In this document: positions 1 to 64,000 of the stretch, one piece after another
Numbering within the stretch: the first letter of the stretch is position 1
How the letters are laid out: each line of letters begins with the position of its first letter
Assembly: GCA_035610835.1 (NCBI GenBank)
Contig: CM069442.1
Location: 65,808,654-65,872,653, forward strand
DNA from: Ophiura sarsii
Taxonomy: Eukaryota > Echinodermata > Ophiuroidea > Amphilepidida > Ophiuridae
DNA length: 64,000 nt
Direction of reading: 5' to 3'
Position numbers and translations under genes: made by a program
Notes under the pieces: model-generated
Told to the model about the DNA's origin: nothing
The model's database searches: none
Seen by the model: the letters and a program-made list of their open reading frames with translations, nothing else

Positions 1-540
1 GTGCTATTTGAATTTGAATGCTTAAGTTTGCATGTAATATGGGTGCGTTTGACCTGCGGCCTGCTTTGTATTTAAAGAGGAATTTTCTGCTTGAGTTTTA
101 ATCTATTTAGCACAACTACATGTACCTTCAATGTTGTGTTTCTCAGTCATTGACAGAGCATCTCATTTTTATTTCTTTTCAACCCAATTTTTGTATTTTT
201 AGCCCAATTTCATGCTTATCTTCCTGCTTTTCCACAAGTTTCCTATTTTTAAAATTTCAATTCATTCTCATGCCTGTGTCTTGCAGTGTTCCTTTTGTGG
301 GTTCATATAAGTGCCTTATTCCTTTAAACATATAAAATATTCTTCCAAAAATTACTACACTGAAATAGTGCTATCTAGTACTAGTAGGAAGCAGCAATGG
401 ATAAGTAGCTCTGAATCAAGACCAATATGGTATATTACATAGTGTTTTTTGTTGATGAAATTATGTCCTTATGAATGGTGAGTAGGACATGTTATGGGAA
501 TAGAAGAAAAAATGTTCATCATAAGCCATATTTCAAAGAC
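1..540. other. AT-rich sequence, no gene seen
   Basis: Unique AT-rich sequence. Reading frames are short and lack recognisable domains or codon structure. I see no repeat or RNA gene here. Confidence 0.5.
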
Positions 541-600
541 ACACAAATTGCACAAATGTATGTGACTTGCTCCAGGTTTTGTGGGAGCCATTGTTTATGC

Positions 601-717
601 AATGTGAAGTAGCCAGGTTTTCTTTTAGGTTTTTTATATGTGATGTAATCAGGTTTTCTTTTAGGTTTTATGTGAAGTAACCAGTTTTTGTTGTAGGTTT
701 TTTATAATGTGAAGTAT
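601..717. repeat. Minisatellite, left part (about 35-bp unit)
   Basis: Three and a half units of GTGAAGTANCCAGGTTTTCT followed by TTTAGGTTTTTTAT lie head to tail. The fourth unit breaks at 717, where the inverted end of the large insertion begins. It appears to resume at 14827, where the sequence continues with TTACGAGGTTTTC and TTTTAGTTTTT. The flanks therefore read as one array split by an insertion. Confidence 0.75.
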
Positions 718-760
718 TGGGCTATTCCAGATAAATCATGCCCTCCCCCCATAGAGGATC
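718..760 (+). repeat. Left terminal inverted repeat of 14.1-kb element
   Basis: Starts TGGGCTATTCCAGATAAA and continues into CCCTCCCCCCATAGAGGAT. It is an inverted near-copy of the end at 14785-14827. Confidence 0.8.
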
Positions 761-1175
761 GCGGATTTCCGAACTTTTCCAACATAATTTTGGTCAGGAT
801 TTCCGGAAAATTCTCACCAGGGACAGGATTTCCGGTAAAAATTCATAGAGGAATATCAGGAAATCCATGTTTTTTTTCCCAACGTAGACAGGATTTACGG
901 GAAAAAATTCAGTCAATTTTACAATTACCAACCATTGACCCCATAGAGGAATCAGGAAATCCAGGTTTTTTTTATCACCGGGGACAGGATTTCCGATTTT
1001 TTCATAGAGGAATCAGGAAATCCATGTGTTTTTTTCCACCGGAGACAGGATTTCCGAAAAAAAATTATCACCGGGGAACAGGATTTCTGATTTTTTTCAT
1101 AGAGGAATCAGGAAATCCATGTTTTTTTTCCACCGGAGACAGGATTTCCGGAAACATTTTCAGTCACTTTTACAA
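760..1175. repeat. Minisatellite next to left end (about 65-bp unit)
   Basis: Repeating unit CATAGAGGAATCAGGAAATC, a poly-T run, then CACCGGGGACAGGATTTCCG. It gives rise to a spurious 156-residue reading frame. The same unit, in the same orientation, recurs at 14385-14660 near the right end of the large element. Confidence 0.85.
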
Positions 1176-1178
1176 TTA

Positions 1179-1210
1179 AAAAAGTGGGGTGACGGGGATG
1201 AGACGCAACC
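1179..1210 (+). repeat. Isolated fragment of the 12.5-14.1 kb satellite unit
   Basis: AAAAAGTGGGGTGACGGGGA followed by TGAGACGCA matches the satellite unit at 12.5-14.1 kb. It lies directly after the left minisatellite, so both ends of the 14.1-kb element share the same two repeat types. Confidence 0.75.
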
Positions 1211-1381
1211 TGAAATCTAATATCCAGAATTCATGAGATACTAAGAGATATTACTAACACAACAATCAGTTGTTGAAAGATATCAACGTGTCATAGACGG
1301 GAGCCACTGTAACAACTATCAATATTGTTCAGTTATATAAAAGTATAGAGTGTCATGCTGGGGTTGAGTAAGGGACTACAA

Positions 1382-1830
1382 TGGGCTATTCCAGATAAAA
1401 TCCGCACCCCCCTATAGAGGAATAATATTTTGTTTCAAAAAACGTCTGGAATTCCAAGCGTTAATAGTATTGGAAAGGGGTATAGAGGAATAGTGATAAT
1501 GAAAAGTTGTCTGAATTTCCAGGGCCTGACTATTAAAAAATGTCTGGAATTCCAAGCGTTAATAGTATGGGAAATGTGTATAGAGGAATAGTGATAATGA
1601 AAAGTTGTCTGAATTTCCAGGGCCTTGACTATGGAAAAATGTTTGAAATTCCAAAACCATCTGTAATTCCAAGCGTTAATAGTATGGGGAAATGGGTATA
1701 GAGGAATAGTGATAACTAAAATTTGTCTGGATTTCCAAGGCCTTGACTATTGAAAAATGTTTGGAATTCAAAAAAATATGTTTGGAATATCAAAAAACGT
1801 CTGGAATTCCAAAAGTTATGCTACCGATCC
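1382..1830. repeat. Second, divergent element end plus about 105-bp tandem repeats
   Basis: TGGGCTATTCCAGATAAA recurs at 1382, followed by a CACCCCCCTATAGAGGAATA block that differs from the outer ends. It is followed by three to four units containing GTCTGGAATTCCAAGCG, TTAATAGTATGGGAAA and TATAGAGGAATAGTGATAA. It could be an end of an older related element inside the 14.1-kb insertion. Confidence 0.65.
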
Positions 1831-3720
1831 AAAACCGAACCATAGTTGGGAAATTCCTTTTTCATGGGCAGCGCCGTAATGACGCGTGGTGTCTTGGCTG
1901 AATTAATCAAACTTTCAGTCGGGTTTCACCCAAATCTATGCGTAGGTTTCAGATCTGTAGTTTATTTTTTCGCAATAGGCACAAATTGTCGGTTTTACAA
2001 AGAAATGGGGGGGGGGGGGGGGGGGGGTAAAGTGATATGTTGCGGACAGTTTATACTTGACTCCTATATGTAAAAAGGAATTGCCTCCTTTTGGTTGGTC
2101 CAGAATTTAGCAAACTGCGCATTACGGTTCAAATTTTGCAATAAGTCCAAATTGTCGGGTTTTACTAAAACCGGGGGGGGGGGGGGGGGGGGGGGGCGGG
2201 GTGGTATAGTGATCTGTTGCGGACATTTTATTCTTGACTCTGGAAACTCTCAGAGGACACCGCCTGTTGACTTATTTAATTTATGCTAGTTCAATATTAT
2301 GACTTATCAAAATCAGTTAAATCAGCCGAAACACTTTCCAAAATTTACGCTTTAGATCTAATAATATCACGTATCCATGTTTTATATGATGTAGGTTCAA
2401 TAGTGTTTTATTATCCCCAATAGATATGATTTGCCAAACGAACCAAAACCGAACCATAGTTGGGATATTCCTTTTTCATGGGCAGCGCCGTTTTGACGCG
2501 TGGTGTCTTTGGGTGAATTAGTCAAACTTTCAGTCGGGTTTCCCCCAAATCTATGCGTAGGTTTCTGATCTGTAGTTTATTTTTTTCGCAATAGGCCCAA
2601 ATTGTCGGGTTTTACAAAGACATGGGAGGGGTGTATATAGTTATCTGTTGCGGACAGTTGGCTGAATTTATCAAACTTCCATGGCGAATCAAATCGTGTC
2701 AAGTAACCACAAATTGGACACTCGTCACATGCCAGCCACATGCTCATCTTTACCTCCACAGACAAAATGAGTGTAATTCAACATATTTCACTTATGTTAG
2801 TTCAACATTATCATGATTATCAGTGACTGGTCAAAATCGGTTCGATTTGACTCCAACAAATTTGAATTTACTTGGGTGTAAATGTCGGGTTTCACCCAAA
2901 TCTATGCGTAGGTTTCAGAGTGTAGTTTATTTTTTGCAATAGGCCCAAATTGTCGGGTTTTACTAAGACCGGGGTGGGGGGATGGGGGGAGGTATAGTGA
3001 TATGTTGCGGACATTTTATACTTGACCGGAAACTCTCAGAGGATCAGCCGACGCAATTTCCAAATTTATGCTACCGATCCAAAACCGAACAAAACCGAAC
3101 CATAGTTGGGAAATTCCTTTTTCATGGGCAGCGCCGTATTGACGCGTGGTGTCTTTGGCTGAATTAGTCAAATTTTCAGTCGGGTTTCACCCAAATCTAT
3201 GCGTATCAGATCTGTAGTTTATTTTTTCGCAATAGGCCCAAATTGTCGGTTTTACAAAGAAATGGGGGTGGGGGTAAAGTGATATGTTGCGGACAGTTTA
3301 TACTTGACTCATATATGTAAAAAGGAATTGTCTCCATTTGGTTGGTCCAGAATTTAGCAAATTGCGCATGTTCAAATTTTGCAATAGGTCCAAATTATCG
3401 GGTTTTACTAAGACCGAGGGGGGGGGGGGGGGGGTATAGTGATCCATTGCGGACATTTTATACTTGACTCTGGAAACTCTCAGAGGACACCGCCTGTTGA
3501 CTTATTTAATTTATGCTAGTTCAATATTATTAATGACTGATCAAAATCGCTTGGATTTGACTCCAAAAAAGTTGAAATTTCCATGAGTGTAAAAGTCGGG
3601 TTTTACCAAAATCTATGCGTAGGTTTCAGATCTGTAGTTTATTTTTGGCAATAGGCCCAAATTGTCAGGTTTTACAAAGACCGGGGGTATATAGTGATCT
3701 GTTGCGGACATTTTACTTTT
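1815..3720. repeat. Tandem array, about five degenerate copies of a 250-450-bp unit
   Basis: Recurring blocks are CCGATCCAAAACCGAACCAT, CAGCGCCGT with GACGCGTGGTGTCTT, CAAATCTATGCGTAGGTTTC, AGGCCCAAATTGTCGGGTTT and TGATATGTTGCGGAC. They appear near 1825, 2440, 2885, 3070 and 3600. Several units carry long poly-G runs. Reading frames across it are short and change phase between copies, so it is not coding. Confidence 0.85.
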
Positions 3721-4200
3721 AGGCTAATGAAAGTTGATCTGCAAAATTGGCATTTGTAACACTTAAATGATCCATTACTAGAAAAGGTCCTAATTAAGAA
3801 ATGTTTAAACATTTTGATTAGTGGGCCTAATTAATTATGTAAATGGAAATTAGACAAAAGCTAACATACGTTTTTAGCTCTTCAAGTGTTCTACCCATGT
3901 ACCAAGTCACAGCATCATAGCTCATCTCATTAGTCCACAAACTTTACTTTGCATATTTCATGCATACATAATTAGCCATAATTAGGACATTTCATGGCAA
4001 CTGGAATTGGAAAAAATAAAGAAAATAAAAAGAAAGTTGTTGCCAAAGATGTTGATATTATGCCTCTTTGACCTACCATATCTCGGCAACCGAATGTCCG
4101 ATTGAAATAAAATTTTCAGTTCCAGAATTGATAAACCAAGGGCTAGAACATATCAGATTTTAAAGGAAATCTAAATTTTTCATCGGCCAATAGAGCCACC
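3721..4200. other. No gene seen
   Basis: AT-rich sequence between two tandem arrays. No long reading frame or repeat structure was recognised. Confidence 0.4.
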
Positions 4201-4204
4201 TAAG

Positions 4205-4765
4205 TGTAGATGGTTTAAAAGGTCGAACATGGGGAGTCTGAGGGGGGGGGGGGGGGGGGGGATGTGCCCCCTGAGAAGTAGAATTTTTTTCAATTTTCGA
4301 ACTAATTTGGTGCGATTTGGTGTATACTTTTGACCCAAATGTTATCGAAAAGCCACCTCTTAATTTCCAATAAATATTTTGGTTTTTATCAATGCACGAA
4401 AGAAGTTGAGCATATACTGATATATTTCATGGTTTAAGTATGGTTTAAAAGGTCGGACAGGGGGGAGTCTGAGGAGGGATGTGCCCCCTCAGAAGTAGAT
4501 TTGTTTTAAATTTTCGAACTCATTTGGTGCGATTTGATGTATACTTTTGACCATAATGTTATCGGAAATCCACCACTTCATTTCCAATAAATATTTTGGT
4601 TTTTATCAAAGCACGAAAGAAGTTGAGCATACTGATATATGTCATGGTTTAAGTGTAGATGGTTTAAAAGGTCGAACAGGGGGGAGTCTGAGGGGGGATG
4701 TGCCCCCCTCATAAGTAGAATCTTTTTCAATTTTCGAACTCATTTGGTGCGATTTGGTATGTAGG
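4205..4765. repeat. Tandem repeat, about 225-bp unit, three copies
   Basis: Each unit contains GATGGTTTAAAAGGTCGAAC, a G-rich block ending GGATGTGCCCCCT, then TTTGGTGCGATTTGGTGTAT and GCACGAAAGAAGTTGAGCAT. Units start near 4209, 4440 and 4662. A diverged fourth copy lies at about 9155-9345 inside the 9.0-10.9 kb element, so both places carry parts of one repeat family. Confidence 0.85.
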
Positions 4766-4919
4766 CCTACTTTTGAGCAATATTTTATTTTAAAGCAATC
4801 ACTTTATTTCCTATCAATATTGGCTTTTTATCATGTTTATATAGGCCTATACCTTTTGTATCCTGACCAACTTCCAATAAACTTCAAACAATATTATGTT
4901 CCTCGTATGCCTACCCTCC

Positions 4920-5110
4920 CGCCTTGTTGTACTCCCCTCACTCCTCCCCACCCTTGTCTTTTTGTTTGTCCCCTCTTCTTCCTCTCTCTTCACCTTTTTC
5001 CATTCCCCCCCTTTTTTTTCTTCATTTTTTTCTTCATTTTCCCCCTTTTTTGGTGGAGGTGGGGGGCGGGCCCGTCGAGCCCCCCCCCCTGTATCCGCGC
5101 CTACCGGGCC
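4920..5110. repeat. Pyrimidine-rich tract with GC-rich tail
   Basis: A C/T-rich tract is followed by a G-rich then C-rich block, ending CCTGTATCCGCGCCTAC. A very similar arrangement recurs at 11010-11155, ending CCTGGCTCCGCC. Overlapping proline- and serine-rich frames on both strands are low-complexity artefacts. Confidence 0.55.
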
Positions 5111-5515
5111 CCACACGCCCTTAACAATCGACAATGCTGACTTCCCCCACTCCCTTAACAATCGACAATCTACAATGCTGTCAAAATTACATCCAAGTTA
5201 ACTTAAAATAGGTCAATTTAAGCTATTTTTAAGCAATTGTGAAATTAAAAGCCAAAGGTTTCAAACCCGGGTCAAATATTTTATTCTGACGCCCCCGCGC
5301 CCCCCCCCCCCCCTTCCACCCCTTTATCAACTCGTTCAGGCCTACGGACTCATCCAGCGAGAGATTTACAATAATTACTTTTTGAAAATAGATAGGGTCC
5401 CAACCTGATTCTTATCATGAAAATAAATTATATTTAGTTTTGTTGTTTTTAAATCTACAACCTTTCATATTAGAGTTTTAGATCATGGACATCGAACCTG
5501 TCAAACTGAAGATAC

Positions 5516-6142
5516 ATCCCATTGTGTAAAAATTGTGATTTCACCCTTTCGGCAAAGTGCAACAAAATGTGTGTTTTATAAGTGTTTAAAAATAAACAAG
5601 ATAATCTCAACCTTTTGTTCCCTTAGTTAGGCCTATCATTTTTATTTTTATTATTTTATTATTTTTATTTGGCTAGTTTTGAGGATTATTTGAGGGATAA
5701 ACAGGTAAGAAGTGGTCTTAGGTGAGCAGTGGCTTAGATTTTTTTAAATTTATATATCTGGGATGCAGTTCCTGACATGGACAACATCAGTAAGCATTTA
5801 GATATTCCATTATATTTTGAACTCGCAAAGTCATCAAATACCATTTCATTAGCTATTTAAAAGTGCCTAAACACTGATAAAATAGAACAATGCTTCACGA
5901 TCTGAAACAGAGTATGAAATCACTCAAGCATGACGAACACTGTTTACCCTTAAAATTGAATTAATATACAGAATAACTAGTTATAATATGAAAAACCCTA
6001 ACTTATGACAGGTATAGACAGAGAAAGGAACAAAAGGCTACATTAGGTAGACGAGGGGATATATTTGTTTATTTTAAACAAATTTTATATCTTTTTTGTA
6101 ATTTGACGAAATGGTGAAATCACCATCCCTACACAATGGGAT
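5516..6142. mobile_element. Inverted-repeat element (MITE candidate), 0.63 kb
   Basis: The left end ATCCCATTGTGTAAAAATTG continuing GTGATTTCACC is matched in inverted orientation by GGTGAAATCACCATCCC then TACACAATGGGAT. About 26 of 30 positions pair. The right end is partly duplicated (CCCTACACAATG appears twice), so its exact tip is uncertain. No coding capacity. Confidence 0.6.
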
Positions 6143-6351
6143 CCCTACACAATGATTAGTCAATCATGCATGCTCAATGAAATTTATTTGCACGCTTAGG
6201 ATTACTTTTTGCACAAACAAATCTTTAATTTACATAGGCCATAACCAAACCCAGCATGTAATAACCTATCCCAACTCAAACTGGACGGTGGCAGTGTGTT
6301 ACGTGCGCTGTACTCCACGTGGTCCAGTTCAGCGCACGCTCTGTGCCTATA

Positions 6352-7193
6352 GGGGAGATGCGCGAGAGTTGAGCCACCGGGAGTGTTGAGCCACCCCCTA
6401 TAACTCGAAAAGTAGTAACTTACTAAAATTTATATTTGCATATATTGTTTATAGCATCAATACGACATTCTTAGTGTTAAACTCTACTGTCATGTGTGCT
6501 CAGTATCAAAGATACCTAAACAAAATCTTTTTTTGTTTGACTTTTGAGTGAAAAATAGAAAAATAAATGTTTTGTCTTTTTTCCCATAGCAAGACTTAGA
6601 CTATAATGGCGGTAATTTGTTTATTGAAGGGGGTATAAATGACCATTATTTTAGAGAACTATTGTAAACTACCAAAAGTTCTACACCAGACAGGATTGGG
6701 TTATTTACAAAATGGTCACCATGAGGAGAGTTGAGCCATTGGTCATGGGGAGAGTTGAGCATAGGGAAAACATGTAGTAACATTTTGATTTTTGGACTAA
6801 AAAGGTGAAAAATGTATAATAAATGAGAGAAAATGTTATTTTGTGCCATGATAATAACAATTGAGCACCATATTTACTTTAAGGATTAATAAATCAAAAG
6901 TTGAAAAAATATGATTTTGTTTTTTCACCAGCCATTGACTTATCATGCTGGCTCAACTCTCCTGTAATAGTGGCTCAACTCTCCCATATTATAGGGAGAG
7001 TTGAGCCACTTTACCAATTTTTTTCAAACCTTTTATATAAATAAGCCTTAACTGCTATCCCAAATGTTATTGTTTCACAACTAAAACAACACTCTAAAGT
7101 TTATCTTACACTCATTTTTTACAGGTTTGTACTTTTCTTCCGCATATGGTGACACAAAATATAAAAATTGGCTCAACTCTCCCGCATCTCCCC
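6352..7193. mobile_element. TA-flanked MITE (Tc1/mariner-type target), 842 bp
   Basis: The ends GGGGAGATGCGCGAGAGTTG/AGCCA and the inverted TGGCTCAACTCTCC/CGCATCTCCCC match at all but one of about 25 positions, and TA flanks both sides. Copies of GAGAGTTGAGCCA also recur inside, near 6725, 6750, 6955, 6972 and 6996, in both orientations. TA target duplication is typical of the Tc1/mariner group; family assignment is inference. No transposase ORF. Confidence 0.75.
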
Positions 7194-7195
7194 TA

Positions 7196-8460
7196 CATTT
7201 CAACAGACATGACAGAGCCGTAACTTTTGTTATGATTTGGAGACATTCTGGAGTTGTTTGAATTACCGTGTGATTGATGTGAATAAAATATGGATTTGTT
7301 CGCCTCTTTATTGGATAATTTTATGACATGCAGTGATGGCTGAGATGACAAGAAAATGGTAAAAAATAAATCGCCCGATGATGTTTAGTTTAATTGATTG
7401 AAAATAATACAAAACGTATCATGATAATGCAATACAGACAATAATGCAATATCCTACAGGTATAGGTTACTTTATCGTCTTAAGCGAAACGAGTGAGAAG
7501 AGAGACGCCTAGGCCTAATATTATTTTTCCATCTTTTTTCTTAAAATATCTGGAGACGACTAAAGGCCAACTACAGAATTTTATCTACCGTTGAAACGTT
7601 TATACAGCCTTTTGTATTGTATGTTTGTATTCGCGGACTGGAAGTGGTTTTCCCGGGGGTTGTTGTAAACCAGAGGAGGATTATCGTCATTAAATTACAC
7701 CATCATAGGCCTACTTTGGAAGCATTTTATGATTTTATTGAATCCATTCAGAGCTCTGCAATTCATCGAAGATCGTGAAATTTATAGTACGCCTGGCAAA
7801 TTTTGAACCAAAGTATGCGATGCAGTTCGAGCTACGAACACGACGAAGCAAGAAGACGGAACGGGATTGCGAGAAACCATGCTTAGGCCTATATGCAATA
7901 TATTATCCGAGTCAAAGGGCCGGGGACTTGTCCAGGGATTACTCAATAATTTGCCCCGCCTGTCGGGGACTTTGTCGGGACTTTGCCGGGGAATAGTAAT
8001 TTTGTTTTTAAAGTACACCTCCGGCACAAGTCCCGGCCATCCCCGGGTACCCAAGGGCCGGGGTTGCAATTGATAAGTGCATTACAATTAATATAACTGA
8101 TGATATAAACAGTCATCCCTAAAATGTTCCCAGCACTAGCAATTAAAGTTTGAGGGGAATAGTGTAAAGCTTGAAACTCCCTTGAAAGGGTCATGAAATG
8201 TTCACGGCAATACAATTTCACGAATCACTGACTTTTGCCTTTTTTCGCGGCATTCAAATGTCGCGAATACCTACTGTATTGGTACAGGCAGATAAAGCAA
8301 AACATGACATTTCGCTGCACTCGCGAAATGCTGATGCACGCGATACTTTCATGCTAAAACTGCATGGCAACATAATTCGCTAATACAAACCATGGACAAA
8401 CCCATGTTCTTCTGGGTAAAACCGATCGTTCAGTAGTGTCTTTGAGTCGGTATTAAGTCA
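7196..8460. other. No gene seen; GC-rich patch and TTTCGCG motifs
   Basis: 7915-8070 is an unusual patch of GGGGACTTGTC-, CGGGGACTTTG- and CCCCGGG-type words. 8180-8385 has several ATTTCGCG/TCGCGAA words. Short frames here lack domains. These may be ends of old repeats. Confidence 0.4.
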
Positions 8461-8466
8461 TGTGTG

Positions 8467-8511
8467 TGGGGGGGGGGGGGGGGGGGGGGTGGGGGGGGGG
8501 GGTGGTGGAGG
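8467..8511 (+). repeat. Poly-G tract
   Basis: More than 40 nearly uninterrupted G residues on the plus strand. This is a G-quadruplex-prone tract and a likely spot for sequencing-length error. Confidence 0.9.
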
Positions 8512-9554
8512 GGCATGAATTTGTAACCCTTTTTAATTTTCAAAAGTTCAACAACAACAACAACAAAAACAAAAACAAAAACTGCTAAAAAAAAACCCAA
8601 ACATTTAAAACAAATTGTTCATAGGGCCTATTTTTGTCGTTGAAAATTTGAATAAATGGTTTGGTCAGCCCAAGAGAACAGGCTGGTGTTGTTGCTGCCT
8701 AATATAGTCATTAAGGAACGCACCATTAGATTTTCAGGGGTACGAAGTTGGGTTCGGGGGGAATTCTTTTTTTTTTGGCCGTTGTATAGGGGGGATTTAA
8801 AATAAACAAGGTCGTCTAAAAAACTGGGTGGACAAGTGTTTTTAGTGTCAAAAGGATGAGAAGACTTGGAATGGATCTGTTGCATTTTTTGTGGAAGTCG
8901 GCAAGAGGATCACTAGTGTGTTGTTTCTGGAAGGAAATCACCGAGACGTTATGTGAGCGATATGGGGTGAAGTTTATGGAGAGAAAAAAAATTGAAAGAA
9001 AATAAAGTGCTCCTCAGCTGAGTCGAACGACGTAATTTACATAGGCGTAGCCAGGATTATTTTATCCGGGGGGGGCACTCAGGCTCAGATCCAGAAAAAC
9101 TGAATTTGATAAGGTACCATCCAAGCGGTGCGCAGCACTGCCCTCCGAGCTATGCTCGGACAGGGGGGTGTCTGAGGGAGGATGTGCCCCCTCAGTAGTA
9201 GAAAAAAAAAAAAATTTGGAACTCATTTGGTGCGATCTGGTGTATACTTTTGACCAACATTTTATCGAAAAGTCACCTCTTCATTTCTAATAAAGAATTT
9301 TTTTTATCAATGCACGAAAGAAGTTGAGCATAATTATACTAATATATTCTAGATGTTTGCTATATTACTGGCAATAAAAACATTTTCTTTCGGGTAATTC
9401 TATCTTCTTTTTTGTACGTTATATGAATATCAAAATCTTAATTTAAAAGAAAACTAAAGCTGCAAATCAAAATCATATATTTTTGAAATTATTATTAATC
9501 AGATACCTATACATTGACGAAGTAACGAAAAAAAGTGACCTGATACCTTAACAG

Positions 9555-10445
9555 GTGCGCGTAGCGCGCGAAAAATATGCTATTTTACTACAGTTTGCTA
9601 TGATTGAGGCTTGCCTTCATAAAAGTTTCATAAAGATAAAGTTAATGTTTGAAGTCACATTAGCGCGTAGCGCACAACATTTGATACTAATTTGTTATGA
9701 AGCTAAATGTAATGTTTGAAGGTTCATGCGAGCTTAGCGCGCAAAATTGCATATTTTACACTAATTGAGCGACTTTTTTTTGCTGATAACAAGCTTTTAA
9801 AAAGAAATGTAAATATTTTGAGGTTCTAAAACATCCACCCACCCTTCACCCACCAGCTCGGGCTCTCCCGAAACGGACAACAAGAAATGAAGTCACACAA
9901 GGACTGGTCCCAAGTCTTATCGTTTGGGGCATGTGCGTGCGTAGCGCGCAATTTTGATTCGGCTCGGGCCTGTCGGTTCTCGTGTGTGGGGGCGCTCTAT
10001 AGCTCACTGGGCGAGGGGACTTCTCGACGGACTAATATTTGGAGGCACATGCAGGGCCGTAAGACACTTTTTTCAAGGGGGGGGGGGGGGCGTTTTCCAA
10101 AAAAAAATCACTTTTCGAATTTGCACCTATTTTTTGCACGATCGAAGTACATTTTGGCTTTAAACAAGCTTGTAGCAAAGAATATTGCATTTTGGGAAGA
10201 CAAATGCGCGCATAGCGCGCGAAATTTTTTCATCTGTGTACAAATTTTCCGGGAAGATTTTCAAAGGGGGGGCGATCGCCACCATCGCCCCCCACCCCCC
10301 CTTCTTACGGGCCTGACATGAGCAAAACGCGCAAAATATTGGCTTCTTAACTAATTTTGTCATGATCGAGATACATTTTGTCTTAAAATTAGATTCCAAA
10401 ATTAAAGTTAACGTTCATGTCACGTGCGCGCGTAGCGTGCGAATT
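9555..10445. repeat. Degenerate array of GCGCGTAGCGCGC-containing units
   Basis: The word GCGCGTAGCGCGC(G)AAA or close variants occur near 9557, 9664, 9733, 9940, 10206, 10325 and 10427. They are usually followed by TATTTTAC and GATTGAGATACATTTTGGC. The core is palindromic. The array is interrupted by the 264-bp element at 10052. Confidence 0.75.
10052..10315. mobile_element. Nested MITE with 5-bp target duplication ACATG
   Basis: Ends CAGGGCCGTAAGA and the inverted CTTACGGGCCTG, with ACATG directly repeated on both sides (10047-10051 and 10316-10320). It shares its terminal sequence and 5-bp duplication length with the element at 41134-41521. Poly-G sits near both ends. Superfamily unresolved: hAT-like or Transib-like insertion would both fit a 5-bp duplication. 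Confidence 0.75.
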
Positions 10446-11009
10446 TTTTGGGGCTATTTTACATAAATTGTGCCGCGATTGAGATACCAACCACGCAAAA
10501 TTGACTTCTTTACATTAATTTTACCAAGATTGAGATACATTGTTGCTTCTATTAAAATGTCACATTTTATTTTTATTTTTTTACGAAAACCCCTGGCTTC
10601 TTTATACTTAATTGCCACATTTGAGATATATTTTGGCCTTATGACACTGCTTTTATTGTTAAATGTTTTGCTATTTTACCCGGTTTTGCTAGGATTGAGG
10701 TACATTTTGGCTTCAAACTATCTTCTTAATTTGCAATGAATTTATTTTTTGGGGAAGGGGCCCATACAACGAAAAATGCTATCTTTGTATTTGAACGTCA
10801 TAATTTAACTATGATTTCTCTTATCAAAATTGAGGCGACAATGGCAAAATTGGGTGACAGGGGAGAAGGAGCGGTCGGCCCCTTCTTAACCCTCTGGCTA
10901 CGCCATTATTGCCTTGATATGCCGGGATCTGTGCCGGGAACGTACAAAATAAGGGGTGGGGGCATGAAAACTTACTATGTAACAAATAAAGAACTCTATA
11001 CCATCTACT

Positions 11010-11155
11010 ATTTCTCTTTTCTTTCTTCCTTTTTCTCCTTTTTCTTTCTTTTTCTTCTCCTTTTTCTTTCTTTTTCTTCTCCTTTTTTTATTTTGGTGCC
11101 AGGGACCCGGGGGGCACGTGCCCCCCAGGCCCCCCCCCCCCCCCCCTGGCTCCGC
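11010..11155. repeat. Pyrimidine tract with GC-rich palindromic tail
   Basis: CT-rich repeats are followed by GGGGGGCACGTGCCCCCC, a perfect palindrome, and a poly-C run ending CCTGGCTCCGCC. It resembles 4920-5110 and looks like the end of a repeat family. Lysine-rich frames on the minus strand are low-complexity. Confidence 0.55.
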
Positions 11156-11310
11156 CAATGATTTATGACACATTTTGTAAAAATAACATTAAATAAAGTG
11201 CTCAATCGTACCCCAAAAAAAAGTCTCGTTAATAAACCAAACTATTGATATTGTAATTAATTAATATAATGGAACATCAAAAAGTACCAATGTATTATAC
11301 CAAAAAAAAA

Positions 11311-11378
11311 GTGGCTCCACGCGGATTTGACCCGGGTTTTCCGCGTGGCAGGTAACGATATGAACCAATACACTACTC
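11311..11378 (-). pseudogene. tRNA-Gly(GCC)-derived sequence (SINE head or tRNA pseudogene)
   Basis: On the minus strand the block CCTGCCACGCGG followed by CCCGGGTCAAATCC resembles the anticodon arm and T arm (B box) of animal tRNA-Gly(GCC). An A-box-like TAGTGTATTGGTT lies at the expected distance upstream. The acceptor stem does not pair and the T loop is short by one base, so it is not a functional tRNA gene. A poly-T run on the 3' side of the minus strand would fit a SINE or pol III terminator. Confidence 0.65.
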
Positions 11379-11442
11379 ATTCTTATTACTTTCAATAGAG
11401 TTAAAATGAATATACATAATTCAGACTCTCACTCGAAAATTA

Positions 11443-11786
11443 AATGTGACATTTATTTATTATTTAAAGCTACATTGTCGATTAGAACACCATTTTATTT
11501 ACGGTAATAGACACATTTAATATAATATAAAATAAAAATATTAATTTCGCACTGAATAACTGAATTTGGAGATATTTTCGGTTTTATTACGACCCAACTG
11601 GTCTCACTCAGGTTCAAATTAAAAGTGACATTTATTTATTATTTAAAGCTACATTGTCGATTAGAACACCATTTTATTTACGGTAATAGACACATTTAAT
11701 ATAATATAAAATTAAAATATTAATTTCGCACTGAATAACTGAATTTGGAGATATTTTCGGTTTTATTACGACCCAACTGGTCTCTA
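11443..11786. repeat. Direct duplication, about 181-bp period
   Basis: The segment starting GTGACATTTATTTATTATTT and ending GACCCAACTGGTCTC occurs twice, at about 11446 and 11627, almost identical. The high identity implies a recent duplication. Confidence 0.9.
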
Positions 11787-11873
11787 TGGTGGCCAAGTTA
11801 ACTTGTCCACCAAAAATGTATTCATTCATATTGAGTTGGGTGGGGTAGAATTATTTTTTATTATTACTCATCA

Positions 11874-11893
11874 GGGGGGGGGGGGGGGGGGGG
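11874..11893 (+). repeat. Poly-G tract
   Basis: Uninterrupted G run of about 19 bases. Confidence 0.9.
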
Positions 11894-11999
11894 TGGTTGT
11901 GGCCTGCATAGAGGGGGAATTGTTTTTTCTTCCGAAAACTTCCTACGCCCACATACGTAAAATACGCTTAAACAACGCTGTTGATATTTATAAACTTCA

Positions 12000-12500
12000 A
12001 TGTGAATTATTTTAAACATCAAAATAGCAGGCGATAATAATCCCAAAATTGCAATAAGGTATCATTTTAACAGCCACTACTGCGTGCTGCACCCCACACA
12101 TACGGATGAATGAACTCTAGTACGTGCATACGTTGACACGGTTGGTGTGTGTTTGTTTAGTATACAGTGAATAGCAGCAGTATGTGTACTCAGAGATATT
12201 GTTATGTAACAACTTCCTGCCTGTTGTACACAGTTGGAATACATGTAGGGTTGAATTTATTTGTGGTGTGATTTGTATTCTTTTATAACTCCTTTAATTC
12301 CTATACATAATGATATCGAGAAGAATTTCACCCCTCCTATTTGGGGGTTATAGTTATAATAATAATAATAATAATAATAATGGCATATACCATCCTTTGA
12401 AAAAAGTCTGGAATTCCGAATTCCTCTACATTCCTCTGAGTTCATTCTACTCAGCATTGTTCAGCTGTAATGTAGTAGAGGTCTAATTAAATGGGGTCAC
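12000..12500. other. No gene seen; (TAA)n microsatellite
   Basis: Mostly unique sequence containing a TAA microsatellite at about 12356-12380. Immediately after it comes a short block related to the GTCTGGAATTCC repeat of 1.4-1.8 kb. Confidence 0.5.
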
Positions 12501-12536
12501 AAACACCAGGGAGGTGTTTGCATACATGTGTATGTA

Positions 12537-14108
12537 TGGGAGGGGCGGGAGGGGGGGGGGGGAGAAGATATATTGTAAACGAGGCAAAGGTTGGTTTATT
12601 CCGTATTATAGAACAAACGGGATATATTTAAAAAGTGGGGTGACGGGAATTAGACGCAGCATGTGGAGGGCGGGAGGGGTGGGGGCGGGAAAAGATATAT
12701 TGTAAACAAGACAAATGTTGGTTTATTCCGTATTATAGAACAAACGGGATATATTTAAAAAGTGGGGTGACGGGAATGAGACGCAGCATGTTGGGGTGGG
12801 GGGGGGGGAAGATATATTGTAAACAAGACAAATGTTGGTTTATTCCGTATTATAGAACAAACGGGATATATTTAAAAAGTGGGGTGACGGGAATGAGACG
12901 CAGTATGTTGGGGTGGGGGGGGGGGGGGAAGATATATTGTAAACAAGACAAATGTTGGTTTATTCCGTATTATAGAACAAACGGGATATATTTAAAAAGT
13001 GGGGTGACGGGAATGAGACGCAGCATGTTGGGGTGGGGGGGGGGGGAAAGATATATTGTAAACAAGACAAATGTTGGTTTATTCCGTATTATAGAACAAA
13101 CGGGATATATTTAAAAAGTGGGGTGACGGGAATGAGACGCAGCATGTTGGGGTGGGGGGGGGAAGATATATTGTAAACAAGACAAATGTTGGTTTATTCA
13201 GTATTATAGAACAAACGGGATATATTTTTTTTAAAAGGTGGGGTGACGGGGATGAGACGCAGAATGTGGGGAGAGGAGTGGAGGCTGGAAAAGATATATT
13301 GTAAACAAGACAAATGTTGGTTTATTCCGTATTATAGAACAAACGGGATATATTTAAAAAGTGGGGTGACGGGAATGAGACGCAGCATGTGGGGAGGGGG
13401 GGTGAGAGGGGTGGTGCGGGAAAAGATATAGGCCTATTGTAAACAAGACAAATGTTGGTTTATTCCGTATTATAGAACAAACGGGATATATTTAGAAAGT
13501 GGGGTGACGGTGATGAGATGCAGCATGTGTGGGGGGGGGGGGGGCGGGGGGAGAAGATATATTGTTAACAAGACAAATGTTGGTTTATTCCGTATTATAG
13601 AACAAACGGGATATATTTAAAAAGTGGGGTGACGGGAATGAGACGCAGCATGTTGGGGTGGGGGGGGGGGGAAGATATATTGTAAACAAGACAAATGTTG
13701 GTTTATTCAGTATTATAGAACAAACGGGATATATTTTTTTTAAAAGGTGGGGTGACGGGGATGAGACGCAGAATGTGGGGAGAGGAGTGGAGGCTGGAAA
13801 AGATATATTGTAAACAAGACAAATGTTGGTTTATTCCGTATTATAGAACAAACGGGATATATTTAAAAAGTGGGGTGACGGGAATGAGACGCAGCATGTG
13901 GGGAGGGGGGGTGAGAGGGGTGGTGCGGGAAAAGATATAGGCCTATTGTAAACAAGACAAATGTTGGTTTATTCCGTATTATAGAACAAACGGGATATAT
14001 TTAGAAAGTGGGGTGACGGTGATGAGATGCAGCATGTGTGGGGGGGGGGGGGGGCGGGGGGAGAAGATATATTGTTAACAAGACAAATGTTGGTTTATTC
14101 CGTATTAA
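12537..14108. repeat. Satellite array, 13 units of about 115-135 bp, with a 509-bp higher-order repeat
   Basis: Each unit has GATATATTGTAAACAAGACA, AATGTTGGTTTATTCCGTAT, ATAGAACAAACGGGATATAT, then AAAAAGTGGGGTGACGGGAA, TGAGACGCAGCATG and a variable poly-G/GGGGAGG spacer. Units begin near 12560 and the last is truncated at about 14108. A block of four units is duplicated with a 509-bp offset (about 13140 to 13650), shown by shared variants such as the longer poly-T before AAAAGGTGGGG. Frames through it are artefacts that repeat with the units. Confidence 0.95.
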
Positions 14109-14109
14109 A

Positions 14110-14385
14110 AATTAAGACATACTCCAATTTCAACCGGACTTGTTTTATCATATGTGGATTGATGAGCCAAGAAAAAAAGTCAATCACTCTGGCAATGTCA
14201 GAGGACAAGGGGTCACTAGAGGTCAATGAACTTTACAAGGCAAAACATTAAGACATACTCCAATTTCAACCGGATTTGTTTTATCTTAAGTGGATTGATG
14301 AGCAAAGAAAAAAAGTCAATCACGCTGTGAAGGTCAGATGTCAAGAAAGGGTCACTAGAGGTCAATGAACTTTATAGGGCAGCCA
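14110..14385. repeat. Two-copy tandem repeat, about 137-bp unit
   Basis: ATTAAGACATACTCCAATTT, TGGATTGATGAGC, AGAAAAAAAGTCAATCAC and GGGTCACTAGAGGTCAATGA each occur twice, offset by about 137 bp. Confidence 0.9.
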
Positions 14386-14660
14386 CTTGACCCCATAGAG
14401 GAATCAGGAAATCCGGGTTTTTTCCACCAGAGACAGGATTTCCGAAATAAATTTGGTCACCTATACAATTGATCAATTTTGACCCCATAGAGGAATCAGG
14501 AAATCCGGGGTTTTTTTTCCACCAGAGACAGGATTTCCGAGGTTTTTTTGGTCACTTATACAATTGATCAATTTTGACCCCATAGAGGAATCAGGAAATC
14601 CGGCTTTTTTTCCTTACTGAAGACAGGATTTCCAGGAAATTTCAGTGCATATCAGGAAAT
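14385..14660. repeat. Minisatellite next to right end (same unit as 760-1175)
   Basis: Three units of CCCATAGAGGAATCAGGAAA, poly-T and CACCAGAGACAGGATTTCC, with GGTCACTTATACAATTGATC between them. Same orientation as the copy near the left end. Confidence 0.9.
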
Positions 14661-14784
14661 CCGGGTTTTTTTCTGATGAAAATGTTATTCCTCAGTCCTC
14701 CTTCACGCAATTGTTGCCTGGATTTCCGGACTTTTCATGTTGTCAATATGTGGATTTCCGGGTTTTTAAAGCAACACGTCTTCA

Positions 14785-14827
14785 TATCCTCTATGGGGGG
14801 AGGGCATAGTTTATCTGGAATAGCCCA
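14785..14827 (-). repeat. Right terminal inverted repeat of 14.1-kb element
   Basis: Reads inward on the minus strand as TGGGCTATTCCAGATAAA then the CCCTCCCCCCATAGAGGAT block. It differs from the left end at about two positions and is followed by the resumed minisatellite. Confidence 0.8.
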
Positions 14828-14860
14828 TTACGAGGTTTTCTTTTAGTTTTTAAAATGCAA

Positions 14861-17800
14861 TTTGTAGTCTTTGGTATAGGATCATGTTGTCTAGACAACC
14901 TTTTGATAGCCCCACCTTTCATTTGAGGGACCTTTAGGGCAGCTTGCCCTACTTTTATATGATATCCATTTTTCATCATTATCATCTTCCATCAGTCGCT
15001 GTCTGTTCAATACTCCACTACTGGCTCAAGGCATCATGTGCACCATGTTGTCGCCAATTTCTTGCTGGAAATGTAGTTTATTTCTCAGTTATTTCTCCCT
15101 GTCTCTGACTGCCAATTGCAATATAAACTCAAAGAAGGTCTGAATTTTTTAAAACACTTTGCGATACATTCTTACAATTTTCCAATTAAAAACAAAATGG
15201 CTTTCAAGATTTGACATCATGATTACCAAATTTGATAAAAATATTAAATCATTACTAAATGGTAATTTTACAGTATGTCAGTCAGCATGTTAAAATGTTG
15301 CATCCAATCACGGACAATATTTGCAGTATGGAATAGGCATGGCTATACTCTTATCTAAACACATACAACATTCATTATAAAAAGGTCACATTTGTCCATT
15401 TCACGCTACTTGTGCGGTGTACCGCAGGTGGGCATACGGATGGATCGAAGCAAGACGTAAAAGCGTAACCTTTCCAGTCGGCAAATGAAATTTACAAGAT
15501 CAGCTCCAGTGCGGATATCCATTTAGATTTTCGCAAGGGTTAATTTGTAACTATGGCTCACTCCAACGCTCACTCACTTAAGGAGCATGATCTGCTCGGC
15601 ATGGTATTTAACCATTCCCGTCTTCTTACTATGCCTGCCTGCCTTGGCTGCTTGCCCGTAAGCTTGCCATTCATCTGATGGTGATTTGTCACTTTATAGT
15701 GAAACGTGGGCTCGAGTTGAATAGTCATAGTATTGATTTGTTCGGTAATTGATGAAATTGTAGATTTGCACTATTCTCTGTGACTTTACAGTCATGATAC
15801 GGAGGGGACATGTGACAATCACCACCGCAGAGATGATGTAACCATGGTAGCGTGGTTTCCAAGCGATGGTGCTACCATGGTTACATTACAAGGAATTGAT
15901 TGAGGAATTTTTGTCTTTTAGTAGATTTGTTAAATGACAATTTGGGTAATTTCTGGAAATAATAACCATATAAAAACACTTAATTTTGCAATTCTCTCCA
16001 TTGCAAATAGAGTTGGAAGACAGTCATATCTGCAGGTTATAACTAAATAGAAATGCTCCTTGGGAAAGCTTCTGTAATAATTAAAGATGGGGTATATGTA
16101 TAGATTTGATTTTTTATGAATCAAAAGCAGTTTTATAAAGCAACTTAATAATATTGGAAAACTACTATTTTAGGGGATCGAAAGACCCTGGTATTACACG
16201 TACTACTCAATTCTGAAATTAATATTTATTTTCTAATCATGACATTTCTGAGACACAAACAAAATCCACCCAGAGGTGTGTGGCATGAAAGGAAATAACA
16301 CAAATTTTATTAGTCTCTGAAATGATTAGAGAGTTCAAGGGTGTTTACCAGGACAGGAAATGTTTGAAATGCATGAAGGCTCCTAAATAATTAAGTTTTG
16401 ATGATGATGAGGATGACAATGATGTTGTTAACTCAATCGGCCAAGGATGTCAAGGACATCGTTTTGGTTCCTATGTGTATGTATATTTACGGTGTGAACA
16501 ATAAATCTTGTGTTTATTTCAATTTTTCATTCAAACTTGGAATAACAATGATGTCATATTTATACCTTTACAGTTATAATCTAATAGCATATGTCTGCCA
16601 TCCCCTTTGGTATGCTCAATGGATTTTTACAATGGATTTTGTGTTTGTTTATATCAATTTGTGATATCAAATCATAATCCTATCAAAATTATAATTTTTA
16701 CTTATTGTGTCAAGGGTATCCTCTTAGTCAAAGCCTCTTAGTATGCTTTGTACGTACTTAATACATTTTGTGTTTAAAAAATGAAAAGTAAAGATAGAAC
16801 AAATGGCTCCAAAAACCAAACAGGCCCCACTAGAAACATTAATTATTTTATTCTAAGCTCCTTTTTCAATTAAAAAGAAAGCCTAAAAGACTTTATATAT
16901 GTTTTCCCTCTTACTTTCTAGAATAATAGAAACCAAAGAGTATCAGAGCTATGTAGAATTGCTGTCAAAGCTTTTAACGATCCATTAACCGTTGACGGAC
17001 ACTATGTGCAAAAGAAGTCTCAATAACCACTATAAAATCATGTATGTATTTATCATTAGGATTGTGTAGCGGCCATTTCAATTCGCATATTATATTAAAG
17101 ACAATTTTGGACAGTGTTTAGTGCTCTAGTGGCCCCATCTGGTCATTTGAGCAACTCAGTGGTCTCACGTTTCAATTTTTCATAAGTGAAGATGACTTGT
17201 TTTCTTTTCTGTTAAATGTCGTGTCAGGTTGGAGAGACGAGTGAAATATTGTGTGGTTTTCCGGACTTGATCTGATCAATGTAAATTGAAGCTTTTAATG
17301 CATCCCGTTATGGCGAAACTAGTGTTGAGCTGAAGATGACTTTGTAACAGGACATGTAGAGAAAGGTGAAGAAATCATGATGGCCTAGAGGCTACTATTA
17401 ACCCTTTGATGTCTGAAATCGTAATGGGTTAGGAAATGCAAGGATATTAACCCTGCGATGTCTGGAATCATGATAGACTAGGTGGCTTGACCCTGTAGTG
17501 TCTGAATTATACAAACCATTTGCTCTAACTAACCGCCGTGTGAAAATTAATCAAATTGTTCCATTTTATAGCACTGATTAATCTAGAGACCATCCCATAG
17601 GCCCTGAAACTCGATTACTAGTTTCTCACCCTACATTTTCTTAGCTTATAATGAGGAAACTATTAAGAGCAGAATTTTGCACACAAATATCGTCAGAAAT
17701 CACACTGCAGATGCTGCTGAAAAATGTGGCATGGAGTTCTTATAGCTTTAACAATTGTTTTTCAAGCTCATTCATAATTTAATGTTTGCTGATATTCTTG

Positions 17801-19430
17801 ACTGTGAATTTAGTAATAATGTATATTTTGTGACATGGATAAAGGATTTTTAAAATAAAGAAAATGAAAATAAAGTAGTCTACAAAAATATTTGATTTGA
17901 AGGACAGGCTGGCTATTGATGATATAAGCAAGTCCTTGTATTTTGTCAGTATAAATGTATTAGCCATTTACTTCAACTTCATAAACCATACTGAATCTAC
18001 AATCATCCATGCTCCAGCGAACATATCGCTAAACCTTAGAGGCCATCTCCGCCGTTACGCCATGATGACACATCGTCCCCCCAAAGATGCCATTTTAGAA
18101 ACGTAATATGGATGACAATAAATGCCTGACAGGTTTCCGGCACTTCACACACCATTTGTTATGATATCTAACAGATTATTTGCCTAAAGCAGCATGTTTT
18201 AGAAGGAAAGAAAAAATACGGCAAAATTAGAAAATGAGTATCAATTTTATTCCCGAGACTTACACTTATGTGTCATTTGCATATTGTTTGCGTCATTATG
18301 GAATAGGTACCTCACCAGTTTCAGGCTCTCTTGCACGCACCGTGGCTTTGATCGGATTGTTTTGCCATAAGCATCATAAAATAAAGGAGATAAATTGAAA
18401 AATATTTGAAGAAATTGATTGTAGAGAGATATGCGATAATTTGCATATCTAGTGTCATTAATGGATAGATTTATATGCGCAGGTGGTCATATTTTCATGA
18501 ATGGATGAATATGTTAGCAGTAGAGAACATTCACAAAATTTGGTAATATTTGTATAGAGCATGGTGTAGGCAAGTATTAGATGAAAATTATGTGAAATAG
18601 TTAACTACATTCGGATACATTTGACTTACTGATATGGCTTTGATGAGATTAGTAAACTGATAATTTAGTCGGACGCATATTATTGGGATGAGATTTTTTA
18701 GCAACATGCCTAGAATGATTTGTTATTTTGGTATAAATTTGCTTATTTTTGTTTACATTTAAGAATGAATGTCCACTGTCTGAAGCTTATTCTTTTAATG
18801 ACAATTGAAATAAACTGAATTGTTGGATCACAAAATTCAACATTTAACCTGTCATGTTATGACAATAAATCAATCAAATGAACCAAACATCAACAATATG
18901 AAACATCATCTATACTCACATTTTGTGTATGAACTGAAGTGCACTTTGAATATTTAGAATGTTTTTCTAGACAAGATTGTGAATATCAATTTTCAAATCA
19001 ACTTCGATATTTGGATTGGCGTCACAATCATCCCAAAATAGTCCCTACAGAGGAGCATTTTTCATGTGAATAATGTCAGTACGTTATCACACCACTTCAT
19101 TTATCCATATTAATATAATTTATAACCAAATTGAGTAGTGCATGTCTACTACTTCCTAGGGAGGTCTGCATGTACAAGGAACATCCCAGTTTGTCCATTT
19201 GGGGTAAGTAATCTAAATGAAATTGCCCAATGCCCATTGAATATTTGCATTATTTATCTGAAATTAAAGAATAAATAATGATGTTAGTAGGCCTACTACT
19301 ATCATGTTGTTTGCAATGTAGCATTCAAAAGTGCAATGTGATCAAATTAGAGCGATAATGAGATCCTACGATTTCTGTTTGCTTAGAAACAATTAATATA
19401 TATATAATTACCAACATATATGATATTACT
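14861..19430. other. Unique sequence, no gene seen
   Basis: Long non-repetitive AT-rich stretch. Two sub-blocks, about 15400-15700 and 18000-18110, have more even base composition. No splice-bounded coding frame could be supported. A degenerate three-unit repeat (AACCCT..GATGTCTGRAATC) lies at about 17398-17510. Confidence 0.5.
15837..15885. repeat. Hairpin, 15-bp arms
   Basis: TGTAACCATGGTAGC and GCTACCATGGTTACA form perfectly paired arms around a 19-nt loop. Function unknown. Confidence 0.85.
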
Positions 19431-19434
19431 GTAA

Positions 19435-19625
19435 AACACTTTAATTTCGTGGATACTTTATTTCGCGAATTGAAAATGATTTTTTTTTTAGCGGGAATTT
19501 CATTTCGCGAATCTGGAAATGTTACTGTTACTTTCAATGCTAAATTGTTAGTTTTGCGGGTAATTAATTTTGTGAATCCACATCCCTCGCTAAATGTGCA
19601 AAAATGAAATCCCTCGCGAAGGTCT
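19435..19625. repeat. TTTCGCGAA-type degenerate repeat
   Basis: Several words of the type ATTTCGCGAAT, ATTTCGTGGAT and CCTCGCGAAGG sit within 190 bp, near an ACTGTAAAACAC start. It resembles a dispersed repeat with CGCGAA words, but no clear terminal repeats or target duplication were found. Confidence 0.5.
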
Positions 19626-20830
19626 GTCATATTATATTTGTGAAGCAATGCCACCAATTTAATATTTTATTATAATGGCCAAAGTAGAAGTCCAGTATGT
19701 AATATTATAACAACCCGTAATGAACTGCCAAAACTTCATCGATATTAATATAAACGCTTGATCATAATGTCCAAACTAATTTATTCTATGTTTGCGCATC
19801 TAAGGTTGCAATGTTTGCGTAGAGTGACAACTGTACTCGCACATTATAATTTACATCCATGCAAATTTCACTCTAGCCCGATTTTCCTCCGTCCTCTTAA
19901 AACCTTGCCGAGACGTATGACAATACCCACCAGGAGTGTTACAGACCATTTCACACTCACTGCGACGTAATTAAGAGCCTGGAGTCATTTGGTGATATTT
20001 TTTCTTCATTTTGTCATTGAAGGCTCGAAAAATATCCAATTTCTGATCTCTTTTGATAGTCCACAGAGTGCTGCCCAGGGTATTATCTAACATTGGTGAT
20101 TTTAACCCTTAGTCATTTAATGTGCTCATGGAATCGGATCAGAATATGGGGATTTATGACTCAGATGAGACACAGTATAAATGTTTGTTTTGGGGGTAAT
20201 TTCTGAGCTGGTATTGATGGTACTTTGGAGGCTGTAATGGGGTCATTTACTGCTGGGAATGAGCTTGGATTACCTGAAATGTTTTTACGGGACATTTACT
20301 GTATATAGCCCTTATTTAATCAGGATTGTATTTTATGTCTATCCACCATATGTCATAAATATACATGTACAGTATGTTTTACTGTGAATATAATAATTGG
20401 TTCCATAAGGCTCCATCCATCAAGTAAGCTAAAATAGCACTTTGGGAGCTATTTCTACCTTTAATCAGCTGACCTGATATTGCATGTTTCTAGCCATAAT
20501 ATGTTTTGAATATAATTTCAAAAATACAACAGATTGGAAATTGAAGCAACAATTTCATTTCAAATGGCTTCAAGTTGTGTGAATAAATTCACCTGCTTTT
20601 AAACACCACATGCACAGATTTGTCCAGGGGTTATTTTTTGTTTCTTCCTTTTCAATTTTTGTAAAGGGTATGATATGACCTATATTATGATATTATTGAT
20701 ATCTTGAGGCTTGAGGACATTTTGGAACTCTACAGGTAACAAAATTCATAACAGTGAGTGCTCAATTCTCTTCTGTTTGTGTTAAAATATGTACTGGCCA
20801 TAAATAATTTCAGTGTTTTATTACTGCACA
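19626..20830. other. Unique sequence, no gene seen
   Basis: AT-rich and non-repetitive. No supported coding region. Confidence 0.45.
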
Positions 20831-20834
20831 AGTG

Positions 20835-20995
20835 CTTTCAGGGGTAGACAGCAAACATTGCCAAACGTGTACATTTATATACCATACTGGTACATTATTG
20901 CTATCAGCAGTATACAGCAAACATTGCCAATTGTGTACATTTATATACCATACTGGTACATTATTGCTATCAGCAGTAGACAGCAAACATTGAAC
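20835..20995. repeat. Tandem repeat, about 70-bp unit, 2.3 copies
   Basis: GACAGCAAACATTGCCAA, GTGTACATTTATATACCATA and CTGGTACATTATTGCTATCA repeat with a period of about 70 bp. The CTATCAGCAGTAGACAGCAA junction word links it to the repeats at 28850-29160. Confidence 0.9.
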
Positions 20996-21749
20996 AGCTT
21001 TGGTTGGTTTAGGCATCCTTTGCAACCCAGCATGGTGTATACACAAATGTTCATATCCCTGTTGTTTTCTACCAATGTGTCTCATAACTATAGTTTGTTC
21101 GGGTCAAAATAGGCAAGATATTTGAAGTTGTACTTTCAGGTATATCAGTTGAATAACAATTATTAATTGTAATGATAAAACTGGGTTATTAGGCTGAATG
21201 GAATTATTATTTCTTTTTAGTAATATTATAGTAATCATTCTTGTAAATGCCACAATTGTTGAACAAATGCAGTGGTGAACTACTGGGGATACCATCAATT
21301 ATGGCTGAGTCAATTCATGAAGTTTCTAACTATCCTCTGGTACAGATTTTCATTTGAAACGTATACAAATAATCCATGTGCAGACATATTGAACAAACAA
21401 AATAATCGGTGTTCTACCCAATAGCCCACTGATGTAAGGCTTACAATGCCAATCTTTGTTTATTGATCATTGCTGCAACTTTTGTACTAAACACACTATA
21501 AAAAAGACAGGAAGGCATTCCTCATTCATTCATATTCAGTATAATGTAAAAGGGGTTATTCTGCCAAAAATCATTTTTTTAATCATTTTCGTGCATTGAA
21601 TTAATCTGGTTTTTTTTGGATTTTGTGTTTCTTACCAAGATTTGTATATTTTCTTGGAATGAGGCATAACATATGCAAAAGTATAGTAGTGGGGACGGAC
21701 AGAAGAACAGGGTGAAGGAGTTAAATGGGGGACCAGAAAGTTATGTCAG

Positions 21750-21826
21750 CCGCCCCTAGGGATTGAGCCTGGTGTCAGGCGAGTGACACAACCACCAAAC
21801 CACGAGCGCTGGGCTGCCCAGGCTAA
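21750..21826 (-). repeat. tRNA-derived SINE head
   Basis: On the minus strand an A-box-like TGGTTTGGTGGTTGTGTC is followed by CTCGCCTGACACCAGG and a B-box-like GGCTCAATCC at tRNA spacing. The arms are only partly pairable, so it is a tRNA-related SINE promoter rather than a tRNA gene. The SINE body was not delimited. Confidence 0.6.
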
Positions 21827-21829
21827 ATC

Positions 21830-24800
21830 TTTGCAGAGACCATAATACCAGGGGTTTCTTGCACCATGGGATAGAACTTGTGTGTACATTTTTAGAAGTG
21901 CTGCTGGCTGTGTTAATTAATGTAGGACAAACCCATCTCTACTTACATCATGCGGAGAACATGCAGAGTAAATGGAAGCAGGTTCGTGGTAAACCAATTC
22001 TATAGTGTACTTCAAACTGTCATCCCATCACTCTAATAATTGATCAAATATGATTGCGCTTTGAATTAGGCCATATAAAATTACATGTTTCTTCTTTGGG
22101 ACTTTGTGAGAGGAGGAGGGCCTTGTTATAGTGACATTTTTATTAAAGCACTTTGTTATCAAGTCAAGATTTTCGAAAATGGAGTTTGGTTCCAAAAGTG
22201 TTACGTTTCTATAGGAAACATAAACACTCCTGCCTGTAGGAGGATAATAAAGCAATACTAACAGCCTTGGTTTCAGTCTCATGTATTATCTATTTTCAAT
22301 TCCTTTTTCACTTCTCAAATCGAAAATGTTCAATTGGCAAGATGTCTTCCTTTTCACCATATAAAAACAGTATGCAAAGTTTTTTTTCTTCTTCTCAGTA
22401 TGTTTGTAAGGACAAAATGGATTCAAGCTTTTAAACCGATGTCATTTACAACTGTGAGATGATCATTTTTGTATTGCACTAATGTTTTCTTGCATCGCAC
22501 TATAGCGTGAAAGCTTAAAAAAGATTCGACTTTTGATGATGCATAATATTTGAAATGGCTCCCAAGAGTAATGATGCCTCGCTGATCATATCGGCTTCTT
22601 TGATTTTCGCATATAGTTCCATATTTTTCTTAATTAATGAAAATGGTTTTCTGGAACTAAATCGACCCAATTCCTTGTAACCTGTAAATGTTCATGATAC
22701 ATCAAATTTGATATACCATCAGAGTGGAGCAGAAATCATTAACAAAAATCATTAACTGTATCAGCTCTTGGGGAATTTTAATTTATATATCCATTTTGGA
22801 TTAACTAGTGTATCACCATCTTCAGATATTTACTCAGGGAGTCAACAATGGAGGATTACCCAATTCGTTGGCACTTCTTTCACTGTCGTTTTGCACTAAG
22901 CATTTAAAGCACGATCTAGTGAATATTAAAATTAATTAATGTGCATTAGTATTCATATTAAAGACATCTTATTGAAATCCTCTTTCCATTGGGACTTGTA
23001 AATGATTTTCGCTTAGCGATGTGCAAAAAATGACAAAACACTTTAGGCATTCAAATCTTTTAAAGTCAGTTTGGTACAAAATTGGCATGCCTCATTATTT
23101 TGGAAATTGATATGAACAAGCATGGCTCCCAAATTGAACGGAAGAAAGGTTCAACACGAAAGCATTGGGCTTGGTGCGTATTTCCATCAACAGAAGCATT
23201 CAAGAGATGGGATTCTTGTGCATGTTTAAATACACAAGACATACTGTGTTTTTGTCATTTTGTACTGAATAAACTATATCTTGCTACATGGCTCTACGGG
23301 TGATGCACCGTGTCCTCAGGGCATGCAAAACGTGTGACCAGTGGAGCAGGGAAGATCGGAGAGGAGGCGGGATGACCGTGAAGGAGATTAAATTGAGGGC
23401 GTACATCCTATTTATGATCTGTCAGGTCGTGGTGTATATGGGTCGTTGCATGCCCTTTTCAACATAGTACGGATACGGTTTCATGTAGTAATTACATGTA
23501 TGTGGGCGATGTATGTGCCGGGTTGTTAGGGGTAATTTATCTTTCTTTAAAGGGTGCTTCAACTGTTTTAAAAATGCTTAAAACATTCTTTGAACAAACA
23601 AGATACTGTTCTTTACTATTGCTGTGTTGAGACATTTAACAACAAAAGTGTTTTTCATACTAAGAAGTTAAAGTGCATAGTTATGCAAGTAATTTAGATT
23701 TCAAATCAATTTAGATAATAGCGAATAAATCCCTTATGAAATCTTTGTTTGAATGTGTATCACCAAATTTAATGTAATTCATATTGCTGAATAAATTGAA
23801 TTGAATTGAATGTCAAGAAGACTTCATCAAGCTTGAATATCATCAGTAGTGGTATGTTACATGATGTAAATTACATGATGTTATTGTTGAAATATGTGAA
23901 AAATTGATTTACCATTTAATAGTCGATGACCTGATTTAAGGCCTGACCTGCCATGACCATGACCATATTTACCAATTAAAAGATGACAAATTAAAACGGA
24001 AATGAATTTCTTGTTTTGTCATTGTAAATTTGATTGCATCTGTTCATTTCATTTCTGTTATTTTATTTTTAGATTTTGTTGAAATTTATTTTTACAAGTA
24101 ATAGGCCTAAAATAGTTTTATATGTAACACAAGTGGGGGGAGTAGAATGGAAATGTTTAAAAAAATGTGCATAATTAGCCCCTGCTTACCCTCTGAACAG
24201 AAGGTGACCCAAGTTTAATAATCCCCTGATGTTTATATAATAACTAAGTAGTCAACACAACATTTATATGTACAACATTCAAATTTGCACCACCCTAAAA
24301 TGTCATCTTTGGATAAATATTCAAATGTCAGAATTTTGGCACACACAGATACTGACACACAGATTCTTTACGATAGACTGTGTATTCCCCCAGCGATATA
24401 TTTAATTTTTTACAATCAGCATATTCACGTACGTACGTGTATTAGTACCCTGCAGCTAAACATCCGATTCTGAACAGGTATTTAATACATGTATGAATGA
24501 TTGGGTGTCCATGAATCACTGGAGTCTTAATTACATCACAATTCTGTTTCTCTCTCTTGATGTATCATAGTTCTAATTTAAATTCACACCGCTGCTTCGT
24601 ATTCAGTCAACATTTCTGTACAAAGGGGGTTATATAATGAAATAGAATAGTAACAGGTGCAGCGTTGATCCATCATGGAGGATTTTTGGGGCACATTGAG
24701 GAGTTTTAATTACGGCGTTTTGTGTGAATTTTTCCAAATATTTTGTAAGTGTAAAGTAATGTCTGGTTTATTATGGTGACTGACATTTGTTTGGATTGAG

Positions 24801-25640
24801 AATTTTGATTTTATTTTATATCATTGAGCACAAAAATTGGCCCACTGATTATACTCGGGTCTGGTTGTGTGTGTATAATATATATAACTATGTTTAATCC
24901 AAGTGAAAATATTGATACAATGTGTATTTGTTTGTATGTAACTGTGAGAATGTTACTTTTGAAACTTGTGATTCTGGAGGGGGAAATCCAAGTTATTTTT
25001 AAAAATATTTGAAGACAAATTTGGTATGTTAAACATAAATTGCATCACCTATAGAGCAATATTGGAACTCTGAAAATTGACAAGTTAATTTTTAAATGTA
25101 AAAAAACACCCCGGGAGTCTGAGAAAATAAGTAGCTCAAACAGAATGTCATGTACTGTTCAAGAAGTTATCTATGGATTACTGCTTTAAAAGCTATTCCT
25201 CAAGACAGCCACATAAAACTCTAGTTAAAATCATGTCTGTGTATAACTCAATAATAATTTCATCAGAATTGATATTTGTAATAAACATCCCCACAAGGTA
25301 CGTCTTAATGTTATCGAATCATTGCATGCATGGCACTGACTGAATGTATCCCCAAGATACCACGTGACGTTTGTATGTATGTTACCTGTAGGCTACCTGT
25401 GATCCATACTTATACGGAATTATGCAATTATGGTTTTTTGTGACGCGTTTGATGCACTCTTAATGTGCAAGATGACGTTCGTGTTGCATGTTGTTAGCCT
25501 AGTAATGGTATCACAAACTAATGCTTTATTGATATTGATCATTAAAAAGATATGTATTCGTAACTGCCACAGGTTAAGATGAGTCTATTTTAGTACACAT
25601 ATCTTATTACTGCAGTAGGGAAAATAAGGAAACTGAGAGT
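21830..25640. other. Unique sequence, no gene seen
   Basis: Non-repetitive. A more GC-balanced block at about 23300-23450 stands out from its AT-rich surroundings but has no open frame of note. Confidence 0.45.
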
Positions 25641-25648
25641 AATTTGAT

Positions 25649-25960
25649 CAGCACTTCTTAGGGAAAATATGGTAGGGATATGATCAGGCCTTCAAGTTAA
25701 ATTTTATTTTGATGTGATTTTTCATCAGCAGTTCTTAGGGAAAATATGGTAGGGATATGATCAGGCCTTCAAGTTAAATTTTATTTTGATGTGATTTTTC
25801 ATCACTCAGCACTTCTTAGGGAAAATATGGTAGGGATATGATCAGGCCTTCAAGTTAAATTTCATTTTGATGTGATTTTTCATCAGCACTTCTTAGGGAA
25901 AATATGGTAGGGATATGATCAGGCCTTCAAGTTAAATTTCATTTTGATGTGATTTTTCAC
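25649..25960. repeat. Tandem repeat, about 79-bp unit, four copies
   Basis: CAGCACTTCTTAGGGAAAAT, ATGGTAGGGATATGATCAGG, CCTTCAAGTTAAATTTTATT and TTGATGTGATTTTTCATCA recur four times with very few differences, indicating recent expansion. Confidence 0.95.
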
Positions 25961-28850
25961 TGTATTCTTCTTTTCGTAGGAAGTGGGGATCAATAAGTAC
26001 TTTTCATTTTGGCCTATGTACAATATACATGCTATTAAAGGAGTTTTTCTTAAAAGGGAAATGCAGGGTATTAGGGGAAGTGTGTAATATACAAGTGAAA
26101 ATTTTAATATTTAAATTTTACATTTCAAACAAATTTGTTAAGAGTGCTTTAACCTGGGCTCAAGATTGTGTAGCAAAAAATAAAATAAAATATGTGGGTC
26201 CAAGATGTGGTCCCACAAGTTTGGGGTTTGTCTATGCATCTTTTCAACAGGAATCTAGTTTGAAACTTGAGTCATTTTTATTCCCCCATCACATTAAGTT
26301 CACTATCTCCCGCAGTGGTCATAAGCATGACACGATGATAAGACCATGATATTGACATTGTCACTAACCCAAACAGTTTTGACAAACCCACCAGAGGCCA
26401 GGTTTTTACTGCAATAAACCTGGGACTCTGGTCTAATCATACCATCTTTGTTTTGTGAAACATGATCTGATGCGGCGCACACTCCCATATAAATGTGCAA
26501 TGGTGTTGTAATTTAAGGAGGGTAGTTTGTTAGAATTTATGAGGTAACGTTGTGAAAACTGTGGGTTTGCCATCTCTTGAGAGGTGGGGGAGTGGGGAGG
26601 ATGGATTGGTGCAATTATGTTATTAGTGAAACAATGTGATAGCATGGTTGCACATTTGAAATGGTCTCATATATTGTGTACGGTATCATTATTGTACAAA
26701 AAGAATTAAAAGATCTTCTGATGTATTTAACCAAAAAGAAGGAAAGAAAAGCAATCATTTTAAAGGTTGACCCCAAATCCTGTCAAAATTGTAAAGTATC
26801 TTGCTAAAATAGATTATTATTTTTTAAGGCTACGATTCCACAAACAGAATTAGGTTTACCTATTAGTCAAATTAAAGAAAATCACTTGGATGTATAGAGG
26901 GTGTGGCCTGTGCTATACTATAGTATCAACTTCATTTCTTTTGCATCAGCGTACAAGACCAAATAACCTGGATGTTTCGTTGTACACTAAAACAGTATCA
27001 GTTCCTCTTTATACTATTTTCATTGATGAAGCAAATCAAAAACCCTACATCTACAATATTGACAGAAATTTTGCCTGTCGTAAAAAAATATTCTCATCAT
27101 CAGGCAAATGAAACTACCCCCTCATTATTCACTGCACTGCCAGTAACTCCATTAATCACTTGAGGCATGGGCAAGATGTATTTTTCCAGCTCACGATAAG
27201 TAGCTCTGGGCGAGTCAATTGGCCTGTATTCTTCATATCAGATGTCAGTATTGGGCTATTCTATCCATAGTGTGTACACCCTGTGGACAACTCAGATGTG
27301 ATTCAAGAAATGGTTGTCTTCCACAAGGAGTGCAGAATGTAATTGCAAAAGCCAAATTCTAATATTAGCTCTTAGTATAATTTGGTTCCCAAAACTGTCT
27401 AAGGAAAACACAGACAAAATGCAAACTGTGTATGCATTTAAGTCATGCAGACTTCTTTGGGTTAGGACTTGAAATGTTTCCTTTATTATATTTGGATATA
27501 TAAAGTGGAATTCAAATTATATAACAATAAGAGAATTTTGAAGATACATGTATATTTTCTTATTATGTTTTATTGGGGGGGGGGGGGGGGGGGGATATAA
27601 AATTAATATATTGTCAAAACCAACAAATCACATTGAAATCACCATTTTTGTATTTTTTAGCATTATGCATTTAGATATAAAATATTTGATGGATCCAAAT
27701 CGTTTTAATCCTAATCAATCTGTGTATTTCTTCATGTTATGGGACTGTCTAGTGTCTATGCAGTTCTGAATTGCAAATCTGATATTATGCTGAGTGGGAG
27801 AGTTCAAGATGAAGATGTCACTCAAAATGCCATAGAGGGATGAAATTGTGTGGATAGTATGGATGGTGGTTGTGAATTACATATTCATAGAGCAAAATCA
27901 CTGATCTCTAAGGATACCATGCCACCATTTATTATAATCACTTGTTATCTTCAGTATTAATGATATTGACAGGTGACACCGGGGAGGGGGGACACACTCA
28001 CTTTCATCCAGTTTCTCATGAGGATGGTTTCAGAACTTTTTAGAATGGGAATGTTTGCTATTTTTGAATTTTGTAGTAAAAAAAATTGATCTTAAGGAAC
28101 TGGAAAAAGGCTGAAAGAGGCAGGCATGAAAATGTTCGGCTGTGGCCTGAATTCAGGCTATTTTGTTTTCTAAATTTCCAAACTTTCTCTTGTTTTTAGT
28201 CTGTTTTTGCCTTTATAGGCCGATTTCACACACTTTTTCATGCTGTTCAGTTTTTTTCATTCTCGAGCCTGAAGAGGGATCACAGAATACGCAGAGTATG
28301 GTGAAAAGGGGGGTTGTCGTAGAAGCACAGGCTTCTTTCACTTTCAAATGTCAGTCCCCTCCCAGTGTTCAAATTAAGAAAAATATATTAGGTTTTCCTA
28401 ACCATGTTATGAAATCAGGTTATCCGCCAATGTTTTTGGTTGTCCGCCAAAGTCAGGGTTCATGAGAATTTCAGAAATATAAAAATTCAAATCACAAAGT
28501 ACATTTCTATGTTCTGTAGATATGGTTAAATAGACGATGACACAGCATTTCATGGTTTTTAAAGACATTTTAATTAGGAATTAGACAAATCTTTCAAATA
28601 CAGTACAAATATTCAAAAAGTATGGTTTATCCGACGGAATTATTAGTTGTACTGTTCCTTTATAGTGGGTTACACAGTTGTAGATGTGACGGGTTGAATG
28701 TGAAACAATAGATAGCATCCATGATTGATGGACATATGGACTACATGATTTTGTGTATATGAAATAAATCCTTGACCTTACTAAAAATTACTTAGTTCAG
28801 TGGTCAAATCTAAAAATAGTTACTACTGAGAATTACACACTATTTTGCAG
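25961..28850. other. Unique sequence, no gene seen; one poly-G tract
   Basis: Non-repetitive apart from about 20 G residues at 27574-27593. Frames of about 100 residues at 26029 and 28163 show no family signature. Confidence 0.45.
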
Positions 28851-28854
28851 AACT

Positions 28855-29160
28855 GCTATCAGCAGTAGATAGCAAATTGAAATGTGAATTTAAAAATTAC
28901 CCCATATCAAATACTCCCATTCTGTTGTTGATCCAACTGTGAGGTATGTAAACATTTTCAGTAGTAGACAGGAAAATATATATTGATGTTGTTAAATATT
29001 GCCAGGGCTTATTGATTTGTGAATAAATGTAAACATTCACATTTGCTAGCAGTAGTAGATAATAATATATCATTCAAGATATTGTGAAATATTTCCCAGG
29101 TTAACTTGTCCAAATTAAGTTTAAACATTCAGATTTGCTATCAGCAGTAGATAGCCAAAT
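28855..29160. repeat. Dispersed short repeats GCTATCAGCAGTAGATAGCAAA
   Basis: Variants of CTATCAGCAGTAGATAGC appear at about 28856, 28958, 29047 and 29137, and on a related plan at 20.8-21.0 kb and 30.73 kb. GCTATC and GATAGC flank AGCAGTA, so each can form a short hairpin. They may be remnants of one tandem family. Confidence 0.6.
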
Positions 29161-29332
29161 GTAATGAAGGGTGTTTACAAAAATTACCATGGTTATTGAC
29201 TTGTCAAAAATCACATTTTAGTTATGGTGGATTATTCTGCTACTTGTTATTGTTAATTGGTTTTCATGTATACATCATTTCGAGTTGTTATTTGAGATCT
29301 GATGTTTGGATATTAAATAGTCCTGCAATTAA

Positions 29333-29676
29333 AGGTAGATGCTCCGATTTCAACTTGAAGTTTTCTATTCTACATGAAAGGTCATCCTTAAAAACGTCGT
29401 GTCCCAAAATTTGAGATGCATAGCTATTATGGTTCTTATTTTAGACGCACAAGATGCTGTGAACTGTACCCATTGAGTAGTACACAAACTATATCGGGGG
29501 TAACCACCATTCTCGGTAATTCAACGCTATTTCGTCGATTTCTCTGTCATTATACCGATTTAGGCCGTCAAATTTCAGTATGATGATGAGAAAAATACGA
29601 GCTTTCATATGATATGAAAATCTCTGTATGTTTGAAATGATTCTGTGTTACGAAAATGTGATCGGGTCATCTACCT
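29333..29676. mobile_element. TTAA-flanked MITE, copy 1, 344 bp
   Basis: Ends AGGTAGATG(CT)CCGAT and the inverted ATCGGGTCATCTACCT are flanked by TTAA on both sides (29329-29332, 29677-29680). The interior shares TCTACATGAAAGGTCATCCT and CCCATTGAGTAGTACACA with copy 2. TTAA target duplication is the hallmark of piggyBac and Kolobok elements; which one mobilised this family is unknown. Confidence 0.85.
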
Positions 29677-29680
29677 TTAA

Positions 29681-32600
29681 ACACTTTCCATGGAAATTAA
29701 TGAAATTAACACTTATCCTGATGTGAGGTCAAGTTTGGCGGTAGATTTCTTTTTCAATTAAAAACAACACTATCTTTACTTCCTCTAATTTGAAAATAAA
29801 AATACTTATATACCAAAAATAATGGCAGTTTCTAACTGCAACATCATTGAATACAATCCAAAATTGACATCAAGTAGTTATTGATATTCATTTCACCTTA
29901 AAATTAAGTTAAATATTCTGAATATTTATTCGAGAATTGTCTGGTTCTGAATATTTATTCGATTTGATTGAAGATGTTCAGAAATTTGATAGCTGCTTTA
30001 TTTGATATTACTGGATTTGTCTTTAGGACAAAACAACGTTGATAAGAGTAAAGATGCTGTGGTGTAGTGGCTATAGTTTGTTCAGTGTCAAATATAGGTA
30101 GGCCCTATTTCAGTGTATATAAAGTGTAAACTATTGTAGGAGCAATCAGTTACAAGGTGGGGATTATTTTTGTCCACTATACTCCATCATTTATCTATCT
30201 CTGTGCAGTAACACTAGAGAGTATTCTAGTGATTAATGCAGCGCTAGTGCCGGAATTCTGCTGTGATAGCATGAGTATATACCCCAACAATGATGTGCAT
30301 GGCAATAAGCTGCGATCACTATAATGGTCCGTTCATACATCAGTCGTTGCGCATCGGACGACTTCGCCAGATATCGGTGTGCGAGTTGAAGCAATGTCAG
30401 CTTTTATCCACTGACGCGGATCATGCGCAACTATGGGATTTATGTCACTGCACAAAGATGAACAACAAACAGAGTAAAACTTCATATTGTTTGCCTATTT
30501 GGGATTGGACAAACTATAACAAGCGCTTGGTCATCAGTGATGATCTTGTGGTGGCAAGTCTAATTTGAGTTTGAAATTTGAACTATTGAATCGTCCGGTT
30601 TGGACATCACGGGACAATTTAGATATATTTGATTTGGCTGAGATTTTTGTATTGCCAGTGGTGCTACCTGCTGTAGGTTATACCCTTGCTATGCTATACA
30701 CATATAATGCTATTTATGCATGATCATAATGCTATCTACAGAAGATAGCAAGCAGAGGCTTTCATAACACATTTACGTGGAAGTGTCCACTCAAACTCGG
30801 CTTTGAAATTAAAAATGTATCAGTTTGATGGAGAGGCTTAGAAATTGGATAATGGCGTTATTTGAGCTGGCCAAAGTCCTTGATGTAATGGTGCTGCTTG
30901 TCATTTTTCCTGTGGATAGTAATGAGGGCTTAGGTAAATAGCAATTTACAGTTAGAGTGGGTATTTTAATGGATGGAATAAAAGGGTTGCTATAAAAATG
31001 GAAATTTGTGTGGTACATTAATTTACGAGCAGAGAGACATGTTCACACTTTCACGGAATGGAAACATATGACCACTTTTGCAATAATATTTAAGAAGAAG
31101 AGTGTGTATCCAAAACCGTGAGTATACAAAGCATTGTTCACTTGTCAGAATCCGATGAGGGCACCAAATCCTGGTTTTCAGTAGATTTTGACAGTCAAAA
31201 GGGTTGGTTTTTACATCCCCAATGTGTGATATGTTTAGCTATTACAGATTAAATGAATAGTTTTAAGGCAAAAAACCCCCCACAATTTGTCTCGGAAGAC
31301 CGCGCGCGTAGCTTTTTCGCATTTCAGCGCATAACTCCCCCCTCCCCATTTTTCTTGAACTTTTGAAAATGATGCTTCTTCAAATTTTAATTTCACATTG
31401 TGAAGTACCATATCAGCTTCATTTTCTTGCTTACAAGAGTAAAATTACCACATAAAAATAGAAGTTAAATACAGTTTAAATATTATTTGCACCTACCCTG
31501 TCCTACATATTAAATTGAGTTGATGAAAAGCATCAAACTCATTATTTGAATTGTACTATCAAATACATGGCAGATTCATATTTTTATGCACATCTGAAAC
31601 ACCGTCTAAAATACCACTAGGCTGGCTGTTAATTAAGAAATGGATAAACTCTATCGGGCATTGCAATAATTTCAATTGACGTGTTTTGAAACTCAAACTT
31701 GTGTAATGACAAAAGTTCATACTATTGACAATATGATATTGACCGGGGTTCAATTCCCCGCCGGTGAATGTCCTTGCTTATTTTTAAAACGTTCGGACGT
31801 TCTCCGGTGTTTGTTAATATTTGTTGTTACATTGTCTATTGTTAAACACTGTAGGTTGGTAAACTGCTTTATATTATATTATAATATAAAATAATATATA
31901 ATATAATATAAGACAAAACATGCTATGAAATTAAACAAGCAGCTAAAAACCAATCAAAATAAAAGAAAACAAGAGAATCCAATGATCTTTTAACCAGCCG
32001 TGAGTATACTATGAAACCAAACACTACAAATTCAGTTAATATAAAGGTACATGCAAATAAAAATTGAATTTGACAATACCAAGACAGCTGTGAAGATGTT
32101 CAACAATAGCCGTAAGCAGTTTGACTGTGTTTCTGAGCAGCTTATATTTTTAGAATCCGCAGAAGACATCAGAAACAAGACAAGAATGGTAATTTGTTAG
32201 TGAGGTGCATACGACGATAATTGCGACTGTAGTTGTAAATTGTGATTTGATTGGAACTCTTGCTGTAATTGAAAAGTTCCGGATACAGAGGTAATATATT
32301 TGCGAGTTTCGGCGAACCTTGAATTCAGCGTCGCAATAAGGCTTGCCATAAGGGTTGGTTGAAATATGATGATGATTAGCATTGTGGTGTATTTTGTGGC
32401 AGAGTTAACATTAAAACATCTGGATTATTTGTTACACTGATCAGTATTGAAGCAGAGATATAGGAGTTGATCCTCTAGGCTCTATCCTATGATTTCTAGT
32501 ACAAAATCAGAGATACATTGACTGAACTTCAAACCATTGATGAGTGAATGCTTGTGTACATTAATAAGCACTGAAGTAAAGGATCTGATGTTTTTATCCA

Positions 32601-32926
32601 TGAGTGTGCGCTCGTAGCAGTTCTGAACAGATATAGAGGACTTGACTATCCATCCATCTACAGTTTTATGCTTGTACAAGGATAACTATCAAAGAAGAGA
32701 TATAAGACCTGCCGATCATTCTTCTTTGAGTTTACATTGTTTATTGCTAGCAGAGATATAGGAACTGATGAATTCCCATCCATCTGCGATGGCACGATCT
32801 TGTAGTAGCTGTAGAGTCAGGTTAAGGATAAGGTCTATTAATGGAATGCCACTGTCTGTGTCTCAGAAGATTACAGTAGTAACCACCAAAGTTACAAGAT
32901 GTTCCAGGTATGTACCACGATCTCTA
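29681..32926. other. Mostly unique sequence, no gene seen
   Basis: AT-rich. A block at about 30290-30570 has balanced composition and a 92-residue frame of no recognisable family. An AT-only inverted repeat lies at about 31866-31913. Confidence 0.45.
31735..31768 (+). repeat. tRNA T-arm-like fragment
   Basis: CCGGGGTTCAATTCCCCG forms a perfect T-stem/loop with a B box (GGTTCAATTCC). No convincing A box or anticodon arm precedes it, so it is probably a remnant of a tRNA-derived SINE. Confidence 0.5.
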
Positions 32927-32930
32927 TTAA

Positions 32931-33274
32931 AGGTAGATGACCCGATTTTCAACTTGATGTTTTCTATTTTACATGAAAGGTCATCCTTAAAATTGTTGCA
33001 TTCCAAAGTTTGAGTTGCATAACTCCAATGGTTCTATTTTTAGAAGCGCAAGGTCAAAAGACATGTGCCCATTGAGTAGTACACAGACTGGTTGGTGGTT
33101 AACCACCTTTGGCAGTAATTCACCACATTTTAGCCTATAATTTCCAAATGAAACATTTCTGGCCCCTAATATTTTACAGACATAATGAGAAAAATATGGG
33201 GATTCTTCCGATACCAAAATATCTTGATGTGAAAAAAAATCATACCCCCAAAAAAGCGATCGGGTCATATACCT
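32931..33274. mobile_element. TTAA-flanked MITE, copy 2, 344 bp
   Basis: Ends AGGTAGATGACCCGAT and the inverted ATCGGGTCATATACCT, with TTAA on both sides (32927-32930, 33275-33278). It is the same length as copy 1 and collinear with it, though diverged in the middle. Confidence 0.85.
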
Positions 33275-33913
33275 TTAAGCACCTGTGTCATTATAAATAC
33301 CTGTTTCCAGTTTTCAACTTACTCTTTAAAGGGGAAAACCTGCTCTGGACAGCCAGTTCTGTATGGAATTCCCCAAGGTTGGAATTTCTACCTGTAACTC
33401 TGTTCTGTCTGTCATCAAGTGAACAGGTGTAAGGCAATTCTTCTGTGGAGAACTGGCCATGGTGGGGCTCCCTCTTTAAGTATAAACTAATGATTATGAA
33501 CCACCTTAAAAATGATTATGAACCACCTTAAAAAATGATTATACTACATTTTTCAATTCAGCTCTTTTATTTATCTCTGAAATTACTATCTAGACAAATA
33601 ATTGCTCTCTACTCATATAGTCATTAGCACTATCTGAAAGTGTGTATTTGGCCTCCTAACAAGAATGAAAGTGGCCTGTTCAGCTTGAAAATAGATAAAA
33701 TAATACTATAATGATGATGTCCTGTGCGATTTAAATCCCTACTTTTCAAGGACTACTGGTATTATCAAGCTCACCACAAAAGACCTGTCATTTACCCCAA
33801 GTACAAGTTCACTAAATTCAACAATCCACCAGCAAATAATGCATAACCACTGAAACTGAATAATTTGCCCTAACACTTGCCAAGTTACTGTATTGGCAGT
33901 AAGGCGACAACCC

Positions 33914-34118
33914 CCCTGTTTTACGGGCGAACGGACCTGTCAAGTAGGGTCGGTCACTTGGGCGTTTAAAAAACCCCAAAACACCTGAAATGTCACCAAA
34001 ATCTGCAAAATTTGGCCCAAAAACGGCTGATTTTACATGATTTGAGAAAAAAATTATCTACATTTTTGTTTGAAAAATCTTATGCTAAAAGTGGGTCGGT
34101 TGGGCCCGTAATACAGGG
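33914..34118. mobile_element. Inverted-repeat element candidate, 205 bp
   Basis: CCCTGTTTTACGGGC at the left and GCCCGTAATACAGGG at the right pair at 14 of 15 positions, and the next bases are also similar (AACGGACC and AACCGACC). No target duplication could be identified. Confidence 0.4.
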
Positions 34119-36020
34119 TTTTTTTCTTTCCCGCCTAAGCATATAATTATGGACCTATAAGCTTACTCCAGTTTTACATGATTATTCCTCACAGCATAAC
34201 ACATCTTTATGCACATTCTCAGGCAAGCCCACCAAATTCAAAAATCTACCGTCGAAATATGAATTATAATCACCTGGTAAATTTCACGTTGGACGCGGTG
34301 TCAAATTCACCCATGGATGATTGCGGATGTCAGTTTCCCTTGCAACGATACGGTATGGATATCAATCAAATATTTATACTACTAGTCATAGCTTCCATAT
34401 GCCCCAATATTTGATCAAAAACCTGGGAATTTTGAAACAAAAAAGGTGCTGTCAATGCACTGGGTGAAACAGGTGTGAGAGGCAGTGCCGCTGAGGCAGG
34501 TGGTGAATTGGGGCAGAATTAAGCTTATTGGATATTGGACCGTAGGAATTTGAGCTGGGATTTTGCTTTTTTTGGTTTTACCTGATTTGAGTTTTTTTAC
34601 CTGATTGGATATAACATGGATATCTATTTCAGGTAAGTGAATGAAGGTTGATACCTGGCTACAGTTTTTGTACAACTTTTATTTTAGTTAGATAATTTCC
34701 TTCATTTCCTTGCGTTTTAGCCTGTTTTTGACATGTTTTACCTAATTTCACATGCTTTTACTGATTTTTCTTACACAGTACAGAATGTATGTGTATTTAT
34801 TTGTTACGGTAAGCAGTAGACAAGTACGAGAACTGTCTTTATAAACACTGGCTGTCAGAATGCATAGTGTCTTTCTTGCTTGAATTGTTAAATGGTTAAG
34901 CTTGTTGATCTAGAAGAATATTTCATTTGTTAGAACTTGATATTTGTTTGTACTTATGACTGTTAATCTGTAAGTGTAATATTTTCAGAGCCCCAAACCA
35001 AAATATATATTACTATCAGATACAATCAGCAATTACAATTTGTCTTTAAGTGTGTGTCATTGTCGAAACTTTTGTTTGATTAAATTGTCTGTATTTCACA
35101 AGGGTTAGGCTATTAACAAACTTAATTGGCTTTCCAGCCTATACTCCCCCATTACATGTTTGTTATTGCTTTTGATGGTGTTTGATTTTGTTTTATTGAA
35201 ATGAAGATGTGATATGACTTGATTTTACCGATCAGAGCGACAAAAAGCCAATAGTTCATGAAATATGTGTTGACATAAAAACTAACAAAGCTATTATTTC
35301 CACAGGTATATCTGTCATGACGAAATGAGACTGAAATTGATTGAGTTTGAAAATAAGTGTTTCGTATTAGATAATTTGAACGACTTGAAACGTTTGGCTT
35401 TAATATCTGTGACACGTAAATCTTGTTAAATGTTTGCAAGACTTCACAAACATTTCTAATCAACAAATGGTAAGATGTGACTAAAAACTGGGGCAGTATT
35501 GATATAGGTCATACCATTTCACCAATCATTCATAAATGTCAGAGATAATATGCAACAAAGCAATCCATCCATTAACCTAAATCTTGAAATGTTAAATTTA
35601 AATATTCATCGTAGACAAATATTTATCCTGTATTTTAAGTAGTACAAGATGACTGTACTCGTCCCAAGAAACAGTGTGTATGTCATATATATTTTCACAA
35701 TCCGTTGTAGTATTATACATTTTTGGCCTATTTTGTAATGATTTGTTTCACTTTTTCAACTGAGAAGTGTATGATATTAAGACAAATAATTTAGTCAGTT
35801 AAAACCCCATTAAATATGGTAATATCTTTAGAAATATTTGTTGATCGCCTAATTTCCAGAAGATAAAAAATCTTAACATCAACTCGGTGAAAATTGTGGT
35901 TTGAGTAGTAAGTCACTCTGATGACAGGGTGTTAAAACAATACCTGAGCATCTCAAAGTGCTATCTGTGAATAGCATATTCGCCGTGTTTGTCTAATAAC
36001 AATATCCGTGAAGAAAACAC

Positions 36021-36021
<1 letters not shown>

Positions 36022-36063
<42 letters not shown>
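36022..36063 (+). repeat. (GA)n microsatellite
   Basis: About 20 uninterrupted GA dinucleotides. Confidence 0.98.
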
Positions 36064-36070
<7 letters not shown>

Positions 36071-39000
36071 ATAATTCCATGCACTTGCTTCAAATCCCTC
36101 ACGATTTATGCCACAAACGCATACATTTGACCCTTGAGATGCGGGCATGAGGGACGATGGCATCAGTACTCGGACATTGCCTCTCAGCGGACACTCCACT
36201 TGACTTTGAGATTGGTAAATTCTATACTTATTAGTAGCCAGCCACTCTCATCAACGAGGACTTTTCCTTGAAGTTTTCTTTGGTGTTCTGAATGTCATCG
36301 ATCTCGAACACCTTTCTGAGGTGTGTATTAACAATGTAGCCCAAACTGCATTTGTGTCTTACAGCAATATCTCTGCAGAAAATAATCAATAATAGCGTAT
36401 AATTGTACTTATAAGAACAAGTACAGTTTGTTGGCCTTTGTAGTCCTTTATGCAATAAAAAGAATTTTCATTAAAACATAAAAAAATTGTTTACTTATTG
36501 CATAACGAGGCATAGATAACGTAACAGTGTCTCTGCAGAGCGTTTTTATCTTAAAAAAGTCACCTTGTAATTAGAGTGATTAATCATGGTTATAGCAATA
36601 CTAATGGGGCATACCAGAAAAAGTTGCAGCAGTGAATAATTTTAAAATTACGCCCTCGGGGGTAGGACGTAGAAGCATCTTGAAACCAGGAGGTGGATAT
36701 GATCAATTTATGAGACTCGTCTCATGGGAGGCTGATGCAGTCTGATTACGCATACAAAGCAATTTTAGGTATCAGACATCAATGCATCACCTGCCGGGGA
36801 CCAGTAATACCAGTAATAACTTCCAATTTTGGGAGTAATTCTGTTATACCCTTCACTGAGGTATTCATAGTGCATGATTTTTAAGAACGACGCATACTAC
36901 CAATGGAGGTGTGTAGGGAATAACAGAATTATGCCCAATTTTGATGACAATCCGTGCGGTTTTGTTAAAGATACGGGGCCTTGGAATTGGAATCCTGGAC
37001 TAATTTAGCGCTAAGTCTATCGGGACCTATGCCAGTTTCAATTTTTTTTCTCTTATTAGACATTTGCGGTACATGATGTCATATGTTTTAGCAGGCTTTA
37101 ATTAGGAGTTGAACAGACTTACACGCTGGCAAATGAAGTGAAAGCGTTGATGTACGATGAGTAAGTGTCGCGTTGTGTATTAACAGATATAGGTTGTTAT
37201 GTTTGAACAATTTGTTATTTTTATGAATAAATCTCCCTGGGTAATTACATATCTAGGCTTGTAAAAATGACTGTATTTGATATTTGCATTGCTTTGGCGA
37301 TATCTTGCCTTTAGTTATAGTTTTGACCGTTATCTTCAATTGAAATTTGACCGTAAGCCACTGCATTTGCTTGATAGATATCCATGATTTTATGGGAAAA
37401 TTGTGTAAACTGAGACTAATATTTGATCATCATCTCTTGTGTATAGTATGACCAGAAGTGAACTGGGTGAAATGACTCCGCGTATGGAGGCCGGAGCATT
37501 AAATTTGTGATGAACTCGTATGAATGGGTTTCATTATGAACTCCTCTCAACACAATATGAAGATATCAATTACGTCAGTAAGGACAAACAAATTCATAGC
37601 TATATGGCTCTTATTGCTGTATTTTTTAATTACGTCTTGTCTACCCAATTTGATATATGGAGCAAAATAATTTGTAAAACATTAAGGAAAAAATAAAATA
37701 AAAAGGAATCCACACCTCTTCCTCATATTTTTAAAAGTGTCAAAATTCCATTTTCAAACACTGATTATCATTGAAAAGTTACGAAGCTTGTTTGGTATCA
37801 AAAATTGTTCAAAAAGTAGACAAGATGTACATTTTGATGAGATAAGTCTCATGTAAGGTACGGTTTGGGTATCAGTTATCTTTGAATACTCATCACCATT
37901 ATCAAAGCAGGTTGCTCCTTTAATTGGCGATGCCCCGATTGGATTGCCATTGATTCGGCTGGCTCGCAGACAAGAAATTAGAAACTTGCCGATGAAGTTC
38001 AGGTGAAACATGTCTACAATCTCACCTATGATGAGGCAGGTCAGACATTGGTCCTGACAAGTCTACGAGATATCTATCACCCATGTGACACATGTGCACT
38101 TGGCATGCAAGTGTGCGTGCACAGATTTCAGACGTGGGGTACACAGGACGGCACCATTTGATTTTGATAGATGGGGAAGGGGGAAGCCATTTTTGAGGTT
38201 TCAAAAGTTTAGAAGTTTCATCAAGATGTGCCTCAATTTAGCTTAAAAATTATCTTTTCTTATCGCAATATTAATTGATATAGACAAATAAATTTCATAT
38301 GAACCACATGAACCTTTAAGAAAGAGATAAAACCGTCTCCAACTCACAGGTTCTTTTGAACATCCCTTCTAAACTAATGGTCCGACCTGTGTAATGAGAG
38401 GGGGATGGGTATTTGTATGTGGATCAGTTGCAATCAATACTATTAATATGTATTCAAGTTTGGAATGGTTGGAATTGTGTCAGTCTGTCAGTGTCGTTAT
38501 AGGTGTTGTGTAACGATATACATGTATCTCTCAGAACATCATTCCATCATTGGTGGAATTACTGGGACGATTAAAGTTCTCTGTAGTTCATGTAGCCATG
38601 TAACATTCAAAGTTGATCAATGTGATGCCTCTTTAAACATGGTTCCATTGGATTTTACTACGTTGGCCATGAACCGACTACCCCCTTTCCACCAGTATTG
38701 CCTTAAACCCAAACCCTACATGTAGATCAGAAGGTTTTTGGACATGTTACTGAAATGGTATACAGATAGCCATTAGTGGGAAGGGAGGAGTGAGGGATCA
38801 ATGATGAGGGATGATCCTGCACCCCATGGTCAAGCTTATATCTGTTGTCCATTTATGCATCATACTTTGATAGAGTATGTGAATGTCAGAGTTGATAAGA
38901 TCTACAGTGCATCATCAGTGACATCGCGGTCCTGCGATTGATGAGATAACCGAACCTCATCTCTTCTGACATACATGATTTGAATAACTCTGTCTTGAAG

Positions 39001-39332
39001 GATTTGCTCCAGTTATTTCTCCAGATATAGATCAGCTGTCTTTCCATCAAATTCAGAGTCACTCAGTGACCTACTATGAACATCATCAGCTTGCACCAAA
39101 TGACAAACTCCCAAGTTTTTATTCACCCAACTTTCCCAACTACTGTGAGTTTTACATTAATTTTAAGCAAATTTGTATTGTATTTTAGCATAAAAATAGC
39201 AAATGTTTGCATTCAAAGTGTTTAATTTCACTGAAAAAGTTGTTTTTTAGTGTCAATGACACCAAATATGGAGTGGTCTCACACTGAATTATCAGAATTT
39301 GATGAAATCCACACTAAAATGACCCAATTACG

Positions 39333-39503
39333 CAGGCCTGAAAAAAATGGGCAAATTGAGAAGCTCCTTGCTGGGAAATTTGGGCATTTGGAGGGAAATT
39401 TTGCTCTTCCGTATAAAGAAGTATAAGATATAGTGGGACATTTTACAATTTTGGAGGGAAATTTGGGTTAGCTTGCAGGGAAATCAACATTTCCCCAGGC
39501 CTG
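39333..39503. mobile_element. hAT-like MITE, 171 bp
   Basis: Ends CAGGCCTG and the inverted CAGGCCTG, flanked by CAATTACG on the left and CAATTTTG on the right. This is an imperfect 8-bp target duplication, as expected for hAT elements. The interior contains GGGAAATTTGGG-type repeats in both directions. Confidence 0.55.
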
Positions 39504-39560
39504 CAATTTTGTATCAATGCTGTACCATTAGGACCCTAATATTTATGCTAGCAGGCATAT

Positions 39561-40100
39561 TAGTCGGGCGGCGGCTCCCATAGACACTGTACTTAAGCGT
39601 GGCACCCCCTCTTGCTCACGATGTAAACGTAACCAAAACAAGTTCAATGAATTTTATAATTATTATCAGGAATCGCTAGGGGTGTGAGATTTGTTGTAGT
39701 GTCATATTTTCCAAGAAATGATCATTCTAAGCAGGTTATTTTTAAAAATAAATTCGCTGAATATAGTACATTGCTATAATATGACATCGATCCATTGACT
39801 ACGGAAAAATCAATGTATTTTCACAGTGGCGTTGCCATCCACAATTAACGTCACTAACCTTAGCTGTACACAAAATTCCTTTTTAGTTTGCGTCTAATGT
39901 ATTTTGTATAGGCCAATGTTAAAATGTTTCAATAAACAACATTAAAAGTCCACAATCTAGCTGAAATAATTATCGTGCATAATATACATATATACAATTT
40001 ATTTGAGACTATTCATATATTTTTAAGACCTTTAGATAAAAAGATACGTGGAGAGGTTCTTCCTCGTATTTTCATTTAATCACACTCCCTCCTAATCTGC
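39561..40100 (+). repeat. Left long inverted arm
   Basis: Pairs with 42085-42629. Landmarks shared by both arms are CACTGTACTTAAGCGTGGCA, CAGTGGCGTTGCCATCCACA and CTTAGCTGTACACAAAATTC. Confidence 0.85.
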
Positions 40101-40730
40101 CGATTAGTTATTCGTGAAAGAGAAAAGCTACAGAAAATAAGATTACTACTGTATCAGAATACTACCTGTACCAGCTGTAAATGGGTACATTGATATCACA
40201 ATAGATATCACAATGAATATCACAATGATACAATGATCATAATGGTACAGGGTGATCATGAGACTAACGTGCACATCTCATAAAAGGACACGACGCAGAC
40301 CGTCTTCTGTGGTACTACTGGCGCCGGTGTAGGCCTATTAATATATGGCAACGGTTGATCAAGACGAACTAAAGAGGTAGCCTAAATCGAATACATATAT
40401 CATATCTATCTAGGATTGAGGCCAGTATAATGCAAGCAATTATTAGAAATATTGCATTGTAAGTTAAATCATACGGACTAGCAAGTCATTTTTTTTTATT
40501 TATAAAAATCACACAAATAAATCGTTTATGAGAAGAACGAGGGCATAAATAACAAGAATTTGTTTATATTTTAGGGACTATATTAAGTATGCAATAATAT
40601 TAATGTTTAAAAATTAGTATAGGAAAAATGCATATAAATGGATAGAGAAGTAGGTATTTTAAGGCCTACATCATCAAATTTATATGCATTTGAGAAACTA
40701 CTTTATTTTATTATTAATTTGCCTTATAAA

Positions 40731-40878
40731 CATTTTCCACGCGGCAGGCGTCTGCAGACGACATTCCAAAATGTCTCAATCTGTTTGAAAATGTCAACAT
40801 TGTTAAATTTCATAACCATATTTGGAATCATCATGTGAAATGCATGGAAATAAGTACAAACATACCTCGTGAAAAGTG
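40731..40878. mobile_element. Nested MITE, CACTTTCCACGCGG family, deleted copy
   Basis: The left end CATTTTCCACGCGG and the inverted right end (CACTTTTCACGAGG) match the element at 50560-50798. The sequence from GGCAGGCGTCTGCAGACGAC through AAATTTCATAACCATATTTG to AAATAAGTACAAACATACCT is collinear with the inverted right half of that copy. TTAA remains at the right (40879-40882) and is degraded at the left. It is an internal-deletion derivative. Confidence 0.75.
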
Positions 40879-41133
40879 TTAAAAGGCCAATTAATAATTA
40901 ATAATAAAATAAAGTAGTTTCTCGTCGCCTCGTTCATATTTTTTTATGAAATTCTTCAATATTGGTGCTTTTTTATATCTTCCATAAATTGTTTGTTAAA
41001 GCATTTACAAAGCCCGATATGTTGGTAATATATTTATAGTCCAATGAGCATCTTAGAGAGCAGGTTTTGTGTGACCCACGCCCCCATCTATAAAATATTT
41101 GAAAAAGGCATCGTCCTCTTCATGTTATGTTAC

Positions 41134-41521
41134 CAGGGCCGTCAGAAGGGGGGGGGGGGGGGGGGGGGTGCGTTGGGTGCCGTCTATTTTTTTATATATA
41201 TTTTTTAGGGTAACATGTTGTTTTATGAATGGAAAATGGGGTCAACGATGGCAAGATACATGAAAATTGTGTCCTAAATTCGCTGTAATGCTCAGAGCTT
41301 CCGCCCCCTGGACCCCACCCGTTATTGGCTTCGCGCCAGAGGCGCTCGCATCGTCAGCGTGCTGCAGCACTAACACTCTGACGTCATACTACTACTTCCG
41401 GTAAAAAATCGTGAAAACGCACCCCCCTTTCCGGTAAAAAATCGTGAAAACGCAACCCCCTTTCCGGTAAAAATTCGTGAAAACGCACCCCTCTCTTGGG
41501 CAAAAGTTGCTGACGGCCCTG
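41134..41521. mobile_element. Nested MITE with 5-bp target duplication GTTAC, 388 bp
   Basis: Ends CAGGGCCGTCAG and the inverted CTGACGGCCCTG, with GTTAC directly repeated at 41129-41133 and 41522-41526. A poly-G run lies just inside the left end. The termini and duplication length match the element at 10052-10315. Confidence 0.8.
41396..41495. repeat. Three-copy tandem repeat, 33-bp unit
   Basis: TTCCGGTAAAAAATCGTGAA followed by AACGCACCCCCC is repeated three times inside the 388-bp MITE. Confidence 0.95.
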
Positions 41522-42084
41522 GTTACGCAGCCAATATCAAAAAAGCAAACAATTGTATCGCGAAATACCACCCTTAAATAGCTTCAATGTAAAATAATGA
41601 TCACGACTGAATTAGTAGGGGTATTTTATTTCATTCAAATCGAGGTTGATCGTTTGTACAATAATTATAGAATATTTACTGAATTTTAAAGAAGTCACTC
41701 AAAATACGGTATAAGTTGGAAATATGATTTTTGAATTATTGATATTTATAATCAATCTTTGTGTAGTATGTGTATGTAACTAATGCAATATTACTAAAAA
41801 ACAGTTTCACTTGAAGCTTTACAGTATAATGAAATAATGATTGAGGTGACTCACACACTCTCATTTATCTGTGCAATATAATTTATAATATTATATATAA
41901 TTTATATAATTTACCTTTTGAACATTGTTATGTCATGAATTAATTTGACTGCCTTGTATTATTATTATATCGAGTATTCATTTGAATCATTAGGATTGAT
42001 ATTAGTTAAATAAATAAACGATGTTTTTATATCAAGACGAACATTTAATAGTAGTGTCGTTTTTATTTATCGTGATGATTCAAT

Positions 42085-42629
42085 TTTGAGATTAGGAAGT
42101 AGTGTGATTAAAATATGAAAATACTATGACGAACCCCTACACATATCTTTCTATCAAAAGGTCTTAAAAATATATGTATGGTCTCAAATAAATTGTATAT
42201 ATGTATATTATATACGATAATTATTTCAGCTAGATTGCGGACTTTTAATGTTGTTTATTGCAACATTTTAACATTGGCCTATACAAAATACATTAGACGC
42301 AAACTAAAAAGGAATTTTGTGTACAGCTAAGGTTAGTGACGTTAATTGTGGATGGCAACGCCACTGTGAAAATACATTGATTTTTCCGTAGTCAATGGAT
42401 CGATGTCATATTATAGCAATGTACTATATTCAGCGAATCTATTTTTAAAAATAACCTGCTTAGAATGATCATTTCTGGGAAAATATGACACTACAACAAA
42501 TCTCACACCCCTAGCGATTCCTGATAATAATTATAAAATTCATTGAACTTGTTTTGGTTACGTTTACATCGTGAGCAAGAGGGGGTGCCACGCTTAAGTA
42601 CAGTGTCTATGGGAGCCGCCGCCCGACTA
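42085..42629 (-). repeat. Right long inverted arm
   Basis: Inverted copy of 39561-40100. The two arms could form a long cruciform or, if transcribed through, double-stranded RNA. Confidence 0.85.
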
Positions 42630-43135
42630 TATGTAAGTCAATTTCATATTTATGTATGCCCATCATTATTTCCCTAAAGATGGTAGTTAACTATATTAGC
42701 AACATCAGAATTAGGCTATGGCGTCTTTGGTACAATTAGTCTGGATAGCAGTCTTAAGATGTAAGCAAAATGACTCTGTTAGTCTAGAGCTTTTTCCCAT
42801 CCTTAGGAAAAGATGCTATGAGAAAAGACACTATTTTTTACATTCTTAATTTCATGGTCTGCCAAATATTCTGAATAATTTTGCACATTAAATTTGTAAT
42901 TATTAAAACTGGATGATATATCCTAACAATGCAATACTCGCTGGATCTGTAAGAAACCACATTAAGTAGTGCATTCACAAAAATATATAGTGGGATTAAG
43001 TCCATGACTACATGTGTAATATAATCCTACTTTTAGTTAACAGACTAACACCATTTAGATTGGATTGCACCATTGAAAATCCGATGAATCATCACACGCT
43101 CACCTTAGAAGTCAACAACAGCATCTCATTCAAAT
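42630..43135. other. No gene seen
   Basis: AT-rich unique sequence. Confidence 0.45.
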
Positions 43136-43139
43136 TTTA

Positions 43140-43690
43140 GTTCAAAATGTTCATCACGGGGATTGCGATCCTTGTTTAGGATTTCTCCGTACATATTTAG
43201 AACTGGTTTCATTCTCATCCCAAACATGTATGTAGGTTGAGTTGTGTGGGATTCAAATGTGTATCCATGGCTGCATGACACATAACTGCACCATGAAAAA
43301 TAAGATCCATGTCTCAGATTTTGTACACAGTTTTCATCCTGGGGATTGCAACGATTCCTGTTTGAAATATCTCCATACTTTATTTTGTAGAGCTGTTGTT
43401 TTCATTTCTAATTCAGAACATGTATGCAGGTCGAGTTATGTGGGACATTTATATTTGTATCCATGTCTGCATGAAACATAACTGCACCATGAAATTTAGT
43501 ATGTCTTAGATGTAGCACAACATTTTCAACCAGGACTCGCAGCGATCACTGTTTCCCCTTCTCCATACTTATGTAGAGCTGTTGGTTCGATTCTAATTCA
43601 GAACATGTATGTAGGTTGAGTTATGTGGGACATTTATGATGTGTATGTGTATGTATCCAGGTCCGCACTAACACATTTGCACTAAGATAA
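43140..43690. repeat. Tandem repeat, about 185-bp unit, three diverged copies
   Basis: Each unit has GGGATTGC(A)ACGATNCCTGTTT, AACATGTATGTAGGTTGAGT, TATGTGGGACATTTAT and CATAACTGCACCATGAAA-like blocks, starting near 43150, 43330 and 43520. Confidence 0.85.
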
Positions 43691-44190
43691 TAAGATTTAT
43701 GTCTCTACTTGATAATTTGGTCGAAACTTTTGGATGGCTAAGTGAAGATGATATTTAAGAATTATTAAAAAAGTGAGTTTGCATCAAGTCCAGTTATGAA
43801 GAATTGTGAAGTGATTCAATCTTCATACTATATCATCCCCAGACATTCACAAAACTATGTGGGTAAAGGCAGCTTAAGGGACTGATAGTTTGTGAGTCCC
43901 TAAGGTTGGCAATTAGAAAGAAGTAACTCAAAAATGACAGTCTTAGGGAAATGAGTTGAGTTTTGTGTAAAATGAATTGGGGTATACCAAATGGGGATGT
44001 ATTTGAGTAGTCTTTTTGGTACTTGGAATCTTTGGGTGACAAGGATTTTTTGTACCAATATCTCAAAATAACCTAAACGGGAGTTTTGTCTTTTTGGTTG
44101 TCAACCCTCGATATCCTGATGGCATATGCATGATTGCTACCTAGGATTAGGGAAAGGGTTAGGGCTGAGGTTAGTATAGGGTAGGTTAAG

Positions 44191-44857
44191 CAGTTAGTAA
44201 GATCGAATAAAAAAATATGAATTTTTAAATTCGTGCGGCGAATTCATGGAGGCCGCCATTTTTAAAATTACGTCATTATAGTTGCTGCTAATAACGCCTG
44301 TTTTTTACCTTTTCTTGAATGAAGTGCCCAGTTTATCATTAAATAAACTAAATTTGACTTAAACTCGATTCCAGATGATATTTTGTGCGTTCAATTGACC
44401 CCGAAAAACAAATGACGTCATTTTTAATGACAAAACCACCTCTTACACGAACGAATTTGTTCCTTTTTTGGGGGTTTAAAATCACTTTTTACTCCTTTTT
44501 TCTTCGATAGATTTTGCTTGACGTAGGTGAAACGTTAGTAAATACATTGAACTATCGGATTCACAAGTTTAAACATACCCCGAATTAATAGAATTTCCCC
44601 GCAGCCCAAAAACACTTTAATTGCTATATAATAATAATAATAATAATGAAAACTTATAAAGCGCCGGTATCCGCCATAAATGGCGCTCATGGCGCTTATG
44701 CATTTACAAACAAGTTATACAGTCAATAGAGCACAAAACCTAATATACTTAACTGTGTACATCCGGGACACTAATATACTTTTAAAACAAAATGGCGGCC
44801 CCCATAGTCTGACACGAATTTAAAAATTCGCATATTTTAATTCGATCTTACTGACTG
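44191..44857. mobile_element. Inverted-repeat element, 667 bp
   Basis: CAGTTAGTAAGATCGAAT at the left and its inverted counterpart ATTCGATCTTACTGACTG at the right extend through GAATTTTTAAATTCGTG to about 45 bp. TTAAG flanks both sides. A (TAA)n tract followed by ACTTATAAAGCGCCGG inside looks like another repeat. No coding capacity. Confidence 0.75.
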
Positions 44858-44859
44858 TT

Positions 44860-46360
44860 AAGGGTAAGGGTTAATTTTATTAGGGGTATATTTAGGGCTG
44901 ATAACCTGAGAAGTTGGTGGACTCTAGCATAACAATGGTGCTGATTGAGCTATGGATTTTGAATAGAAAGATGATTTGTAAGCGGTATATCTTGATTCTC
45001 GGTTTACTCGTTGGCTGCATAAAACATAGGCGGTCATATTACTTGTTTTTGTGTCGAGCGTACTAGAATTCTGTTGCGATACCACATGTGGCTATTTGCA
45101 ATACAAAATGATGCATTGTAAAACCATGGTAAAACACAGCCAGTTTTATGTAGAACACTAAAGTAAAGTTGGTTATGACTAATGTCATTCACAAAGAACG
45201 TACACAAGTTTTTGAAACCTAAAACCCAAAAGTCAAACATGTACACGCCATTCATCATTCCCAAGCACTGTTAGGATTTACAAGTGAACCAGGGCATCAT
45301 TATAAATCGAACACCAGTGTTATGTCTAACCAATTATGACAAATAATTCGCTCGCACACCTCATCTTAATGCATACTCAGGTACAAAGATGAAAGGAAAG
45401 ACCCTCAGAATGAGATAGGCGGGCCAGCATGACTGGCGAGTGACCGCACACAAGCTTAAACGATAAGAGCCGCGGGTGTCGTCTGTTCGTGAAGAGGACT
45501 CTTTGATGGAGGATTGAAGGCTGCGGTTTTATGAGAATTAAAGGAGCGTCTTCTTAGGTGGCCAGGTGTATGTTACCCCGTCAGATTACGCATTCCCTCA
45601 CCATGATGGTTTTTTTCTCGTCTCAGACCGATTGACGTTTTTGAGTAGTAGTCACATGTCAGTTTATGGTCCTCTCTTTCCCTCTCAAAATCTAACTTGA
45701 TTGGTAATTAGACCTTAACAACCTGTGCTTAAAGATGATCATCTACTTGGTTTATGACCGGTATGGATTTCATTGGTATGAGGATGAAACGTGTGATTTG
45801 TACGGTGTGATTTGTACGTAACGGTTTTCTCACTTTTGAACTAGATCTTTATTGGCTGGTGTTAATCTGATTTTTCATGGTGTTAATTTGGTTGATGATT
45901 CATATGTCGTTAATGGGTTGGAAGCAGTTTTTGAATGGTTTGATTCTGGCTAGTTTTATATTTAGCTGTTTAATAAGTTTGATGATGTCCTCTCCTGTGA
46001 GGCGTGGAGTACTACAATGGTATGTGAAACATTTCCCCAACTGATCTCTTTTGTATACAGGGTGGTTAATAAAAGTTAACCTATTTTTGGTATCCATTTT
46101 CAGCTACTTACTGATAAAAAATGGCAATTTTTTGGGCATTTTATAAAAGCAGTGGCTATTAAAAAGCATCCTGGGTCAGAAATCTAAGACCTGGTATATG
46201 TTTTGCCCAGTGATAACCACTGCTTGTAGAAAACACAAATAGGGTCCCATTTGTCACCCTCTGGTAACTGGATGACTCCTTTTCAAAGCCACTTTTGGTA
46301 CATTTATGGGTCTGTTAATGTTGCTGTTTTTCACCAACATTTTAACCAAATCTGTCAAAT
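44860..46360. other. No gene seen
   Basis: Unique sequence. The GC-balanced stretch 45390-45610 contrasts with its neighbours but has no open frame. Confidence 0.45.
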
Positions 46361-46363
46361 ATA

Positions 46364-46635
46364 AACTGCTCACAAAAAGTATCGAAACACTTAGAAATGA
46401 TCCAATATATACTTTTACAATACAATACTTATACAATAGTCACTTTTGAAACTGGACCCACGACCATTGAAATGACAATAACTCCGCTCTGCAACATCGT
46501 ATCTCATCGATCGAGGTGTCAAAATACGCAGAACAAAAGTATGCACTTGGTTATTTGCTTTGATTAATGCATACCCTTTCGAACCATTATATATTGGATC
46601 ATTTCTAAGTGTTTCGATACTTTTTGTGAGCAGTA
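46364..46635. mobile_element. TA-flanked MITE, 272 bp
   Basis: CTGCTCACAAAAAGTATCGA then AACACTTAGAAATGATCCAA is repeated in perfect inversion at the other end over about 45 bp. TA lies at both outer edges (46362-46363, 46636-46637). Consistent with a Tc1/mariner-type non-autonomous element. Confidence 0.75.
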
Positions 46636-46639
46636 TAGT

Positions 46640-48765
46640 ACAACTATGGGTTTCTGGTTAACATCTCCAGAAAATTAGGAAATGTTTGGGACTATTTTCA
46701 TTTTACTGGCGGCAAATCCCTACCAAAAATATCTAAGTACCCTCCGGGATAGACAAACACAGGGATGTTTTTGCATGTGTTCCAATTTGTATTTGAAAGG
46801 AGTATAACATTCTGATATGATACTTGCCAATAAAGCTGGTGTCAAATCATAGAAGATTTTTGTCTCATGTTTCCAACAATGCATTTCTTCTTTTTCCTGT
46901 ACTTTTTGCTATCCAATGTAACATAAATTGATAGGGACAAATAGAAATCTTTTGCCAGATATTGAAAATATTGGTTATTTCTTTACCATAAACCCATGTT
47001 AAGCCAGTATATTTCTCAACATCAAGACATATATACACAGTAATAAACAGGGTTGTCATTTGATAAAATGACGTTATGTGTTTTTTCAAAGGATGATGGG
47101 AATTGTTAGAAATCTTCTCTAGCTTCAAATGGAAGGTTATAGGGAGGTCTTGTGGAAACAGGTGTTGGTTACAGAGACTGATTACGGACAGGATACATTA
47201 TATAGCAGTCTCACAAATGGACCGGCATCATATTCCAATACATACAAATAGTGACATAAAAAAATGTGTTTCTAGAACACGGCTAAGATCTTCTTGTTGC
47301 TGGTTGTTAATATTGGCCTTTTATTCAGCAAATTTGTATTTGTGTAGATACGGATTGTAATTTTGAAATAAAAAAAATAAAAAAATATTGTGGTTATGGA
47401 GAGACACATAAGTATACATTAGGTGACAGAATTAGGGTAGTTGGGGTAAGAAAATGTTACATTGCTATCCACAAGTCACTATAATATGCACAGTTTTCCA
47501 AAAAGGGCTCTTTGAGTAAAATTATTGCTAGATTTTCCAAAAAAAAATTCCCTTTTTTCCCTCACTATATTTGTTTTTTTCCTCGCTAAATTTTCTAACA
47601 AATATAGTATCTGACATACTATTATTACTATGGTCAACCAGTGATATTTTTGTATGGGTGACAATTGAGACTGAGAAGGGGGATCAGTGGTATATGCAAG
47701 AGTGCACCCCCTTGGAATTGGAGTAGGTAACCATAGGACAAGTGTTTTTGAGTAGCTTCGAGCAAGCAAGCGAAATTAAGACGCAATAAATGTTGCTATA
47801 TCTATAAAAGCAGCCAACATCTAGGATCCGTGTGCAGACTTCTTATACAGGTGCTGAGTCTGTTGACCCCATCTCCGCTTTATAAAGACGAAAGCAAAAC
47901 ATATTCCACCAGACTGTGTGTGATCATATCCGACCCGTCTCATCTTTGGAATAGGCAATTCCATTAAATGCAATGCTCCTCTGTGCAGTGAATACACGTA
48001 GAGTAGACCTATGCAACTAGACTTGTGATTGTGATGGAGGGTGTGATGTGATTTAGTTAAACAGCCATATTTGCCATGTGATATTAATAGGTAGATTGGC
48101 AATGTCATATCCATATTAATTATACAAATGGAATGGACTCGGTTGGTCGGTCTGTATGATCGGTATAACATCTTAATCTTGAACGAGGTAATTAATGTCA
48201 CAGAAATGTCAATAGAAGCACCACCGGGCTGTCCATGTTTCTATGTAATTGGTCGGTGGAGTAAAAGTTAATTTGAGATATGTTTTTAATAATGCAGAAA
48301 CCCATCTTACTTAATGCATGAGGTGAATGTAAATCATTTCAGGATTGAGTTCGTTTTTACAATCTGAACTTCAAAGAAACAGTGATTGTCTTTAGGACAT
48401 GCATGATTGGGATTGGTTGTAAATACTTATTATTATATGCCTTGCTTGTGCTTGGGTGAGAGGTGGGGGGGGGGGGGGGGGGGGTAGCACTCAAAACATC
48501 AATCATTTACCCAATTTTACTCTTCCCAGACCCTTTTTGAAATCTGACTAATTCCCAACACGATCCACCCACTTTTAAGAATCAGGATGGCACATCCATG
48601 TAAAAAAAAAGGTGAAGTGACCCCTACCACAGGCTCAGTTTTCTACTCCCCCTCCATTCTTCTGGCTTTTCTCAAACTTGAAATAATGAACTCTCCGTTC
48701 TGATACCAAAATATTTGAACCTAAATTCAATTTGGAAAAGTGTACTTAAGGTCACAGATTCTGGA
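46640..48765. other. No gene seen; one poly-G tract
   Basis: Unique sequence with about 20 G residues near 48464-48484. A 126-residue frame on the minus strand at 47821-48201 has no recognisable family or motif. Confidence 0.45.
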
Positions 48766-48770
48766 CTGTA

Positions 48771-49062
48771 CTAGTATCGTCCGATACTGGAACACCCAGT
48801 AACGTCCGATACTTGTACAAAGTCATTGTACCAGTATCGGCCGATACTGGCACATATTAAATGTTCCAGTATCGGGCGATACTGGAACATAATTATGTAC
48901 CAGTATCGTTCAATCACAGATCAATACAGGGACAAATCTCACTGGTATCACATGTACCAGTATCGCCCAATACATACGATACGATACTGGAACACATTTG
49001 GTGTTCCAGTATCGACCGATACGGGAGCAGAAAAATCGTACCAGTATCGACCGATACTGGTA
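48771..49062. repeat. Cluster of 20-bp palindromes CCAGTATCGNCCGATACTGG
   Basis: Full or partial copies lie at about 48771, 48796, 48831, 48866, 48900, 48957, 48978, 49006 and 49041. The copies at 48831 and 49041 are near-perfect palindromes. Spacers between them are unrelated, which is unlike an ordinary tandem repeat and suggests selection for, or amplification of, the palindrome itself. Confidence 0.9.
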
Positions 49063-49089
49063 ACTTTTACAATTATAGTGGTATTATTA

Positions 49090-49198
49090 GTTATCCCCTG
49101 CATGTTTACACAATACGGAAAAATACCTATGGTTTGGCACAAACCATGTGCCAAACCATAGGTATTTTTCCGTATTGTGTGAACATGCAGGGGATAAC
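49090..49198. repeat. Near-perfect hairpin, 51-bp arms, 7-nt loop
   Basis: The arm GTTATCCCCTGCATGTTTAC...GGTTTGGCAC is repeated in inversion with a single difference, which in the plus-strand RNA becomes a U-G pair. The loop is AAACCAT. It follows the palindrome cluster by about 30 bp. If transcribed it would give a fully paired RNA hairpin. Confidence 0.95.
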
Positions 49199-49199
49199 G

Positions 49200-50400
49200 A
49201 ATTTATCGTTTAGTCCCAATAAAAATTGTATTTAAACACTCGCGGAAAACTAAACATCAAAATCTAGTTAGAGCAAGGCGCTGAATTCTCTTCCCTTCCA
49301 GGCTTCCTTACCTCCGTAAAATTCAACCCTTTAACAGGCTCTGCGCCATCGCCTCTGTCCATAAAATCATCGCGAAAAACATGTCTGGTTAGGTTATATG
49401 CAGATTTCTTTTTTTTTTGCGTGGGTTAGACCTTTTTGCGGTATATTTTGGCCTCAGAATGTAACATAAATCGACTCGGTTGCATTTAAATCATCCGCCA
49501 TTTTATTTGTTTATTTTACAATGTCGTATTTTGAGCAACTATTCCACAGACGCAAAGCAATCGCTTTACACGTAATATCATTTCGCGCCATCTGGTAACG
49601 CGGTTAATCGACGATATGGAATATATCGTGTGGTTTGACTTGTTGTTTATACGATATGGATCAGATTTCATACGTGTTAACCAATGAGATTGAAGTATGT
49701 ACACTTACTAAACGATAAACCAGTATCTGGGACCTAAAGTACACTTTTTTCATTCAATTTTTATGACCCTTTTGAAGAGAAACAAAATTTAGTCCCCACA
49801 TTTATAGAACCAGAATGGCAGACCAAATCAAATACATTGAGGGCCTCCCTGTGAGTTGTAAAACCTCTCTTTTGCCTTTTGGAATCATCGTCAGACATTC
49901 TGATATTAGCTGCATTCTAATTTAGGGTACAGGTGTGAATTAATTCTTGAATTTTGTCTAGGACTGTCTGGCAGCCTTGCAAGAAGTGGGATTGGTTTAC
50001 TTGATCGTAGATCATTGACTTCCAAATGTGACTGTATTAGTACAGATAGAGGGCGGTGCACTGATGTTGTATGTTAGTATTAGGAGTGAGCGTTGTAAGT
50101 TCCTGATTTCAGGAAGTTTTAGTCAATTAAAGCCCTTTTAAGCATTAGGCCTTTTGTTAATGGAACATTTACAGGAATATAATGGTGTTGTTGCTTGAGG
50201 TATTACTTATTGTATATAATATATCTATTTTGTCATGAACTTGAATGTTATGAACGATTTAAAACATGAATAAACAAAATAAAACAGTTCGCCATGAAAA
50301 TATATTGTTTCAAAAACATACAGGCAAAGTTGATTTGATATGTTGATACTGCATACTGCATATAGTGCACACTGATTGGAATATGGGTCTTGAAGTCCCT
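49200..50400. other. No gene seen
   Basis: Unique AT-rich sequence without a supported coding region. Confidence 0.45.
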
Positions 50401-50402
50401 GT

Positions 50403-50545
50403 TCATGGTGAAAAAAAAAATGGAATAATTGACATTTTTAATTTACCCTCTATATGGTGGAAACCAAGAAATGGAATAATTGGCATTTTTAATTTACCCT
50501 GTTCATGGTGGAAACCAAGAAATTTACATTTTTAATTTTTTTTTG
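50403..50545. repeat. Tandem repeat, about 63-bp unit, 2.2 copies
   Basis: ATGGAATAATTGRCATTTTT, AATTTACCCT and ATGGTGGAAACCAAGAAAT repeat in order. Confidence 0.85.
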
Positions 50546-50559
50546 ACACAAAAGCTTAA

Positions 50560-50798
50560 CACTTTCCACGCGGCTATTAGTTTTACCATATACAAAACAG
50601 ATTTTTCAGAAACTTTTCGCATTTTTCAAAGTCTATCTCAAGGATTACTGAACCAATATTAGGTAGGTTTGTACTTATTTCAATGCATTTCACATGTTGA
50701 TTCCAAATATGGTTATGAAATTTATCAATTTTGACATTTTTGAAACATTTTGTGAAATTTTGGAATGTCGTCTGTAGCTGCCTGCCGTGTGGAAAGTG
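50560..50798. mobile_element. TTAA-flanked MITE, CACTTTCCACGCGG family, 239 bp
   Basis: Ends CACTTTCCACGCGGC and the inverted GCCGTGTGGAAAGTG are flanked by TTAA at 50556-50559 and 50799-50802. The right-hand TTAA is also the left target site of the piggyBac element. It is related to the deleted copy at 40731-40878. The termini differ from those of the neighbouring piggyBac, so that transposase is not obviously its driver. Confidence 0.85.
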
Positions 50799-50802
50799 TT
50801 AA
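50799..50802. repeat. TTAA target site, left
   Basis: Precedes the CCCTAACCC tip of the piggyBac element and is shared with the adjoining MITE. Confidence 0.9.
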
Positions 50803-50811
50803 CCCTAACCC
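50803..50811 (+). repeat. piggyBac 3' terminal inverted repeat
   Basis: CCCTAACCC, identical to the inverted tip at 56208-56216. CCCTA is also how the cabbage-looper piggyBac begins. Confidence 0.85.
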
Positions 50812-50835
50812 AGATGGCTCCATACTAACAACACC

Positions 50836-51078
50836 ACCATATCCAACAAAATCCAACAACAACAAAATGCCTTCCCCACCATATCCAACAGAATCCAACA
50901 GTTGGAATTTGTTGGATATAGTGGTCCACACAGTAACAATAATCAATACTCTCTATGCACAAAGCACTAAATCCAACAGAATCCAACAGAGTTATGTATT
51001 GAGTAAACCACTGTATCCAACAAAATCCAACAACTGTCTAAGATAGGTTTACCACTGAATCCAACAAAATCCAACAAA
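50836..51078. repeat. piggyBac 3' subterminal repeat array
   Basis: Paired ATCCAACA motifs on the plus strand at 50841-50860, 50883-50901, 50971-50990, 51015-51034 and 51059-51078, usually preceded by CCACYR or ACCAT. One inverted copy at 50906-50924 pairs with the second to make a near-palindrome. These are candidate transposase-binding sites (inference). Confidence 0.85.
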
Positions 51079-51806
51079 ATAACAACATGATAATTGTGTA
51101 TTTTAGAATAAATAGGTATGTTAATTTTGTTTTGTTTTGGGTTTCTTTTATTTGGGGAAGGGGGATTTAAAATGTTTAGCAATTTTGGGGGTCATTAGGT
51201 ACCCATGCAGGAGTATTGTGATTTTTTAGAATTGTGTGTTGTTTCTTTTGCATCTTGCTACTGGGTTTATTATTGGTATTTATTGTGATTCTTGCTTTTG
51301 TTTTTGATTGCATTCGGCTCAGTTGTAATTACGAACGTCACAATAAGTCACACGTTTACATAATAAGAGTTATCTATAATAATATAGAAACCTTGTTATC
51401 ATCATTGCCAATGCTCTCATGACTAGGACATATTGTCTCAGCCTGTTTTTGTTTGTTTATAATTATTATTATTATTTATTTATTTTGGTTTCTTTTTGTG
51501 TTTTTTGTGTGTATTTTTTGTGGCTATGACATTATCCGAAGAATAAGTCTTTGCCATTTTTTATTTTTTTTGCGTGGCTTGGACAACTGAAAAAATAAAT
51601 AGTCATAAAAGTGTATAAAAAATAAAAAGTGAATAAAACAGTAAAAAATGTAAAAAATGGTAGTCCTTGCCTTTTTTTTATGTGTGACTTGCCGGGTGTA
51701 GATTTGTCTCTAAAAATGACAATCTCACCGCATATATTTCATGGCTTGCCACAGGCCTGAAACCTATCTCTGAAAGTCCAAGTTTCAGCCTAACACGCGC
51801 TCGTAT
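51079..51806 (-). other. Probable 3' UTR and trailer of transposase gene
   Basis: AT-rich and non-coding. On the minus strand, AATAAA signals occur at 51560-51565 and as an overlapping pair at 51475-51484, about 240 and 325 nt past the stop codon. Either could direct polyadenylation. Confidence 0.5.
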
Positions 51807-54800
51807 TTAGTGTCCGCCACCATGTGCAGCCAAGAAGCACGGAGCCGGTGGTCTACATAGATTGATGCTGCAGACCTTGCAGCCATATCTGGAAGTAGGT
51901 GTGTTTCCAGCGGCGTTCTTGCGTCCGGTCTCCTTACACACCCGACATTGGCGAGCATTTCTGATAGGCATCTTTTCGCTCATGTGGCCGGTGCCAGCAC
52001 CATGATGAGCCGGTAGGGGCGTATATTTAGCTTGTGGAACTTGCCGAGGTGTTGTTCCCTGGATAAGTCCCTTGGCTACTTCCATGACAAATTTTGAATG
52101 ACTCAGGGCGGAACTTTGGTCGTCAAGGCGGTCGTCGTCAGTGGTGACTTTCTTGACTGGCGCTGGATGGTGCCATTTATAGCAGATCCATGCATTGCAG
52201 ATGGCGATGTCAATGATGTAGTACAGTAACTTTTTCCACCATTGTTGTGCCTTCCTGGAACAGGAGTAATAAGATCTTAGTTGATCACCCCTGTCCACGC
52301 CTCCCATGAATTTGACATAGTCAACAGCCTGTCGTGGTGCAGTGACAACTAAGGGTGTTCTGTAAGGTCGACCATCCTCCCTCACGTTTCTGGTAACGAC
52401 ATCCCCGTTTGAGTTGGCTGTCGGTTTGGTTCTGTAGCCTTGATGACCAGAGCTAAGCAGCTGCATGGTGGAGGAGTCTCTCCACAAAGCCGACGTAAAC
52501 TGACCAAGTTGCCGAGTGAAGAAGGTCCCTCGTGGAGCCTTGGCCAGCCGTTTAAGCTTGAGGTGGTTGTGAGGGTTTCTGGTTGGGTTGGGCAGGAAAT
52601 CAACCGGCAGCCCCTTCCTATTGGTCTTGATGGCCCCAGTGAGGTATGTGCGTTTGGCCAGGAGTCGCCTTGCCAGATCCATAGACGTGTATAGCCTGTC
52701 GGTGAACAGGTGATGGTATTTGCCTGTTATCCGTTTTGCCACGTCCAATGTGATGTCCACCATCTTGCTGGCCTTTCCCTGGTTAAATGGGTGCGGAATA
52801 AAGTTAACCATGTAACCTGTGATAGAATCGGCGAGGGCATACAGCTTAAAACCAGCCCGAATAGGCTTTAACGGCATGAAAAACTTCTTGACTTTTGCTT
52901 TGAAGCCAGAGTACTTCACCATTGCTTCATCAATCGATAGGCAGCGGCCGAGGTTGAAGTTAGCCTGTGATGTCTGCAGCACTTTGTCCCAGATCGGTTG
53001 TAGAGGATACAGTGGATGCTTACGCATCCACATGTACTGATGTTGTTTACTCTCATACAAGTCCGGATCCTCTTTCGGGTAACGCTCGGGGTTGGTGTCC
53101 GGATCACTGCAGGCGAGGAATTCGCTTAACTTCTCAAAGCGTGTTCTGGCCATCGTGCTGGTGATGAGTAGGTTGCGGTATCCAGGTTCAGTAGACCAGT
53201 AGTCGCCAACGTAGGGAACCCGAACTAGGCCCATCACCAGCCTAATACCAATCCATGCTTGGATCTCGGATGCGGAAGTTGATCTTTTCCCAGCCTTGGT
53301 CAACTTGCTGCTGGTCCACGCTGCCATCTGGATCATCAGCGCAACTGGGAAGAACTTCAAGAAGTAATCCACTGGTCTATCGAGTACTCCAAATGTTGGC
53401 CCAGTAGGCGTAGGCCCAGCAAAGCCCTCCACATCGACATCCTGAAGTGAGCGACTCCACCCGAACTCATCTGGAGGATACACCTTCTGGCCCCTGCTTG
53501 GTGGATCGGGGTCATTGTCTGAATCAATAACAGGCGGCCGCCGTACTCTCTTTCTGCCTCGTGGTAGTGCCCTGGCAGTGCTCGAAGATGATGGTTGTGC
53601 ATCTGACTTAGAGGCTTCCGAATCATGTTGTTCCTCATCAGTGGGTTCCTCATCAGTGGGTTCCTCATCTGTGGCGAGAACATAATCATCGTCGTCATCA
53701 TCATCAACATCATCATCAGTGGTCGGTTGATGGTCCGCTTGTTGATCATCAGCTGATGAAGCCGCGTCATCGGGCGCAGAAGCTGCGTCGTCCGTTGATG
53801 GTTGAGCGGTACTTTTGCCAGATGGAGGATGAGTATTTTCGTTGTCTGAGAATCCGAACATGGTGTGCGTGCGACCCTCTTTAAACGCAACATGCACGCG
53901 ACCTTGTTTCTTGGACTTGGTGGAATCCCAGAGACTTTGGAAGTTGTCGTCAGATGACTTCTGGTCGTCAACCTCCTCCGCACTATCAACCCGATCCTCT
54001 AAGAATGCCTCCTCTTCAGACTCGCTGATGTTCGACTTGGCCTTGTAATTATGTGTTGACATTACAATGCCCTTATCATTGCAGCTCCGCCGGACTGCCT
54101 CCTTCACATGCCCCCTTTCCTCCGTTTCTTTACTGGCCTTGCATCTATCAGATGAATTCTTTTTCTTCTTCTTCTTCTTGTTGATAGAAGAACTTGCGCC
54201 TTCATCTGGCGATGCCGTTGCTTGTGGCTTCTTCTTCTTGGCCTTCTTGGCCGTCTTTAGCTTTATTACACCAGATGAACTAGTAGATGGTTCATCCTCT
54301 TTCTTTCGCTTTTTGTTCGATCCTCGCATTTGGCTGATGAACACCTCCTGTTCGTCCTCTCGCATTCCTGTATACAACATGAGAAAAATAAATAAAAGGG
54401 TTTTGAGTTGGAGATAATATTATAACATTTTGGTCATCTTGATTCTATCAAGAAATCATGAATGATATTATAATTTGCTAGAGTTTACACAAAAATGTTA
54501 CACAAGGAGCATAGTATTACATGTTTTGTTTCAATGAAAGACTCTATATTTAGAAATGGATAAATTATTTACTATTTTATGAAAACAGAATCTTGGGGTC
54601 AATGAGGTAAAGAACATGAACTTGAAAATGATTACAATAATAATAAATGTCTTGACTTTTTACTAATAAAGGAAAGGTTACATGCAAATCAAATTACTAA
54701 TAATAAAGGTTGCGTAAATCAAATTTCAGAAAATCTGTTTGTATATAACATAAAATTAACTTTTATAAAAATAAGAAGAGATTGTACATACCATACTGCA

Positions 54801-54825
54801 AGTTCTTCACTTCTCGATTTGACAT
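51807..54825 (-). CDS. piggyBac transposase (two exons)
   Basis: Cut-and-paste transposase that excises and inserts the element at TTAA. The main exon (54367-51807) is open throughout. Residue numbers below are for the unspliced 857-residue frame starting at 54380. Residues 20-290 are low-complexity: lysine-rich blocks, an acidic run, three DEEPT repeats and a basic RGRKRVRR signal suited to nuclear import. The DDE_Tnp_1_7 domain spans about 325-735, with catalytic aspartates D484 (LSIDEA), D561 (LFTDRLY) and D696 (GGVDRGDQ). A C-terminal zinc-binding domain (about 811-853) has C812, C815, C834, C837, C842, C848 and H853. A short first exon (54825-54792, beginning MSNREVKNLQYG) joins in frame after a 424-nt intron to give 864 residues. 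No frameshift or stop is seen. Domestication as a host gene is the alternative, but the intact ends and TTAA sites favour a recent transposon. Confidence 0.93.
54368..54791 (-). other. Predicted intron of transposase gene
   Basis: The donor reads TATG/GTATGT and the acceptor is a pyrimidine-rich TTTATTTTTCTCATGTTGTA then TACAG/GA. Splicing joins TAT-GGA in frame and replaces the first four residues of the long open frame with eleven. Use of the internal ATG at 54380 without splicing is the alternative. Confidence 0.7.
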
Positions 54826-54980
54826 GCTGATATGAAAATGAAGAGTTCTAATCAGGAAGTATCACCGAGGTTCGATTTCTCGCAAGAGATTATCGTTCGC
54901 ACACGTAATAACAAACGTTTAGTTTCACCGATACGAAACCGTATTGGTAAAAGCAGGGACAGAGAAGCAATTTTACAGCC

Positions 54981-54988
54981 CTTTTATA
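54981..54988 (-). promoter_or_regulatory. TATA box of transposase gene
   Basis: TATAAAAG on the minus strand. It lies about 155 bp upstream of the predicted start codon at 54825, which implies a 5' leader of roughly 125 nt. Confidence 0.6.
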
Positions 54989-55037
54989 CTATTCTACCAC
55001 CTCAAAAAATTTACATACTCTTTCACTGGTGTTATTA

Positions 55038-55275
55038 TTTTCCCGCCGAAGTGTATTTCAATATCACATGATTCAAATCTGTATTTCTATTCGGTAACAC
55101 TTTCCCGCCTATTTAGCACATGGATATTTGTAAAGAGCCAATATGAATATTACATAATTCGAATCCCATCAACCTTTCCCGCTAATTTTGCACATGACAT
55201 ATAGCTCATCAACTCTACCGCCCATTTAGCACCTGATATTTAAACCCATTAACTTTCCCGCCCATTTAGTTGAGA
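55038..55275 (-). promoter_or_regulatory. Five promoter-proximal CTTTCCCGCC repeats (E2F-like)
   Basis: Plus-strand consensus CTTTCCCGCCNATTTAGCAC followed by ATGATATT, at 55038, 55101, 55175, 55214 and 55254, spaced 39-73 bp apart and 50-280 bp upstream of the TATA box. The invariant part reads GGCGGGAA on the coding strand, which matches the known E2F consensus. Cell-cycle control of the transposase is inference. Confidence 0.6.
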
Positions 55276-55279
55276 GCAG

Positions 55280-55800
55280 CATTGAATAATGTGTTTTGAC
55301 ACCATTGATTGCAGATTCAAGAAAACGGGTGTACATAAATAGAAAAATTCGGCTATATAGTAGTGTCAGCGCAATGATGGTCGATTGTGATGCTATGTGG
55401 TTCGGTAGCATTCCTTCAACCAACCAGCCTCATCAAGGCAGCACTGGCTCTAACACTAACACTAACACTAACACTTAACACAACCGTGGGAGGAGTGGAT
55501 GGAGTATTGAGTAGCTAAATATAAGTTCATGGCACTGCCTGGGGTCAGCCATGCTTCTTCCCCTGAATATGCTCGCCATCCACAACTCAATATTTTTAAA
55601 TTTATGTTAAATTTGACACCATTGATTGTATATTCAAGGATTCGAGAAGTTCTCTATGGGGGTACCGGCACATTGTAGGACTTGTAATTGTTTTTAATTA
55701 TTTAATTCCAACATCACAAACACGATCACAATAATTGTGCATCCCCCTCCCCCTCCATATCAAAGTGTCAAAATATGTTTCTACCTGTTAAATACACTAA
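55280..55800. other. piggyBac 5' region, no second gene
   Basis: Non-coding. ACACCATTGATTG followed by ATATTCAAG is present twice (about 55297 and 55616). A short CTAACA/CACTAA microsatellite lies at 55451-55476. Confidence 0.5.
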
Positions 55801-55802
55801 CT

Positions 55803-56204
55803 ACCATATCCAACAAAATCCAACAAATATTTGAATTGAACAAACCACTAAATCCAACAAAATCCAACAACCCATTAGATTACATTACATTACAAATTAA
55901 TTGTACACACCACCATATCCAACAAAATCCAACAAATATTTAAATTGTACAAACCACTATATCCAACAAAATCCAACGACCCATTATATTACATTACATT
56001 ACAAATTAATTGTACACACTACCATATCCAACAAAATCCAACAAACATTTAATAACGTTCCACACCATATCCAACAAAATCCAACAATGTATTACTCTAC
56101 TACCCCACTGAATCCAACAAAATCCAACACAAATAGCTGAAGTGTGCAAACCACTGTATCCAACTTCCAACAACATTTCACCTTGTTGGATTTTGTTGGA
56201 TATG
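55803..56204. repeat. piggyBac 5' subterminal repeat array
   Basis: Seven plus-strand copies of ATCCAACAAAATCCAACAA at 55808, 55852, 55917, 55961, 56026, 56069 and 56112, a degenerate eighth at 56158, and a ninth in inverted orientation at 56183-56202 right at the tip. Copies one to five are embedded in a 109-bp tandem duplication (ATTACATTACATTACAAATT). Confidence 0.9.
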
Positions 56205-56207
56205 GTG

Positions 56208-56216
56208 GGGTTAGGG
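56208..56216 (-). repeat. piggyBac 5' terminal inverted repeat
   Basis: Reads inward as CCCTAACCC, then one base, then the first subterminal repeat. Confidence 0.85.
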
Positions 56217-56220
56217 TTAA
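56217..56220. repeat. TTAA target site, right
   Basis: Borders the 5' tip of the piggyBac element and duplicates the TTAA at 50799-50802. Confidence 0.9.
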
Positions 56221-57992
56221 AAGTGGCTATATATACTTGTCGGTGCAGTGCATATTTTTAATTCTCCAAAATTGTAAACATTAATAATTCACAATATTGT
56301 GTTTCTTTACTTAGACCATACACTTCAGACACATATTTAAGCAAATGCTACAATGCTTGATAAGCATGAAAATTAACATAGCCTTAAAATATACCTTTTT
56401 TGCAGTATTTCCGCAATGCATCCCATTTGTCGTTTGCCATATTTGGAGCAGCATAGCAGAACTAATGAATTTTTCAAGGTTTTAATCCGCTTTAATGAGT
56501 TCAATGAACCAGGATTTACATTTTGCTGATGGCATATTATAGTTAAGTCTTACGGCTTCCAGCGTATTCATACGCCGTCATCGTTGTATAAATGTTTAAC
56601 ACTGAGTGTCCAAATGGGTTTCTTCATTCAATTAGCTCATTTTTCGTTCATAATTTTTCAAGCAACCCTCCGAATATATTTTTGATAAATTTGTCTAAAT
56701 CTTGATAGAAATCAATCGCATTTAGGGGTGCCTCTAACAAAATTAAGTAAAATAGCACCCTTAGGAATGGAACAATAGCGGATGATTATTTCAGTCGGTT
56801 GGTAAAGGTAATTATGTTATAAGGAAGAACCTCACTGCCAGCTTTGTTATCATATTTAACCAAGTTTATATTATTTGATAAGCCATGCTCTAGGAGATAC
56901 ACCCTTAGGATTTGGCTAAATTATCATCGGAATCATTAAAAATGAGGGGAGATGAGAAAGAACGCTTCCAAGCAAGGGTGACACGGAAAGACAGTCAGAG
57001 TTCTGGACCCTGCATAAATGAAAAGAAGGAAAGGGGTAAAAGACAAAGAAAGGGGTAAAAGACAAAGAAAGGGAAGTGTTCTGTGCTTAAATTTTATAAC
57101 ATAACATTCAGTATTATTTGCACCCACATATTATTAATTCCATAGATTTCAGTTATTTTGTGAATGTAATGAGAATGGAAATGGCCAGTAAGAATACAGA
57201 TTACTACATTATAAAGTTGGGAATGGCCCTTAAAAAGGGATATTTCACTTCTTCAAAAGGGGTTTGGGTATAATGGTGAGGCTGGCCCATACTTACATGC
57301 AGACATAATATATATATTTTTTTTAAACTGTTATGTAATGAATCACTTTCATATTGTTTGGCAACCGGTGATAAATGATTATAGAAATTGTGAAATAGTT
57401 GTTTTATCTTATTCAGAATAAGAAAGTCTACTCAAATGAAAGAGGAACTGAACCTGAGAAAGTAAATTTATTTTTTGTATGTTATCATTAATTATAATAT
57501 GTACCGTTTTATGTTATTTTCATGGTATCGATTTTTATTTCTTTTGCATGAATTTCCTTTTATCGTTTATTAAGTATTCTTGAATATATTCCCCTTTTGT
57601 TTTTACATCAGCCCATTTCAACACTGTTGCGGTATTTCATCAGCCCATTTGAATGAATTCAAACTCACGCCAGTGCGCGAGAGATAGTTACAGAGTAAAC
57701 ACCATGGTGTGCAGCGTGTAAAGAAGGTCATGAAACTCACCTCTCAGACATGTGAGGCTGTCATTTGAAAATACACCGAGGCAACTTTGATATTGTTTTG
57801 CATTTAATCGCGTTAGATGTATGTACATACATAGCACATTTGCTATTGAGTTCAAGAAAGGATGTGCACTTTCTAATCTCTAGCTTCTTAAATGTGATCG
57901 ATATGCACTGTTGGTGGTTATAGAACACAGCTATTGAGCTGCAATTGTGCGATAAACATTGACATTTGGCACTGCACTTTCTTTATAAATAA
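56221..57992. other. No gene seen
   Basis: Unique AT-rich sequence. A short direct duplication (GGGGTAAAAGACAAAGAAA) lies at 57033-57070. Confidence 0.45.
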
Positions 57993-58000
57993 GTTGTATT

Positions 58001-58196
58001 CAGGGTTCTAGCTAGGACGGGCGGCGCCGGGCGGGCCCGCCCACCACTGAGCTAGCCCGCCCGGCGCTGGGCCCGGAATTGGGCTGGCTGCCCGGTGCTG
58101 GGCCCGGAATTGGGCTGGCCGCCCGGCACTCTACATTTTCTCCGTTCGCCGTCAGTAAATTTACCCGGTTCTAAAATGGTCCTGGCTAGAACCCTG
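58001..58196. mobile_element. hAT-like MITE with perfect 8-bp target duplication
   Basis: Ends CAGGGTTCTAGCTAGGAC and the inverted GTCCTGGCTAGAACCCTG are flanked by GTTGTATT at 57993-58000 and 58197-58204. The 8-bp duplication and CAGGG start are typical of hAT. The interior is very GC-rich, with a repeated CTGGGCCCGGAATTGGGCTG. Confidence 0.9.
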
Positions 58197-58204
58197 GTTG
58201 TATT

Positions 58205-61200
58205 ATATTTAATAAAAATGAACCTTGTGAGGGGGCATGTCTCCCTGCATGATTTTTTACTATATTTCTTGGGAAACTAATTCCATACTGAATGAATGGT
58301 ATGTATTGTAACTTACATGACAAGTCCTAATAATACGACAATATATGGAATAAGAAAACACTTCCAAAATATATTCTATTTCCTTTTCTACCAAATTATT
58401 GTGACATGTTCCTATTTGCATCGTGATTCAGTTGTTTTCGTGACTGCAGTTGACCACTAACTTTCAAATTGCTAGACAAATTGCTTTCATGTTAGACCAG
58501 GCTGGCCTTTAGGTGGCAATGGTACTTTTCCCTATTCTCTCCATTCGCCTTAAACAAACTTCCCTTTATATACACAGGGAGAAAGCCTTGTACTTTAGGC
58601 TTATCGTTTATGGATAAATACCATTGATATTTTAGAATTTTTGTAGCAATTCATAGATCGTTAGATTGCCAATGCCACGGTATGTTTATTTAGTCCAAAA
58701 GTTTTTAAAAAGAACAGGCAAACCACACAGTGGGATTTATTCAGGAATAGCCCACAATGATTGAGGCATATGGCGTACGACAAAGGTAAAAAAGATTGAA
58801 TTCAGGAATATTTTAACAATATATGGTAAAGGTTGCACTTGTTTACTGTATCAATTATAATGAGTGACTCTCACCAAAGCAAATGGGAAACATGTTATGT
58901 TTGTTGTTTGGCTAGTTCAAGATAGAACCAAATCAAGTGTTCACAAATTAAGGCTGGGGATCTGCATGATGAGATTGACACTTTGTTGCTTTACTAAACT
59001 ACACTAATGTGTTTGATTCAATTAGTCCATTCCTTTGCATAGAACTGTATTTGTAAGAATATATTTGTGCATTTTTGTATTTCACCCAACCATTTTCATG
59101 TTGCGCAAAAAGTGCGAAATTTGATTGTACCAATAATTCCCTTCTACAGTAAATGATTAAATTCAGCGGTTTAATATTTACTATGCATGTATGTGTCATA
59201 TGAAATTTTGAGTAAGTTCATATTCTCGGAGAGAAATGTTGAGTCCAAATTAACGACCTTACAGTGTTCATGCAAATATAGGGATACATTTCTAAGTCTG
59301 TGTTGATACAAAGGTTCTTAACTTTGTGTACGGATGTGTCATAGCTGAGCCATTTAATGACCCAAGAGTCCACTAACGGGACAGTTTTCTTGAATTTAAC
59401 AAAGTTCCATGTTTATGAATTATAAATGAATTGTGTTTTGTTTATATGCTCAATTTTGCATATGAATATGTCATATTCACAGAAGATTTTATGACCCAAG
59501 AGAACATTGGTGAGTCCATATCGGCAACTTTTTCTGTATTAAAATGAAATGTATCTTTTAGGTTTTAGGTTTTACATCAGAAATGGATGTGTCATACCGA
59601 TATCAATATACTATGAATAGTTCATGACGGAATGAAAGACATTAATGTTCGGTCTTTCTTCGATATTTTGCAAAGATCTTTTGTGAGCATAGGCATATTG
59701 CAATAATTTAACACAGCGAAATAGATGTGATCGCACTGTGATATTTAAAAATTCATGTTGATGCCACATTTAGAGGGTGTCAGGGTATTAAATATTGATA
59801 GTGACCTACGGCAACCAAACCCGAGTTGCAAAGGTGTACTATGCTGTCTTAAAAGTATCTTATTGTCCAGAATGTTTCTATCTTGGGAGAAGAGGATGTT
59901 TGAATGTTACTTATTAAAGCTTGAGAGATGTGTTTTTGTATGGCATATTTACCATGTTAAAAATAAAGCTTTTATGCTATGGGCCATTTAATATCAGGAC
60001 TAGGAAGCAGTACTGCTGATATTAAAGGGGAGGTGAAAATGGTAATGCACCCCCATTTTGTACGTTGGGTATTCCAATTATATGTTTACCTATATAATTA
60101 TGGTATAAACATATTGATGGAATTCTAGACAGTTCTTCCACAGAAAGGGGGAGGAAGAACAATCAATGAAATAGCCCAATAGAAATTTAAAAGTAGACAT
60201 GACTTTTGAGTCAAATCAATGGAGCTGTAATGTACTGTACGATGAATACAACATATCGAGGACATTAGCGAAGACATTATCACATCATAAATATCGCATT
60301 TTGTATAAAAGTGCATTCAATTCAAATAAAAAAGGTTCCAGTTCAAACAAAGTGCCATCTTCAGACAAAATAGTTGAATAACCTTACCATTGTTTGGCTC
60401 AGTGCCAATAAACCGAGTTCCCCTGTTTATTATAATACTCGGTTTATAGCAATCTTCCAGCCCTGACATGCAATTATGTATTTGGTACAGTCATCAATGC
60501 AATGAGAGATATTGTTCAAATATTGTCATCAGCTCTCGATGGCGCTTTCGTCGCGTTGACTTCAACCAATGAAGGCATAAAGCCATATGCAAATTGAAAA
60601 TGTTGTTTCAAGACTAGAGAATCTTCAAAATATGATGCTGTTGGTGGCTCGTAATTTTGCGTAGCTTATAATATGAAAAACTAACTAAAAGTTGCCTTTG
60701 TGGACAAGGCATTTTTATGATGCAATTTTTTCTTTAATATCATCTCAAAAAATTGTTCTGCCTGAAAAATAGTTACTTTTGAAGAATCTCAATAGTAATA
60801 AGATTAAAAAACTAAAATAAAAGGTAAAGGTACATGAACCAAGATTTTCTCTTTAGTTGGCCTAACCAGATAGTCACAGAGAAGTGATGAGACTCGCATC
60901 CCTCTCAAGTTTGCTGAGAGCATGTCCAGGAATTAATCAGACCGCTCCCGAGGTGGAACAGACTGACTGACAAGATGTTTTGGGAGCGTACCAACGTGAG
61001 TTAGTCACTAACTCTCTGTAACCTCTTACATGCTTGGGGGATGTAAGATCAATAATTAAAACATGTCCCCCTCCTGTAGTCTTTGTGTGCACGGAAGGGT
61101 GTAATGAGGTTTCATGCATTCTTTATAACATATATTGGGGATAATGAATTGGATTAGGGTGGGAGTAGAGGAGAAGGATAAATAATGGGTGGGAAATGTG

Positions 61201-61310
61201 ATGAAGTATGGTTTTGGAGTTGGGATTTGATTTTTTAAACTGGCCAAGTTGTTTTCAGTACATTTGCAGCATTAAAAAGGTAGTAGGCCTATTAGCCTTT
61301 TTTTTGCTTA
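58205..61310. other. Mostly unique sequence, no gene seen
   Basis: AT-rich. A degenerate repeat with TGACCCAAGAG and GGATGTGTCATA words, period about 140 bp, runs from about 59180 to 59660. A GC-balanced block lies at 60840-61090. No coding region could be supported. Confidence 0.45.
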
Positions 61311-61320
61311 TGAAGGTTAA

Positions 61321-61769
61321 GGGGGAACATTGAACTGTGGCTCAAATGTAGATAAAAGTATACATTTTTGGAAAGGAAATGCATCTGAGATCTATATTTG
61401 GCATCAATTTTGACCAAAAATTTTGATTTTTTGAGAAAATCACAACAACAAAAAACAATTGACCCACATTTTTTGAACAAAGCTAAAAAAACACAAAAAC
61501 ATTTGAGTAAAAAATGCCCAAATCGCTTTATGATGTAAAAGCCCTAACTTAGGAACTACTTTTTTTTAATTAACCTAACCTAATACTTTTTGAAATTTTC
61601 ACTAAAAGTGCCAAAGTATTCATTTTTTCACTTTTTGGGCACATTTTGGATTCTCTGACCCATTTCCTTTCCAAAAATGTATACTTTTATATGCATTTGA
61701 TTAATAATTCAATAATTACAGCACTCACAAAATTCAAAAAAATAAAATCAAAAACTTCCTTGAGTCCCC
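61321..61769. mobile_element. TTAA-flanked inverted-repeat element, 449 bp
   Basis: TTAA at 61317-61320 and 61770-61773 borders GGGG starts at both ends. A strong internal inverted repeat pairs ATAAAAGTATACATTTTTGG AAAGGAAATG at about 61354-61383 with its complement at 61662-61691. The outermost tips match only over a few bases, so the boundaries are tentative. Confidence 0.5.
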
Positions 61770-61773
61770 TTAA

Positions 61774-64000
61774 TGCCAAATACTAGCATTGACATTAAAA
61801 ATGGAATTGTATCAAATATACAGCAATACAAAATCATGAAATATTTGGGGAGGGGGGGGGGGGGGGGGTGGTGGTAGTTGTATAAACTTTGGTTGAGTTG
61901 TGGCAGTTTGACACACATACACAAAATGAGAAGGTACAATGTATATCCATGTGAGTAAGTGCTGTAGCCACATGGTGACATCACCATCCTGATAAGCAAA
62001 CTGGACTTTAGAGACGAATAAGACGATCCGCATTTATACAGTGAGTATGCTGTTTCAATTTCATGCAGCCATAAGAGACAGAGATGATGAAGATTTGAGT
62101 TTTAATAAGGTTATTTGAATATATTTCAATGATTCAGCCACAATGGTTCAAACCTGCACAGGTGGGGATATCTCATTCCAAGTCCAATCTTAAATTGAGC
62201 TAAAAGTGGAAACAACTTTGCTGGCATAAATGTTTGCATGCATTAATTTTGTGTGCAGTAATCTTTATATGTCAAATTTGTTAACAATTTTGTTTGTTGA
62301 TTAATTTGTGATTTAAATTATTGAACATAGACCTATACTTACAAACTTATTTGGCTAATTTTATATTATGTTTTTATAATGGTACACAAAAAGTGCAACA
62401 TTTATGGGACAAAAATATTTAAGGCTGTAAAACCACCTGGATTTGTACGTAAACACAGAGAGGGTAATAGATTCATTTGGTGCAAATTTCTGTATTTGCT
62501 GTGGGTTTTCTATGACACATATATGTTGCAAATGGTAGAATACGGTAACTTGAGATACCATATAGTCATCTTCAAGTCTCTCTCTGTAGAATTAAAAAGT
62601 AGGGCAGTTGGGGTTTTTGTGACGGGTATTTGTCTCTTTGCTTTCAGCCACTGTGATGTAAAAATAATGTTTTTAGGGTACGGTAATATTAGAACTCATA
62701 TTAATGGAGAGACACACTCTGTAAATACGCAATTCTTTGGGAGTTATTTTAAGACGGGAGTTATTTGGAGGCGGTTAAGCGTTCATTTTTCACCGCTAAG
62801 GGGGATTTTAAAGATTCATGGAAATGGGTACAGATGAAGGGAGGATAGTTTTTTACATATGGAGCTGATTTTTATGTTGGGTTTTGAAATAGAGATGCTT
62901 AAAATGACAAGTAAAATGAGGTCAGGTTGCTATGTAACCAGAACATGTTTTATAGAACAGAGTTTTATGAAATGATATTTAGGGGAATTGATTTGCCTAT
63001 GAGTAGCATACTATAGTTTCAGTGAGTAATGTTTTAATTGCAAAATGTGTTACATATCAATTTTTGGTTCTAGAATGTTCTTTCTATGCTATACATGTAG
63101 TGATGAAATGTGCATATTACAATATTAGGTGAATCAATGTGACCAAAGCATACCATTTATGTTGTTTTCAAAGTGCAAACAAAGGTGAATCATTTGTTAA
63201 AATCAAGATGCCCGTTTTAAAATTCTGAAAATGGAAAAAAGTTAAACGGGTCAGGTTACGTTTAAGCTGAAGCTGAATATTTTGAGTGTGAAACTTTACA
63301 AAAGAGGAACAGTGGTTGAGATGACGAATATTATGTCAATAGTATAGTGCTCTTGAGAGTAATTGTGGTAAACAGCGCACCAATTTTCACTCAAACTAAT
63401 AGCTCCAGTTTGGAGGAGTGAAGTCCGCAAATATCACGTCTCAGAGATGATAATATCCAAGCAACCAATTGGAACGAAGGATTCTCACGAAAACATTAGA
63501 AACGAGAAAAAAAAATGAGTACCATCTTTGAAACAAGAGAATCCCACTTCATATCAAGGACATGTTCTATATAGCCTGAATCATACCTAGGTGGTGGTAT
63601 GAAAGGTATCAAATGCTTGGAGGGTAAATACGTGGTGTATATCGGCCTGACCTAGTCTATTGTGTCCAGGTGCCCTCAGTCAGAACTGACCAAACAGACT
63701 GGGTATTGGTCATAATGGTCGTAAGTTGCCCGTGGGATTACGACGACGGATGCATTGTACACCTGGTATCCGAAAGGGTCGGTTGATTGGTACAGTCACA
63801 CTTACGAGTTTTACACCAAACAGGTTCAGCCATCACCGAACACTTGCAGTGTGAAGTATTCGTAATTGTAGCAACCCTTCAAGTTGAAATATCGTTCATG
63901 GATTTATACCAGTGATGCTAACCAATACTTCGGGTAGCTGAAGCTGGAATTGGTACAGTGTGAGGATAATTTACTTTGTTAAAAGAGAATCTAGAGTTGA
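61774..64000. other. Mostly unique sequence, no recognised gene
   Basis: A poly-G tract lies at about 61851-61869. Sequence from about 63400 to the end is more GC-balanced. No splice-bounded conserved frame was identified. Confidence 0.45.
62379..62837 (+). CDS. Unrecognised open frame, 152 residues (doubtful)
   Basis: The longest frame outside repeats and the transposase. It has several aromatic-rich hydrophobic stretches but no signature I recognise, no clear promoter, and no splice context. In AT-rich DNA a chance frame of this length is possible. Listed only so that it is not overlooked. Confidence 0.12.
   Translation: MVHKKCNIYGTKIFKAVKPPGFVRKHREGNRFIWCKFLYLLWVFYDTYMLQMVEYGNLRYHIVIFKSLSVELKSRAVGVFVTGICLFAFSHCDVKIMFLGYGNIRTHINGETHSVNTQFFGSYFKTGVIWRRLSVHFSPLRGILKIHGNGYR

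Follow-up and report, generated by a model that had tools for sequence, protein, structure and literature searches.

An intact piggyBac element in Ophiura sarsii, very probably one copy of a young and autonomous-looking family

A 5.4-kb unit in a 64,000-nucleotide stretch of Ophiura sarsii DNA (the window, whose positions are used below) very probably belongs to a piggyBac family that is young and looks autonomous. Its anatomy is complete, many near-identical intact copies lie at differing sites, the protein is under selection, and paralogous empty sites are present. The element may still move today.

Anatomy of the element and its transposase

The complete element, including both TTAA, occupies 50799–56220 with its gene on the minus strand, and the boundaries that a preliminary description had drawn from TTAA on both sides and the repeated ends of a 5.4-kb unit were exact. 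The TTAA target duplication is perfect on both sides (50799–50802 on the left and 56217–56220 on the right), and CCCTAACCC is present at both tips, the left one at 50803–50811 and the right one, reading GGGTTAGGG, at 56208–56216 (both given on the plus strand). Tips and TTAA together resemble two TTAGGG-type repeats, a likeness that might conceivably hint at telomeres. At both tips CCCTAACCC agrees with CC[C/T]T, the terminal motif of the piggyBac superfamily in the part of PMC2872659 that was available.

The window holds a single full-length candidate frame, at 51807–54419 on the minus strand (870 aa, stop to stop). In our gene model, translation starts at the ATG at 54825, a 34-nt exon 1 (54792–54825, minus; MSNREVKNLQYG, last codon split) is followed by a GT-AG intron of 424 nt (54791–54368), the preliminary description having already noted an intron, and exon 2 (51807–54367, minus) runs to the stop at 51807, giving a protein of 864 aa. 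The start of exon 1, MSNREVKNLQ, resembles MTAREVRELQ of a Patiria miniata protein (P0008) and the start of an Amphiura filiformis protein (P0011), and exon 1, donor and acceptor are common to subfamily B, family C and copy L025 (6 sequences examined). The same six sequences also have TATAAAA 163–168 nt upstream of the ATG; a TATA box had been claimed before without a position, and the best-supported one is the core promoter TATAAAAGG at 54988–54980 on the minus strand.

The window frame matches Pfam DDE_Tnp_1_7 (PF13843) with 208.2 bits against a cut-off of 22.4, and this is the only one of the three Pfam families listed for the window protein to pass its cut-off. Among solved transposase structures, piggyBac (6x67, E 2e-21) and piggyBat (9c0f, E 2e-16) were matched, and D491, D568 and D703, all encoded in exon 2, align by phmmer to D268/D346/D447 of 6x67, the catalytic triad of piggyBac in the available part of PMC7351741. 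The intact D/D/D transposase and its piggyBac affinity were thus both borne out. The zinc-binding tail fared less well: the Cys-rich tail itself is there, beginning at C819 in exon 2, with six Cys spread over residues 819–855 plus His 860/864, but the zinc-finger model zf-Tnp_2 reached 20.1 bits, below its cut-off of 24. The AlphaFold model of the transposase is weak (mean pLDDT 53.7) and too poor for use alone; Foldseek with this model ranked piggyBat and piggyBac first.

Both ends carry arrays of doublet repeats of the CCACCATATCCAACAAAATCCAACA type, 14 in total when up to 5 substitutions are allowed, with six in the left array (50834–51076, one inverted) and eight in the right array (55801–56208). 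The steps between doublets range from 42 to 65 bp and are mostly 42–44 or 65 bp. The outermost right doublet is inverted and abuts the tip, its start lying 12 bases from the element's right boundary, and the outermost left doublet starts at base 36. Across the left 290 bases, family A, to which the window element belongs, and its sister family C agree at 95 of 102 site positions compared with 119 of 188 others (Fisher p 5e-9, with positions treated as independent and sites defined on family A). We infer that the doublets are putative transposase-binding sites.

Copies in the genome

The assembly searched comprises 1.57 Gb in 748 contigs, and copy counts from this one assembly are lower bounds; a search of it for COX1 found no match. 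With the left 302 bases as query and 40 of 74 candidates scored, at least 19 left ends were found at 93–100% identity, counting that of the window. A right-end query gave at least 18 right ends at 94–100%, of which four are partial (40 scored of 78 candidates). The expectation of further copies with near-identical ends was therefore correct, and since other copies carry the same ends, the boundaries are right. We read all 19 left-end copies, the window and 18 others. The transposase is open in 15 full-length copies; the two-exon model holds in 14 of them (849–865 aa), and the fifteenth, L025, has an 876-aa stop-to-stop frame. The unit described earlier, with ends, TTAA, transposase, TATA and intron, is the same in these 15 of 19 copies and is therefore not a product of chance. 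The other four are broken: the frame of L017 is interrupted and its right tip cut, 676 bp of the left end remain of L019, L023 has one stop and lacks its right part, and L026 retains 600 aa and also lacks the right part. The left ends of L019 and L023 have no right end, and the right end at C16:61492827 has no left partner among the matches listed. Short non-autonomous derivatives with both ends were not found among those matches (40 of 74 left and 40 of 78 right candidates scored).

Ten of the 15 full-length copies have TTAA at either side (window, L009, L010, L011, L013, L025, L012, L014, L015 and L018), and the last four of these have two extra bases at one tip. A clean left TTAA is absent from the other five (L016, which has TTAG, L020, L021, L022 and L024), of which L021 and L022 are also missing their outermost 9 bases. 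The extra bases between tip and TTAA are AA at the left tips of L015 and L018 and TT at the right tips of L012, L014 and L022. Either pair equals the inner half of a donor TTAA, and they would reflect incomplete trimming of the donor overhang.

Insertion sites and paralogous empty sites

Flanks differ between copies: among the 16 compared there is no shared long flank, and the matches found are dispersed repeats. Inside the window there are unoccupied paralogous sites for two other copies, L013 and L010. The joined flanks of L013 align over 354 bp, at 95.2%, to the repeat at 29329–29681 (plus strand), an unoccupied paralogue of its target; the junction has one TTAA, which is the single-TTAA empty site of the piggyBac superfamily. 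Those of L010 match a TTAA-flanked MITE-like repeat at 50556–50802 at 81.5% over 254, and further copies of this repeat in L016 (82.5%) and L033 (79.5%); in the window alignment the junction is ungapped, a 5-base gap lies a few bases off, and the window copy of the repeat has TCAA there. The window element itself is inserted at the right TTAA of this same repeat. The MITE-like repeat has CACTTTCCAC ends and a shorter diverged copy at 40729–40867; both L010 and the window element are situated in or at the repeat, and L016 is close to one. Elsewhere in the window, outside the element, there is a tandem array with a 120/243-bp period (12547–14107).

It is very improbable that the copies arose without transposition, by segmental duplication or assembly error. 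Two copies do lie on small unplaced contigs (C426 and C371), as such an origin might give, but the lack of any shared long flank among 16 copies, the dispersed-repeat nature of their flank matches, the paired TTAA of 10 of the 15 full-length copies and the empty sites contradict it.

Age and selection

The window copy differs from the majority of 15 aligned copies by 4 substitutions in 5422 bases; this and the 3 substitutions of L014 in 5.4 kb are the lowest divergences. Across 12 family-A copies there are 104 private and 8 shared changes, which indicates a star-like recent burst. These small distances, with near-identical intact copies at differing sites, agree with the recent insertion suggested in the preliminary description.

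Eleven family-A copies show 27 synonymous and 13 nonsynonymous changes, giving an omega (dN/dS) of about 0.14. Omega was 0.19–0.20 between A and subfamily B (3 pairs), 0.25 within B (1 pair), and 0.12 for A against L025 and A against C, with synonymous sites saturated in these last two comparisons. Within family C the two pairs run gave 0.53 and 0.61, and selection is therefore less clear there. Purifying selection would also be expected of a domesticated piggyBac-derived host gene with end remnants, but the possibility of such a single-copy gene, raised in advance, is practically negligible and is contradicted by the copy number, at least 19 near copies that have their ends, and by the intact tips and target duplications.

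A family that was recently active and is now silent, its sequence intact and its movement stopped by host small RNAs or chromatin, is plausible but stands clearly below an even chance. In favour of this, all family-A copies read except one differ from the majority by at least 3 substitutions, and in the strict sense none is brand-new. Against this, the lowest divergences are just those of L014 and the window copy given above, and open frames are kept in 15 of 19 copies. We favour a young family whose window copy may still be mobile. By homology to piggyBac and piggyBat, transcription of its transposase would start from the TATA box, which lies in the element's right part, and the transcript would be spliced once to yield the 864-aa protein, whose Cys-rich tail may bind the doublet repeats of both end arrays. 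A transposase dimer or tetramer would pair the two ends, and the D/D/D site would cut at TTAA, excise the element and join it into another TTAA.

Relation to known elements

The element shares with piggyBac of Trichoplusia ni (6x67), as far as the available part of PMC7351741 describes it, a DDD transposase, a Cys-rich C-terminal domain and TTAA. Unequal ends with an internal repeat are also common to both, the T. ni repeat being placed differently at the two tips (LE35 versus RE63) in the same part of that source. By contrast, the present element has 864 aa, a long charged N-terminus, one intron and 14 doublet repeats, and the two sequences are only distantly alike (E 2e-21). In the part of PMC11707139 available, transposase binds three sites spaced in 44-bp steps on the left end of piggyBat of Myotis lucifugus (9c0f), the third of which restrains activity. 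Several end sites are thus found in both, in 44-bp steps there and in steps mostly of 42–44 and 65 bp here, whereas the motif differs, a ATCCAACA doublet here and GCGGGA plus a palindrome there, and the present element has arrays at both ends and more sites, which are putative binding sites.

From 7983 scored candidates, 11 proteins passed. The closest full-length ones, P0002 and P0001 from ENA contigs and compared by protein alone, are 50–51% identical by BLASTP and 53–54% in alignment, and two partial proteins reach 55–56% over 41–49% of the query. The named matches are all echinoderm: the piggyBac-like proteins P0008–P0011 of Patiria miniata, Asterias amurensis and Amphiura filiformis have the same Pfam domain and 34–46% identity, and a start like exon 1 is found in P0008, P0009 and P0011 but is absent from P0010. 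The genome of the window gave no match to the Amphiura protein P0011 above 59%. Many animals are known to have young and active types of piggyBac, according to the available part of PMC10813416, and no family with these ends was found in the open-licence PMC literature. On these protein comparisons it is a new piggyBac family of an already known kind, its closest full-length protein being 50–54% identical.

Sister families and probable exchange of modules

The genome is unusually piggyBac-rich. PF13843 has at least 116 matches genome-wide (116 scored of 293 candidates) and none in the control genomes (0 of 14). Among the 116, 5 contain stops and 108 are stop-free with a frame of at least 600 aa, and many have scores equal to the decimal, in several groups, as expected of several young families. 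The members read among these matches were A, B, C and L025. The right-end query also hit at least 5 further places at 73% (C17, C13, C7, C5 and C2), which lie within about 8 kb of PF13843 matches with 997–1133-aa frames.

Family C has at least 8 left ends at 75–77% (40 of 74 candidates scored) and a further right end at C18:50882842; in L028 it is 6300 bp long, with end sites at the same left-end positions as in family A. Between A and C, Jukes-Cantor distances are 0.42 in conserved coding sequence, 0.14–0.15 in the intron and 0.10–0.11 upstream of the TATA box (for each of four C copies), and 1.03 at third positions (L028 only). Because the non-coding stretches are much closer than the coding ones, the families seem to have exchanged sequence, by recombination or gene conversion. 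L025 (C12:11512843-11519243, minus) carries family-A tips and right flank around another open core and intron. Its ends are 98% identical to A over the first 250 bases and 99–100% over the last 422 bases. Its distance to A is 0.05 in the sequence preceding the TATA box but 0.78 for the intron and 0.68 for third positions. This mosaic was seen once and may be an assembly join; the A–C pattern, by contrast, is in four copies. Overall, the comparisons point to families that have swapped ends, promoter and core in this way.

Satellites related to the end repeats

A 42-bp satellite unit, CTACACTGCCAAATCCAACAGAATCCAACAACAACAAAATGC, matches the left-end repeat of family C. About 80 copies are present in L029 (C2; L029:3023-6397), and the unit fills at least C4:32520001-32530304 (L030:1-7305 and L052) and C19:59862000-59879493 (L031, L032 and L051), with one interruption of about 0.4 kb; the C4 array is thus no shorter than 10 kb and the C19 array no shorter than 17 kb. 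On C7 there are arrays of a 46-bp unit that shares the doublet motif (L033:4925-8972 and L034:2945-9667). Both borders of the L029 array are family-C left-end sequence, and an intact left tip is missing there. Beside this array, at its left border (L029:2975-3010), an apparent family-C right tip, GGCAGTGTTAGGG, is fused directly to left-end sequence, like a head-to-tail junction.

The family-C left-end repeat probably seeded the satellite arrays, and multiplication in place of two neighbouring end repeats would be the simplest reading of L029, where the order may also be reversed, with the satellite first and the end repeat later. Tandem arrays from piggyBac MITEs are described for coral CMITE and Xenopus piggyBac-MITE in the available part of PMC2872659, and Drosophila Tetris is another precedent in that of PMC4079207. 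Arrays or satellites from DNA transposon sequence are common to these cases and the present one, whereas here the repeated unit matches a subterminal repeat of a full-size piggyBac family. We suggest tentatively, at slightly less than an even chance, that the co-resident families, several of which are mobile today or were so until very recently, recombine their modules (ends, promoter/intron, core) within a common pool, and that their putative transposase-binding end repeats seed new satellite DNA.

The generality of third-site restraint in piggyBat is posed as a question in the available part of PMC11707139, and it becomes testable in a natural family that has 14 candidate sites. Working transposases and native end pairs can be obtained from natural piggyBac families in which many copies are intact. 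In this family and its relatives, within one genome, a piggyBac burst can be viewed together with module exchange and a possible route from end repeat to satellite.
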